From contig CAJNDT010003168.1 in NCBI GenBank assembly GCA_905221615.1, positions 508,923 through 572,922 of the forward strand: a DNA stretch of 64,000 nucleotides, written 5' to 3'. Shown in pieces: positions 1 through 64,000 of the stretch (position 1 is its first letter; every line of letters starts with the position of its first letter). The notes under the pieces are model-generated. The model did not search any database. It saw nothing but the letters and a program-made list of their open reading frames with translations, and was not told the DNA's origin. The translations under genes were made by a program, and so were the position numbers. The DNA comes from Symbiodinium sp. CCMP2592. Lineage: Eukaryota > Sar > Dinophyceae > Suessiales > Symbiodiniaceae.

Positions 1-1113
1 TTTGCCGTCTGAAGGAGCATGCAAGCAACAGCATAAAGCTTGCGGTTGTGGCTTGCAAGCCCAATTACGGCATACTCGGCAGACTCCCGTATCCATGACC
101 CTCAATTCTCGGGGAAAGCTGCATGCTCATGCGGGAGAGCGAAGGAAGTCGACGTTGTGCCAGCTGTACGACCACGCACAAGTAGCTCCCGTGAGTCTGT
201 GAAAAGCAACATCACCATTAAAGACTAAAAGCTTCACACATGTGTGGGCGACGCTTCTTTTTTGCATGGCATCTCCAGGCCAATGCTATGCCTGCGACGA
301 TTGGCATTCCCATCCCCACCAGACGGGAAGAGGAACAGGCCTCGTCAATCACAAGTGCAACATGCTGGAAATATGATGTGCGGGGGTGAGCGCTTGAAAC
401 TCTGGGGGGTGCCTGCAAGCCATATACGGTGCACGAAGTGACCGAATCACTGGCCTTGGATGCAGGTGAATTACGTGACGGAGACTGTCACCACGCCCGA
501 AAGGAAGGGAAGGTCTGCCGTGGGATGGCTGGCACTGTCACAAGGCGAGTTTCTCGAATTGCGTGGCTTCCATGGCAAGGCGGCCGGCTGCACCCGGCCC
601 TGTTCCACTTCTCAGTTTCAAGTCCAATGCCTCCATTAGCAGTGAGAGGCGCGGGCCTCTTGCAAGCGTGTGGTGGGACATTGCAGAATTTTCAAGCCTC
701 GAAGATGCAGGGGCGTTGCTCCGTACTCCAGATCCAAGTCTTCTGGCGCATTGTCAGGCAGATGTCTCGCAACACGCATGCCAGTTCATCATTCGCATTG
801 ATGTGCGGGAAACAGCAGGTGACATCCCACATGCAACCCCCACATCCTCATTCTCGTCCGTGCACACTGTTACTTCCACTTTCGTGCTGTGCCTACGCAG
901 TGCTGCTTGTGTTTGTTCGGCCAAGCGACTGCTTGACACATATCCTGTCCGTGAGCGAGATGAGGTTTCCAAGCAAATGACATCAACTTCTTTTCGCTGG
1001 GCACCGGGAGATGCCTTGGTGCACTGCTGGCACAGAAAGCTGAGCGACACGTGCGCCGTGGAAAGTTCTGCGGAGCTGCTGTGGCCGACATTTTCACCTT
1101 CCAGCATCTGCAG
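1..1113. other. No supported gene upstream of the kinase exons
   Basis: An open frame from 563 runs into the kinase frame, but its first 180 or so codons look compositionally random and end at an AG that resembles a splice acceptor (1112-1113). The true 5' exons of the kinase may lie here, or this may be 5' flank and intron. I see no motif, repeat or RNA gene. Confidence 0.4.
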
Positions 1114-3248
1114 GTACCAGGATTACAACATGGTTAATCTTGTAGGTGAGGGAAGAAATGGTGCTGTCTTTATTGCAGCTTGCTCAGATGTTAGGACTGC
1201 GCAGCGTTACAGCAGTAGGGAGACTGCGGGACGATTTGAGGTTCAGCACAAAGTCAGCGAGCAGTACTATGCCTGTAAAGTTCTGCACAAGGCGTTGGCG
1301 AGTTTGGAGAGTTCTTTTGACTTTCGAGCGAGATTGCTGCAATCTTAAGGCAGAGCAAGACTCCAGCGCCCTCCGTGCTGAGATCAAGGCACTACTAGCA
1401 AGTGATTTGTATTTGCACGAGCGCTACCTTTGAAATTTATCTGTTCACCCTTGTCAGAACCTGCGCATGCTGGACCATCCGAATGTTGTCCGCCTCTACG
1501 AAGTCAATGAAGACGCCGAGGCCACGGATGCGTCCCAGCAAGACATCCCGTGCAATGATAGCACCACATTGAACGAGCTTGAGAAGGCAGTCTTTCTCCT
1601 GATGGAGTATTGCTGCGGCGGAGACCTTTTCAGTTACTCGCTCATTGCACCGATTGCAAAAAAAAACTCTCAAGCTTGCAGTCGCAACTCTGAGGTTTGG
1701 TGACGGAGTCTCCGAACGGCCATCTACCGGAGAACATTGCAAGATCTTTTGCAGAGCAAATGCTCAATGCCTTGGCGTGCGCTGAGTTGACAGCTGCAGA
1801 TTGGCAGATTTCGAGTTTCGCGCAAATCTCATCATCCTCTGCGAGGTACTGCCACTCAATGGGCATTGTTCATCGGGACGTGAAGCTGGAAGCCAAGATG
1901 AATAAAGATGAAGCATTCCATGCCCGTGTGAACTCAGGCCCGAGAACTTTTTGCTGGAAGGGAGAGTTGAAGAGGCCTTGAAGAGCCTGGGGACCTGCGA
2001 CGGTCTGCTGTCCGGCCCTGTCAGGATGGCGGTGCCACGCTGAAATTAGCTGACTTTGGCATCGCAACTCACATCCGGTGCGCCCGTGCGCCCTTCGAAC
2101 TCCTTGGGATGCTGATGTGTGCAAGACATGTCATGTCAGGTGTCCGGAGAGCCAGGCCGAGGGCCAGGCCACGTCAAGCCGTGAAGGCGCCAGGGTTTCT
2201 GAGAGCACGGGCTCTTGGAGGTGAATGGCAGTGTGCCGTACATGGCACCAGAGCTCTTCTCCAAGCGCTGGAGCTCTCTGGTGCGTGTACGGAGCCCGGT
2301 GAAGGGTCACGTCTCCTGCCCCGATCGTCCCGACAACGAGGATTCACAGGGCGATCGGCATGCACTGGCTGCCAGTGACCTGTGGAGCTGTGCGATCGTG
2401 ATCTATGTCGCCCTCGGCCTGTTTTCTCGCTTGCTCTCCACGTGGGACAGACTAGCGGCAGGCGTCGCAGCATCATTTACTTCATCTGTGTTCGTCTACT
2501 GCACCAACGTTGAGTCCGGAATGACAGTAGGCTACAGAAATGCCCATCTAGTCTTGGACCTTGGAGGCAAGGACTGACATCAATGTGATGCAGCTTCGTT
2601 GCAAGGAAGGCACAACCTCTACACAGGCATCACAGCGACATGCCTTGGCAAAGCCAACATCTTCCTGCGCAAGCTTAGCTCAGCCAGCAGGGATGGATCG
2701 CACAAATGTCACTGTAGGGCGAAGAGGAGCAAGGAGAATATGTTCGCCGTGTGTGACCGAAGATCGTACAGTATGCAGCCAATCCAAGATTTTGCGAACG
2801 CATAGGCTTCGCCAATCTTGGATTTGCGGTGAAGTTGACAGGAGTGACAGGACATGAGCACTGCCTACAAAATGCTGGCAGGTGATGCTGTCGGGTGACT
2901 TGCCCTATGGATCGGATGAGTACAGGATAGCCAGTGGCAAGGGGCCAAGAGAGCCTCAAAGGCTGAGAGCCAAGAGCAATAATAGCTTCGATTGGACTGC
3001 TCGGTATTGGTGGATCTTCAGTCGGAATATCCTTCTTCGTCCCTCGTGCACCAAGGAGAACCACCAGACTTCTCAAAGGAGGCGCAGGGTCACAGGGCTT
3101 GAGGGAAGCATTTCCAGCTCAGACGGAGGTTTGGCAAACAGTGTCCCCCGAAGCCATCGACCTCATCAGAAAGCTGCTGCAGCCAGAAGTTGAGGTGGAC
3201 TGGGATGTGTCCTTGAGTGTGAAAGTTAAGACACCCGACGACTGCTAG
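1114..3248 (+). CDS. Serine/threonine protein kinase, multi-exon
   Basis: This is a eukaryotic protein kinase domain split over at least seven exons. In order: glycine loop VGEGRNGAVF and lysine motif YACKVL (1114-1290); EIK joined to NLRMLDHPNVVRLYEV across an intron at 1389-1457; hinge FLLMEYCCGGDLFSY; ARSFAEQMLNALA joined to YCHSMGIVHRDVK across an intron at 1777-1845 (catalytic HRD near 1871); ENFLLEG; LKLADFGIATHIR (DFG at 2052); GSVPYMAPELF; ASDLWSCAIVIY joined to VMLSGDLPYG at about 2880; and a last exon with EAIDLIRKLLQPEV ending at TAG 3246-3248. The order and motifs fit a CAMK-like Ser/Thr kinase, and all catalytic residues are present. Some exon joints (after GDLFSY, after HRDVK, after FSKRW) could not be fixed by eye. 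The N-terminus is undefined, and a C-terminal extension beyond 3248 cannot be excluded. Confidence 0.85.
1389..1457 (+). other. Non-canonical GC-AG intron (69 nt) in the kinase gene
   Basis: Removing 1389-1457 joins the codons for EIK to those for NLRMLDHPNVV in frame, which restores the kinase helix-C region. The donor is AAG|GC and the acceptor is TCAG|AAC. Keeping the sequence puts a stop in frame. Confidence 0.75.
1777..1845 (+). other. GT-AG intron (69 nt) in the kinase gene
   Basis: Joining 1776 to 1846 gives an uninterrupted LNALAYCHSMGIVHRDV, the standard sequence around the kinase HRD motif. The intron begins GTGCG and ends GCGAG. Confidence 0.75.
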
Positions 3249-3696
3249 GAAAGATGGACCGCACCGCAGGCTCTTCGTCACGAGGTTTGGGAACCCAAAG
3301 TGCAATGAATCGCATCTTATTGCCACCGTTGCCTCCAGTGGTTCACGGCGAAGACCACGCGGGCATCTCCGGAGTCCTTGGGCAACAGGCGCACGCAGCG
3401 TACTCTCACACATATGCTGACACGAAGACACGCTTAGTTCAATCATCGGCTTCTGCTTCCCAGAGGCGAAGACTCTTATACCCACACAGGCATCGCACAA
3501 CATGTGCATCAACTGCCAAGCATGCCTTGACTATCGTGATTGGAGTTCTGAGCTTAGCCGAAATTCTGAAAGAGCAGCAACAGGTTCGCTGGGGTTCTGA
3601 GCTTAGCTCAATGCTCTGCAGAAGAAACACGTCTGCCTCCCCTTCCCACTTACGCCGTAAGTGCTGTGTACCCCTTCGGATTACAATCTCAGAGCT
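3249..3696. other. No supported feature
   Basis: This follows the kinase stop codon. No motif-bearing frame or repeat was recognised. It probably holds the 3' UTR and intergenic DNA. Confidence 0.35.
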
Positions 3697-3903
3697 ACAG
3701 CAGTTACAGCAGTAGCAGTAGTAGTAGTAGTAGTAGTAGCAGTAGTAGTAGAAGTAGCAGTAGCAGTAGCAGTAGCAGTAGCAGTAGCAGTAGCAGTAGC
3801 AGTAGCAGTAGCAGTAGCAGTAGCAGTAGCAGTAGCAGTAGAGTAGGAGTAGGAGTAGGAGTAGGAGTAGGAGTAGGAGTAGGAGTAGGAGTAGGAGTAG
3901 GAG

Positions 3904-3938
<35 letters not shown>

Positions 3939-3971
3939 AGTAGTAGTAAGTAGTAGTAAATAGAAGTAGTC

Positions 3972-4008
<37 letters not shown>

Positions 4009-4021
4009 CAGTAGCAATCGC

Positions 4022-4058
<37 letters not shown>

Positions 4059-4078
4059 AAAGTAGTAGTAGTAGTAGC
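3697..4078. repeat. AGT/AGC/AGG trinucleotide microsatellite block
   Basis: About 380 bp of trinucleotide and hexanucleotide repeats (GTA, GTAGCA, GTAGGA units) with internal changes of unit type. The long serine-, valine- or leucine-rich translations here are repeat artefacts, not proteins. Confidence 0.95.
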
Positions 4079-4474
4079 CCCCCTACCAACCACCCCTCTT
4101 ACATACTCTTCTCGCGCACATCCGTTTTACTCGGTATTCACAGCAATTTTCGTCATGTAGGAACATCTTATGAAGCTTAAAAATTCACTTGCGAGTTTGC
4201 AAACTCGAGCTTCCGATTCTGGACTTGCATTTGGGAGAGTTGTGTCAACGGCGGTGACAGTTGAGGCAAGTGAGCCTCGGGAACCTCTGCAGCTGTCACA
4301 GATAGGGAGCCTCAGCCCGTGCATCTGTGACAGTTCAGGCAAGTGAGCATCGGAAACTTCTGAAGCTCACACATAGGGAGCCTGAGCCCCTGCATCTTCT
4401 GCAGTTGTTATTGTCGTTCATGATGATGACAACGAGTTACGGCGCCAGGTGGTTGGCAGGCGGAGGGTGGTGGC
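4079..4474. other. Unique spacer with a short local duplication
   Basis: No gene recognised. Around 4256-4310 and 4327-4390 the sequence repeats in degenerate form (GTGACAGTT then AGGCAAGTGAGC then CTGCATCT), which suggests an old tandem duplication of about 70 bp. No coding motif is visible. Confidence 0.4.
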
Positions 4475-4530
<56 letters not shown>

Positions 4531-4858
4531 TAGCAGTAGCAGTAGCAGTAGCATAAGCAGTTTGCAGTTAGCAGTTAGCAGTAGCAGTAGCAGTAGGAGG
4601 AGGAGGAGTAGTAGTTGGTTGTTGTTGTTGTTGTTGTTGTTGTGGTAGTGGTCGTGGTCGTGGTAGTGGGAGTGGCAGTGGTAGTAGGTAGTGGGTAGTG
4701 GGCAGTGGGTAGTGGGTAGTGGTAGTGGTAGTGGTAGCGGTAGCGGTAGCGGTAGGGGTAGTGGTAGGGGTAGGGGTAGGGGTCGGGGTAGGGGGTAGGG
4801 GGTAGGGGGTCGGAGTCGGGGTTGGGGTTGGGTTGGGGTTGGGGTTGTGGTTGCGGCT
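4475..4858. repeat. Compound TAG, TTG and G-rich minisatellite
   Basis: A TAG array (about 4475-4530) grades into GCAGTA, GGA and TTG repeats and then GGTAGT/GGGGTA units. From about 4740 to 4855 the + strand has many runs of three to five G separated by one or two bases, so it could form G-quadruplexes. It does not match the TTTAGGG telomere repeat. Confidence 0.9.
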
Positions 4859-5546
4859 CCTATCTCGCTCTATCTCGCTCTTTGTCAGTTCTCTCAGTTT
4901 ATCCGCAGCTGGGCCCAGCTGCGGATGCACTTTGAACCCCCGTTGGGAGACCCGAACGTTTGTTTGCCTCCGCTGAATGCAGGATGCTGAGATGTACAAT
5001 TTGTTTCGTCTGAATTGTGTGGGTGGATCTTTGAAATGAAGGCTGCTAAGGCTGCTGAGATGTAGAATCTGTTGCCCTGCAGGATGCTAAAAGGTACGAG
5101 TGTTGCCTCTGAGTTGTGGTGGGTCTGTGAGATGAAGACAACCGGCGGCCTGCACAGAGGACATCGAGCAACCACACACCCACAGCACATGGCGCCATTG
5201 CCCTCCAGCTGCGAATCATCGGCTGACTGACAGATGCGTCGCTGGTGGTCTCATGATCGCGCAAGCGGCCGGGACAGCAAGCGAAATCATACAGACTTTC
5301 GGGACGGGACACCTTTCATGCCATCGCCGAGAGCCCTCACGGACTGACCGGCGGAAGTCCAAGGTACCGATCGTATCACGTCTGACTGGCGCCACCAAGA
5401 GCTCCTGGTGGCCGTGGATGTTGGCACCACCTGGTCACCTCTCCCACCGCTGCCAAGGGTCCGCTGGCTCCTGCCTTGCGCATTCGATGCATGAGCGCAC
5501 CGCAGGATCGTCTCGGCATGTGGCCACATATCAGACCGAGGTCTCT
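4859..5546. other. Flank left of the compound retroelement region
   Basis: No gene or repeat recognised. The sequence abuts the A1 repeat at 5547, and no target-site duplication shared with the right flank (17379 onward) could be seen. Confidence 0.4.
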
Positions 5547-5662
5547 AGCTACTTGCAACAGAGCTTGCCGAATTGCAAGTCTTATGTCAGGAGACGTCTG
5601 CCAAAATGGCTCTGCCATTTTGGCCCAAGATCGTGGACCGTGGGTCCTTCAAAATTTGAAAC
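5547..5662 (+). repeat. Terminal repeat A1 (116 bp) with perfect hairpin
   Basis: Matches 12311-12426 with a single difference (C/T near 5595). It contains an 11-bp perfect stem with a 3-nt loop (5600-5624, GCCAAAATGGC / TCT / GCCATTTTGGC). The 3' arm plus CCAAG resembles the dinoflagellate spliced leader. Confidence 0.9.
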
Positions 5663-5697
5663 TTTCGCTCCCGCTTTTTCTCTCGCGACCGTCGATC

Positions 5698-6849
5698 ATG
5701 GCATTCACCCCCGTTGCTAACGTCGATGATGTTCTTGCCTCCAGCATGGAGACGGTTGAGAGTCTGGTCCCCCCTCGTGACACAGGGGACAGTGATCCTG
5801 AATGGGAGAAGCCGGATGATGATGTGGCCTTGGCCCGTGCTACCCTGGCACACAATCTCTCTGCCCACGAGGATGAGACGGTGAACTCCACCTTGACCTC
5901 CTTTACGACTCTGGAGGTGGACGATACGACCTTGGACCTGCGGCTCCAGGAAATGGATGCGGCCATGGCACGTCTGATGACCAAGGGCAGCGAGAAGGTG
6001 GTTGTCAAGGAGGAGAGCCACCAGCCAAGTGACATGGCTGCTGAGGCGGCCCACCATGAGGACAGTACCTCTGCCTCCATGGACACGGACCCGGTCGTCC
6101 CACGGGTCCTGAGGTGCCAACCCCAGGTGTTGTCCCTGAGAGGGGGGGCTTTGGATGACCCCATGGGAAGTGCTGATTCGTCGCCCTACTCAGCCCTGCC
6201 CGCCGGCACGTTGGAGGAAAAGGTCTTCCGCGTTGAGGGCTTCCCGGAGGACTTGCCCGGCATCAGCAAAAAGAGTGCAGATCTGGCTCAGCAGCTGACC
6301 CACGAGAAGATCGCCTCCTTGTTCTCCAAGCTCAAGACGGAGACCTGGACCCGCCCTGCTGTCGAGAGGGTCTTGGAGGTTTATCACATCTACAAGAGAC
6401 AGCTGGCAGCCCCCTACAATCGTGCTCGCAGGGGAGTGGCCAACAGCAGCATGCGCCAGCTTGACCCTGGCAGCACTGGTGCGACCCTCATGTGCCCCAA
6501 CTGCTTTGCAGACTGGCAGCGACCAGACAACAAGGTCGAGGGCAAGTGCAAGCTCTGCCAAAAGTCGGTCATTGCGGTGGACAAGGGCCCACCCTCTGCC
6601 GAGATCAAGCCGGGCTCGGCTTCCTGGAGAATGTTTTGTGGCCCCCAGGGAGTGACTTGGCACACGGATGCTGACGAGGCCGCTGCCTCCGTGGACATTG
6701 GTTCGTGGGCCCAGCCCCCGCCCAGACCTACGGATCAGAAGGAGCTCAGCTTTGCCGACCAGGTGCCTATGGCCCTGAGGCTTAGCTTGGCTCACACGGT
6801 GGACCCAACCCTTCGACGAGGTGCAGTTTTCGAACAAGGACGCTGGTGA
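5698..6849 (+). CDS. Element 1 ORF1: unrecognised acidic protein with CxxC zinc motif
   Basis: 383 codons from ATG 5698, which is 35 bp after the A1 repeat. An open frame exists further upstream, but this is the first ATG after the repeat and is followed by protein-like sequence. The N-terminal 200 residues are acidic and low in complexity. A paired CxxC motif (CPNC about residue 266, CKLC about 22 residues later) suggests a zinc-binding knuckle. The C-terminus overlaps the next ORF by 4 nt. Position and motif are consistent with a structural (Gag-like) protein, but I do not recognise the family. The nine-fold dispersed 18-bp motif occurs inside it at 6761. Confidence 0.55.
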   Translation: MAFTPVANVDDVLASSMETVESLVPPRDTGDSDPEWEKPDDDVALARATLAHNLSAHEDETVNSTLTSFTTLEVDDTTLDLRLQEMDAAMARLMTKGSEKVVVKEESHQPSDMAAEAAHHEDSTSASMDTDPVVPRVLRCQPQVLSLRGGALDDPMGSADSSPYSALPAGTLEEKVFRVEGFPEDLPGISKKSADLAQQLTHEKIASLFSKLKTETWTRPAVERVLEVYHIYKRQLAAPYNRARRGVANSSMRQLDPGSTGATLMCPNCFADWQRPDNKVEGKCKLCQKSVIAVDKGPPSAEIKPGSASWRMFCGPQGVTWHTDADEAAASVDIGSWAQPPPRPTDQKELSFADQVPMALRLSLAHTVDPTLRRGAVFEQGRW

Positions 6850-6911
6850 TCGCCCACACCTTCGGGACGACTGGCAGCCGAGTCAAGAGACCAGGGCAAC
6901 TTGCGGCAGCG

Positions 6912-8225
6912 ATGGAGATTAAGAAGAAGAGTGCGGGCCCGGTGGACAAGGCGCCCAAGAAGCCCACGGAGGAACAGTTCCTGGAGCGCATCAATCCCCA
7001 GCTGGATGTGATAGTGGAGATGCAGGCGGGCGCGCGTAGCGTCGATGAGCCCAAGGGCGCGTCCATCCTTCGCCAGCTGGACACGGAGAAGCTGCGCTCC
7101 CTCCTGAAGCGCAACTACCTCCAAGGACCCGGAAATCAGGGCGAGGAATTCTTCGCGGCGCAGACCACCTTGGAGGAGGCCAAAACCTCAAAGGGCATGC
7201 AGGAAGAGGGAGCCGAGCGCGCCAGGGTCCTCAGGCCTGTGGCCGACGCCATCGATACTTGGGGTCCACAGCTGCGCGCAGCCCTGGAGATGAACCTCTT
7301 CAACCCGGAGACCCCGCTCAAGGACATGGAGCTGGACGACATTGATGCCATGAAGGAGAGGTACCTCAACACGAAGTTCCTGCTGAACCAGAGCAGGAAC
7401 CCCTTCCCTGCAGGAGCTCCCCAGTCTCGGGTCGCCAGGGACTCAGGCAGAGGGCTGTCCTCCGCAGGTGCCTTTGGCCCTGAGGAGCAGTCCCCTGAGA
7501 CAGTTCTGGGTGTTCCTCTGGGCTCGGTCGAGTTCCAGATCATGCGCCTCAAGCGCATTATCGAGCTGCGCATGGGGGAGCAGCGAATGATCGGGGGCAA
7601 ATGGAAGAAGATACAGGGCCCCCTCGTCGCCCCGACGTGGGCAAAGCCTCTCCCCGAACCGGAGAAGCTCATGTTGGAGATGAGGACACACCCCTGCTCC
7701 TTCAGACAGCCCTTCTTTGAGCCGATCGCCCTCACTGTGGAGGAGATTGAGGCACAGGTCGCAATGGGCACGAGGCCCCCTTTGGACAAGATCATTGGGC
7801 CCTTCCATGCTGAAGGGGATGATGGCACCCACTGGCAAAAGGAAGTGCAGACGTGGGACCTGGTAAGCCTCTTCTCCTGCTTCGGCCACACCTACTCGGC
7901 CAGACACCTTTATGCTGTGTGGAGCCACCTGCCGATCACCATAAAGTCCCACAAGCGGGGGGACAAGAACAAGCAGCAGAATCTTCAGCGCAGGGACGAC
8001 CACAGGGCGCTCATGAAGGAGGCCAAAGAGTTTGTGATCCTGCACGACCTCCCGGTACCCACGACGGACCAGGAGTGGAAGCAGCTCTACCGCGAGATGG
8101 GGTCATTTTTCGCCGCCAAGGTCTTCATCAGTCGGACGCCGCAGGTGGTTTTGGACCTCCCTGTAGCAGACATCCACGACTCCAAGGAGATCCAAGGAGC
8201 ACATGCGACTGCGAGCCGTATGTGA
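6912..8225 (+). CDS. Element 1 ORF2: unrecognised basic protein, frame broken near 8190
   Basis: 437 codons from ATG 6912; the open frame begins at GTG 6846, overlapping the ORF1 stop. The N-terminus is lysine-rich (MEIKKKSAGPVDKAPKK). The middle and C-terminal parts (for example FGHTYSARHLYAVWSHLP, EFVILHDLPVPTTDQEWKQL) look like a folded protein, but no known domain was recognised. The frame shifts at a 10-bp tandem duplication (8181-8200, TCCAAGGAG twice). After it, natural-looking sequence continues in the frame of the next ORF, so this and 8203-8754 were once one protein. The dispersed motif interrupts the protein at 7466 as SAGAFGPEE. Confidence 0.5.
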   Translation: MEIKKKSAGPVDKAPKKPTEEQFLERINPQLDVIVEMQAGARSVDEPKGASILRQLDTEKLRSLLKRNYLQGPGNQGEEFFAAQTTLEEAKTSKGMQEEGAERARVLRPVADAIDTWGPQLRAALEMNLFNPETPLKDMELDDIDAMKERYLNTKFLLNQSRNPFPAGAPQSRVARDSGRGLSSAGAFGPEEQSPETVLGVPLGSVEFQIMRLKRIIELRMGEQRMIGGKWKKIQGPLVAPTWAKPLPEPEKLMLEMRTHPCSFRQPFFEPIALTVEEIEAQVAMGTRPPLDKIIGPFHAEGDDGTHWQKEVQTWDLVSLFSCFGHTYSARHLYAVWSHLPITIKSHKRGDKNKQQNLQRRDDHRALMKEAKEFVILHDLPVPTTDQEWKQLYREMGSFFAAKVFISRTPQVVLDLPVADIHDSKEIQGAHATASRM

Positions 8226-8754
8226 TGAAAGGATCACCCTGCCTCTGAAGGCCTTCCGGGATTTCCCGGAGATCTACAGCTCCCTCTCCAACTCACTGGG
8301 CCAGGAGGCGATGGTGGAGATCAAGGTGGCGTGGCGCTGCAACACGGAGCAGTGGTGGACAGCCCGCCTCAAGCCGGAGTACGCCGCCCCCATCTACCGC
8401 AAGCTTGGCTATGCGGAGAGCTACATCCAGGGCCTTGGATTGGGGGACATGGACACCTCAGCTGCCTTTGGCGCTGAAAGGATCCTCATGGACCTCGGGT
8501 CGGAGCAGGTCTCGAGCGTGGCCACGACTACAAGCGGAAGAACGCGGGTGATAAGACGGCCAGAATGGAGTGTGGCCTGGTCCTCAGCTCCGTTTCTCCT
8601 GGGGAGATTGTGGGGGCTACGTCTGCCGTCACTGTCGGGGATTCTGGCGCGGAGGCAACCCCTGCGAGGTGCCTATGGCCCTGAATTCCTCTCGCTTCTG
8701 GTAGCTGTGGCTTTTCCTGGGAAGGTATCTCCCCTCAGGTGCCTTTGGCCCTAA
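8203..8754 (+). pseudogene. Element 1 ORF2 continuation after frameshift
   Basis: Carries the C-terminal continuation of the preceding protein: RLRAVCDERITLPLKAF, then DFPEIYSSLSNSLGQEAM, then WTARLKPEYAAPIYRKLGY. Protein-like sequence fades after about 8520, where two copies of the dispersed 18-bp motif (8667 and 8737) occur. Family unknown. Confidence 0.45.
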
Positions 8755-8936
8755 AGGGTTCCGACCCTGCTCAGGCCCTTGGCCATACTCCAGGCCTTTT
8801 CTTCGGCCAGGGGAGTGCTTTCCAGGGCAGGGGGTGGGACTTCCAGGCGGGTTTGGCCCTGCCGGTCCCCTGGGCGAGCTGACTCCTTGCTCGACCTGCC
8901 GGCTTACAGAAGGGCTCTCGGTTTGCGCCTGTCTGT

Positions 8937-8937
<1 letters not shown>

Positions 8938-9029
<92 letters not shown>
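8938..9029. repeat. (CT)n microsatellite
   Basis: About 90 bp of near-perfect TC dinucleotide repeat inside element 1. The RE or SL translations over it are artefacts. Confidence 0.97.
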
Positions 9030-9030
<1 letters not shown>

Positions 9031-9602
9031 GTAGTCTCTTCGGCTCAGGATGGCTACTTTTGTATTTTGCTGCTTGTCCCCTTTCGGGCGGGCCCTGATT
9101 AGGGCCCCTGAACATCTCATCTCTGCTCTTTTTGAGCACGGCATAGGACCCCTGCAATCTGATGGCGAGGTTCTTGCAGGAGTGCTACTAGACCCGATCC
9201 TCAGGGGGTCGGGCCGCTCCTTTGAGGAGGAACAAGTGGACGTACAGCGGTCTGGGGGGCAAGCAATCGTGGATTTCATGGCCATGTAGGCCTACTCAGG
9301 ACTTGGACTGCGTACTAGGCGTCCCTAAAGGGCCGCCCGGAGCGGTGGTTCTGTCATATCGCCCTACTCAGGTTTTCCAGATGATTGTGGAGAGGGCCCT
9401 GTCTCTCTCTGCAGGCCCCACGGGGGAGGAGGACGTTACGGGGGAGGAGGACCTTTGCACTAAGGTCGCTGCAGGTACTCCCTCTCACCTCCTTTCGCAA
9501 TGGTTCAACGACGGGCAGAGCGAGATCGCCTCGCCTGGCGCCGCCTAAGAGAAGGGGTCCTTATTGCCCCCTGTACGGTGAGCCGGTGGCGACATTGGAA
9601 GC
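9030..9602 (+). other. Decayed coding-like segment of element 1
   Basis: Short open frames (for example 9050-9289, FEHGIGPLQSDGEVLAG) look like residual coding sequence with frame breaks, but no family is recognisable. Confidence 0.3.
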
Positions 9603-10040
9603 CACGGCTTCTTACAGGCTTGAGGGTAATTTAAAAAAACCAGAGAATTGAGTCAAGAGTGTCGACCAGGACCCCTGCCAAAGTGTACCCCCAACTCCAG
9701 CGCCAACCCAAAATCTAGCCACAAGGCCCGTCCAAGTCGGGGCGGTTTGTGGCGAGCCTTCGGGCCGAAGGCTCGCCACAACCCGGGCTCCCCAGACGCC
9801 TTAATCTTGCTACCAACTCAGGCAGCCCGCCCTGCCAGGACGGTCTGGGGAGCCCGCGTTGTGGCGAGCCTTCGGCCCGAAGGCTCGCCACAAACCGCTC
9901 CGACTTGGACGGGCCTTGTGGCTAGATTTTGGGTTGGCGCTGGAGTTGGGGGTACACTCTGGCAGGGGTCCTGGTCGACACTCTTGACTCAATTTAGGTC
10001 TGGTGTTTGTAAATTACCCTCAAGCCTGTAAGAAGCCGTG
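9603..10040. mobile_element. Fold-back (MITE-like) insertion with nested palindromes
   Basis: The two ends (CACGGCTTCTTACAGGCTTG and its complement) begin long inverted arms of almost 200 bp, about 9603-9800 and 9843-10040, separated by roughly 45 bp. Each arm holds its own near-perfect palindrome based on GTGGCGAGCCTTCGG (9749-9783 and 9858-9893), so the whole can form a branched cruciform. It lies inside element 1 and has no coding capacity. A possible AAGC duplication flanks it, but this is too weak to assert. Confidence 0.85.
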
Positions 10041-11400
10041 AAAGCATTAATTAAAGAGTAAACCCCAGCCCCCCTACTCACACTAAATCCTAAACCCTTC
10101 TACGCAGACATGGGCAGACCCCCCACACCCCAAATGCCTCTTCGCAGATGTTGGCGCGGTTAGCTCCATGCATGACATCAACTTTTGAAAGTGCCCCAGT
10201 AGCAAAGCGCATTTTACGGCACGCCCAAAAGAACACACGACGACCGCAAACGGTAAAAAACTAGTTAGCACGCTGCCCTTTTTTCAGGTACAGTAACTGG
10301 AGCATGCAAAGCAAACTCGTGTTCTTTGCCATAAACAGGCTGCCAGCTTCCTGCGATTTACAAAATGACATTTCGGGCTTAAAGGTTGCTGACTCCTGAC
10401 CCTATGTGCTTTTTAAACACCTTGACCTCTAAGCTAGAAATGCTAATTGGTACGCCCTAAATCTGTAACCCCGAAACCAACGCCCGAAATCCGGAACCCA
10501 ATACTGGAACCCCATATACAAAGGAGAGGTGAGAGGAACACAGCGGGACAAACGGAACTAGCCGCGCCGTCGAAACGGCGTAGCATCCATATGGAAACCG
10601 GAAGCATATAATTCTTGCATAAGCAGCGCATTGCAGGCCTTTGTTTGGGCCTGGAAAGGGTCAAGTTTTTGTTGCCTCCTACATCGAGAGGACGAGCCCA
10701 GAGGCTTAGGCTCTTGGGTTTGGGTTGGCACAAGGCTTTTGAGCCCATCCTAGCTGTATACAGTTTCTTCGGGGGAGCAAGTGTGTGGGTGGGTAAACAT
10801 GGTTGCCCCGATACACGCGGGAATTACCCGTTCAGGGTTCAGCTGCATCTAAATTTGGCTCCTCCTAGCCGTCCCAAGCGGCTCCGACACTTGCTGAGCT
10901 GTCCATTTCTTTCCCTGTCTTTCCAAGCACGCGAGCTGCGCTGCGGGCCCCCAAACCATGTTCGATGCATCCCCCAGACCCTAAGCCTAAAGTCCTCAAA
11001 CCTGATGCAAGAAGGGGCTCATGCTGTAAGGCTGCCGGGCCTCGATAAAAAAAGCACACCTGTGCAGAGCCTGATAATTTCACACCCTAAAACTCTTAGC
11101 GCATACTTTTGAAGGGTTCACAGCCACGGGACACTTCAACTTAAGTTTCAGCAAGGCGCAGCTCACTCGTACCAAAGAAACCCCATGGCATCCAAGATGC
11201 ATCGTGCGAATGACGGCCTGGAAACGTTTTTTTTCTCAATGTTGGCATCGCGCAATCATTTGGCCCGCGCAATCCTGCGGGCTCAAACAACGCAGCAATA
11301 CCCATACGCAACGCCGAAGCCACCAAGGACTTGAAACCACCAAGTTCGGCGGGAGTGGATTCTTGGCAACTGGATGGCTGAAAGTACTGCTGACGTCTAC
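10041..11400. other. Non-coding or unrecognised part of element 1
   Basis: An A/C-rich stretch (10041-10560) with no clear frame is followed by scattered short frames. No domain, RNA or repeat is recognised. It may be another insertion, because the sequence character differs from the coding parts on either side. Confidence 0.35.
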
Positions 11401-12006
11401 ACACGGGAGAAGAGGAACGTGGTCTGCGCCATTTGGGAGAAGGTCACCTCCAATTTGGACCAGATCGACACGGCCGGCGTCCGCGCCTCCAGCATATAGA
11501 TCTCTCTCGCGACGACCAACAGCACCCCCAAGAAAGTCCTGCTGCTGGTGGGCTCCCAGTCGCAGGTGCCTTAGGCCCTGAGGGGGGGAGTCCGCCGCGT
11601 CAGGTGAGGGACTCGTCCCCGCCCTCTCGCAACGCAGACAGCCCGGCATCAAGCTGGCTTTTGACTCAGATTCACCCCAAGGGCCTCTCACTCCAGTGTC
11701 CATCTTTTGAATCAGGACCTCCGTGCTGTGGGCTGCGGCTGGAGCCCTTCCATGGACAACGTGGAGGCCCTGAACGCCATCGATTACCAAAGTGATCTGG
11801 ACTCCTACGCTCTCTGTGCTAGGTGCTTCCTTCAGTTCTCCTTGCCGGCGGAGTTTCGAGTGGGGGATGTCCCTCCTGCGGGAGACTCCAGTGAATCAGC
11901 CTCCTCAGGCAGCCTCACGGATGACTCCGTGGACACGGCCTCGGAAGCGGAGAAGGTCACATACCAGGACCTAGATAAGGCACTGGCCTCTAAGGGCCCG
12001 CCTTAG
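11401..12006 (+). pseudogene. Degraded C-terminal coding segments of element 1
   Basis: Two protein-like stretches in different frames: TREKRNVVCAIWEKVTSNL (about 11401-11500) and a 99-codon frame 11707-12006 with MDNVEALNAIDYQSDLD, ALCARCFLQF and an acidic, serine-rich tail, ending 55 bp before the B1 repeat. The dispersed motif lies between them at 11564. The position directly before the 3' repeat suggests the last part of an element-encoded protein. Function unknown. Confidence 0.4.
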
Positions 12007-12061
12007 ATGGACGACATCTTTCAGTTTTGGGGTTCTTTTGTGCCGTCCATCCTGCGGATTC

Positions 12062-12310
12062 GGCTTCTTTCTGGACGGCACAAAATTTTGGAACTCTCTT
12101 TTCTGCACAAGGAGGGTTCCCGATCTCCAGGTGCCATAGGCCCTGAAGGAGGGGACCCTCCTGTGCTTTGGGAACGGCCTCTCTTTAGGCTGAGGTCAAC
12201 GACCGAAGGAACATCCCGGGAGTCGGCAGCCACACCAATCCACCATGCAAAAGAGGGCTTGCACGCATGGTGCTTCTTGGTGTGCCATTTTCATGCGGAT
12301 ATCTGACATT
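12062..12310 (+). repeat. Terminal repeat B1 (249 bp)
   Basis: Near-identical to 17128-17378. It includes one copy of the dispersed 18-bp motif (12129), ends GATATCTGACATT and abuts repeat A2. Confidence 0.9.
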
Positions 12311-12426
12311 AGCTACTTGCAACAGAGCTTGCCGAATTGCAAGTCTTATGTCAGGAGATGTCTGCCAAAATGGCTCTGCCATTTTGGCCCAAGATCGTGG
12401 ACCGTGGGTCCTTCAAAATTTGAAAC
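12311..12426 (+). repeat. Terminal repeat A2 (116 bp) with perfect hairpin
   Basis: Second copy of A. Hairpin at 12364-12388; the spliced-leader-like stretch GCCATTTTGGCCCAAG is at 12378-12393. Confidence 0.9.
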
Positions 12427-12439
12427 CCGCCCGCCCTGC

Positions 12440-13621
12440 CCCATGACAACGCCGATCACCCTGGCTAAACCCCCGGAGGCCATCCCGGACGCTTATGCCG
12501 ACCACATTGCAGAACTCCACTCGTCTGTGGCCACTCTCTGTTTGCAAGGAAACAGATCCCCTACTCGGTCCAGGCAGCACTGGCCAAGGAAGGCTACATA
12601 ACCCTGGAGGACATCGCCGACCGCTGGGATGATGCGTCGGCTGCCAGAACCAATGGCCCCAAGGACCTATAGTATAGGACCTATAGGCTTTGCTAGTGGC
12701 GACAATGGGTTCACACCTCAGAGCAGCGCTTTCACTGCCATGCGCCTCTTTCAGGCGATTAAGGCGGCTAAAGACATGACCAAGAACCTCTATGACTCTA
12801 TGCACCTCGCTCCAGTGTCACGCCTGGCCAGGCCTCCTCGGAACGCTCAGGCCTGGAAGTGCTGTGTGACCGGCACCAGCTCCTCACGGAGTGGACTAAG
12901 GAAACTGGGCTCCCGAAGCCCAAACTTGAAGCAGGGGAGTGACAACCTCCTCAAGGCGCAGTTTCGCTTCTGCTCCAAAGGGGAACTTGGCTTCATCAAC
13001 GCGAAATACATCATCAGTGCCCTGCCGGAGCTTGAAGAGAAGCCGTTCAAAACAAAGCGGAATAAAGAAGAGGAGGAAGAGGAACGCAAGCTCCCAACCA
13101 CCAGACGACATCTGGAGAGGATGCACCGTGTTTTCCGCAACAATCTTTCGATGTGTCTCCTGGCCTTTCCCCAGTTCCCTCAGTTCGATGCCTCGAAGCA
13201 TGATCTGGATGAATGGTACGATTGGTTTTGGGGCCCGGACATTGCGGGACGAACAACAGCTCCTTCGGAAAAGACTCTTCTCTACGCCGAACGAAATGCA
13301 TGGAGAGCCATCCACAACCTGGTCTATGAGGGCAAGTCGCTCAAGGAGGCCATGATGGAAGTCCGTGCGGATGCCCTCTTCTGGACCAGGGAAGTCTACG
13401 AGCGTGTGCCTCGACCTGGTGAGAAAGGTTCGAAGGGCACTCCGAAAGGTGAGAAAGGCACCCCCTTTTCCAAGTGGCCAGGCAAGGGCGCTTGGGAAGG
13501 GAAGCAAGCCTGGTCGGTGTACCAGCCCTTCCTCAAGCAATTCACCAAGGGCAAAGAAGGCAAGAAGGGCAGCCCCAAGGGCAAGGGCAACACTGCCATC
13601 ACCAGGAGTGATGCGCTGTAA
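12440..13621 (+). CDS. Element 2 Gag-like ORF, frameshifted near its start
   Basis: The first part (MTTPITLAKPPEAIPDAY, from 12442) changes frame near 12550 and continues as IPYSVQAALAKEGYITLEDI. The main open frame, 12629-13621, then carries AMRLFQAIKAAKDMTKNLY, an acidic/basic linker (EEEEEERK), LERMHRVFRNNLSMCLLAFP and a glycine/lysine-rich basic tail (KGSPKGKGN type repeats, residues about 250-320). A helical body followed by a basic nucleic-acid-binding tail, ahead of a zinc finger and a reverse transcriptase, fits a retrotransposon Gag. I do not assign a family. At least one frame break makes this copy defective. Confidence 0.55.
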
Positions 13622-13689
13622 CAGCACATCACCCGCGATGCGCTGTTACAGCGCATCACCCCACTATATAACTCAGCCCAAGCGAAGAA

Positions 13690-13895
13690 GCCGCAGCCCA
13701 AGGATACCTGGCCCCAGAATTGGTCCAGGAACAATCCGAAGGGCACCCGGCACCCCCTTCTGCAGGGATTATCACATCAAGAAGCAGTGTCCCGGCAACT
13801 GTGGACGTTCCCACAACTGTCCTGTCACCAAGGATGGCTGGGTGTGCAATGCCCCTCCGAATGAGCACAGCCCAGACAACTGTCCTTACAAGTGA
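13690..13895 (+). CDS. CCCH-type zinc-finger segment of element 2
   Basis: In the frame ending at 13895 the sequence reads FCRDYHIKKQCPGNCGRSHNCP followed by further cysteines: a C-x(7)-C-x(3)-C-x(4)-H-like arrangement resembling the CCCH fingers found downstream of Gag in dinoflagellate retroelements (family knowledge; no search was run). It lies between the basic Gag tail and the methyltransferase-like region, so it is probably part of the same polyprotein after a frame change. Confidence 0.5.
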
Positions 13896-14239
13896 GGACT
13901 TCCAGTCCCAGGTGCCTTCCACCCTGAACGAGGCGAAGTGTTAGAGACGGTGACACACGTTGCCCCCTCCACATCAGGTGCCCATGGCCCTGACCGGGAA
14001 CAAGCACGGGACAGGTCACGATCCCCTCGGGGGAAGCCTGTCTCCTCGCCAAGCGTGGACCCCATGCATGTGGGCCTGCAGCCCTCCAGGAGTGCTCTCT
14101 CGGATGACAGGCCCTTCTCTCTTGGGCTTTTATAATGGAGTCCCCGACCGCCTGGTCCGGAGACTCCAGTGGTCTCCTTCCGTGTGCACTGCCAGCATTC
14201 CTCAGGGTGCCATCATTTTGCCCTTTGCGTCGGGATGAT

Positions 14240-14934
14240 GCCTCATCTCTGGAAGCGATCCTCCATGCCCAAGCTCCGGAACTCTCCTCGAGAGTTCTGG
14301 CCTTTGATTCCTCTAGGAAACCCTCTGGTAAGGACCTCCTTAACGACACCCTGTTCGGATCGCTCTGTGTTTCGGCGTTGCAAGGACGCATCTCCTTTGT
14401 GGGAGGATGTCCGGACCTCAAAACCTGGGGTTTAGATAGATGGTTCCAGGACTCGGGTACTTTCCATGCGGTTCGTGCCCGCTCCGCAGAGAATGCCTGG
14501 GGCATAGCCGCTCTTCCTGAGGAGACTTTGCACTCTGCAGATGAGGAAAGCACCCTGCTCCTTAGGTTCCTTCGGATCTGCTTGCGTGGCTCGCCTTCAA
14601 GGCGGCCTCGCCCCGTGCTACCCCTAAGATCTTTTGCTTCCTGGAGATGGCTGAGGATCCAGCTCGAGGAGCCATTTCCCCATCCAAGAGACGCTCCTCT
14701 TCGGCCTGGGCCACTCCGGCCCTACGTGCTTGGACCTTAGATTTAGGCCTTGAGGTTCTTCATTTCGATCTTTGTTCCTTCGGATGGGTTGTTAGTCGTC
14801 CCTCGAGAGCGGTCACGAACCTTCCCCTCCAATCCTGGGAGGGAAGGACCTGCACACACACTCATCACCTCAAATCTGATGGTCCCGTGCCTGGGGACAC
14901 CCGGCGACCTGAAACCATGCTACATGCTTCGTAA
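14240..14934 (+). pseudogene. Degenerate C5 cytosine-methyltransferase-like domain
   Basis: Across two frames the order of landmarks follows the DCM/DNMT fold. RVLAFDSSRKPSGKDLLND leads to GRISFVGGCPDLKTWGLDRW, where the catalytic loop GGPPCxxxS is expected. Then come HAVRARSAENAWGI; FLEMAEDPARGA, where the ENP motif is expected; VLHFDLCSFGW; and PSRAVTNLPLQSWEG with CTHTHH. The Cys of the Pro-Cys motif is displaced (GGCPD instead of GPPC) and the ENP motif reads EMAEDP, so this copy is unlikely to be catalytic. Methyltransferase domains captured by dinoflagellate retrotransposons are established knowledge. The assignment here is inference from motif order. Confidence 0.5.
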
Positions 14935-14984
14935 CACGGTCTCTTCGAGGGTGGATTCGCCGTGTGGACCACCCACCGAACTCC

Positions 14985-17105
14985 TTTCCGACCCCTCGCT
15001 GGGGCAGCTTACCTTAGACGACGCCACGATGAGAGTGGCCCATGGTTTTAAGGTTAGGCCCCTAAAAAACGGAGGTGGTAACTCCCCCGGTACGATGCCT
15101 CCCCACCTAGGTCTGGGTCCGAGGGCTACTGCTCTGGGTAAGTTCATCCGAGAAAAGGCCGGGCCCCTGGTCCCCTCCTTCCTAGCCTCCACGGCCGCGG
15201 GTGCCAAGCAGCACCCTTTCCCGGATTCTGTTCTTAAGGAAATTCGGGATTTCATCATGCCTCATCACCCCCAACCGGATGCAGGACAGCCCTTTTACTT
15301 GGATGTCATCAGGAAAACCCTGTGCGATACTCGGGTACTCTCCGGGCGTTTGGCCTCTGAAATCAGAGCTCATTGGAGAAGAGTGGGACCCGGTGGAGGC
15401 ACCACCCCCCACTGGCCATGCTAACTACTCCTCTGCTGGCACCTTCAGGGAGGAGATTCGGGCTACCTTCGTGGAAGACACTCCACTGGGTATGGTCATC
15501 GGACCATGCACGCGTGCCGAGGCAGCAGCGCACTGCCAGTGTGCGGAGGAAGAGCTATGCCCCTGCCCCATGGCGGGGATTGATGAGTCGGACAAGATCA
15601 GTTCGATGGCTGCAAGGGAGTATCCAACAGAACACAGTGGAGACCGACTGTCATGGACTGCGTCCAATGCCTCCATTGGCTCCGGGCATCACGTTCTCGT
15701 GGTAAGCCAGGTGCCCATGGCCCTGAGCCCGCGGAGGCCTCCGGGTCTCGTGAAACCACCCCTGGCTCGGCAAGCCCAGTACGGGACAGTCCCTCGAAAA
15801 AGGGAGACTCCAGCGCCGGTTCCGGCCGACCCTGGTGCTTCCCTGGCACGGATGACGAGTGGATCCTGCTCAAAGCTGATGTGACTAAGGCACACCGGAG
15901 GATCAAGATTCTCCTCCGAGAATGGCGCTACCAAGTGGCCCAGCTTGGTGAGGAATGGTGGGTTAACACAGTAGGCACCTATGGGATGGCCAGTGCCCAG
16001 CTCTACTGGGGAAGGATGGCTTCTAAGGATTGTGTATGCCGTTTTTCCGGAGGTCGACTGGGGTTTCGTTTTTGTCGACGACTTTGCCTGGTTGCTCCGT
16101 AAATCGAACTCCCCCCTCTTGGCGACGGCAATTTGCTTGCTGTTGCTTGCCCTCGGCACTCCCCTGAGCTGGAAGAAAACCTTGCTAGCTGAGGTCAATA
16201 GTTGGCTTGGCTTTGTCATTGACCCAAAAGGACCCTGCGTGCAGATGGCCGGAGACAAGCACCTGCTTGTCATGGGCATTCTTGAAGAGCTCAAAAGCGG
16301 TAAGGTCATGTCGGCCTCTCAGATCGCTAGTGCTTTGGGTAGGCTGCAATGGGCGACAACGGCCTGCCCCCTCACTAAGCCTTTTCTCCAACCCTTTTGG
16401 GCTTGGAAGAAGGCCTGCCAGACTGCAGGACGTCCTGGCAAGCTGATCCGTGCACTCTCGGCTCTTCTCCTCTCTCTTTTTGACCAGAAGTTCCGACAAG
16501 CATCGCCGTATGCCCCGCTTGCCATTTGGTCAGGGGCAAGTGATGCTAGCGCTTCGGATGATGGCAGCGCCTATGTGGGCGGCTGGCTTTCCAATGTGGA
16601 CTCCCCGTCCAAGTCGGAAGTCTTCCGGTTCCACTACCAGGTCACCGCGGAGCGACATCCATGGGCCTTTGATAAGGGCTGCCCGAAAAAGCGCATAGCT
16701 GCCCTCGAGATGTTCGGCACTCTGATCCTCTCTCACTTTCTCATGGAAAAGGCGCCTGCGTTCATCCCGAACCTCAGGCTCCCCCTGGTCAGCGACAACC
16801 AAGGGAATGTGTACTCGCTCCTGAACGATAAGTCCAAGAGGATGCCAACATCTGTCATCCTCATGGAGGTATTGTACCAGCTGCACCGGCATGGCATGCA
16901 GCTCGCTCCCTCCCACGTCAAGCGAGACTTTAACACGTGGGCTGATGATCTGACTCATCCCAACTTTCAAGGTTTCACTCCATCTCTCTGCTTGCCGGTG
17001 GAACCCGTGCTCAAGCATTTTTCCCTCATTCGCTCTATCTTGGAAGATCGTATTTTCGACGACCCATCTGACCTCACCCATGGGCCCGTGCAGGGCGCCC
17101 GGTGA
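14985..17105 (+). pseudogene. Reverse transcriptase plus RNase H of element 2, frameshifted
   Basis: N-terminal part FKVRPLKNGGG ... PPHLGLGPRATALGKFI (about 15045-15160). Fingers/palm start NYSSAGTFREEIRATF (about 15422). Palm motif A ILLKADVTKAHRRI (about 15865) and WWVNTVGTYGMASAQLYWG. After a frameshift near 16015, LLRIVYAVFPEVDWGFVFVDDFAW, whose FVDD is the catalytic motif C. Then LSWKKTLLAEVNSWLGFVID (primer grip/thumb). The RNase H-like part has SGASDASASDDGSAYVGGW, AALEMFGTLILSHF, LVSDNQGNVY and DFNTWADDLTHP, which follows the D-E-D-D pattern and the SDN/WADxLT style of DIRS-type RNase H. Frame changes near 15600 and 16015 and a copy of the dispersed motif at 15709 break the protein. 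The open C-terminal frame is 15981-17105. Confidence 0.75.
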
Positions 17106-17127
17106 GGATGTGGCTGCCTCCTGTACA

Positions 17128-17378
17128 GGCTTCTTTCTGGTCGGCACAAAATTTTGGAACTCTCTTTTCTGCACAAGGAGGGTTCCCGATCTCCAGGTGC
17201 CATAGGCCCTGAAGGAGGGGACCCTCCTGTGCTTTGGGAACGGGCCTCTCTTTAGGCTGAGGTCAACGACCGAAGGAACATCCCGGGAGTCGGCAGCCAC
17301 ACCAATCCACCATGCAAAAGAGAGCTTGCGCGCATGGTGTTTTTTGGTGTGCCATTTTCATGCGGATATCTGACATTG
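17128..17378 (+). repeat. Terminal repeat B2 (251 bp)
   Basis: Right-hand copy of B, 22 bp after the RNase H stop. It ends GATATCTGACATT, and unrelated sequence follows from 17379. Confidence 0.9.
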
Positions 17379-19500
17379 TCGAATATCAGCCCTTTGCAGT
17401 CAGCTGCTGCGGCTGCTTCCATCCTGCCGAGCTGGGCATGCTGACCTGCTGGCCAACGCAGCAAGCGTATTGAGCATGCGAGCCCAAATCACTAGTGAAC
17501 TCACTCGCCGGGCCACGAAGATGCTGCCATAATGCTTTCCGAGGCAATGGGACCCAAAGGCAGATGCGGTGCGAACGTGGGACGAATTGGCTTTCTCGAT
17601 TTCTCGACTCAGCCTGTACATAGAATAAAGCAAAAGCAAAGTCTGGAGGCCCAGGTTGCTCAACGCTGACAGTAACAGCCGAGATATTGGGATGGTGGTT
17701 GCCTGGGCTGGCGTGGAAAGCACGGGAAGCCTGTGCATTGTCCGGCATCCCGTATAAATACAACTCTACGAATCTTGTGCATGCGGCAAGAAGCGGTACA
17801 TTTCAGCGTTGGACGGACACTACCGTTTCGGAGTCATACTGGGTCGATGCCCAAACCTGCAGCCAAAGCCTGCCAAGATGCACGGTCTTTCTAGCCCCGC
17901 CCCGTTTTGCTCTGAATTTCCGGGTTGGTCCCCTGAGTCTCTCTGAATCATGGATGGGTCCGTGAAGTGATCGGTTTGTTGCCTCGAAATTTACCTTTGA
18001 ATTGCGGGTGGGATGTGACTTGAAGCGCTTCTGCGGAAAATAACCTAAGTTACTGAGCTCTCGTTGTCCGCGGCCTGCTTATAGGGTTGCAGTTGACGTC
18101 ACCTGACAGCCGCGTGTTGCCTTGGCGTCAGGTCAATCTTCACCGAGCGCTCGGAAGGCGACATCGGTTGCGGTTCTGATTCGCGTATTGGGGTCCGGTC
18201 AGCACACATAGTTGCAAGGCTATGAGTAGGACTAGGATGTATTGATGCAGCGGTTGCATGAATTCGAAGCATAATTCGAAACCGCGCAAGCTTCTCAGAG
18301 AATTGGACAGCCCCCAACGTCAGTGCATTTTGACGGGCGACCGGCTGCAAGCATTTCTGCAATCTCTCGCAGTCTCGCAGGGCTTGGCTTCACCCAGACC
18401 TCCCTCGAGTTTGCACGTGCCGTGCTGCGGAGCTTGCGACGATGGCGGCAGCATCCCTTCCTGAGGCTGATTCCTCCCCCAAGTTTTTTGAGTTCGATCA
18501 GGTTAGCCCGTGCGAGCATTGTCCGTGGTTCCGACAGGGACAGTCTTGGTTTCAGTACAGGGCCGCACTGTTCACAATCCCGTTGCGACTCGCGCATTGT
18601 GGTTCAGAGATGCGGCACAGGCGGATGGTAATTGCCGGCATCGCCAAGCGCATGGAGGCTTGGTGAGTTCTGCCGCGGAACGATGGCACCAAAACGCATA
18701 GGAGCGCGGTTGTCGGTAGTTACATGTCAGGCTGACAATCCTTCCAGAAAATTCGCGGAGACCGCGTACCAAGCGTTTAAAGGATCACAGGACAAGCTTC
18801 GCAATGATCAGCTTGTGCAAGTGCTTTCCCCAAAATGCCGTGTGTAGCTAGAGCTCACGCAGAGCTCTCGATTCATGGAGACTCAGGTTCTCAACAGCGC
18901 ATTTTGTGGGAGCAGCCCTCCCCCAGATGCATCATGCTCTTCGCAGACCACGGCGAGCAACGAGTCTTTTTTGCAGGCATTGCCTCTTCGGGTCTTTCGG
19001 TCCTTCCGTCTTTCCTCCATGTCGGCAGGCCGGTGAGAGCGTGCGCACAACGCGCAGCAACAGCTCATCTGGCTCTGCTTTCTCGCCTGGCCGGGATCCT
19101 GAACGGAAGCTTCAAAGAAGGCACTGGCAATGCTGTCGACCCAGGTGGAAGAAGTGTTACTGGCCTCTACGTACGCCTGCACCTCAGGAACTCTCGCACA
19201 ATGACAGGCGACACGGCCAGGCAATATGCGCAATTTCTGTGAATTTTCTCAGTCTGTCGTTATTGGCTGGCCGGGGCAGCGGCAGCCCTTGCAGGCTGCC
19301 AGGTTTCTGAAACCTTCAAGCCCGCCCCGCACCCCAGATCATGCGAAACGTGCATGCTACTTCGCCAAACGGCATCGTTGATTGCTGCTGATTCACTGCC
19401 GATGCCATCGGAACCAAACATCCACACACATTTATCACCATTGTGCTGGTGATGATTGGTGCGTGTTGTACGGAGACCGGTAGAACACATCATGCAACAG
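17379..19500. other. Intergenic, no supported gene
   Basis: Several open frames of 60-135 codons overlap on both strands (for example 18442-18666 and 18835-19242), but none shows a domain, a repeated splice pattern or consistent coding character. Confidence 0.4.
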
Positions 19501-21465
19501 GCACATCATGACATGTCTGGAGGACATGAATGCCTAGGAACAAGTGTGAAAGACCCTTCCGAAGTAACCGATGATGCCCAGAGCACCTGTCGCCGACTTC
19601 ATGTGCAGAGTTGATGAATGCTGTTTGGCTAAGAGCGCTCGTCGTCTCGGAGAGGGTGTCAGGTTTGCGCCACGGGGTGTATCTTGCTGCGGGATATGCC
19701 AGTTCCGGCAGCAAATAAAGACCTTGGCAGAAGGTTTTTCCATGGTTCCATCATGCTACAGGCACATCATGCCTGGAGGACATAAATGCCTAGGAACAAG
19801 TGTGAAAGACCCTTCCGAAGTAACCGATGATGCCCAGAGCACCTGTGGCCGACTTCATGTGCAGAGTTGATGAATGCTGTTTGGCTAAGAGCGCTCGTCG
19901 TCTCGGAGAGGGTGTCAGGTTTGTGCCACGGGGTGTATCTTGCTGCGGGATATGCCAGTTCCGGCAGCAAATAAAGACCTTGGCAGAAGGTTTTTCCATG
20001 GTTCCATCATGCTACAGGCACATCATGCCTGGAGGACATAAATGCCTAGGAACAAGTGTGAAAGACCCTTCCGAAGTAACCGGTGATGCCCGGAGCACCT
20101 GTCGCCGACTTGATGTGCAGAGTTGATGAATGCTGTTTGGCTAAGAGCGCTCGTCGTCTCGGAGAGGATGTCAGGTTGCGCCACGGGGTGTATCTTGCTG
20201 CAGGATATGCCAGTTTCGGCAGCAAATAAAGACCTTGGCAGAAAGTTTTTCCATGGTTCCATCATGCTACAGGCACATCATGCCTGGAGGACATAAATGC
20301 CTAGGAACAAGTGTGAAAGACCCTTCCGAAGTAACCGATGATGCCCGGAGCACCTGTCGCCGACTTGATGTGCAGAGTTGATGAATGCTGTTTGGCTAAG
20401 AGCGCTCGTCGTCTCGGAGAGGATGTCAGGTTGCGCCACGGGGTGTATCTTGCTGCAGGATATGCCAGTTTCGGCAGCAAATAAAGACCTTGGCAGAAGG
20501 TTTTTCCATGGTTCCATCATGCTACAGGCACATCATGCCTGGAGGACATAAATGCCTGGGAACAAGTGTGAAAGACCCTTCCGAAGTAACCGATGATGCC
20601 CGGAGCACCTGTCGCCGACTTGATGTGCAGAGTTGATGAATGCTGTTTGGCTAAGAGCGCTCGTCGTCTCGGAGAGGGTGTCAGGTTTGCGCCACGGGGT
20701 GTATCTTGCTGCAGGATATGCCAGTTTCGGCAGCAAATAAAGACCTTGGCAGAAGGTTTTTCCATGGTTCCATCATGCTACAGACACATCATGCCTGGAG
20801 GACATAAATGCCTAGGAACAAGTGTGAAAGACCCTTCCGAAGTAACCGATGATGCCCGGAGCACCTGTCGCCGACTTGATGTGCAGAGTTGATGAATGCT
20901 GTTTGGCTAAGAGCGCCCGTCCTCTCGGAGAGGATGTCAGGTTGCGCCACGGGGTGTATCTTGCTGCAGGATACGCCAGTTTCGGCAGCAAATAAAGACC
21001 TTGGCAGAAAGTTTTTCCATGGTTCCATCATGCTACAGGCACATCATGCCTGGAGGACATAAATGCCTAGGAACAAGTGTGAAAGACCCTTCCGAAGTAA
21101 CCGATGATGCCCGGAGCACCTGTCGCCGACTTGATGTGCAGAGTTGATGAATGCTGTTTGGCTAAGAGCGCTCGTCGTCTCGGAGAGGGTGTGAGGTTTG
21201 CGCCACGGGGTGTATCTTGCTGCAGGATATGCCAGTTTCGGCAGCAAATAAAGACCTTGGCAGAAGGTTTTTCCATGGTTCCATCATGCTACAGGCACAT
21301 CATGCCTGGAGGACATAACGACTTGATGTGCAGAGTTGATGAATGCTGTTTGGCTAAGAGCGCTCGTCCTCTCGGAGAGGATGTCAGGTTGCGCCACGCT
21401 CGCAAATAAAGACTTTGGCAGAATTTGCCAGAAGATTTTTCGATGGTTCCTTATGCCACATGCCA
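19501..21465. repeat. Tandem satellite, 255/256-bp unit, eight copies
   Basis: Units start at 19501, 19762, 20018, 20273, 20528, 20784, 21039 and 21295. The last lacks about 85 bp internally and decays at its end. Each unit contains GCACATCATGCCTGGAGGAC, AGAGTTGATGAATGCTGTTT and GCAAATAAAGACC. Two variants occur, one with GGGTGTCAGGTTT and one with GGATGTCAGGTT; the T deletion explains the 256- versus 255-bp spacing. Each unit yields similar short antisense ORFs, which I treat as by-products. It is not a recognisable rRNA, spliced-leader or U-snRNA gene. Confidence 0.95.
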
Positions 21466-22512
21466 CAGCGCATCAGGGAAATCTGTCAGTGTACACGTAG
21501 TTTTGACCTTTGCCGAATCCGGTCATTTAGCTGCCAAGCCGCGCCACGGTGAGTATGTTGCTGCGGCATTTGACAAAGTACCGTCCATTCCTCCTGAGCA
21601 GGTGAATCATCTGACAGGCAGCGGTGGACCACTTTTTCATTCTGTGCTTGATCTGCACGCCGAGGCCAGCACATGAAGCAAAGCTTCCGGAAGTTTATGC
21701 GACGATTGGACGAAGACTCCACCCTGGGAAGCTCCCCAGCTCGAAGCCTAGCGGCCATAGCGGGCCCAGCGTCGCTGTCGAGGTGTTGCCTTGCATTGCC
21801 TTGATTTGCCTTGGCTGTACACTGTACGCTGTTTGGCCATCACGAAGACTGCTCGATCCCAGTGCCGCTCTCTGAGGTGTCCCTGTCTCCTGGCTTCCCC
21901 ACTCCAGGAAGCGAGGACGAGAGCATCAGCTTAATCATCATGTCACTGATAGCAGTCCGAGCATCATGTCGCGTCACTCTCATGTTTGTCTGTTGACGAA
22001 ATTTGACGAAGCTGCTTCCAGCTCAAAGAAAGCTGCACAATGCTTGCCGGCCGCGCGGCCGGCCGACTGGCCGCTCTTCCGGCCAAACCGAACAAACCAC
22101 TTTTGACGAAGGTCGCGAATCACCACAGCCTGCACAGTCCGCCAGGCACTTCCGGTGCTTATATCTAGGCCCTCTGTCGTGACTGTGGACAGCTCCCCAG
22201 GCCCAGTGGCTGTTGCGACAAGCCTTTCAACAACATCCACTTTTCCTCGGCGGAGACACATGGCTTTGCAGAACAACGTGCAGCGCCCTGTAGAACTCTC
22301 GGAGGCATGGCTGACAGTATGTTGCTCTTGTCTGAAGCATCGACATTGGTCCTCTCCTCGACTGACCAGCCGGTCATCGACCGTCAGGGTATGGGCATGG
22401 CTGCTGCATCCACTTCTCTGACGCGAGCAGGACTGGAAGCTAACGGCTAAGCACTGATCTCGCGAACCAAGCAAGTTACAGATGTCAGTTGTGCCAAGCA
22501 GACGAGCGATTG
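21466..22512. other. Spacer upstream of the glyoxalase II gene
   Basis: No gene supported. It contains an 18-bp perfect GC palindrome at 22046-22063. The 5' UTR or promoter of the next gene must lie here; dinoflagellate promoters have no reliable motif that I could call. Confidence 0.35.
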
Positions 22513-25500
22513 ATGTCAACATCTTGTCTGGAAAGTGAGGTTGAGCTCGTTGCTTGTCTCGGTGACAACTACTGCCCTGTAATACATCATGCAGCCTCCG
22601 GAGCGACCTTTGCCGAGCTCTCATAGCTGGGGCCGCTTAGCGCTTGTTGTCTAATTTGCTTTAGAACTGTAGGTCATGGACACCCCGGAGGCTGGGCTTG
22701 GAAGCCGAAGTTGAACCTGGACACTCACTCTGAGTGCTTGCAGGCTGGGCCCATAGAAAGCGCCCTGCGGAAACGAGGATGGACTCTCACCCACATCTTG
22801 AACACACACTATCACAGCCGCCTTGCTGCAGTTAAACGATGTCTGCACCCATGTGCTCCATGCACTCCAGTCACTTCGGACAGGGTGCACTCAGGTGATC
22901 ATGTGGGTGGCAATCTGCAGCTCAAGGCCACGCGCCGGATCACGTCCTTTTGTCAGGTGACAGCGCCACATGACCAGGCTGAGTTCCCGCAAGTCACGAT
23001 TGTGGGGCATCGCAGCCGGGCCCTTTCTCGGGTGCAAGCGCATCCATGGACGAAATCCGACACTGGAGACTCGCACTCGTTTCTTCAAGCGCAGCTACAA
23101 GTCTCGCGGAGTCTCGCCTTTAGACTGTTCCGAGGCATCGGCAAGGAGACCATCCCGGGCGTGGACCTTGAGGTGAGGCGTTGGTGGTGTTTCGTTGAAG
23201 GTGACTTGCGGTTTCACATAGGTAGCATTCTGCACGAGAGGATGCCTCAAACGATGCTGCCTCACCTTCTGAAAAGCTTGCATGCAGGTGGCCGAGGGTG
23301 ACGAAGTGCTCTGTGGTGTTCGGGGCTGTGCTTTGATGATTTGGTAGTCCCATACCAATGACACTTCGGTCTCTGTTGCTAAACGAATAAAGTCGTCAGC
23401 CGTGTTTGCATGCCATGAAGACTCACGAATCGGCGCTCTCGGAGGCTCAGCAGGGAAGGGAGCGCGTGCGCAAAAGAGCTTTGAGCTACCTGCACTAGGA
23501 GTTGCTGTAGATCCAGGCTCCTAGCTACACGGCTAAGTTCTCACTGGTAGCGACGCAGGTTGCAGTACTCCTAGCTAAGCTACGGTAGTGTTTCCTGATG
23601 GCAGCTCCGATGTTCGATGATGATCTTTTCGACTTTGGTCACGAGGCCGAGTACGACGACACCTTCGAGCGCGGAAGCGCCGAGAGCGCTGGCCAAGACG
23701 ACAGCGCCTTGACAGGCGCCGGCGCGGCCGAGGACGTGCCCAGTCAGGGCAGTGGACGACGACGAAAGCGTGGGGTACGCGGTGGCACAGGCTCTTCGGC
23801 CACTGAACATAAGTGGCGCTCAGGAGCAGTTCCGCAGGCCCCGGAGTTTGATGGCGACGTGGAGAGAGATCCCTATTGCTTGAGGCATTACCGCCGACGG
23901 CTTCTTCGATGGGTCAAGATCACCAAGGAGTTCCTCCCACCGAACGAGCAGGCTCTTCGCGCCTTGGAGAAGCTTACGGGCGAGGCAGAGCTTGAGTTTG
24001 AGGAGGTTTCCGATGATCGGTTCGATCATCCTGACGGAGTCTCCCGACTGTTGGGAGACTTGGAGAAGGCCTTCGGCGAGAGGGAAATTTTCAGACAAGG
24101 GGGTGTCATCAGGGAGTTTGAGTCGATTGGGAGAATGCAGGGGGAGTCCATCACGGCGTTCATTCGCCGTTTCAGGCTCCTCGAGAGAAAGTTGTCCGAG
24201 AACAAGGTCCCGAAGTACCCCGAGCAGGCCAGGGTGATCAAGTTGTTGGACGGGTTACGCTTGGACGAGAAGGCCACTGCTTCGATACTTTTGGCAGCTG
24301 GCAACCGCTACGAAATGAAGAGCGTGCTTGAGGCCCTCCGCATACAGTATCCTCCTGGCATGAGCATAACGGGTCTCCCCAAGGGTTTGTCATCGTTATC
24401 TTCGCGCTCTACCACTACGAGATCCTCTACCTCCCGGGTATCTACATACAAGTCTTCTGCCACTCACGGGAATCGCCGGAACCAGAGATCGCAGTCCAGC
24501 GGACGTTGGACTCAGTGGCACACTGAGTGGGACGGCGAGGATGAGACCGTGGACCAAGGTGGGGACTACGAGCCCGAAGAGGAGAACCAGGGCGAGGATT
24601 TCGAGTATGAGCCCAATCACGAAGAAGAGGGCAACGAGGATGACGATGAAGAGTTGATCCCCGAGGAGGCCGGCGACTCGCAGCCGACCGAGGAGGTGCC
24701 TGAGGATATGTCCGCGCTCTTGGCGGCGGCTGAGGCACTGACGGTCACGTCCAAGAAGCTTGCCGGTTTGGTGCAAAGTCGGGGATTTTATGTTCAGGGC
24801 AAAGGCAAAGGCAAGTCGCCGGGCAAGTCGGGCGGCAAGAAGGGCGGCAAGTCCAAAGGAAAGGGATCGCCGTCCGGAAAGGGTCATCCCAAGGGCAAGG
24901 CGAGCGGCAAGAAGGGCAAGCCTGGAGGTGCTGGTGGAGCCGCCGGAGCTGATCGCCAGAACAGGCTGAAAGGATCCTTGTGCCTTGGATGCGGGGCAAG
25001 TGACCACTGGATCAGGGATTGCCCGCATGTGACCCAGTTTCAGGCCCAAATGGCTTCGGCAGACTTGGAACTGGACGCTGAAGGTGCTCCAGTGTCAACG
25101 AGCTGGATGGTGAGCTCGCAGCCTGCCCCTACGGAGCAAAACGTGAGAGTGTTCAGAGTGCCGAGACCCCCGTCGATAATGTTGAGCACTTGCGAAGACG
25201 CCTCTTACATGATAGCTGATACTGGGTGTCAACGTCAGGTCGCGGGGAGTGTTTGGCATCAGCAGAAGTGTAGTGAGATTCTACCTCTTGTGCCACTCCG
25301 CTTTGAAGAAGTTTGTCGATTTTCCTTTGGTCCCACCAGTGGCATGCCGAGCAAGGGACGGTTTCTCTATCCTGCTGGGATTGCTGGGGAAGCGGTGATG
25401 CTTGGAATCAGCGAGGTCGAAGCTCCGGCGCCGGGACTACTCTCCAGGCGGACCATGGAGGCGCTTGGGGCTGTTCCGGATCTTTTGGAGGGTACTGTCT

Positions 25501-28500
25501 ACTTCAAGGCCTTTGGCAAGTCAACAGACCTGTTTTTGAGTCCTTGCGGGCATCTTGCGATTAAGATTGATGAGTGGCCCAACCATGCTTTCGACTGGCC
25601 CGGCAAGTACTCCACCATGCAGTTCAGTGGACAGGGACCCCCCGATGTGCTGCACGACAAAGCTTTTCCGCCCAGCAGAGTGAGGCTTCAAGCCATCAGC
25701 AATTCGAAAGTAGCAGCCCGACCTCCACATGCCTCGAGATCCTCATCCGAGATGGTTGACGAACTGGAGGATGTTGCTGGTGCATCTTCAGGAGTTCATT
25801 TACACGACCCAGATGGCGGTGCTGTACTACTCGGCGGCTACGCTTCGCCCGAAGTTGAAGGACATGGTGTTAAAGATGTACATGGAGCCCTGTTCGGCGG
25901 TGACGATGATGGGGACTCAAGCGGCGATGGCGGCTTCCAGTGCTTTGCAGCTGAATCATTACCGCAAGAGTCCGGCGAAGTGCGACCACACCTCCGGCAC
26001 GGGCACTCGGACATATGCCGCCGGAGGCCAGAGGATTCGCATTTGCGACTCCTGCGGGAGCCGTTGGGTTCTCACGCTGAGTGGGGAAGCGCTGGAGGCC
26101 GTGCCCAAGGCCAATCCAAGCGCGAAGACACCTCTGGGATTGACCGATGCCCAGAAAAAGAAGCTCGCAAAGGCCAAAGGAAAACCCAAGGACCAGAGCG
26201 AGGACAAAGGCGGCGCTTCGGACGGGTCGTGGCAGCGCTTGTCGGCATCCTCGCGGGAGCCATCACAGGCCAAAGCTGGACACTTGGGACTGACGCCGCC
26301 GCCTCCGCCGAGACCGAGCTGGGGTCCTCAGACTCAGAGTCCGAGCCTCTTCCGTATGAATGGGCAGAGAATGCCACCTCGTCAATGGCACTCGGGACGA
26401 TCGGCGGCAAGCTCGGACACCGACATGAGCGTCGAGACAACCGGCCAAGGTCGACAGAGCCGGCAACCTCGCCTGTTCCAGCGTCGCGAGGAGGAGAACC
26501 CCAACGAGGAGGAAGGCCCGGGCGGGCTCACGGCGCAGGAGGTCGACGAGATCCTCATGAGCCAGGCCAACGACGTGAACCTCTGGGAGGAAAGGATGGG
26601 TCGCGACGATTGGGATGTGGACGCTCGAGACGAGATGCCGTCCGAGATGAGACGTCAGTTCGAGGAGCGGGGCTACTTCTAGCCCAAGAGCGAGCAGGCG
26701 ATCCTCCTGTGCTACCCGTACATCCTCAAGGATCCGCCGATGCTCCTCTATGCTGCGAGGATTTTGGTTGCTTTGTGCTGAAGGCGGGAGTGAGAAAGCG
26801 GTTGAGCGGTTCAGCCAAACTGGTGCTGCAAGCTTGGGAGACCGAGGCACAGGTCTATGCAAACCGCGTCCAGTCAGCTAGGAAGCTTCGTGAGTACCGA
26901 GCTGACTTGATCGAGATCGACTGTGTGAGTGAGGACTTGTCCGAGAAGGCCCTGGAAGTCGGTCTGCGTGTGCTTGAGCCTGTGCAGCTAGCCCAGTTTC
27001 TGTGAACCCTCGGACCTTGAAGAAGCTTGTCGGCCGGCATAGACCGTTCCTCGTGGTTTGGAGGGTGAATGCAAGGCCTCGCTCGAAATCTGAGGAAGGA
27101 CGGATCCGTCAGGTTTGTCTCCTACTGCACGAGCTGCTCAGCGATGGTGTTCACTTTCCACTACGAGCCTGCGAGGACGAGGTCTTTCTGTCCGGACTTG
27201 AGCTTCGTCAACTACAGGCCGCTCCAGGAGTTCGACTACAGAACCGGGACGGCGTGACGTACATGACGAATCTCCCGGAGCTCCTTGCCACGATCTTCGC
27301 GAACCAAGCTGAGGCCCAACCGTTGAAGGAGGAGATCCAGTTGATCAAGGCTCTCCAAGATGTTCTTCATCAACGAGGAGATGAACGATGGAACCAAAAC
27401 TGGCAAATTTTCTCGGGTCTGCCGGGTGACGACGAGGCCTGGGTATGCGACGTTCATCATGATGATCCCTGGGAGAACTTTGATCTGCTGTGGGAACCAC
27501 CCGGTGAACCTCAGACCACCAGTGTGTTCTTCTTGGACATCAGCCGTCAAGAGGAATCGTGGAAGCCTCTTTTGCAAGAGGCTGAACAGAGGCTCAAGAA
27601 CCTCACGACCAATGGGGTCACCTTGAAGCCTTCACCCTACCTCGAGCGTGTGAAAGCCTTGGTGCCCTGGAAATTGCAAAGGGTGCAGATCTTCCGTGCG
27701 CCCAAACAGCGCCGATTGCCTGCTGAGGTATCTCAAGAAGGCACTCAGCACCGGGGAGCCGCCCATTATGCACAACGACGACACCATCGTCTTGGAGGCC
27801 GAGAAGATCAGCTCGATCATCCAAGCTCCGACCGGGAAGTTCACTAAGCCGGTCCGGATCGCCATCTTCTTCTACGGTGACGCTCCGGCTACAAGTATGA
27901 ACGACCAAGAGAACGAGTTGCCTGAGCAACCGAAGAATCGGCCTGAGCCCCGCGAGGGAGAGCCTCATGAGAAAATGCATGTCCACCAGCCGGGCTACCG
28001 CGACATCACGTTCCCCGGAGTCGATATCCCCAGCTGGATGCAGCAGGTACTTCGTCGCCTACATTGCAACCTTGGGCATCCACCTAAGGAAACGCTGGTC
28101 CGACATTTGGCAATCGCCAAGGCTTCAGAAGCTGCTCTCAAAGGGGCCCGTCATCTACGATGCGAGGTGTGTCTTCGTGTCAGCCCACCACATCAACCAC
28201 GAGTGTCTAAGGCCTTCCAGGCTCGGAGGTTCAATGATAGGATGTCCATGGATATCATCTACCTCAAGGACATCCGAGGAGGCACCCATATGTTCCTCAA
28301 CTGTGTGGACGATGCGACGTGCTATCAAGCAGCGTCAAGATTGTTGTCGAGATCAGAGGAGAATGTGGTGTCGAACCTGGTGAATGGTTGGTTCTGTTTC
28401 TTTGGGCCACCCGATGAGTTGACCATCGATGCGGAAGGAGCCTTTCGCGGTATGCGGTTCGAGTCGCTGCATGCGCAGCTGAATGTGGATGTTCGGTGCA

Positions 28501-31500
28501 TCCCTCCGGACTCACACTGGCAACTTGGAAAAGCCGAACGCCATGGCCAGGCGCTGCGATACAATGCCAGTCGTTTTATCAATCAGTTTGCTGCGCTCAC
28601 TGTGGCCGAGGTCAACGTATGTGTAGCCTCAGCAGCGCAAGCAAAGAACCGCCTTATGAGAAGGAGTGGATCCAGCCCCAATCAGTGGGTGTTCGGCAAG
28701 GACCCTAAACTTCCTGGAGCCTTGCTCAGTGATGGCGGGAGTATTGAGAGTGCACAGCTCACCAGCGACTCGGAACGTCTTATGCAGATCGAGAGCATTC
28801 GCGTGCAGGCCATGAACAACCACCACGAGTTCGAGGCTAACCAGGCGCTTCGGTCGGCACTGTTGCGGAAGAGCCGACCCTATCGTGGTGAGTTCTACCC
28901 CGGGCAAAAGATTGCTTACTTCCGCAAGCGAACTGCTGCTGGTGATGGAGAAGGCACCGTCGAGGGTTACCGTCAGGGAATTGTGGTGTCGCTGGATCGC
29001 AACCCCAATTCCAATGTTGCAGCCAATCTGTGGATTCGCAACACTCGAGGACGCCTCGTGCAGGCCTCACCCGAGCAGTGTCGGCCTGTCTTCGGTGAGG
29101 AATGGTGGTCGCCAGACCCTGCGGACCTGGAGGTTCTTAGAAAGTTTGACAAGGATGTGCAGTTGCATCCGAGGGCTTTTCGGCATTCTGACCATCCAGG
29201 TCCCGCGGATGACCGTCAAATCGCTGAGGCTATCGATGCACAACTGCCTCCACAACTGTCCGAGCCCTCGCAGGACGAGCCTTTGCAGCCGCAGCCAGGC
29301 ACTCCTGTTGTGCCCGAGGACGATACCGAACAGGCGCCGCGACCTACTCCGCTGACTTTGGATCCTGCTGGTCGCCCTGTGTTGGAGTCGCCTATGTTCA
29401 GTCCCCTTATGTTGATACCGCCTACGCCCCGTTCCGCACCAGGAACTCCGAGGACACGTGCGAGATCGAGGTCTGTCCCACGTCAAGGAGCTGAACGCGA
29501 TGGTGGCGGTGTACCCGAACAGGATCCAATGTCTTCCAACCTTGCACCTTCTGGTTTACCTCCTCGTGAGGATGAGGAAGACTTTCAGCGTGCTGTTTCA
29601 GGTTCAGATTTGACAAACTTACCCGGACAGGATCCGTCTCCCAACCGTGCACCTTCTGGTCCTCCAGGCATGAGCCGCAGAACATCTAGCGCTTCTACCA
29701 GGGGGGTGTCTCGTCAAGTCTCAGGCGTAGAGCCAATGTCCAAGATCGTTGAGACCGAATCTCCAGGGGGTCGTGGTTTGAAGAGGAGCCCCAGTGTTGC
29801 CGTTGGCGAATTGGCTGCTGATTCTGAAGGTGTTCGCAAATTATCTTCAGCACCCCATTCCTCAACGGGTCCTACGCCTCTTTCTGCTGAGCCGGAGTCT
29901 TCATTTCTCCTTTATTGTCAAGGATGCGGCGAACAGTACCGCAATTTTCCTGGCCGATGCGGTCGATGCAACAGTCAGCACGCTGTGACAGATGTACGTG
30001 ACGTGGTCTCTTGGCTAGATGAGGTCAAGGAGAGAGAGGCCTTCGATAAGCTGCTGGGTGTTACCCGTGATCATGTAGAACCGGCCCCTTCGCTCAAAGA
30101 TCCTCAAGTCCAGGATGTGATCGATGACTACCAGTCTCACGTTGCTGCTGCTGCGAACCGAGCTGCATTGCCAGCCTCCGAACCTCATGTACTACAAGCT
30201 TCGCAACTTGATGCACCACAAGCTTTGCAACCCTATGCACCACAAGCTTTGCAACCTCATGTACTACAAGCTTCGCAACTTCATGCACCACAAGCTTCGC
30301 AACCCTATGCACCACAAGCTTTGCAACCTCATGCATCACTGTCTACTACTACCACGTCGGCCGTCAAGGTTCCGAGTACACTTCATCGACTTGACGTGCT
30401 ACGACGACATGCCCGTGGCCAACATCTTCGCCAAGGCTGGGATGGATCGCCAGACGAGGTCCCGGGCATCTATGTTCACGAGGCCTTCCTTACGGCTGCC
30501 TATGTGTTCGGCAACGCCGATCAAGAGGAAGGTGTCTTTGCTCCCCATGCTGAGCCACATACAACGAGCATTGCTAGCGAAACAACTACGTCCAGTTATC
30601 CGACAACCTCCAAACCGCCTCCGCTGTCCGAGTCATTGGCCGCCTTGCTGCTGAAGAGGGAGGACTTCTCTCATGAGTCATGCCATCAGCTACTGCAGAC
30701 GGCCACCTACAAGCCAGTAGATCGACAGTGCTTGTCGGCAAGCTCTGGCGATGCTGGTTCCTTGACCTTGGGTTACTTCAGTCATGGCCGGCAACATGGC
30801 TTTACCAAGGCTACCGACAACAACCGCGCCCTGCTGAAGTACGTGAACGCCTACCTGAAGCACCACGGCCTCCAAGGCAAGACCAGCAGTGTGTTCATTG
30901 GGCGAAACATCCGGAGCCGCTACCACAAGGACGTCCACAACTCCAAGGGCGCCGCGAACTGGAGCATAGCCTTGGGGAACCATGTGGGAGGGCGTCTGTG
31001 GGTCGAGGCTGAATATGACTCGGCGAACTCCGGCGAATTTGTCCGGCGCTCCGTGAAGGGCAAGAAGGTCTACGGCAAGTTCCACGACAACTACCGGAAG
31101 CTCGTCCAGTTCGACCCGGACAACTACCACGGCACGGAGGAGTATGTGGGCGAGCGCTTCGTCATCACGGCTTACCAGACCAGACTGGCTGACTTAGCTT
31201 CGGAGGACTCGCTCAAGAAGATGCGCAAGCTGGGATTCAGACAAGGCGGCAAGCACGTGACCTTCACCACGGCCACAACCGCAGACTTCACTACAGACCT
31301 GCCCAAAGAAGTCCGTCCTCTCTGGGAGGTCTTTCCAGTGAAAGAGCAGTCCTCTGCTGGTCAAGAAGCGGAGAAGGTGATTGCCATGGAGTCCTCGTCC
31401 GACGAAGAAGGCTGCGATGGAAGCTCTGGCTTCGGTGCCAGGCGAGCCGCTCAACAAGCGAGGAAGAAAGAGGTACATTGGCAATCCATGACCGAGGACG

Positions 31501-34399
31501 AGATTGAGCCGTTTGTCGAGGCGCTCCGCAAAGAATGGTCAGAGTGGCAAAAGTGGGCCAGCTGTTCACCGGTGCACGTGAAGGAAGGCGCCATCGCCCC
31601 TCATCTGGTTCTTCGATCCAGAGTCTGTTATCGCTGGAAGCCGGCAGCCTCTGGTTTCAAGGCAAAGGCGAGAGTGGTAGTCGCCGGATTTCGCGACCCC
31701 CACTTACCGCTCCTGACTCGCGACGCCCCGGTCTTGGCTCGCGCATCACTGCACTTGCTTTTGCAATGGGCGGCGACCTTTCGGGTCAAGTTATGGAATG
31801 CAGATGCGAAGTCGGCCTTTCTCCAAGGAGACCCAGACTCTGAACGTCCTGAGCCGATCTTCATGAAGCCACCAGGTGACCCACTTGCGCTTCAAGCAGT
31901 ACCAGAGTGGCGTGTGAAAACGCTGTTGTACAAGCTGTCGGCACCGGTCTATGGGCAGTCCAATGCACCGAGACAGTGGTACAACCACTTTTCCAGGGTG
32001 CTTCGTGAACTCAGCTGGGAATCCCACAGTTTGGACCCCTGCTTGTTTCTGTACCGGCGCGACAATAAGGTCGTGGCGCTTCTGGGCCTCCACGTGGACG
32101 ACCTGCTGAGCTGCGCCTTGCCCGGCTACGAGGAGGTGCTAAACCGCGTCGAGTCCAAGTTCACCTGGGGATCACCGTGGACCAGTGGCGACTTCACCTT
32201 TGTCGGCCGGCACATCAAGCAATGGCCGGATGGATCCATAACGGTTGATCAGGCTTCGTACGTCGAGGAAGTCCCCGCCACACGTGTGAAGCTGGACGAT
32301 GCTGAGTTACTCAGCCAGCACCCGGAGCTGGTGACAGAGTTCCGTTCGGGCATCGGGTCGCTTCAATGGCTGGCATCAACCTCGAGAGGCGACATCGCCA
32401 GTGATGTGAGCCTACTGCAGAAGCCTCCTACACAACTCACGGTGGCAGACCTGAAAGAGGTGAACGCAGTCCTGAGGTACGTCCGAGCTACTGCATCCGC
32501 CTGCATCAAGATAACCCCGATCGATGTGGATCAGTTGATCTTCGTTGCCTACGGTGATTCTGGATTCGCGAACGCCCCGGGGAACAAGTCTCAGGGCGGC
32601 TTGGTCATTGTGGCGACGGACAGAGTGGCCAAAAACCAGGAGACCTCCGCCTCGCTGCTTGAGTGGAAGAGCTACCGTCACCAGCGAGTTTTGAGGAGTA
32701 CTTTGGCGGCAGAAGCAGCGGCGCTGGATCGTACACACGACCATGCGCATTTTCTCGCGATGACCTTTAGCGAGATGTGCGATGCCACCTTCATCTCCAC
32801 CCTCAACGACCGGCCGCTCTTTGAGGTTATTCCCGTGACTGATGCTAGGTCGCTTTGGGACTCAGTTCACAGGCTCACCACCTCGTTTCAAGAGAAGCGT
32901 GTAGAGCTAGATGTAGCAGCTCTTCGACAGACCTGTAAAGGCCTTAGATGGGTCCCGTCGGAACAACAGCTAGCAGACGCGCTCACCAAGCGCTCACGGG
33001 CTCTTCGTGACTCCTTCAGAGAATGGATGTCAAACCCAGTGGTCAAGCTCACAGACAGCAAAACACCGGCTGATCTGTTGGGGGCCAGCGCTAATGCAGC
33101 GTGGCGATGAGTCTTCAGGCATAAGAAAATAGTACCGGTGCTAAACGAATAAAGTCGTCAGCCGTGTTTGCATGCCATGAAGACTCACGAATCGGCGCTC
33201 TCGGAGGCTCAGCAGGGAAGGGAGCGCGTGCGCAAAAGAGCTTTGAGCTACCTGCACTAGGAGTTGCTGTAGATCCAGGCTCCTAGCTACACGGCTAAGT
33301 TCTCATCTGTGACATGACTTAGGCATTGCGTGCACGAGTGCCCTGAGCTGAAAGAAGACAGTTTGTTGGTTCTGTTATGAATCAAAACTTTTCTGAGGCT
33401 GGAAGTTGGTGGACACACAGTCGCCCACATCGCCTACTTCTTCGAGGAGGCACCGTTTCATGCCCTCTCCGATGCGTTCTAACGTCCGGCTCAAGTGGAC
33501 ACGCACAGGTTCCGATGGCCCTTACTGGCGATGCTCTTTTTACCATGGGATGCGGACGTGTGTTTACTGGTAACTTCGCGCAGATGCAGGAGCTTTCCTT
33601 GCACATCAGCTACTCGTGCAGTAGGGTCTATAGGAAAGAACTGCTGCAGACCTTCGGAGGCGTCTCTGAACAAGTTGCGGCAGCTTCCGGACGAGACGGT
33701 TGTGCTTGAAGCACAGTCTTTGGTCAGCTGCTGTTGTATTTTGAAGTTTCGAAGGTGTCTGCCACTGTGAGGTTTTCTTCGCACGAGTACACCCTGTCCA
33801 ACGCCAAGTTTGCAGCAGAGGCCTGGCGTGATCGACTCGGCGACTCGCGCGTCGGCGATTCTGCCTTGGACAGGTGGAGCCTGAGAATGTGGCACTCGAA
33901 GCTCGCAAAGCTCAGGCTGACAGAAGCACATACTAGGCTAGGGCTCTATGGGACGCCACCTTTCTTGAATCCCTTCCGCTCATAAGTGCAGAGCAGGCTG
34001 GAGCCTGCTTCAGTTGTTGCTTCTCAGCTTGTGCGAGGTGCGGACGATGCGCGATGCAAGCTTGGCCACCGTGCCAACCCTCCTGGGCTACGAGAAAGCG
34101 ACAAACCCCTTCCTTCGCTGGGATGTGCCAGCAGTACAAGAGGCCAGATGTGGAGTTGCACATTGCAACCAAGAAATTCTTGATAGGCTTTGCCATGCTT
34201 TGCCGTAGCGTCGAAGGCAGCTGGCGGACTATCGGGAGCAGTTGATGTGTTTACAGCTATACGAAAGTGGAAGGAGCTGCCTCCTGCAACCGTTCGTCAG
34301 CTGCGAAGCCATGCGGCCAAGCCATGCAGGACACTGGTATCAGACCCAGAGGAGCGGAAGCACGGCTCTGAGGGTGCTGTGACCCGCGGTTACATCTGA
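22513..34399 (+). CDS. GLO2: Hydroxyacylglutathione hydrolase (glyoxalase II), multi-exon, interrupted by a copia element
   Basis: This metallo-beta-lactamase-fold thiolesterase hydrolyses S-D-lactoylglutathione to D-lactate and glutathione in methylglyoxal detoxification. ATG 22513 starts VELVACLGDNYCPVIHHAAS, matching the family N-terminus (DNY). Next come IESALRKRGWTLTHILNTHYH (22744-22816) joined across a GC-AG intron to SDHVGGNLQLK, giving THxHxDH; AEFPQVTIVG; ETIPGVDLE; and VAEGDEVLC (23288). After the inserted copia element: GGHTVAHIAYFFEE (about 33405), VPMALTGDALFTMGCGRVF (33509), SLNKLRQLPDETVV (33660-33703), SSHEYTLSNAKFAAEAW (from 33772), LLGYEKATNPFLRWDV (about 34078) and DVFTAIRKWKE (about 34233), with the frame closing at 34399. 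Metal ligands are largely present. The joint after the first exon and the exon holding the HTPGH region are uncertain. The copia element lies in an intron, so the gene may still work if that intron is spliced. Confidence 0.9.
22817..22894 (+). other. GC-AG intron (78 nt) in glyoxalase II
   Basis: Splicing CACA|GC...TCAG|GTGAT creates HYHSDHVGGN, the metal-binding motif, in frame. Confidence 0.8.
22927..22977 (+). other. GC-AG intron (51 nt) in glyoxalase II
   Basis: Removing it joins GGNLQLK to AEFPQVTIVG in frame, as in family members. It begins GCCAC and ends ACCAG. Confidence 0.7.
23173..23287 (+). other. GT-AG intron (115 nt) in glyoxalase II
   Basis: Joins IPGVDLE to VAEGDEVLC. The donor is GAG|GTGAGG and the acceptor is TGCAG|GTG. 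Confidence 0.75.
23372..23376. repeat. Target-site duplication, left copy (TCTGT)
   Basis: Directly precedes the 5' LTR and is identical to 33306-33310. Confidence 0.9.
23377..23543 (+). repeat. 5' LTR, 167 bp
   Basis: Begins TGCTAAACGAATAAAG and ends CTAAGTTCTCA. No mismatch was found against the 3' LTR. Transcription start and stop signals are not recognisable, apart from the AATAAA at its start. Confidence 0.97.
23545..23560 (+). promoter_or_regulatory. Putative primer-binding site
   Basis: TGGTAGCGACGCAGG starts one base after the LTR. TGG is complementary to a tRNA CCA end, and the start resembles copia sites that pair with a methionine tRNA. The exact tRNA cannot be named. Confidence 0.6.
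23598..27005 (+). CDS. Copia Gag-protease ORF
   Basis: 1135 codons from ATG 23598, 55 bp after the LTR. The N-terminus is acidic. Residues about 85-260 form a helical Gag body (LRHYRRRLLRWVKITKEF, ESITAFIRRFRLLERKLSE). A glycine/lysine-rich basic stretch (residues about 395-450) follows, then a CCHC knuckle CLGCGASDHWIRDCPH (Cys at about 462) and the retropepsin core MIADTGCQRQV (Asp at about 541, DTG). From about 25730 to 26690 this frame stays open but looks non-natural, while the +1 frame looks like real protein. Natural sequence resumes near 26740 (FVLKAGVRKRLSGSAKLVLQ ... ADLIEIDC). The ORF packages and matures virus-like particles in copia elements. Confidence 0.85.
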   Translation: MAAPMFDDDLFDFGHEAEYDDTFERGSAESAGQDDSALTGAGAAEDVPSQGSGRRRKRGVRGGTGSSATEHKWRSGAVPQAPEFDGDVERDPYCLRHYRRRLLRWVKITKEFLPPNEQALRALEKLTGEAELEFEEVSDDRFDHPDGVSRLLGDLEKAFGEREIFRQGGVIREFESIGRMQGESITAFIRRFRLLERKLSENKVPKYPEQARVIKLLDGLRLDEKATASILLAAGNRYEMKSVLEALRIQYPPGMSITGLPKGLSSLSSRSTTTRSSTSRVSTYKSSATHGNRRNQRSQSSGRWTQWHTEWDGEDETVDQGGDYEPEEENQGEDFEYEPNHEEEGNEDDDEELIPEEAGDSQPTEEVPEDMSALLAAAEALTVTSKKLAGLVQSRGFYVQGKGKGKSPGKSGGKKGGKSKGKGSPSGKGHPKGKASGKKGKPGGAGGAAGADRQNRLKGSLCLGCGASDHWIRDCPHVTQFQAQMASADLELDAEGAPVSTSWMVSSQPAPTEQNVRVFRVPRPPSIMLSTCEDASYMIADTGCQRQVAGSVWHQQKCSEILPLVPLRFEEVCRFSFGPTSGMPSKGRFLYPAGIAGEAVMLGISEVEAPAPGLLSRRTMEALGAVPDLLEGTVYFKAFGKSTDLFLSPCGHLAIKIDEWPNHAFDWPGKYSTMQFSGQGPPDVLHDKAFPPSRVRLQAISNSKVAARPPHASRSSSEMVDELEDVAGASSGVHLHDPDGGAVLLGGYASPEVEGHGVKDVHGALFGGDDDGDSSGDGGFQCFAAESLPQESGEVRPHLRHGHSDICRRRPEDSHLRLLREPLGSHAEWGSAGGRAQGQSKREDTSGIDRCPEKEARKGQRKTQGPERGQRRRFGRVVAALVGILAGAITGQSWTLGTDAAASAETELGSSDSESEPLPYEWAENATSSMALGTIGGKLGHRHERRDNRPRSTEPATSPVPASRGGEPQRGGRPGRAHGAGGRRDPHEPGQRREPLGGKDGSRRLGCGRSRRDAVRDETSVRGAGLLLAQERAGDPPVLPVHPQGSADAPLCCEDFGCFVLKAGVRKRLSGSAKLVLQAWETEAQVYANRVQSARKLREYRADLIEIDCVSEDLSEKALEVGLRVLEPVQLAQFL
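25729..26682 (+). CDS. Overlapping ORF of the copia element with CxxC motif
   Basis: 317 codons in another frame inside the Gag-protease ORF. Content looks natural: LVHLQEFIYTTQMAVLYYS, then KCDHTSG ... RICDSCGSRW (a C-x-H...CxxC zinc-binding pattern seen in dinoflagellate copia proteins), GLTDAQKKKLAKAK, and an acidic C-terminus EVDEILMSQANDVNLWEERM. Either the polyprotein changes frame here by mutation or recoding, or the two frames are both used. No enzymatic domain is recognised. Confidence 0.6.
   Translation: MPRDPHPRWLTNWRMLLVHLQEFIYTTQMAVLYYSAATLRPKLKDMVLKMYMEPCSAVTMMGTQAAMAASSALQLNHYRKSPAKCDHTSGTGTRTYAAGGQRIRICDSCGSRWVLTLSGEALEAVPKANPSAKTPLGLTDAQKKKLAKAKGKPKDQSEDKGGASDGSWQRLSASSREPSQAKAGHLGLTPPPPPRPSWGPQTQSPSLFRMNGQRMPPRQWHSGRSAASSDTDMSVETTGQGRQSRQPRLFQRREEENPNEEEGPGGLTAQEVDEILMSQANDVNLWEERMGRDDWDVDARDEMPSEMRRQFEERGYF
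27002..27847 (+). CDS. Copia polyprotein segment, possibly a decayed methyltransferase-like region
   Basis: 281 codons in a third frame, starting within the stop of the previous ORF, so it is probably entered by frame change. Taken with the end of the previous frame (ADLIEIDCVSEDLSEKALEVG), the order resembles the start of a C5-methyltransferase fold (acidic motif I), then RPFLVVWRVNARPRS where Pro-Cys is expected, FPLRACEDEVFLSG, and YMTNLPELLATIF. No catalytic Pro-Cys or ENV remains. It continues WNQNWQIFSGLPGDDEAW ... RVQIFRAPKQRRLP and then passes to the frame of the main polyprotein near 27715. The methyltransferase idea is weak inference. Confidence 0.45.
   Translation: MNPRTLKKLVGRHRPFLVVWRVNARPRSKSEEGRIRQVCLLLHELLSDGVHFPLRACEDEVFLSGLELRQLQAAPGVRLQNRDGVTYMTNLPELLATIFANQAEAQPLKEEIQLIKALQDVLHQRGDERWNQNWQIFSGLPGDDEAWVCDVHHDDPWENFDLLWEPPGEPQTTSVFFLDISRQEESWKPLLQEAEQRLKNLTTNGVTLKPSPYLERVKALVPWKLQRVQIFRAPKQRRLPAEVSQEGTQHRGAAHYAQRRHHRLGGREDQLDHPSSDREVH
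27696..33110 (+). CDS. Copia Pol: integrase, zinc ribbon, 2OG-oxygenase-like module, reverse transcriptase, RNase H
   Basis: 1804 codons; the true start is probably by frame change, since the first ATG is at 27768. Residues about 117-155: GAG-pre-integrase HHCC (LHCNLGHPPKE ... LRCEVC). About 175-320: integrase with MSMDIIY, LTIDAEGAF and LGKAERHGQ as D-D-E. About 735-765: zinc ribbon YCQGCGEQY ... CGRCN. About 830-885: a 24-bp repeat encoding an octapeptide. About 1010-1180: 2OG-Fe(II)-oxygenase-like module (H1077, D1079, H1145, R1154). About 1290-1540: RVT_2 with VCYRWKPAASGFKAKARVVV, WNADAKSAFLQGD and LHVDDLL. About 1615-1790: RNase H with AYGDSGF, TLAAEAAALDR and TDARSLWDSV. Stop 33108-33110. 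The enzymatic motifs look intact. Confidence 0.93.
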   Translation: MRPNSADCLLRYLKKALSTGEPPIMHNDDTIVLEAEKISSIIQAPTGKFTKPVRIAIFFYGDAPATSMNDQENELPEQPKNRPEPREGEPHEKMHVHQPGYRDITFPGVDIPSWMQQVLRRLHCNLGHPPKETLVRHLAIAKASEAALKGARHLRCEVCLRVSPPHQPRVSKAFQARRFNDRMSMDIIYLKDIRGGTHMFLNCVDDATCYQAASRLLSRSEENVVSNLVNGWFCFFGPPDELTIDAEGAFRGMRFESLHAQLNVDVRCIPPDSHWQLGKAERHGQALRYNASRFINQFAALTVAEVNVCVASAAQAKNRLMRRSGSSPNQWVFGKDPKLPGALLSDGGSIESAQLTSDSERLMQIESIRVQAMNNHHEFEANQALRSALLRKSRPYRGEFYPGQKIAYFRKRTAAGDGEGTVEGYRQGIVVSLDRNPNSNVAANLWIRNTRGRLVQASPEQCRPVFGEEWWSPDPADLEVLRKFDKDVQLHPRAFRHSDHPGPADDRQIAEAIDAQLPPQLSEPSQDEPLQPQPGTPVVPEDDTEQAPRPTPLTLDPAGRPVLESPMFSPLMLIPPTPRSAPGTPRTRARSRSVPRQGAERDGGGVPEQDPMSSNLAPSGLPPREDEEDFQRAVSGSDLTNLPGQDPSPNRAPSGPPGMSRRTSSASTRGVSRQVSGVEPMSKIVETESPGGRGLKRSPSVAVGELAADSEGVRKLSSAPHSSTGPTPLSAEPESSFLLYCQGCGEQYRNFPGRCGRCNSQHAVTDVRDVVSWLDEVKEREAFDKLLGVTRDHVEPAPSLKDPQVQDVIDDYQSHVAAAANRAALPASEPHVLQASQLDAPQALQPYAPQALQPHVLQASQLHAPQASQPYAPQALQPHASLSTTTTSAVKVPSTLHRLDVLRRHARGQHLRQGWDGSPDEVPGIYVHEAFLTAAYVFGNADQEEGVFAPHAEPHTTSIASETTTSSYPTTSKPPPLSESLAALLLKREDFSHESCHQLLQTATYKPVDRQCLSASSGDAGSLTLGYFSHGRQHGFTKATDNNRALLKYVNAYLKHHGLQGKTSSVFIGRNIRSRYHKDVHNSKGAANWSIALGNHVGGRLWVEAEYDSANSGEFVRRSVKGKKVYGKFHDNYRKLVQFDPDNYHGTEEYVGERFVITAYQTRLADLASEDSLKKMRKLGFRQGGKHVTFTTATTADFTTDLPKEVRPLWEVFPVKEQSSAGQEAEKVIAMESSSDEEGCDGSSGFGARRAAQQARKKEVHWQSMTEDEIEPFVEALRKEWSEWQKWASCSPVHVKEGAIAPHLVLRSRVCYRWKPAASGFKAKARVVVAGFRDPHLPLLTRDAPVLARASLHLLLQWAATFRVKLWNADAKSAFLQGDPDSERPEPIFMKPPGDPLALQAVPEWRVKTLLYKLSAPVYGQSNAPRQWYNHFSRVLRELSWESHSLDPCLFLYRRDNKVVALLGLHVDDLLSCALPGYEEVLNRVESKFTWGSPWTSGDFTFVGRHIKQWPDGSITVDQASYVEEVPATRVKLDDAELLSQHPELVTEFRSGIGSLQWLASTSRGDIASDVSLLQKPPTQLTVADLKEVNAVLRYVRATASACIKITPIDVDQLIFVAYGDSGFANAPGNKSQGGLVIVATDRVAKNQETSASLLEWKSYRHQRVLRSTLAAEAAALDRTHDHAHFLAMTFSEMCDATFISTLNDRPLFEVIPVTDARSLWDSVHRLTTSFQEKRVELDVAALRQTCKGLRWVPSEQQLADALTKRSRALRDSFREWMSNPVVKLTDSKTPADLLGASANAAWR
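30170..30345 (+). repeat. In-frame 24-bp minisatellite in copia Pol
   Basis: About seven copies of a 24-bp unit (CATGCACCACAAGCTTTGCAACCT type) encode repeats such as APQALQPY and VLQASQLH. They lie in the linker between integrase and the oxygenase-like module, with alternating unit variants. Confidence 0.9.
33139..33305 (+). repeat. 3' LTR, 167 bp
   Basis: Identical to 23377-23543 on reading. The preceding AAGAAAATAG is only a weak polypurine tract. Confidence 0.97.
33306..33310. repeat. Target-site duplication, right copy (TCTGT)
   Basis: Directly follows the 3' LTR and is identical to 23372-23376. Confidence 0.9.
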
Positions 34400-36082
34400 A
34401 CGTGACTCGAGACACTAAAGCTGAAGCTCTGTTGATGCATCCTGGTGCGATATGACTTTCAAGTTCAGCATAAGTGACAGCAGTTGCGGGTGCACTGTAG
34501 CACTGTGTGGCTGACTGTGCGCCGGTCCAGAAAAAGACCGCTTTCTTGACCTACTCTGCGCATGCTTCAGGTTGCAAGCACGTCTCCTGCAGTTCCCACA
34601 GTAGTTCGAGCCGATGGAGTCGCGTTTGCAGGATCTGGTCAGTTTGACGGAGCTGGAGGTACTTGTCGAGAAACTGGACGCCACCAAAAACGGTGCCGAT
34701 GAGCTTCGTTTCGTTCTTTCTTCCTCCTGCCACCTCTCCCTTCTCATGCTTCCCTGCGTGCAGCATCTCCTTCTCCTTTCTCGCTCGTTTATGGATGTTT
34801 TTGCATGCATTGGCTACAGCTCTGTGTCTCATCAGGTACCGTCGATTACACCTTATTCGTCGCCGCGCTGATTCCCGTGGATGTGTGCCCTGTTTTGGAA
34901 GGTATTGGTGTGTCCTTGTAGCAGCTCTGCCACTCTGCCAGGAAAGCTTTCTGGCCTCGCATGGACTTAATTTGCGAGTGCTTTGCATTGCCCGCAGATT
35001 TACCAGATGGGTGAGATGACCGTGTAGAGACATGCAAAGGCTGCAAAGGGGAAGGACTTTTCGCAGAGCATTCTGGTGCTTGTGCATACCCAGCTGTAGA
35101 TTGTGACTTAATTTCTTTCCCGGAATCGACCGCGAACGCTATGCAGTGCTGCTAGTTCATCAAGCCGTGGCGGAGATCCAGTTTTCAAGCAGCCGCCTCA
35201 GCTGCGGCTGCGAAGGTCTTGGACAGCAGCGAGCATGTGAAGTTGCAGGTCTTTGGAGCATGCTGAGACACGCCAAGCATGCGGGAAGGCATGGTGTTCT
35301 ATGCCGCAGGCCGGTCCAGCAGGTGAAGCGCAAGACTGGCAGACATTTTGAAAACATCTGCCCCAGGCTGACCATGCCGCAAAGGCGTTGTCCAGATGCA
35401 GGGACTGTTCTGCAAACAGGGATGGCCGTCGCCCTGATCTCAGACCCGTCTCTGTTGCATGCATCCTCACGGTCACGGTTCATGTCGTCAATAGCGATGA
35501 CATAGACAGATCTACGCAGGATGCAATGCCCCCACGCAAGCTGACACTTGGCCAGCAGCTGCGGGGATATCCCATCTATCCTCCAGCTTGGACACAGCGG
35601 GGATTCGCCAGCGAGAGCGGTCCGAACCCGAGCGCGCCATCTTCGCCGTCCTCCCAGCCTGCATCCGCTGCCTCCACCTCCAGCTCCATCTCCAAGCTAG
35701 CAGCCCTCTATGCGCAGAAGGGCAAAAAGGCCGCTGACACGGACTGACACGGACGGACACGGACTCTGAGGGACTCGGACTCGGCTGCAGGTTGTTTTCA
35801 GGGCCCTCCAGAAGAGCGCTGAGACTCTTCGCTGGTTGGTGACGTCCCTACACGGAGCTGCGCACGCAGTGCGCTGCGGGGGCTCTAAGAGACCTCTCTT
35901 CACCTCCAGCTCAGGCACGAAGGTTTGCCGTTCTGTGTGCGGCCTTTGTCCTTGGCCCAGCGGCTGTGCAGCGAGCGTGGTGTCCAGCTAGCAGCTACCT
36001 TTCTGTGGAGGCTCGGAACCCTCTCATCATCGTAGAATGGTACGAGGACCGGGAGCCCCACGCAGTGCGAGCTTCGCCAAGC
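34400..36082 (+). other. Spacer with candidate 5' exons of the LETM1 gene
   Basis: Two stretches look coding. From ATG 34614: MESRLQDLVSLTELEVLVEK to about 34712, predicted helical. From ATG 35526: MPPRKLTLGQQLRGYPIYPP through a Ser/Ala/Pro-rich linker to KLAALYAQKGKKAADTD, stop 35745-35747. A third, ALQKSAETLRWLVTSL, follows an acceptor-like TTTTCAG near 35797. They could be first exons of the LETM1-like gene or of separate genes; I cannot connect them. Confidence 0.35.
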
Positions 36083-39000
36083 AGGGTTTGTGACTGCCGC
36101 AACTTCAGCCCGTAAGGACATCCGCGATGCGATTAATCACTTTTTGAAGCACCTTGGCCTCGAATTGACTCTGGAGGTTTCGTGTTCTGTCGCTTCTCTA
36201 TAGCGCTCATGGGCGAGGTGGGTCTACACCGGCTTTAAGCTTTTTGGTGCCGATGTTCGTACGTCCTTCTACCTCACGAAGCGGGTCATCAAAGGCTACC
36301 CGCTCTCTGTCAGGGAGCGGCGCCTGCTCGTCAGGAGCAGCGAGAGCAGCAAGAAGCAAACATCTCGTGTGGTCCTGGTTTTGCTGTTTTGCAGGACGAC
36401 CAGTGACTGCCTGAAATTAATCCCTTTCGCGATTCCGACATATTCCGACGCTCTTGGGTGACACAAGTGTGCAGATCTCCCGTGAAGATCATGAGATGAC
36501 GCATGCCAGTCCTTCTTCCTCGTGGTGCCCTTCGCGGCGCTGATCTCAGCTGAGCTCCTACCAAGTACATGTCATCGGTGACCGAAGTGATGCCGTTGCT
36601 CAAGGAATTCGCACTTCCATTCTTCTTGCGGCTGTTTCCGAACATGCTGCCATCAACTTTCTTCGACCCTTCGTCCGCAACGCGCAGATGAGCAGATTGG
36701 TGCACCCAGAAAGTTGCATGACTGTGCAGGAACAGAAGTACGATAACGCTACATTAGCTCGAAAGCTCAAAGCCAAGCAGGCCGGAAGTACAGCAGTTCA
36801 TGAAAGCTCCTGCTAGCACTGCCCCGTAGCCCGTAGAGGGAGATCCGGCATTCGTGCAGGAGATGGCCGACTTCTGGCAGCAGGTTGTTGCACAGAGGAC
36901 ACAGGAGCTCTACGAGGTCCCAACTCCATCTTCTACGCAGGAGAACTTCTCCGAAGTACTTGTAGGGGAGTTTTCTCCATGTGCAGGGCTTGGGTTTCGA
37001 GATTCGAAGCAAGAGCGAAGACGCAGAAAAGCCAAAGCTGTGCCAGTCCGATGAGTATGCGGACAAGGCGGAAGAATTACAAGCCTTCCAGGAGAAGCTC
37101 TCAGAAGGCGGGGCAGGAATGCTCAAGGGTCTGCTAGGGCGGCTCAGGGCTGCTCCGCTAGTTCTTTGCTTCTTTGTGGGCTTGCGTGGTTCCTGTGATC
37201 CTGGGCTTCAGAAAGTACTATCTTCGGTCTGATTCGGGAAGCTCAGTCCGCTAAGCTCAAGCATCTTCCCAGTGCATGTCGAGGCAAAGAGTTCCCGACG
37301 CTGAAAGAAATTCTCCGGCCTTCAACTCAGCTCTGACATCTCTGTCAGATCTGCACGACACGGCAGCTGTCCCTCTGCTCCTGCTTGGCAGGTTTGCGAG
37401 CGTCTTCAAAAGCGAAATGCACTTGGAAAACATGCGCCATGCTCAAGTCACAATGCTGTGTCACGCAGGATTGCCGCAGCTAAAAATCTGCGCGTGCACA
37501 TTCCTCGGTGTAATTACTGTAAGGTCCACGCAGCAGCTGCATGCGCTCTCTCAGATGCTTGGACTACCTACGCCCAGAGCCCAGTGCCCTCCAGTCCAGA
37601 CTGCCATAAACGAGTTGATGAAAACGGAGCACGCCGCAGCAGCGCTGGCTTGTGCTCGAGACGCCGGTGCAACTGCGTAGAAGCGCAACCGTCGAAGGTC
37701 CACAATTTTGCAGGATCGTCGGATGGTGCGAGTTGTCGTGGTGAGCGACACCCACAACAATCACAGAAAGCTTTGCATCCCGGAGGGGGACATTTTCATA
37801 CATTGCGGGGATCTGACAAATCGTGGCAGCGCACCTGAGCTAGCTGATGTGAACGAATGGCTCGGACAACTGCCGCATCCACACAAGCTTGTGATCTGCG
37901 GCAATATGGACCAAAGGTTGGAGTCACAACCAAGCCGTGATGCTCGCGCAAGGTTTTTGCCCAACTCTACGTATTTGGAAGATGAGGCTGTCGAAGTGGC
38001 CGGCCTGCGTGTGTATGGGTCACCATACACGCCCCGATTCTGTGGCTCGTTTCAACTGGCTACTGAGCTCGATGCAGACGGTAAGTGGTCAGCAATACCC
38101 GGCGATCTGGACATTCTTGTGACACATGGTCCGCCACTGGGTATACTTGACACTGTTGGCGATCACCACGCAGGTTGTCCCCAGCTCTTGAAGAGGGTCC
38201 AGATGGTGCAGCCTCAATATCATTTTTTTGGGCATATACACGAAGCAGGCGGACAACAGATGACGCGAGACAGCACGACCTTCGTGAACGCCGCCCAGCA
38301 TGTTATGGTTCTGGACATCAGTCCGCGGCTTGAGGCTCATGTAGGTGATGGACCGGCTCAGAAGATTGCAAGAAAGGAGCAATGACATGCGTTAAGACGT
38401 CTGATGAGTCTGATGCCTCTGCGAAATCGTGCAGTCTGGCGAGGGACTCGTGCATGCAGCACCAACGGGCAGATTCGAGAAGGCTTTGCGCCCTGTGAAT
38501 GCTCTCCGCCTACATAAATCAAAACAGCAACAAACTAGGAGCAACACAGTGCATAGTCAGTTGATGCACGCTCCTGCAGCCCCTGCATTGCAACTTGAAG
38601 TCCCTCTGCACCCCTGCACGCTCAAAAGTGTGATTGTGCCAACAATGAACCCTGCGGCGCTCACTAGTCACTAGACCACATGCTGCCTCAAACCTGGTTA
38701 AATGCCAAGTCTTCGTAAGTCTCAGGCTCGCAGACCTTGACTCACTCTCTCTCTCATTTTTTGGGAGGTCTTAAATGGGACGGCATAGGACGGCATAGGA
38801 CGGCACAGGGATGGGGCCAGGGCCGCCAGGTACCAACAGCCAACAGCCAATGAGACAGTAAGCTCCGCATCCGCACGGTGCTCAGGTCCCGAACGTTCTG
38901 GCAAGGACACGTCGAAGTCTTCCCTGCATGTTTACAGGTAGCGAGGCCAGGCAGTTTTAGCCTGAGCTCCCGCACAAGCGACGTTCATAGTGCAGCCAAG

Positions 39001-41426
39001 CCCTTGAGGGGTAGGCCCCCCAAAGCCCTGCGGGCCAAGCAAGAGCCGCAGGCATGCATGTGGGCACGGGGAGGGGTGGGGCAGCTCGCTCCAACTTACA
39101 AGGAGACAGAGAGAGGGCATGAGGAGATTTTGCACCAACTCGACCGAGCATGCGGGTCCGGGGCACTGCGATCTTGGGCACCGCTCGGGCTAAGAGGGTC
39201 GATCGTTTGAGGATGGATGTGATGTTGATAAAGATCACGCCAAGAACTTCTCAACAAGTTGATGTGGAAGCCCGGACAGTCTTTCCAGATCTTCGGCACG
39301 CTCCCAGCTTCACACAGCTTCACTCCAAAGCCATCCAAAATGCGAGCCTCGAGCATGGTTGTGGTGCGGGAGGCTCGCGATGCTCCACAAGTGCCACGTG
39401 AAAAGAAGGAGAGAGGCTGAGAGGAGGAGAGAAAGGGCATGTCACAGGCGCCCATTGTTCGCAGCCTGTGCGACTGCGACTGGAGGCTGCCTTGATGGCA
39501 AAGGCAAGGGTGCTTCAGCGCCAAACCCAAACCGAAAGCCTAAACCGGACGTCCACGGGACCTCGAAGACCTACGCGCGTCATCAGACAGGCAGTGTAGC
39601 AGGTGCTGCAGGACTTCTCGTCATCTCTTCAAGGGAGGTCAAGCGATCATGTACACCCAAAGGTGGGGAGTGGCGCTTGTCTTCCAGAAACGAGTGCGGG
39701 AAGGGCAAGCCCCTCCGCCTCACGCCCAGGCTCCTCCTCGTCGGTTCGGTCGGCAAAAAATGTTCCATTCCAAACCTTCGTCTGTGTCTTTTCTAGTCCG
39801 CGATCAAAGCAGCTGCTCCCCCTTCAATCTTCGCAAAGTTCCATGGCATGGTGTCCTAACGGACTTGAGAGGCACGACGCATTGACGCATGACACGAGAA
39901 TATTGAACTTCAACTTCAAGTAGCCATTTGAAGCCTCTTCAGGTGCAGCTCAGACACCACATCACCAACCTCAGGAGGGAGGATTCGTCGTGCTTCGTGT
40001 GCTTCTTGCAGCGTTTGCAGTATGCATTTCTCTCAACTCTTGGGTCTGGTCCGTCTCAAGCTCGGCATGATGGCGAGGACAGAGATCTCTTCTGGGAGGG
40101 CATTGACGGGTTGAAGGCACAGGAGCTCATCGATGTCTGTCGGCGCAGAGCAATTCGGTTTCATGGGGTCAGAGCCTTGGATCTTAGACCCAAGCACAGC
40201 GGCTGTGCTCTCTGCCTTCTCTGTGCACGTGTGCTCATGCAGTTTAGCGGTTATCGCCGTTATCGCTTAGGTCACGGAAGACGAGATGCGAGAAAGCCTG
40301 AACCGCTGGCTACGGCTTTCCGCAACTCACCGCCAAATCCCGACATCCATGCTGTTGTGGATCCAGTCCTTCTACCTCAGGCCAGCATCGAACAGCTGCA
40401 TGCTGTGCTTCCATCCTTACAATAGCAACACAGTAGCAACAACAATAGGCGAAACAATGACTGCAACTGCAATTGCAAATGCCGCAACAACTGCAACAAC
40501 AACGACAACAGCGACAACAACAGCAACAACAACGACATCCACAACGGCAACGACAACAACAGCAACAACAACCAGCAACGAGCAACCAGCAACCAGAAAC
40601 GAGCAACGAGCAAGAGGAACAACCACAACCACAGCCACAGCCACGGACCACGACCACGACCACAGACAACAACAACAACAACAACAACAGCAACAGCAAC
40701 AGCAACAACAACAGCAACAGCAACAGTTTCAGCAACAGCAACAGCAACAGCAACCACAACCACAACCACAACCACAACCACAACCACAACCACAACCACA
40801 ACCACCACAACCGCAGCCACAGCCGCAGCTGCAGCCACAACCTCAACTACAACCACGACCACCACAACAACGACCACAACAGCACACAAGAGCGACAACG
40901 ACGACAACAGCGACAACGACGACGACAACAACCACGACAACGACAGCGACGACGACGACGACGACGACGCCGACAATGCCCACAACAACCACAGCAACAA
41001 CAACAGCCACAACAAGACGATGCAACACGACGGCGGCCACAAAACCGCCTCAAAACCCTCCTTGTGTGGCACGGATTGTTGCGCATTGGAGTGCGATGTC
41101 TACAATGTAAGCATCTTTCACTTCTTTCTGGAGGGACACTACGGATCCAGCAGCCGACAGCACCGAAGACTTGAAGCTCAAGATGCAGGATAAGATTTGC
41201 CGGCTTGCCACTTGCGCTTTAAGTTGCAGAGGGTCGCTCTATTCTGGGTTGAAGCGAGGAGAAGGAAATCATTGAAAAGCCTGAAGATGCATTCCTCAGC
41301 TGGGCCGAAAGGCAGAAGGACCGCCCCTTGGAAGCTGCCATTGTCGGGAAGTCTTGCGTCAAGAGTGCGATGATGTTGTGCAAGTTAACAGAGCAAGTCA
41401 AAAAGGCGAAACATTCATGTGAATAG
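36083..41426 (+). CDS. LETM1: LETM1-family mitochondrial inner-membrane protein, multi-exon
   Basis: LETM1 proteins act in mitochondrial K+/H+ or Ca2+/H+ exchange and ribosome association. Exons in order: ARKDIRDAINHFLKHLG (about 36083); WVYTGFKLFGADVRTSFYL with SVRERRLLVR (36218-36334); TTSDCLKLIPF (36395-36428); SFFLVVPFAAL (from 36510); MPLLKEFALPFFLRLFPNML with PSTFF (about 36590), the hallmark LETM1 segment; EQKYDNATLARKLKAK (about 36730); QEMADFWQQVV; GKEFPTLKEILR (to 37317); FASVFKSEMHLENMRHAQ (from 37392); LHALSQMLGLPTP; VQLRHHITNLRRE (to 39981); DRDLFWEGIDGLKAQELIDV (from 40078); VTEDEMRESLNRWLRLS with IPTSMLLWIQSFY (40271-40380). A last exon 41255-41426 (EEKEIIEKPEDAFLSWAE ...) joins in phase and ends at TAG. 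The N-terminus with its targeting peptide is not defined. A 2.3-kb intron contains another gene. Confidence 0.85.
36335..36394 (+). other. GA-AG intron (60 nt) in LETM1
   Basis: Joining GTCAG (36334) to GACGACC (36395) gives LLVRTTSDCLKLIPF, matching the LETM1 RRER...TT.D pattern. The intron starts GAGCAG and ends TTGCAG, so the donor is GA rather than GT. Confidence 0.75.
37318..37391 (+). other. GC-AG intron (74 nt) in LETM1
   Basis: Joins KEILR to FASVFKSEMHLENM in phase. It starts GCCTTC and ends TTGGCAG. Confidence 0.8.
37723..38385 (+). CDS. Calcineurin-like metallophosphoesterase (MPPED/UPF0046-like), single exon
   Basis: 220 codons from ATG 37723 to TGA 38383-38385, uninterrupted. 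Motifs of the two-metal phosphoesterase fold are all visible: SDTHNNH near the N-terminus (D-x-H), IHCGDLTNRG (GDxxxxRG-like), VICGNMDQ (GN-x-D with Met in place of the usual His), LVTHGPPLGILD and FFGHIHEAGG (GHxH). Length fits the MPPED1/2-type small phosphodiesterases that act on cyclic nucleotides or related phosphodiesters; the substrate here is unknown. An acceptor-like TTTTGCAG ends 10 bp upstream and could serve trans-splicing of the spliced leader. The gene sits on the same strand between LETM1 exons. Being intronless in an intron-dense genome suggests origin by retroposition (inference). Confidence 0.93.
   Translation: MVRVVVVSDTHNNHRKLCIPEGDIFIHCGDLTNRGSAPELADVNEWLGQLPHPHKLVICGNMDQRLESQPSRDARARFLPNSTYLEDEAVEVAGLRVYGSPYTPRFCGSFQLATELDADGKWSAIPGDLDILVTHGPPLGILDTVGDHHAGCPQLLKRVQMVQPQYHFFGHIHEAGGQQMTRDSTTFVNAAQHVMVLDISPRLEAHVGDGPAQKIARKEQ
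38386..39935 (+). other. Remainder of the LETM1 intron after the nested gene
   Basis: No coding motif. A short tandem repeat (ACGGCATAGG, three copies) lies near 38776-38806. Otherwise nothing is recognised. Confidence 0.4.
39982..40077 (+). other. GA-AG intron (96 nt) in LETM1
   Basis: Joins TNLRRE to DRDLFWEGIDGL in frame. It starts GATTCG and ends GGCGAG. Confidence 0.7.
40168..40270 (+). other. GT-AG intron (103 nt) in LETM1
   Basis: Joins RRRAIRFHG to VTEDEMRESLNRWL. It starts GTCAGAG and ends GCTTAG. Confidence 0.75.
40425..41040. repeat. CAA/CAG/ACG trinucleotide repeat array in a LETM1 intron
   Basis: About 600 bp of imperfect CAACAA, CAGCAA, CCACAA and ACGACG repeats with a strong strand bias (almost no G in the first two thirds). 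All three + frames stay open by chance of the repeat. The phase of the flanking exons (40380 to 41255) indicates it is intronic rather than a polyglutamine domain. Confidence 0.85.
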
Positions 41427-41509
41427 GCATGCACGGGATGAACAGGAAGCGGCCCCAGAAACGGCTCGAATACGTGCGGTGACATTCAATACGTACTCAC
41501 GCATTCTTG

Positions 41510-41632
41510 CACACACACTCTTGCACACACACACACACACACAGATCCACGCACACACACACACACACACTGCAGATAGATAGTTAGTTATATGTGTACA
41601 TACACACAGATGTGCACACACACACACACATT
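41510..41632. repeat. (CA)n microsatellite
   Basis: Two or three interrupted CA tracts separated by TAGATAGTTAGTTATATG. Confidence 0.95.
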
Positions 41633-42065
41633 AAGACCGAGACAGACACGAAGCCCACGCACACATGGGTAATCTTCTATGCATGAACAATACGAATTGT
41701 CCACTAAGTTAGGGACAGATTTCACATCCGTGACTTGGAGGTGAAGCTCAGGACTCAAGTGGTACGTATTGCGGCACGGACATATTTTGGGGGTCAAGAT
41801 AGAAGCATTGTAGATCATTGTACGTTGCTCACCATGGCCCACATGAGCCGCAGAAACTGACTTGCCAGACTGACTGCACAACGTGGCAGCTCCGACCCGT
41901 GCTCTGGATTCAACATTTGGCTGCACGCGCAAACGCAGCCTGTGCGGGGGAGTGCAGTTGCGCACCTTGTGACGAGTAGAGCGAGCGCAGCTGATTGCCT
42001 GTTAGCAGCTGTGCCCCTCGAGTCTTTCTTAGCAGCAGCACCTGTTAGATCCTCTAGCACAGCCA
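41633..42065. other. Spacer left of the 42-46 kb element
   Basis: No feature recognised. Confidence 0.3.
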
Positions 42066-42703
42066 TGGCACAGGAGAAGCGGCAGGTCAACCCGTCAGTG
42101 TTGACTGCCCTGCAGGTGCTGAGCCCCATCCTCTCCACGTGCGCCACAGTAGCCACTGAGATCACTTGGTTCCGCATGTATTATGGTCAGTTTGTCAGCA
42201 GTGCTCACATGGCGGACCAACTTTGGATACGCAGATACGTAGACAACCGCGCCATCATTGTGGACACGGATGAACGACAACGCAATCCCCATATTCAGCA
42301 GCTGGCGTCTTTGCGCTTCTACAACAAACCGAAGCAGCATGAGGACGAGAACTGTGACGGCTTCTTGGGCTTCAACATCAACGCAGAGAATGGACAGGTT
42401 ACTTATAGCCTTCATCCAGAAGCATGGCGTTACATATTGCCACAATCAGCCGGGCCTGTGCGCTTGAGACTCCGTGGATACCACAGCAGGAAGCACCTGA
42501 TCCAGTCCATAGCCTACCCGGAAGCCATTGCAAAGCAACAAACAGCCAAGCTGAATGCCCTGTACCGCACCGTTGGCTACACGGACCACGAAGATGCGAC
42601 GGTGCCTGATAAAAAGCCGCTTTCGCAAGTAAGTTTTGGCTGCAGCGCCTTGGAAGTTCAGGACAGATCTAAATTCAGGCCTGTTTTTCTACTTTCGGCT
42701 TAG
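42066..42703 (+). pseudogene. Reverse-transcriptase-like ORF of an unclassified element
   Basis: 212 codons from ATG 42066. WIRRYVDNRAIIVD (residues about 57-70) looks like the palm motif C with YVDN in place of YVDD. It is followed by DGFLGFNINAENGQVTYSLH and WRYILPQSAGPVRLRLRGYH with SRKHLIQSIAYP, an order I associate with RT/thumb regions of dinoflagellate retroelement proteins. Only the C-terminal half of an RT would be present, so this is a fragment or follows an unseen upstream exon. It lies just upstream of the oxygenase-like module. Confidence 0.4.
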
Positions 42704-42733
42704 TTTCCTCATGTTGAATCCTGCATTAAACCA

Positions 42734-42861
42734 TGTCGCCGAAGAAAGCGATGAAGCGGAAAGCTGCAGACGCCTTAGCAGATGACTCCATCCTCACCGA
42801 CATAGACACCGATTCTGACATGGAAGAACGACGGATCAGACTCCCGCCTGGATTACCTTAA
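42734..42861 (+). CDS. Small ORF (41 aa), element-associated
   Basis: ATG 42734 (MSPKKAMKRKAADALAD ... IRLPPGLP) to TAA. It has a basic start and an acidic middle. The C-terminal RLPPGLP recurs about 110 bp downstream (42980, RLPPGLSPNQ) in the next frame, so a stop or frameshift probably split a longer protein. Confidence 0.35.
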
Positions 42862-42950
42862 GATATGGTGTCACCCAAGATTGAGGCAGCACCCGAAAGC
42901 TTGGTGGAACAAGAATGCCAGCGGCAACTACAAGATTAGTACCTCGCCAT

Positions 42951-43612
42951 GAGCGTGTTTCAGTGGATGGCACCGCAGTTCAGACTACCTCCGGGCCTCA
43001 GCCCTAATCAGACGAAGACTTCCTACAAGAGCATTCGCAACTGGCACATGCTACCACGCTGGCACCATTGGAATCCGGACCAACACCAAAAAAATACCCT
43101 TGGACAACGGCTATGTTGGCACACATGGTTCGAGCCTGCGCACATACACCGTTTACCCACAGTGACAAGGACAACATGGAGGGCACCTCCAACATCCTCA
43201 TACCGGTCAGCAAGTTTCGACAAGGACAAGTATGGTCAAGACATTTTAGCATTGGACACGGCACCGCACATAGACTTTAAATCAAGGGTAGAAGAAAGGT
43301 AGAACAAAGGCAGCATAAAGGTAGATCAGAAAGGTAGAAGCAAGGTATCCATAGTTACTATGGATCGAAGAAGACCAAGGACCAGACCTATCACCAGGTG
43401 GTCAGCACAAATGACGAAATCGTGAGGTCAAGCTGCCAGGGATCGAATTCAGCCCCTTCATCAAGCACGGCACCGGCCCTTGGAAGTCCAATCGCATCGT
43501 GATCTCGGCGTATACCATGCAAAGAGCCAATAAGATCCCCAACAAGGACAAGATATACTTGAAGTCGCTCGGCTTTAATTTGCAGCCTTTGCAACCTCTA
43601 ATCAGAAGATAA
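42951..43612 (+). pseudogene. 2OG-Fe(II)-oxygenase-like module, frame-broken
   Basis: Three frames together show the signature. PTPKKYPWTTAMLAHMV leads into FTHSDKDNMEGTSNILIPVS (HxD with downstream N, about 43150-43215). LWIEEDQGPDLSPGG follows (about 43362). Then IEFSPFIKHGTGPW with KSNRIVISAYTMQ (His and Arg, about 43445-43520) and YLKSLGFNLQP, stop near 43610. This is the same order as the module in the copia polyprotein (HxD, LWVE, FDP...H, GERFVITAY, LGF). Short AAGGTAGAA repeats (43290-43350) separate the two halves. Frame changes and an internal stop make it non-functional as it stands. The oxygenase identity is inference from motif order. Confidence 0.5.
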
Positions 43613-46300
43613 TTTGCAAATTCTCAGCAGAAGATGAGCGTCGGATGGCATCCACGCAACAGAAGGGACCTTGCTGCGCTTGCATGCCACTATAAGCCTC
43701 CACACCAACATGCCGATTTTTTTTCAGGTTCTTTTGTGCTTAGTTAAGCCCGCCGCCGCGCCACAGCATGGAGCGGCCGCAGCAAAGATTCCGCCTACAT
43801 CGACATCGCGGACCCAATCCAGGAGGAGACCTTCCAGACGCTCTTCAACTACATCATATATATACCAAGGAGATCCTGACATTGACGCTACAGGTACACA
43901 TCTGGAGCGCCGACCTCCGAGACTGCATTCAAAACCACAACGTGGAGCGCCACAACCGAGAACACAACAGGATCATTGTCACTAAAGCGGACATCGTCAC
44001 ATGCCATGCATGACAGAGCATGCGACCTAGCAGTGCGCGCCCCGCGCCACTTTGGTCACGGAGTTTTGGAGGTCACCTTCGACGTCGGCGTCATCACAAG
44101 ACTTTCGCGCACCAGCAAGGCAACGTGGCATGAGGCATGTATGCAAAACCTTGCTCTCTGCGGAATACATGAACACCGAGCTATGTGTTAACGCTCCAGC
44201 GCTATCGACAAATCGGACGGCCCGTGGACATGGATGATCCGCGCACACCAACAGACGTGCAGCATTTCCTGTGCAACAGCGGATGCACGGGTGGCTCCAT
44301 CATCATCTTCCACGACACCAGCTCGCGTCGCTGCACGTGCGCCATGTTCTACAAGGATAGCACTGCACAGGTTTTGCAGCACGGGAGTATCAGCACAAAA
44401 AGTTGCCAGTGTGCAAGTCCGGAGTTGCTCATGGCCATGAGTCGAGCAACATTTCTTTTCTGTAGCAATCCGTTTTCAGGCGTAAGGATGGGTTAGTATA
44501 AAACAACCGAGCATGCCAAAACGCGAAGCTGGAGACCTTGGGACTCTGCGTGCACACAGGTGTTCCGCGTGGATGTCTATATCCCTCCTGATCGTGTCAT
44601 TCCGACAGCAACCCCTACAGATCCACCTGATACTGTTTTTACCGATCGCATCAAGGAGATCACAGGAAAGGTGCCAGAACTACAAGCGTTTTTCCTGGAG
44701 CAAGATAGACACAGACTGTGTGATTTACTTCCCATGACCTCCACGGCCACACTGCTGCCAATGACATTCGTCCGCACAGCTCCAGACAGCCAGCTTCGCC
44801 AATGACGACAAAACAAGAGCTCAGGGCAGCAGTACTTACACGTGTTGAGCGCTAACCAGTCAGTTACAAACCCCAAAAAAACGCGCAAAGATTGCAGCAC
44901 CAGCGCCATGGAATCTACCACGGCGTCCAGCTCTGGAACTACGGCGTACGCAGACGAAGACATCAACAACAGACTAGCCGAGGACGTCCTCCTGAACCAG
45001 GCCCTCATCAGGATGTTCCTGCAGTGTCATCGTGAAGTTCGAATGCGACTGGTGGCATTCCGAACTGATGCTGATACCGGTGGCAACATGAGCAGCAGAT
45101 CACGACAACGATGTCGTAGCCAGCACCTCTGACAACATCTACACAAGAAGCACAGGCAAGTCTTCCACACGATGGTCGACCGGGGCCATCGTCTTCATCA
45201 CACCCTGATCGAGCAGCTGACCCCGCCGCAAGTTGCACAGAGCCTTCTCTTCGCCACAGCCTCATCCGACGTAGCACGAAAATTGCCCTCAGCGACATGG
45301 ACCTCACACAAGCACTATACCACGCCACCGAGCAAGTCCACAACCTACCAAGACTCAGACCACAGATACCAAGCAGCCATCGAAACACACTCCGACGGGC
45401 CAACCTTCAGCTTTGGACTAGCGTGCAATCGTCAGCAGCAGAGGCGGCAGCGCTCATTGTTGGCCAACACACCTAACAAGCCCTACAGCACGGTGTCACC
45501 CAAACAAAAAGCCACCGCAGCTCCTTGAGCGCAAGTCTGATGCTTTCTTCTGTTTGTAATTTCGCAGCCTTTTGCCTCAATTTCCCCTTGCTTCCGCCTC
45601 GGTAGTCCCCGATTGATAACATGAGCCACGGACGCGGGACATGGGAAGATGCGCCTGTGACGAGCCGAGAAGTTCGTAGCGAACAACTTAACGACATGTA
45701 CCATCGTGAACCAACTCAACGTCACGCAGCTGATGGATTTAGCAGAACATATCGCCCGAAGGATTCGAACGTCTACAAGGTACATGTTCGGAGGGAGTCG
45801 GTGCAACTCCAACTGCAGCAGATGTGAAGAAACCCGGCAAGATTAATTATCATGTGTACCGAGTACAACGATGTCAGCATGTGTCCTACACACAAGAAGA
45901 CGAAGATCACCGTCGCTGGCATCAACAACATCTTCGTTGGTTTCATGCAGACTAACAGGACGGCAAGACCGAGCAGAGCCGAACAAGAAGATGACATCGC
46001 AGCCGCGGAAAACAGTTATGCGTGCCGCTTCAGGTGACATCGCAATATTGCAGTTCCTACACATTGGAGTCAGGATGTTCTCAAAGGAGGTTTCTGTTTG
46101 TGGGGTTCCCAACCTACAACGGTGCTGTTCTGTCTTAATTCTTGCTTGGAGACTGCGCATGCTGGGCTGGGTGGCCTTGTGGCCCTGTGGATGTGTGCCA
46201 ATGTGTGCTGGCATGTAGACAACGCTGGTGTGTGTGCTCCGCTGCAGGGCATGCTCTACGCCGATGTGAGAAAATCCTTGTGGAACTTCTTGTACTTGGT
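43613..46300 (+). other. Unclassified coding-like remnants following the oxygenase-like module
   Basis: Several hydrophilic frames look partly coding: 44231-44496 (MDDPRTPTDVQHFLCNSGC), 44555-44805 (VFRVDVYIPPDRVIP ... EITGKVPELQAFFLEQD), 44908-45132 and 45621-45827 (MSHGRGTWEDAPVTSREV). They share an A/C-rich base composition unlike the host genes nearby, so I take them as parts of one decayed element, but no domain is recognised. 5' and 3' ends were not found. Confidence 0.3.
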
Positions 46301-47230
46301 GCCATCTGAAGGTTGCGTTCTTGTGCTGGAGGGCCTGGTCGACTGTGGCAGTGAGAGGTCGTCGTTAGCGGCTGGATTTCGATCTGGGTCGGGAGTGGGG
46401 GTCATGAAGTAATTATGCCATGGCTTCGATTTCGGGAGCGACTTTGACTTTGCCGATGCCGCCGAGAGATTGCGGTACTGGCCTTGTTGGCTGCTGGTCG
46501 TGAACATCGGTGTCTTTGGCTGGCGATGTTCGGCCTGAGTCGGATGCAGAAATGGGGGTGGGTGATATGGTGATTGGCCGCGAGTGCTTAGTTGGCTGTG
46601 ATGGCATCGTTTCATGGTGGCGGCTGGCGCTTGGTGGTGCCGGTGGACAGGAACAGCTTGTGCGGAGGTTTGGGTACTGCATGGATTATTTCGGCATGGC
46701 GGACGGCTGTTGCGAATAGGAAGTCCCCGTGTAAACGTAGTAGATCAAACGTTGCTCCGTGTTATCCGGTGTTGTCTGGAACGCGCCATCGGACTCCTGA
46801 TGCACATGACACCGTTTGACAATTTGACATGTGGTCGACGTCGACAGTGGCTGAAACTACGTAGGTGGTCAAGGTGAGCACATGGGGGGGGATTATGTAC
46901 TAGTAGCCCCCGGCACTCCGAAAAATGCAGTAGCAGGCGCAGCTGGTGGGGTGCATGATGTTGTCGTAGTTCTAAGCAGCGACAGCACTCATGTTGCATG
47001 TGCTTGTTGGGGTTCCGAGCAATCACACAATAGCTGGGTCATCACGCGGGCAGGGTAGCGTGTCACCCCCCGGGCTCAAGCCTCAAACGTGGAGAGAGGC
47101 AGGGAAAGAGAGGAATAGCGAAGAACAAAGAAGACGCAAAACAGAGACATAACTAGAGGCAGAGAGAGAGCGGGCAAGACCGAGGGAGAGAAATGAAAGG
47201 CACACATGTTATGCATCGATGTGCCTGTCA
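46301..47230. other. Spacer, no supported feature
   Basis: No gene recognised. It includes a purine-rich GAGAGA stretch near 47090-47190. Confidence 0.3.
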
Positions 47231-48545
47231 GTTTGCGCTCGTCACGCATACACACACACACATATAACATAATGGTATGTATTTATGTAACTCTGTATAT
47301 TTATTCGTTATGTATCCATGTATCCACCACGTACATATAGATATATAGACGCACCGCAGCGGTTGTAAACAAATAAATGTATGTATACATATCATATAGA
47401 TATGAACATCTATATGATTGCACACCACACATTCTCATATATATATATATATATATACATATTTGTATATGTATATATGTATTTATATATGTAGCTGCAT
47501 GTACACGCACGTAAAGGTACACGTATGCATAGATATACACACACGTTTATTTGTACAAATGTAAACATATGTATATGCATATATGTACCTATGTATGCAT
47601 ATATATATATATATTTAATGTATATACGTTTATATGGATATATGTCTGTATGTACATATGTCTGTATGTCTGCATGTGTATATGTCTATATGTCTATATG
47701 TAGGTATATATGTATGTATGCATATATATATATATGTCTGCATGTCTTGATGTCTGTATGTCGTCCTGCATAAATGTCTATATGCATATATGTCTATATG
47801 TACATATGTCTGTATGTATATATGGTTTTGTGCGTATACCTGTCTATATGTATATTTGTCTATATGTCTGTATGTGTCTATGTCTACATTATGTGTATAT
47901 GTCCACATATATACGTATATGTATATATGTGCATACAAGAACCCTATGTATATATGTATGTGTGCATGTATGTATGTAACATTGTTCGTCTTTCTTTATG
48001 TAAATATGTCTGTATAGAGGCGTGCATATATATATATGTATATATGCAAATATGTACAAATATATAAATGTGTATATATACACATTCATATACTTGTACA
48101 TATTTGCATATGTGCATCTGTATAATCGCATATTTGTTTTTATGTAAATCTGTACATATGTAACTATGTATGTATATATGTGCTCTTGTGTGTGTATATG
48201 TAAACATGTATATATATATATGTATATATGTATATATATACATACATATGTATGCGTGTATGTGAGTATGCAAAACATGTAAATCTGTTTCATGCATACA
48301 CATATGGCTATCTGTATACGTGTTCATGTATGTATATGTCTATGTATATGTATATGTTCATGGTATTTATGAGCAAGTAGATGTATATCTATCTATGAAT
48401 ATATGCGTATGTACGTGTGTATCCATGTATATGTGTGTATATACGATTGTATGTGTGCATGTGTATACATATGTGTAATTTTGCGCTTATGTATGTATGT
48501 ATGTATGTATGTATGTATGTATGTAGCCATGTCCCTTTGTACCCC
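47231..48545. repeat. Long TA/TATG/CATA microsatellite tract
   Basis: About 1.3 kb of interrupted TATATG, TATA and TATG repeats, ending with a clean (TATG)n run at 48489-48524. Tyrosine/isoleucine/methionine-rich ORFs on both strands are repeat artefacts. Confidence 0.95.
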
Positions 48546-48846
48546 TCGCCCTCCCCCCAGCCCAGACCCCGGCAAACCATGTAAACTATTTGAACCCTTC
48601 CGGTTTAGATAGTCTAGATAGTTTGGGACACCGCCCGGAACCACCCAAACTATTTAAACTATCTAAACCTATGTCTTCCGCATACCTAGTTTGTATCTAC
48701 CCCAGACAAGGTCACATTATAACGTACTGGTCCCTGCCTCATGTTTTTTGTGGTATATATATATATATAATATAGATGTATATACAGTTGTTTATGTGTT
48801 ATGACTTGTGCTTACCTATACCTGTGCTTGAGTAAATCTTCAGCAC

Positions 48847-49344
48847 ATGCTCATGGAGTTTGTTAGCATTATGAAATCAGAGCTTGGCCAAGATTCCGAG
48901 GATGCGGTGGAGAAAATGCAGCAGAAGTTGGAAGAGCTTCAGCGCGAAATAGTCGAAGTCATGGACCAACACCAGGCCGAGAAGTGTCACAGTTATGCTA
49001 GTGCAGAGCTTTTCGGCGGCTCTTTCGAGTTCGATAGTTGCATGCAGGCCAAGTTACAGGAGCAGGACGAAAAGAGTTCGCCGCAAGATGCGCACCCCAT
49101 GCCAGCCCTGACGGACACGGCAGCCCTGACTGAGGCTGAAGCCTGGCAGTTGCAATGCTCATGTTGGGCACACCTTGATGGCAATGCGGTGCAAGGCTTG
49201 CTCGAACTGTGGCCACTTCCCGCTCCTACCAGACAGTGTATACTGCCGAAAGTGTGGGCACAAAAGAAATCAGGATCGACCAGCAGCCCTGTTCAGCAAT
49301 CAGATATCTTCAGACGTCAGATGTGTCCAGGACGAATACGATGA
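48847..49344 (+). CDS. Coiled-coil and zinc-ribbon protein, partial exons
   Basis: From ATG 48847 (possibly an internal exon, since TCTTCAG precedes it) the frame gives FVSIMKSELGQDSEDAVEK and KLEELQREIVEVMDQHQAEK, a coiled coil. Near 49190-49280, in the +1 frame, MRCKACSNCGHFPLLPDS is followed by VYCRKCGHKR, a double CxxC zinc ribbon of a kind frequent in dinoflagellate proteins. An intron between the two parts is likely. Function not recognised. Confidence 0.5.
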   Translation: MLMEFVSIMKSELGQDSEDAVEKMQQKLEELQREIVEVMDQHQAEKCHSYASAELFGGSFEFDSCMQAKLQEQDEKSSPQDAHPMPALTDTAALTEAEAWQLQCSCWAHLDGNAVQGLLELWPLPAPTRQCILPKVWAQKKSGSTSSPVQQSDIFRRQMCPGRIR

Positions 49345-49359
49345 CGATCCACAGGGTGA

Positions 49360-52300
49360 CAAGAGGATTGGTACGGCGACCACGATCGCAAGTGATTTCG
49401 AGTTGCAGCTGCCAGGCGCATGCTACACATCCTTCGCAAGGTTGAAGAGGCTGTGCGCAGTGGTTTCAACTAAGTCGAGGGCATTGAGTGGGTCTTGCGA
49501 GAAGCAGGGTTCTTCGATTGAGCCCGTTTCTGTGACGAGCTCTGTGTTACCATGGGTACTCCGATAGGTTGGGTTTGTGCTCACGACGATTCATCCGGAC
49601 TAAACGTGTCGAGGCTAGTTTCCAAGTGCTATGCTTGAAGTATTCCGGGGGGTGTCAGCCAACAGATGCTTCCATCGTGTCGGACAAAGAGGTCCGGCGC
49701 TGTCCACAAATTCTAAATCGTTCTGCAACGATTTGATGTTTTTCGGGGGTGGAATGAAACACTCCCAGCAAGACCAGAAAACGTGCTAAATGCCAAGACC
49801 ATAGCTCGGTCACGTGTGGGCAACGTAGCTTGGCATGGTGGATTGAGAGCAATTGTCTGGTCACGAAGGCAGATGTTTCTGTCGGCGCAGCAACGAGAAC
49901 TATCAAAGCATCGGGTCGCCCTGCGCTCTCCTCGTGCAGCACGTCATATACGAATGCCTGCCTTCAAGACACATTGTCCCGCATCGACTTTTCTTGGGAC
50001 ATGAATCCACGGAACACCCTTTCTGACAGTGCGGCAGTATCACTGGCTCCAGGTCTCACTCCAAGAAACAGTGCTATTATCACTCACCTGCCACCGACAG
50101 CCTGTCGTTGGCACTTATCTCTCGTCTGTCAGCAGCGTCATTGCCTGATTCTGCTTCGTCCTTGCAGCGTCCACGAATTCGCTTGTCGCGGTTTTGATTT
50201 CGACAGTGCGAAGGCCGAGAGCTTGTTTTTACCACTATCTGCCTTTCAGCCTTGTAGGGTCCTCTAGTCACTAGTCACTCTAGTCGTAAGTCTGTGCTGG
50301 AAGAAGTGTCTCTCGGAGATCTGTGATCCCACCACCTGAGAGTTTCGTTGCATCGCAGTTCACAACGCCCACCACTCCACGACGTTGTTCTCATACTGTC
50401 ATCGTATCCTTCGAATGGCCACGCTCGCCAGGATCTAAACCTCTACCGACAAGTTGTGCAGAAGCAGAGAGGACTGCTGGATCACCAATTAAGGTCCGGA
50501 AGCATTCCACAAATCTGGGCACATTGCGGGCTTGGGCTTGCATCCTGATCAAACAGGTTCCTGCTCGCGATGCGCGACACCACTCCCACGAACTACAAGG
50601 CGACAGTTCTAGATATGTCTGTCGGGCAAGGGACTGTGCCCGGGTGCGCCGCTTGCGTTAGGACGCAGACGTCATCCTCCTTGACCAGCGTGTGCGGCTT
50701 CTGGAGATGATCAACTCTTTCCAAGAGAACGCCGAGGCTGCCCTGAAGTGCTTCGGTGTCTGCCGAATCTGCGAACTTGAACAAGCCGAGGAAATAGATA
50801 ACCTCTTCAATGTGCCGGCTGTCTCGGAGGCGCGAACACAGGTATCACAGGTGTCGGTTGAAGCAGAGAGGACTGCTTCTCTGACTTGGCAGGAACATGA
50901 GGCGCCTTTTTCGTCAAGCTTGTGGGATGATTCCACTGGTGGAGACGCAGCAGGCGCGCATTGTCTCTGCTTGTCCACATCCACACCCTCCGCCATGTCT
51001 GTACGACTGGATTTGCCAGCGGCTAGCGCGGCATGCCCTGGAAACTCCGACATGCTCCAACAGTGCCTGTACAGTAATGTGGTGATAATGAGCCAAGGTG
51101 GCCAAAGCATGCCAAAAGGCAGTGTGGACAGAATTGACCCGAGCCTTCCAGGCTTGCCAGGCCCACTGCATCCTGTGCCGGATAAGTATACCACACTGGG
51201 TGATTTCACTGCAAAGTCAGCTCTTGCATCCAGCCTACCGTGCCTAAATGCAGACTCAGATTCCCAAAGGCAGCTCCGAAAAGCGTGAGCGACCGCTGTA
51301 GGCTGTAGAGTCTGAATTCATTGGCTGCACTTGAGCTGCGAGAATGCAGCCTTGCGAGCGTCCGAGTACGTGGATTGGTTTGAAGACGGGCTGCAAAGAG
51401 CCGGCCCGCAACTAGTCTAGTCTTCGGCGGGCTTCTCTTTGCAGGAATGTCTACAAGAGCCTACAACAGCTTGCATGATGCAGAGAAGTGTGAGACGGAA
51501 AGCTAGGAATGCATCGGCATCTTTGCTGGTGTTAAGGGAGAGCTCATGTCAATAGGCATAACTTTTGGATCCCCCACTTTGACATCTCGTCCCTGGCAAT
51601 AACCTGCACATTCACAGGGTCCACTTTCCTGAAAGGCAGTCTGCCTTAGCGCGGCGTTGGCTCGCCATTGGCTTCTAGACAGAGGCACCTCACAAAAGAG
51701 GGACCAAGCTAATGCTGCAGAGGGCAAGCGCTAGCTTTGTTACGATCTCATTTTCGAGAAGTCTTTTGCAAAGGCACATCGACTTCTCCTGCAGAGACCA
51801 GTCTAGGTCCATTGCCAAGCTAGAGAAAAAACGGGCCTGCGTGGCTGCAAAGCAGTAAAGCACTTCAGCCGCACCTGCACCTGAAGCGACAAGTTAAGGC
51901 CTAAACTTGCGAAAGTCTCCTTCATTCTGGCCGAAGTCGCAGCAGGTATTGCGAAGAGTCTCGTGCCATGGAGGCTGCTGCAAGTTTATGTCCTACTGCT
52001 CGGTGACTTGTCATCGCGGATGGCGCACACGAGCTTGGTATTTTGTCGCTGATTCGGAGTGTTTGCCAGATGTTTGGGCAGCTTGACATCACAGGCCGAG
52101 GCTGGCGCAACCCCACAGTTCGAACGAGAAGACGATAAGGTATGCTAAGGCTGTATGTAAAGATGAGGTCAAAGGTTCGAAGTCTCGAGCGCGCGGCTTC
52201 CATGTATGCAGGACTAATTGGTCCAGATGATCTACAGAAAGTCTTGAGCACCTCATTGCACAAGAAGGAATCTGCTTTCAGCGTTGCCAGCGTCTTGTTG

Positions 52301-52400
52301 CTAGCCCTGCTGCTCGGAAGGACAACAATATCAGACGCTTCACGGACATGGTCCGACACTAGGATTTGCCCATCCTTTTTGGAAGCTCTCGGCAACATCT
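49360..52400 (+). other. Sparse region with one weak candidate exon
   Basis: An open frame over 50661-51288 begins with helical, protein-like sequence (LLEMINSFQENAEAALKCFG, VCRICELEQAEEIDNLF; about 50690-50820) and then loses coding character. No family is assigned. Nothing else is supported in this stretch. Confidence 0.3.
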
Positions 52401-52439
52401 ACAAGGGTGACGAAACAAGCACCTACGAATTGTCCTGTT

Positions 52440-52540
52440 GTGAAGTCGTCGAGGTCAAGGAGTTTGACCTGAACGGTGATGGATATCTAGATCCTCAGGA
52501 GTTCAGGCGGGCAATTGCTTGCAGGCACCACTCAGTATAG
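52440..52540 (+). CDS. Terminal exon with a canonical EF-hand
   Basis: Reads EVVEVKEFDLNGDGYLDPQE followed by FRRAIA and a stop at 52538-52540. The loop DLNGDGYLDPQE has acidic or oxygen ligands at positions 1, 3, 5, 9 and 12, so it should bind calcium. The open frame upstream (from 52142) contains a hydrophobic stretch, VASVLLLALLLG, but may be intron. The rest of the calcium-binding protein was not located. Confidence 0.6.
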
Positions 52541-55500
52541 CGTAGCTACGCTTAGCTCCTTCATGTTGCTTCTTTGTTTGGGTCAGAACTACTCAAGTTG
52601 AGGAAGATGCTGCGAGCAGAAGAGCCGTGGAATGAAGGGGACTCCTCCACGGCTGCCCCTGCGCCCCTGGCTAAGCTTTCAAAGCCCATCAAAGCCCCAT
52701 TCCATGGAGCTTATCATCCTCCTGCCGTCAGGTCCTTGCGCTGACTCGAAGAGAGCTTCAGCTTTCGGAGCTCTGGCACAGCCCCAAAGTATTGCAGCAG
52801 CTGGTCTTGTCTTACAGGTGCAGCAAGGTTCGGACAGCATTTCTGCAGACAAGCAATGGTGACGACACGGGATGGGATTGCTGCTTTTTGTATGGCATTC
52901 TTCAGCTTACTGGTTCGGCAAGCAAGCAACGGCCTTGCGAGCGATCCAACAGCTTTAACACAATGCATCATGAACAAATTTTGGGCTTCTTCTTCTAGCG
53001 ACCGCAGGCGACTAACAACGTCCATGCTTATCAATGCAGATGTGCTTCTGACGCAAAACGCACATCAGTTCGTAATGTTTTTTGTCAATGCTCTTGGCCA
53101 CAGGCACGGGTGCCAGCACCAGGACTCAGACACACCAGAGTCGCAGCCTAACAGCCTCGACATACTGCCGCAGTCTTCAGATGTTGCATATCCTTGCGTG
53201 TCGACGCAACCGAGTTCTGTGTTCGAGGCACTGGGCAAAAGCACCGGCAATAATCGTTCTGAAATTGTGAGAATATGCGAATCGCAAGTCGGCGATTTGG
53301 AACACCGAGCGGCTGCACACAGTTACCACAGTCGTTTCAATCGCTGGCATGTTTGCTGCGAAGACTCTAGCTAATGCAAACGCAAAAACAGGGCTTGACA
53401 TGCTCGTCTTGACGTGAGCATTCCTGCCAAGGCTGCGCACGACATGTGTCACCCTCAAGACCTGACGGCAAAGTTGCCCCCAGATGTCTGCATCAGCGAA
53501 AGAGCGTGAGATTCGGATCTTCAAAATGTTGTCGCTTGTTTCAGGCTGATTTTTCGTGTCGTCTGTTGCACGTAGTCTGAATGCGATCTCTGCCTTGTGT
53601 TGCCTATTGAGACAATGCTGCTTCTGGTGCTTGAGTATCGAAGTAGATTTGAGAATCTCAGATCATACTTGTAGCTTCACGGATGTCCTCTGAGCCGTTG
53701 ATACACGCCGCTGTTATGCTATTGCGCCGCTGCTAGTTGAAACGGCTTGCCGTGAAGCGCCATGAAGCGAAGTGCGGAAGACGCCTTTGGAGGTGGGGTG
53801 CTCCAGCGAAACGGCCATTGACACAAGTCGATAGAGTGAGATCCGAACTTCGAGCCCTGCTCTTCCAGGTGTATTTCAACCTACAGGCCGACGGCGATGA
53901 TTTGAGCCTTAGGTCTTAGGTGATGTTGTGTCCGGGGCAGTAGGCTTCACCGGAAATGAAGGGAACATGCAGGAGTTGGGCATGAGACTGGAAGCAAGAG
54001 CCTCATCAGACTCAAAGCTCAGGGCGCAGATTTGATGTCGCAATCTACAAACACAGTGAGTTGGTCGGACTCGTGTCTAAAGACCCTTTGTCTCAGCTGT
54101 GGGCATTTCGCATATCTCCATCTCCTTCGTCTCTTTGTGTCTGCCTGCGCCTCGGCCTCGTGACCTCGTGTCGAAGGCTTCCTACATTATTTTCAGACTT
54201 CGTTCTATTTTCTTCACCAGGACACCAGCTTTTGAATAGCAATGCACTGCCACCAGACCGAGCCACACTCTTGTACGCTGAAGGTGCTGCCATGCTGGAT
54301 CCAAAAGCTTACTTTGCACAGTGGCAAGCCGCAGCCCAGCAGGCCGCGCATACTATGCCGCTTCCCATTATATAGATCAAGATGGTTGTGATGTGCTGTC
54401 TTCTGCTCGAGGCAGCGACAATACCACAGTCAATTTCTCAGTTTTGGAAGAGTCCATTGCCTCCGATACAGACCCGACCTGCTGTTGCTGGAGTAAGGCT
54501 AAGCCCTGAAGAGGACACCGAACAGGATGCTGTATTGCAGCAGGTCCTTCGGGTTGCTCTTCGTGCACTGTGCTTGCAGCTGCGCGCAGTGCAGAACAGT
54601 TTGAGCACGCACACTGTAAAGCACTGCAGCAACAGGTGTCGTCCCTTTCTGCTGTGCGTTGTGCAGCTCACGTCAAGGAACTTTGGCCCACTGTCCAGTC
54701 GGCAGATGCTCAGAACATGGTAATTACCCTGTGGCTGCTCAAGCAGGAAAAGGGCCAGAACTTCACATCCCTCGTCGCGATTGAGGCACTGTTACTCATG
54801 CCGCTTGTGGCTTGTGGGAACATCGAGAACGCAGCGTCATCGAACAGGCCCTTTGCACTATGGCAACGAAGAGCTCGTTCAAATTGAGAGAGGATCTTTT
54901 CAGACAGCCTCATGTTGGGTCCTGATCCATGCAGCCATGCAGAGGGTGACGGCTTCGGTCAGCAATTGACCGCTGGAGCACTGATGAGGTTTTCATTCGC
55001 TCACATCCAAGGTCAAAGCTCTGTGCAAGAAAATCCAGGCACTGAGCTTAAGCTGCAATTTAGCACTTCGCATGCTGTCATGTTGTGTAAGCTGCGCTAC
55101 GTTGTTAAATCCTGCATCGGGGTACCTCGAGGCTCCAAGACTTTTGTCGGCTTGCAACTCGTGTGCGACGGCTGCTTTTGCTTTCTGCTGGTTGAGGCTG
55201 CTGCCGCTGCAGTGCTGCTCCCTGTAATTGGATGCTGCTGCCGCTGCTCTTCTTGGCGTTCCTTTCCGGGTGAGTGTAAGCCTTATTTTCTACAAGGTGC
55301 AGCTGAGCTTCGACCCGTCTGAGAGGAGCTCCTGAGCCAGCCGCCGCCAGCGCTTGATCTCCGGGACCTCTCGCGAGCAGCAGCCTTCCCAGCTGTCACT
55401 CATGGCTGTGCACAAGACACATCTTCCTCGTCTGCCAGCAGTGAGGCCGAAGCCTTGGCCAAGTTTCCAGAAGAAGCACGGGGCAACGCCGCCATGAGCA

Positions 55501-55640
55501 TGGGCACCAGCCCCAGATAGCCCCAGGCCCAGGCCAAACCCCGGGGCCCCAGCGAAGTTGTGCCCAGCCGAGAGGAGCAATTGCTAACTCCATGAGCTGG
55601 CGGCTCAGCGACGCCATAAACGCCTTTCACATCGCAGGCT
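52541..55640. other. No supported gene
   Basis: Many overlapping open frames of 60-170 codons, none with a recognisable motif or splice-consistent continuation. Confidence 0.35.
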
Positions 55641-55653
55641 TTTCTCTCTGATC

Positions 55654-55953
55654 TTGTTTCGAGGCCAGCTGAACACCACCGACTGGAGCGCAGACACAGC
55701 CTCCAAGTTGTTGTGGTCCATGGCAAGATGCGGAGACGGTGAAGAGATTCGAAAGAACAAGCACGTGGTGTCGCACGTGGTCAAGGCCGTAGGGGCGCGC
55801 AAAAATTGGCTCAGGCACCGCACTGCACGGCAGGAGTTGGTGCGTGACAAAGGACGTCGGATACAAGAGCTGTCTTACGACGGGCTGGTGCATCTGCTTT
55901 GGGCACTGAGCTCAGCCAGAGCGGTCGCGAATGTCAGCGACGCCAAGCTGTGA
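55654..55953 (+). CDS. Candidate exon of a helical-repeat (OPR/FASTK-like) protein
   Basis: The frame shows WSADTASKLLWSMARCGDGE ... VVSHVVKAV ... LSYDGLVHLLWALSSARAVA, stop 55951. The repeated 'LxxLLWSxA / LxxLLWALA' pattern resembles the helical repeats of octotricopeptide or FAST-kinase-like organellar RNA-binding proteins, which are abundant in dinoflagellates. Only about two repeats are visible. The assignment is tentative. Confidence 0.4.
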   Translation: MFRGQLNTTDWSADTASKLLWSMARCGDGEEIRKNKHVVSHVVKAVGARKNWLRHRTARQELVRDKGRRIQELSYDGLVHLLWALSSARAVANVSDAKL

Positions 55954-57993
55954 AACGTGTCATCACACATTGTGTGCACCGTCAGCCAGGCTGTTGCGAA
56001 GGCACGTATTCAAAAGCGCGGTGTGGACAGGCAGACAGTTCATACGCAGGAGCTCCGCATGGCACGGCTGCACCTCCCTGGTAGAACTGAAAACCTCGCT
56101 TGAGAGTGACTTGAAAGCGGGGATCCCGCTACAACAACTTATTCCTCGTATAATTTGTTTTTCGCAGAGCAATAAGACAGAAGACAAGGTTTGGGGTGAG
56201 GGGGAGGGAGGGGAGGAGGAGGTACATGCGATGCAGGAAAGTGACAACTTCCTGTTCCAGCTCACATCAAGACGCATATGCGATGAGATCGACCGGATTC
56301 CGGTCACGCCGGATCCTCGGTCACTACGAAGGTTTGCCTTGAAGGATGCACAGTCACCGAGCCGTGCAGGCTTCTTGCCGACGTCGTTCAGATTCATCAC
56401 GAAATTGGCATCAAAAACGAAAGGTTGTTCAGAGTGCGATTCTCAGGAATGCGCTGTACATATGCTATCAGTCATTGATCTTCGCACCAAGGCCATTTGC
56501 CCCAAAATCGTTTCCAAGCAGAAGGAGCTTCGGGAAGATCAGATGGCCAAGTGCATCAAGGCACCCGTGGCACCCGGGACCGTTGAGCCTTGAGGTCCGG
56601 CGCAGACTCCTGCAATGACAGACTTCGACAGGCTTACACGCGGTTCATGATCCCATTGAAGGAGCAAGCACAGGGCTTCAGGACTGGATATCGTATATAG
56701 ATCTTTGGCACGAACTTACACTTACATGCGGTGTGAGGACCATGGCAATTGTTCAGAAGGGTGACTTCTTGAGGCCTGGCTTGTTGGTTGAGAGTCTGAA
56801 GGGTTGCGGCCCGGGCTTCCTGCTTTCAGGCCGTCGGACAAGCCAAAGCCGATGGGGAAGAAGACATACGAGAAGCCTCAGGTCGCAGCCCTGAGAAGCT
56901 GAGTCCTTGAGTCGTTTTGCTGAACTGAAGCGGAAAGGCGCTGTATCCCGACACCCAGTTGCACTCGAAGTAGTGATCAAAGGCTTTGCAGGTTCTTGCT
57001 GACAGAATACAGCATTCCGGCACCCTCCGGAAAATGACTGCAGTCGAACCGAGGAGGCTGCTGCATGGAAGAAACAGCTCATTTGCCGTACCCTTTCTAT
57101 GCTCCGTACGGCTGCTTTAGAGCAAATTTCTGTGAGGAAAATCCTTCCGCAGATCACTGGCCCACAGATGATCGAGACGACACCTGATAGCGTGTTACTA
57201 GTACCGATAAGCAGAAGCACGTCGATAGCATAAATGCTGGCAGAAGTCTGCTCCTAAATATCCGTTGGCAGCGAAAGCGCTATGTAGCACAGTTTGTCAA
57301 CATGACTTCGGGGATTCGACTGTTCGACGAGGAGGTGCCAATTGACGTAGGTGAAATCGTTTTGTTGATATCACTTGGACACGCAGGCATACCTACTCAT
57401 GGCATCGTGCTGGCAACATCTGCTGGGAGCCTATGCTGAACCGAAGCTGTTGAATCCCTTGGCGTCTTTAGCTCACTGACTGAGGTCCGCTGAAAGGCCG
57501 ACACTGGAATGCACTCGAGGAAGATGTGAGGATGCCTCGCACTTCAACATCGTCGAGGCAGACGAGGTGGAGCCCAAAGTCATCTGCCACTGTCCCAGTG
57601 TAACTGCAGCAGCACACATGATGTGGAGAACCAAACTAAGTCTTGAGCTTCCCGTACACGCGGAGACCGGAGTGAAGTTTTCCTTAATCAGAGTCAATTG
57701 AGCGCTTCTCACTTACTGTAAGTGATTGTGTGCACCAAGTAGAGTGCATCAACAAAGCAGTTCGTGAAGGAATTGACTTCGCAGTTGGGTCTTGCACTGT
57801 ATATTTTTCCAGCTTCGGTTTAAGTCTGACGTCGACCTCTTAACAAACTCATGTGGTCGCATCGGTTTGAAAGTTTCAATGAAGGAGCCGTATCGAGCAC
57901 TTGACTCTGAGATGTTCTGAGCACTGAGGCCCTCAAGAAGTTCCGCTGTTTGGCCGCAGGGGCGGGGTGGCAGAGCCTTGCCAGGGCGAAAAC
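55954..57993. other. No supported gene
   Basis: An open frame over 55931-56593 includes hydrophilic sequence (HAMQESDNFLFQLTSRRICD) but no recognisable domain. Nothing else is supported. Confidence 0.3.
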
Positions 57994-58518
57994 ATGCAGA
58001 GCCAAGATGAGCCACGGAAGGTGCCGTTGCCCATCGAACGGAAAGCGACGTCTCATGAAACATCACCTCTTCCGGCAAGCATGCAAGCACAACCCACGCA
58101 GCCAGTGTGCGCCAACAAGCCAGTCAGCGACGGCCGTCGCAGACCGCGCACGGTAGCAGATCTGGCCAGATTCTGCGATGACTCTGCCGGCATTGCAGAT
58201 GGCATGGAAGTCATCAAGCGGGCCAGGAAGAAGTACGCCGAATCACTGTCCCAGGCAAGTTCCTCACAGGCATCATCTGAGCAGCACAGGCCTCTAGAGC
58301 TCTGGACGGCGTTCTCTACAGAAGTGTACGTTTATAGCAGAGTGTGCAGGCACAATGCTTGCACGGCACCGCTTGACCTTCGTCAGCGAGCGGCATTGGC
58401 AGACGTCATCGAGGACAAAGCGGGCCCCGGTTTCCCACGCCTCTCAAACAGCACATGCCAAGGAGTTAAAGATGGATCCGCTCGTGAAGAAGTTCTTTTC
58501 GCGGCCAGTCAACGTTGA
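57994..58518 (+). CDS. Hypothetical protein, possible exon
   Basis: 174 codons from ATG 57994 (MQSQDEPRKVPLPIER) with TVADLARFCDDSAGIADGM and VIKRARKKYAESLSQASSS, helical and hydrophilic. After about 58440 the next frame (ELKMDPLVKKFFSRPVNVDR) looks equally natural, so a splice or frameshift may switch frames. Family unknown. Confidence 0.3.
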   Translation: MQSQDEPRKVPLPIERKATSHETSPLPASMQAQPTQPVCANKPVSDGRRRPRTVADLARFCDDSAGIADGMEVIKRARKKYAESLSQASSSQASSEQHRPLELWTAFSTEVYVYSRVCRHNACTAPLDLRQRAALADVIEDKAGPGFPRLSNSTCQGVKDGSAREEVLFAASQR

Positions 58519-58619
58519 CAGGCCGACTGCTTTCCTTACGCAGGGTGTGCCGATGCACACGCAGATACCTGTTCAGTCGTTAGGTTGCGGAAATCCTCGT
58601 ATGCACGTATAGCCCTGCA

Positions 58620-59920
58620 ATACTTTTGACGTTGAAGTGCAAGAGTTGCAATGACATGATGTGGTTTCAATGATTCACCCAAGAAGCTTGTCCGGTAAAC
58701 TATACTGGTAAACGAGCACAGAAGCAACAGAGCCACGATCACACTGTTCAGACGCTCTGTAGCGATCGGGGCGATGGGATGCAATGGAAGCAAGACGAGC
58801 TTGCAAAAGGCCAGGCGACAGCATTTGCTTCTCCTGACAATGCAACTCCCTGCTTACATGGTTCCCGCCAGGAGGTACCACGGGCCCCAACCGCCAGCCC
58901 TCTTAGAGAGGAGACTGAGTTTTCAGCTTTTCGGCCAAAGCGAACTGGAATTCCAAGATGTTTGTTCTCCAGGAACCTCGAATTCTGCTGGGCCGGAGGG
59001 CGCCACATCACCTGGCAAATGGCGCTTCGCCCGCCTTGAAACTCAAGGCCATGCTACTGTCATGCTTGCTCAAAGTTGGTTGTCCGATGTCCATCTTTAC
59101 CTCAGTGCAGAGGAACTACTTTTATCAATGCTGCTGCATCGGCAGGGTTTTGAATAACCATCTATGTGATACTGACTCGTACATCTGACCAGGTTATGCA
59201 AATGGACTTGGAATATGCGCGTGACAAGAATTCTGACTGGAGTTTTTGTGACAATCATCCGGCTGTCAGGAGGAACGTCGCCTAAAGGCAATGGGAGTCC
59301 TCGACAAGGAGGAGCCTCTTCGCGCATCCAGAGTTTCGTGTCATCGTGTCGATTCTCGCGTGTCAGGAGGACTTGAGCGCTAGGCTGCTCCGCCGCGAGT
59401 TCTTGGCTACGACAAAAACGGCGACCCTGTCCCGTCCGCTCAGGTGTTTCAGCCTGGAGAAGAACCGTGTCTCTGAAACGGAGAACACCACGGAGTGGAG
59501 CGACTCAAGCTCATTCCTGGGCGAGGCAGCTAAAGGCGGTTCTTTCCTCCGAGCTTTACACCGGAACCTGTATCGCCACGCAGGCGTTTCACTCCACGTC
59601 CTGCAAGAGACGATTAGTCATAAAGGGGCCGCTGAAGGATGCATTTGGCCTGAGCCTCAATGACACTTTATTGATCAGTGGTCTGCGGTTCGATTGCAGG
59701 CGTTCGGCTGAGGCCGGGACCAGCGCTCCCTCCGACGCATTTGCCATGACATGCGGATGTGCGCATGCTCCTGGCGCGTCTGGGCGAGGCTTGGCCGAGC
59801 GCGAGGAAGACGCTACAGCGCTTCCCGCGCGGGGGACCCCGGTGTGTTTGCAATCATGTGCGGAAGGTGTGTGCGTGTGTATAATGCAAGAACACATTAT
59901 GATAAGATATGACGAATATA
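58620..59920. other. No supported gene
   Basis: Open frames without motifs on both strands. Confidence 0.3.
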
Positions 59921-60480
59921 TTTCTATATATATATATATATACATACATATGTATGTGTGTATGATTTGTGTCTGTCTGTATGTCACGAAAGCTAGCTCT
60001 GTTGAGGTTGCGGGAGTTGTCCTTTAGCAATTCACCTTGTATTAAGGCACAAGGGAAAAACAGGGTTTGCACCTGATCAGGTGGGACGTCCAAGAGTTAA
60101 GGTGGGGGGTGGGGGGGGAGGGGCCGCCCCCCCCCCCCCCCCTCACCTCGTTCATGAAGCATTTTCGAAGGATAAGGTGCGGCGCGCCACCCTTTTTTCC
60201 CCTTTTTCGAGAAGGTTGCGGCGCGTGGGATAAGGTAGAGGGGGGGGCCCTCCCCCCTACCCTCAAGTCTCTCCCCCTCCCCCCCCTCGCAAGGTCCCTC
60301 AGTTTGCTTCTGTTTGAAGTCTGTTGCTTGCGCTGCGGCTTGGCTCCAGCTCTTCCGTCTCTCGCGCAGCGCTTCGTCCGCTTCTTTTCCCCTAGCTTCC
60401 GTCGCCCTCTTCTCAAGTATGTATGTACGTATGTACGTAAGTATGCATGTATGCATGCATGTATGTGTGTGCATGTGTGT
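59920..60480. repeat. TA, poly-G/C and GTAT simple-repeat cluster
   Basis: Short TATATA run (59924-59945), runs of G and C of up to about 18 (60107-60140, 60238-60290) and a GTATGTAC/GCATGTAT tract (60417-60480). Repeat-derived open frames here are not genes. Confidence 0.85.
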
Positions 60481-60840
60481 CGGTCGGTGAGAGAGACAAA
60501 AAGAGCCTGTGCCGAGGCTCTGCAGCCCGGAGGCATCCGCCTCGACGACTTGTTGCTAGGACACCATTTTTCGAGAAGTTCCGCTGCCGCTGATCGACGG
60601 CTTGCCGAGCAACCGGTGTCGTTGTGTGGGAAGAGTTGAGCAAAGGAGTGAAGCTGGCATGCTTGTCGTACACTGATGATCAGCCCTGATCTCAGCGATG
60701 CGAGATGATGCGAGTCAGAGACATTCAGAGACCTGCAGAATGCGGCTTTGCCTCGAGCGAGGCGTGGGACTCTCGAAAGCCTCGGTGGCACGCGGAAGGC
60801 GATCGAGATGATCGCCGGAGGGTAGCAGCCCTGAAGTGCC

Positions 60841-61149
60841 ATGCCGCCTTCCCACTTTTTCTCGTGGCCATTTCATGAGGCCCGAGCGGGCACGGCGACC
60901 CTTGTCCGAGATCTTGCAGGGCTTGGGCTACACCGTGGACCGGATATTTTCCCACCTCTCACTTTTCGGGAGTGTGAGGACTGCACGGGCCCTGGGTATT
61001 GTGTCCCTCTCCGCTTCATTTCATGCCCACATTGCTGGCGCATTGTTTCACAGACTCACAGACAGGTTGATGCCCATGGGTTCATCGCCCACAACGAGCA
61101 GGATGCATCAGCGATGGACATGAACGCTGTTGATGACAGAGGTTGGTAG
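60841..61149 (+). CDS. Candidate Cys-rich exon
   Basis: From ATG 60841 the frame reads through FRECEDCTGPGYCVPLRFIS and CPHCWRIVSQTHRQVDAHGF to a TAG at 61147. The spacing CEDC ... C ... CPHC could bind zinc. No homologous family is recognised. The beginning of the frame may be intronic. Confidence 0.35.
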   Translation: MPPSHFFSWPFHEARAGTATLVRDLAGLGLHRGPDIFPPLTFRECEDCTGPGYCVPLRFISCPHCWRIVSQTHRQVDAHGFIAHNEQDASAMDMNAVDDRGW

Positions 61150-63690
61150 ACCGTCCGCTTCGCCAGGATGTGGTGATCTCCTACAGAGGGACCACTGGAA
61201 TCGTGGAATGGCTGACGGAGTGCCACTGCTATACGCTGTGACAGTGTCAGTGCATCTCCGAGCGCATTCATGAACGTTGCAGGCTCCGTGCTTGTGATGA
61301 TCTGAGCCGTGTGTTGCGCTTGACAAATCCTCTTCGGAGACGGAAGCAGCTTCGATCCAGAAGCATTCAGAGCACTTGCTGTGCGCGTGGAAGGACAAGG
61401 AAGGACCTGCCGAAGGTGCGAAGTCCACGACTCCGACGGGAAAAACATATGCGAGCGCGAACGCGTTGAGGTTCGGAAGGATTCGGGGCGGGAAACCTGC
61501 GCCGCGGGAGGGCCGGGGCGCGGAAGGAAGAGGCAGTCACTGGCGAGTGTTTTTCACATCTTCTCAGCGAGTCTCAGCGAGTGCCAGGACCTGGCCGCCA
61601 GCCCAACGCCCTTCCAACCACATCTGGACCAGGAAAGGAGCAGCCGCAGCTGCTTTCCTGCAGGCCTGGCTCAGCACTGGGCCTAGCCGCCTAGCTAAGT
61701 GGCATTCGAGTGCGGAGCTCCCTGAAGAGGCGGACGGCAGCGGCAGTCATCTCCACAAGCTCATCAAGGGTTCTATGATGCATTTCTGGTGCCCGGGACA
61801 TCCCGGGACTAAGTCATAACGAAGGGCCGCAAGCAAGCCGTGGAAAGGCATCCGTGTGCGACATCAACCAGAAGCTGATGCCACAGCTTGACACTCAGCA
61901 TCCCTCCACACTTAAATCAGTCTTCAACGAACGCATCACTTTGGGCATGCATTTTCTCTGCGAAGCGCTACTTGGGCTTGACTTGCTAAGAAGCCGTTTG
62001 ACGTGAAGCGTTGCCATTCTCGCGGAAGGCTCCGGGATACATCACGCCCAAAGCGGCTGGTAATCGTCCCTTCCCAAGTCTGGAATCGTCGCGGTACCAC
62101 AGAAGTGCTTTCAGGAGTGAAGCAGTTTTATTAATCTTAATGTCCTTTATACGGTTGTTTGGAGAGGCCCAGCCCACCAAGATTGCTCCGCGTTGTACTT
62201 CCAGAGGAATTCTATCCAATTCATTGGCCGGCTGGGCGAGGGAAGTCGGTCCAAGGAATGGACTTCTGCGAGCGAGTGTTGCAACTTTTTTTTGCGACTC
62301 ACTTCACCCCCCCCCCGGCCACGAGATGTCTCGACAAATTGCACCAGAACTTGGTTCTTTGCCGCTGATTTCCACATTTCCATGACTTGTAGCTGGAGGA
62401 AGTAACTGGAGGAGGCGACCCAGCATCCCAACGAGATACCGCATGTGCACTCAGGATCCGAGTTTAGTAGTTTTTGCAATTCTGCATTGTTTTGCATTGC
62501 TTGTTCCTTCGATTCTCTGCGTACCCAGGGGCATGACATTTGGATCTGCTTGCCCCTCCAGGGTCGCTGCATGTCGCTGCGCTAGCTTTCGTCCCAGTGC
62601 CCTAACCCCAAGTACAAGTATTCGTGACTGTGATCATTCTGGACCCGCAGCTATCAGTTCGGTGCAAATGATATAATTATCTGTGAGTTAGGATGGTAGC
62701 GGCGAGAAAATACTGCACAGCATTTTGTAAGCTGTAGCTGGAACGGGTACTGCGGGAACTAATCTCTGTTTCCGCATATTGGGGGGGCAAGTCTGACTCC
62801 AGCAGGAGCGGAAAGCCTAGTTGTACATGGCTGTGCTTGAACAAGCTCCTACTTGGATTGGGAGCAGCCCTTCCGGAGTGCACCTGGATCCGCCTGAAGG
62901 ACCCTGAACGGCCCTGAACCTCCCCACCTCCGAGCTGCCTCAACTCTCAACTCACAGAGTCAGGGACTGAAGATCGTGCTTGCAAGGTTGGACACAGCAT
63001 TGGGGGCGCCATTGCAATGGGAGCACTTGGCACCACGTCTGCACCGTCTGCAATGGGGACCCTAGTCCGACAGATTTTTTTGGAGGGCTATTTCCCCGTG
63101 AGTGCGCTGCTATGCGCTGCTCATACCGCAAAGCTTAACTTCGTACAACCTTCGTGCTACGCTGCTACACTGTCCATGAGGCTACTTGTTGCAGGCATTC
63201 AACTTCGCTGCATCTCCGCGCCCGAGCTGATTTTGTGCACGATTTTGCAGGTTCTTCAAAGCATGAATAAACTTTCAGCGACCAAACTCCTAGGGCCTGC
63301 AGTTCTGGCTTGCCCACGTGAAGCGAAGAAGTGGTGTCTCTTTCAGATCTTGTAGGATTGTCCGGTGCCGAACCCCAGTCATCACATAAGTAGAGCATTC
63401 TCGCATCGCCAATTAGTCTTGAGTCTTAACCGAGCCACAAACTGGGCGATTTGCATGACAACCTGCGAATAAGGCACCGAATACTGTTCGTCAGCATCGG
63501 CCAGCCTCGCTTCGGTGATGAAATCTTCGCAGCTTGGATGGACAAACAGGTCGGTGCACTGCGACGTCGGGCTCCAAGTCGGATCTCAGACTGGAGCATC
63601 TTTGGGATTCTGCTTGGGGATTGGAGAAGAACATGAAGATGGGCTGACGGCCTCTGTATGTACGCAAGATTATGCAAGAGGCGTTTCGAC
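61150..63690. other. No supported gene
   Basis: Scattered open frames (for example 63017-63355) lack motifs. A run of nine Cs occurs near 62306. Confidence 0.3.
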
Positions 63691-63714
63691 AAGCGCAGGA
63701 CCGAATCAAATCTC

Positions 63715-63990
63715 GAACAACTTTTCGGCACTTCGAAGTTTCTCCATTTCGGCTTTGCGCGTAGTTTCAGCGCTTTTCGAACTTTTCGTTACCCTTTCGG
63801 GCTTGCCTGCGTTTCGAACATTCTGCTGTTCGCATGCGTTTTTCGTTTCGAACCTTTTGGGCTTGTCTGCGTTTTGAATATTCGGCTTCTACTGTTATGT
63901 TTGTGTTTTCTGTTGTTTTCGGGCTATGTTGTTTTGTCTTTTCGCTTGTTGCTGCGCTTCGAACTTTTCAGTATTTTGCCCGGTGCTGCA
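63715..63990. repeat. Degenerate T-rich repeat with TTTTCGAAC and GGGCTTG units
   Basis: A unit of roughly 70 bp (CTTTTCGAAC ... GGGCTTGTCTGCGTTT) appears about twice near 63772 and 63848, with shorter echoes around, continuing to the window edge. Confidence 0.5.
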
Positions 63991-64000
63991 AGGTTTTAGA

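Follow-up and report, generated by a model that had tools for sequence, protein, structure and literature searches.

Oxygenases carried by mobile elements are already known. Fungal DNA transposons bear TET/JBP genes (PMC12730594), and among LTR retrotransposons an ALKBH5-like AlkB domain (pfam13532) has been described in Ty3/Gypsy elements of orchids, where it lies in a separate ORF2 beside the polyprotein ORF1, was gained recently in Phalaenopsis and is reported by the authors to have m6A demethylase activity in vitro (PMC9289625). In plant Copia elements the same authors saw no gain of domains, and they describe plant RNA viruses with an AlkB domain inside the replication polyprotein (PMC9289625). 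The orchid family is the sole published LTR case that we found in the open-licence literature, and among the open-licence papers listed, no title or abstract mentions an oxygenase in a Copia element or in an element of a dinoflagellate. In dinoflagellates, the retroelements SymbioDIRS-Dnmt3 and SymbioLINE-Dnmt carry a base-modifying enzyme, a DNA methyltransferase, in their coding region, and are abundant and varied in domain order (PMC5890265). Among the retroelement superfamilies of Symbiodinium, the same source names Copia as the most abundant and as lacking any DNMT domain, and it describes CG methylation as ubiquitous (PMC5890265); the terms dioxygenase, TET and 2OG are absent from the main text of that paper. 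Dinoflagellates are also rich in 5hmU; 5hmU in general is credited to TET-family enzymes, with no dinoflagellate enzyme named in that connection (PMC6723414), and in a 5hmU pull-down from Breviolum multimapping reads were enriched about 2-fold (PMC11071213).

Here, we analyse a stretch of 64,000 nucleotides of Symbiodinium DNA (the window), which contains a Ty1/Copia element with an oxygenase-like domain in Pol. Like the orchid elements it is of the LTR type and bears a 2OG-Fe(II) domain, but those are Gypsy elements with an AlkB domain outside the polyprotein; like the plant viruses it has the domain inside a polyprotein, but those are RNA viruses with a domain of the AlkB family; and the methyltransferase elements share its host group but belong to DIRS and LINE. 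What sets it apart is not a mobile-element oxygenase as such, but one in Copia Pol that is old, diverse and found in three domain orders. It would add to this genus a chemistry opposite to that of the methyltransferase retroelements, and these elements may edit chemical marks on DNA or RNA.

The host element and its surroundings

The Ty1/Copia element occupies 23377-33305 on the plus strand, as do all its parts given below, and is complete, with gag/protease, integrase, reverse transcriptase and RNase H. Its two 167-bp LTRs (5' LTR, TG...CA, 23377-23543; 3' LTR, 33139-33305) are 100% identical and are flanked by a 5-bp target-site duplication, TCTGT (23372-23376 on the left and 33306-33310 on the right), which together mark the insertion as recent. 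The first reading frame (23598-27005, 1135 aa) encodes Gag with a CCHC knuckle, for which Pfam gave weak matches below the cut-offs (zf-CCHC_2 and Retrotrans_gag), and a protease recognised by eye from a DTG motif at about residue 541 (IADTGCQ at residue 539). A middle ORF in a different frame (27002-27847, 281 aa) is 98% identical over 254 aa to residues 1073-1326 of P0002, a protein that is 97% identical to the window copy across the oxygenase-like domain. The Pol frame is open over 27654-33110, and the listed ORF, 27696-33110, translates without stops into 1804 aa. Within it, an HMM match marks the integrase region at residues 121-410 (28056-28925), where Pfam rve at 178-272 (E 6.6e-6, 26.8 bits) is below its cut-off of 32.6. 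The reverse transcriptase follows at residues 1302-1559 (31599-32372) by HMM, with Pfam RVT_2 above cut-off at 1318-1526 (E 3.5e-15, 56.7 bits), and the C-terminal end with RNase H, named by position and by eye, takes up residues 1561-1804 (32376-33107) and is common to relatives. With an integrase, its rve match under cut-off, upstream of an RVT_2 reverse transcriptase, and with LTRs and a short target duplication, the element belongs to Ty1/Copia. The coding region of the window copy is spread, through either recoding or damage, over three ORFs; in the C507 copy of the element the domain lies within a single open frame of 3175 aa.

Between integrase and oxygenase-like domain, Pol contains a zinc-ribbon-like CxxC...CxxC stretch, seen by eye at residues 741-758 (29916-29969), followed by a 24-bp (8-aa) tandem repeat at 30140-30339. 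Upstream of the element lie a tandem array (19409-21398), in which a unit of about 256 bp is repeated seven to eight times, and a 374-aa ORF (15981-17105) with a likeness, judged by eye, to DIRS-type reverse transcriptases and no Pfam match at E 0.1. No Rfam family reached the gathering score anywhere in the window.

Motifs, fold and conservation of the oxygenase-like domain

An earlier note on this DNA had placed the HxD...H...R residues of a 2OG-Fe(II) oxygenase in Pol between integrase and reverse transcriptase. Translation of the ORF bears this out, with SRYHKDVHN starting at residue 1074 (nt 30915), GNHVGGRLW at 1094, LVQFDPDNYHG at 1136 and VGERFVITAY at 1151, and with rve (below cut-off) and RVT_2 on either side in the same frame. 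The predicted iron ligands are H1077 (30924-30926), D1079 (30930-30932) and H1145 (31128-31130), and R1154 (31155-31157) is the putative 2OG-binding arginine. HMM bounds set the conserved core at residues 1024-1181 (30765-31238), inside the 192-aa stretch used for modelling (P0008, 30693-31268).

By sequence alone, searches of Pfam, PHROGs, NCBIfam and PDB matched the window copy to none of the 2OG families, so that further copies were needed. Profiles of close relatives, like single sequences, gave no 2OG match, nor did the profile of the 30-copy alignment described below when run against PDB; stray weak matches (Pfam RPT, three PHROGs and NCBIfam PRK10628, E 0.03 or worse) were taken as chance. 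A related protein of domain size (0.55-1.75 times the domain length) was absent at E 1e-3 among 36 candidates, and viral contigs and phages (the latter by tblastn) held no relative at a meaningful E-value. The genome itself is rich in copies: searched with the 192-aa domain, the 1.1-Gb assembly gave 4073 first-look candidates and 150 scored matches at 32-100% identity, so at least 150 copies, and those listed are free of internal stops. Seventy loci, chosen among the best-scored rather than at random and including the window copy itself (L002), were fetched, and a profile search found the domain in 70/70, in L006 divided across two frames. Clustering at 85% left 29 representative rows, with the two halves of L006 counted separately. 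The alignment used below (A5) comprises 30 copies, namely the window copy and 29 of the 70 loci, which are 28-97% identical to it; it omits L002, near-copies, the broken L006, and L036 and L045 (stop in the added flank), and contains L007 in shortened form.

Thirteen columns of this alignment are invariant (H78, D80, N83, G95, G100, W103, G128, F140, H146, G153, R155, R164 and F182, as numbered in P0008, which is the Pol number less 999). Conservation of H1077, D1079, H1145 and R1154 among related Copia copies, which had been set beforehand as a test of the proposal, is therefore complete (30/30), as is that of nine other columns. AlphaFold (AF2), given the 30 genome copies, modelled P0008 as a double-stranded beta-helix with pLDDT 90.1 and pTM 0.86; a fold of another kind had been named in advance as evidence against an oxygenase. 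A model from just 8 close relatives (pLDDT 32.3) was set aside. Since the four residues and nine more columns are invariant at 28-97% identity and the predicted fold is a double-stranded beta-helix, the motif is more than a chance resemblance, and with the HxD...H iron triad and the 2OG-binding arginine present in every copy, the domain is almost certainly a member of the 2OG-Fe(II) oxygenase superfamily.

Some annotated proteins look different. P0006 and P0007 are without the HxD stretch, and P0010 is without VGDR, the position of R1154 included. The best genome match of P0006 and P0007 (G000:C310:245622-246166, at 91-99% identity) covers 545 bases and lies in two frames, compared with 471 bases in the modelled protein. 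It is read as a copy with a frameshift, with the stretch spliced away in the gene model; as evidence against the motif these two proteins were rejected. Surveys that rely on gene models of this kind would miss the active site.

The domain is under purifying selection. Its pairwise dN/dS had medians of 0.081, 0.043, 0.064 and 0.034 at dS 0.05-0.1, 0.1-0.2, 0.2-0.4 and 0.4-0.8, respectively, the pairs being non-independent; values were 0.28 at dS 0.005-0.02, 0.19 at dS 0.02-0.05, and 0.59 in 16 pairs at dS 0.8-1.5, close to saturation. The window copy differs from its nearest copy, L003, by few changes (dN/dS 0.28). Selection on the domain is similar to that on its flanks, with pN/pS in upstream flank, domain and downstream flank of 0.069, 0.073 and 0.116 in the L008 group and 0.090, 0.051 and 0.168 in the L031 group; in the L034 group (0.058, 0.193 and 0.236) it is weaker than on the upstream flank.

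Family likeness and possible substrate

When the 30 copies were scanned against Pfam at E up to 1, five matched Tet_JBP (best 1.7e-4, L005), three matched 2OG-FeII_Oxy_3 (best 2.2e-6) and none matched an AlkB family. The curated cut-off of 2OG-FeII_Oxy_3 (PF13640, 27 bits) is exceeded by L008, L031 and L064 (27.8-29.0 bits); the full ORF of L073 scored 22.4 bits, and the window copy matched neither family. That of Tet_JBP (PF12851, 34.9 bits) is reached neither by L005, at 21.3 bits the best of the 30 copies, nor by L079 (26.8 bits), and genome-wide, with 150 of 155 candidates scored, there were four matches of at most 29.6 bits, all below the cut-off and in open frames of 1231-1283 aa. This genome-wide search was made in six frames, where introns can break matches. 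As the Tet_JBP cut-off is not reached, the domain is not filed as TET/JBP. A profile including two Tet_JBP-matching genome copies had CcTet as its sole match in PDB, at E about 1. The most Tet_JBP-like version of the domain is found in L079-L082 (open frames 1231-1283 aa), where the stretch examined gave no match to integrase or reverse transcriptase; C5-methyltransferase motifs noticed by eye behind the domain in these loci found no support for L079 in Pfam or PDB and were rejected.

The top structural neighbours of the domain model are TET2, NgTET1, CcTet and AlkB-type nucleic-acid oxygenases, and the PDB matches listed are all 2OG enzymes. Nucleic acid is quite probably the substrate. As a rival reading, the domain would hydroxylate protein, at proline or elsewhere, as an enzyme of the 2OG-FeII_Oxy_3/PKHD type with Gag, histone-like or host proteins as targets. 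However, the nucleic-acid enzymes rank higher structurally, though within about 1 Z, and the asparagine three residues after the HxD aspartate (D+3) is invariant, where phage PiuC by eye has threonine; we regard such an activity as improbable.

Within the nucleic-acid enzymes the structures separate little, as ABH2, ABH3 and AlkB are level with TET2, and residue details were compared. Positions are counted from the HxD aspartate and from the 2OG-binding arginine (R+6, R+8, R+9). Among TET/JBP enzymes, base N4 is reported to be held by Asp350 of CMD1, Asn1387 of TET2 and Asp234 of NgTET1, and the base ring to be stacked by Phe416, Tyr1902 and Phe295, respectively (PMC7854593). By those residue numbers the base-holding residue is at D+3 in CMD1 and the stacking residue at R+6 in all three. 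Counted from the HxD aspartates of TET2 and NgTET1, the base-holding residue is at D+3 there too. In the Symbiodinium copies D+3 is asparagine in 30/30 (N1082, 30939-30941) and R+6 is tyrosine in 25, phenylalanine in 2 and histidine in 3 (Y1160, 31173-31175), while R+9 is arginine throughout (R1163, 31182-31184). The histidine at R+8 of TET2 and NgTET1, which is arginine in CMD1, occurs in 0/30 (Thr 14, Ser 9, Asn 3, Val 2, Pro 2). Neither the D+3 nor the R+6 feature defines the TET family, since CcTet has glycine at D+3 and PiuC tyrosine at R+6.

AlkB enzymes carry the hallmark RxNxTxR, with arginine at R+6. An AlkB-type RNA/DNA N-demethylase, which would strip m6A, m1A or m3C from the RNA of the element itself, as proposed for the orchid Gypsy family and RNA viruses, is a further rival, but that arginine is found in 0/30 copies and AlkB is missing from the Pfam scan that returned Tet_JBP and 2OG-FeII_Oxy_3; we consider it unlikely. 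Asparagine at D+3, an aromatic R+6 and the missing AlkB arginine lean towards TET, with a pocket of its own, and on these residues a TET-like enzyme is favoured over an AlkB-like one. With TET2, NgTET1, CMD1 and CcTet the domain shares the double-stranded beta-helix and the HxD...H...R order, and with the fungal transposon genes its location on mobile elements (PMC12730594). It differs from TET/JBP in its compact form, its place inside Copia Pol, its scores short of the Tet_JBP cut-off and the lack of the R+8 histidine.

Our best explanation, held with somewhat better than even confidence, is an old and selected Fe(II)/2-oxoglutarate oxygenase in Symbiodinium Ty1/Copia Pol that most likely acts on a nucleic-acid base; that this base is 5mC or T in DNA has about an even chance. 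The domain would be translated together with integrase and reverse transcriptase, then released or retained in the particle, and would oxidise 5-methylcytosine or thymine in the element cDNA, the newly inserted copy or the target DNA, which might let the copy escape silencing or pass as host DNA. At about 200 residues, the domain could be made as a recombinant protein, and the question is thus open to direct test. In dinoflagellates 12-70% of T is replaced by 5hmU, and a bolder and rather remote idea is that the Copia-borne oxygenases (at least 150 copies, perhaps thousands) hydroxylate thymine or 5mC, in their own insertions first and then genome-wide, and are a source of the oxidised bases in dinoflagellate chromatin. 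If this were true, an enzyme of a retroelement would write a main mark of its host genome.

Domain orders within Copia Pol

The earlier note regarded the domain as inserted at a place where Copia elements normally have none. It is not an isolated insertion: the domain is common in the Copia elements of this genome and in most fetched loci sits elsewhere. HMMs for integrase, domain, reverse transcriptase and RNase H, run over all 70 loci, placed it before integrase in 49 and before reverse transcriptase and RNase H, as in the window, in 5, and found it alone in the first stretch in 16; the order was thus readable in 54 of the 70, and larger stretches were taken around seven. Around six of the 49 (L073-L078) the order is domain-integrase-RT, and around one of the 16 (L072) it is integrase-RT-domain, so that three positions occur: before integrase, between integrase and reverse transcriptase (the lineage of the window), and after reverse transcriptase. 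Integrase is likewise upstream of the domain in the window-type proteins P0001, P0002, P0003 and P0007.

This variable position, and the lack of any known activity of the domain, would suit a non-catalytic structural module of Pol with a double-stranded beta-helix, for nucleic-acid binding or particle assembly. Three metal ligands and a 2OG arginine that are invariant in 30/30 amid mostly variable positions would, however, be needless for mere binding, and make this very improbable compared with a catalytic oxygenase.

A tree was built from 31 representatives (74 sequences in all), and two of them fall outside any group. In it a branch with support 99/97 sets off the seven integrase-domain-RT rows, which require one change; the 21 domain-integrase rows require two. 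The clade with its single change indicates that the integrase-domain-RT position arose once, and with the tree rooted at its midpoint only, this order most likely reflects a shift within Pol and not a fresh capture.

The larger stretches contain further domains. In L073:3-7463 (G000:C5040; open frame 4844 aa) a CCCH zinc finger (PF00642, 34.3 bits) lies upstream of the oxygenase domain in Copia Pol. In the Copia-like polyprotein L072:1605-9998 (G000:C106:12300-22299) the oxygenase domain is followed by an RNA 2'-phosphotransferase, Tpt1/KptA (PF01885, 32.5 bits, cut-off 26), another unexpected enzyme in a retroelement.
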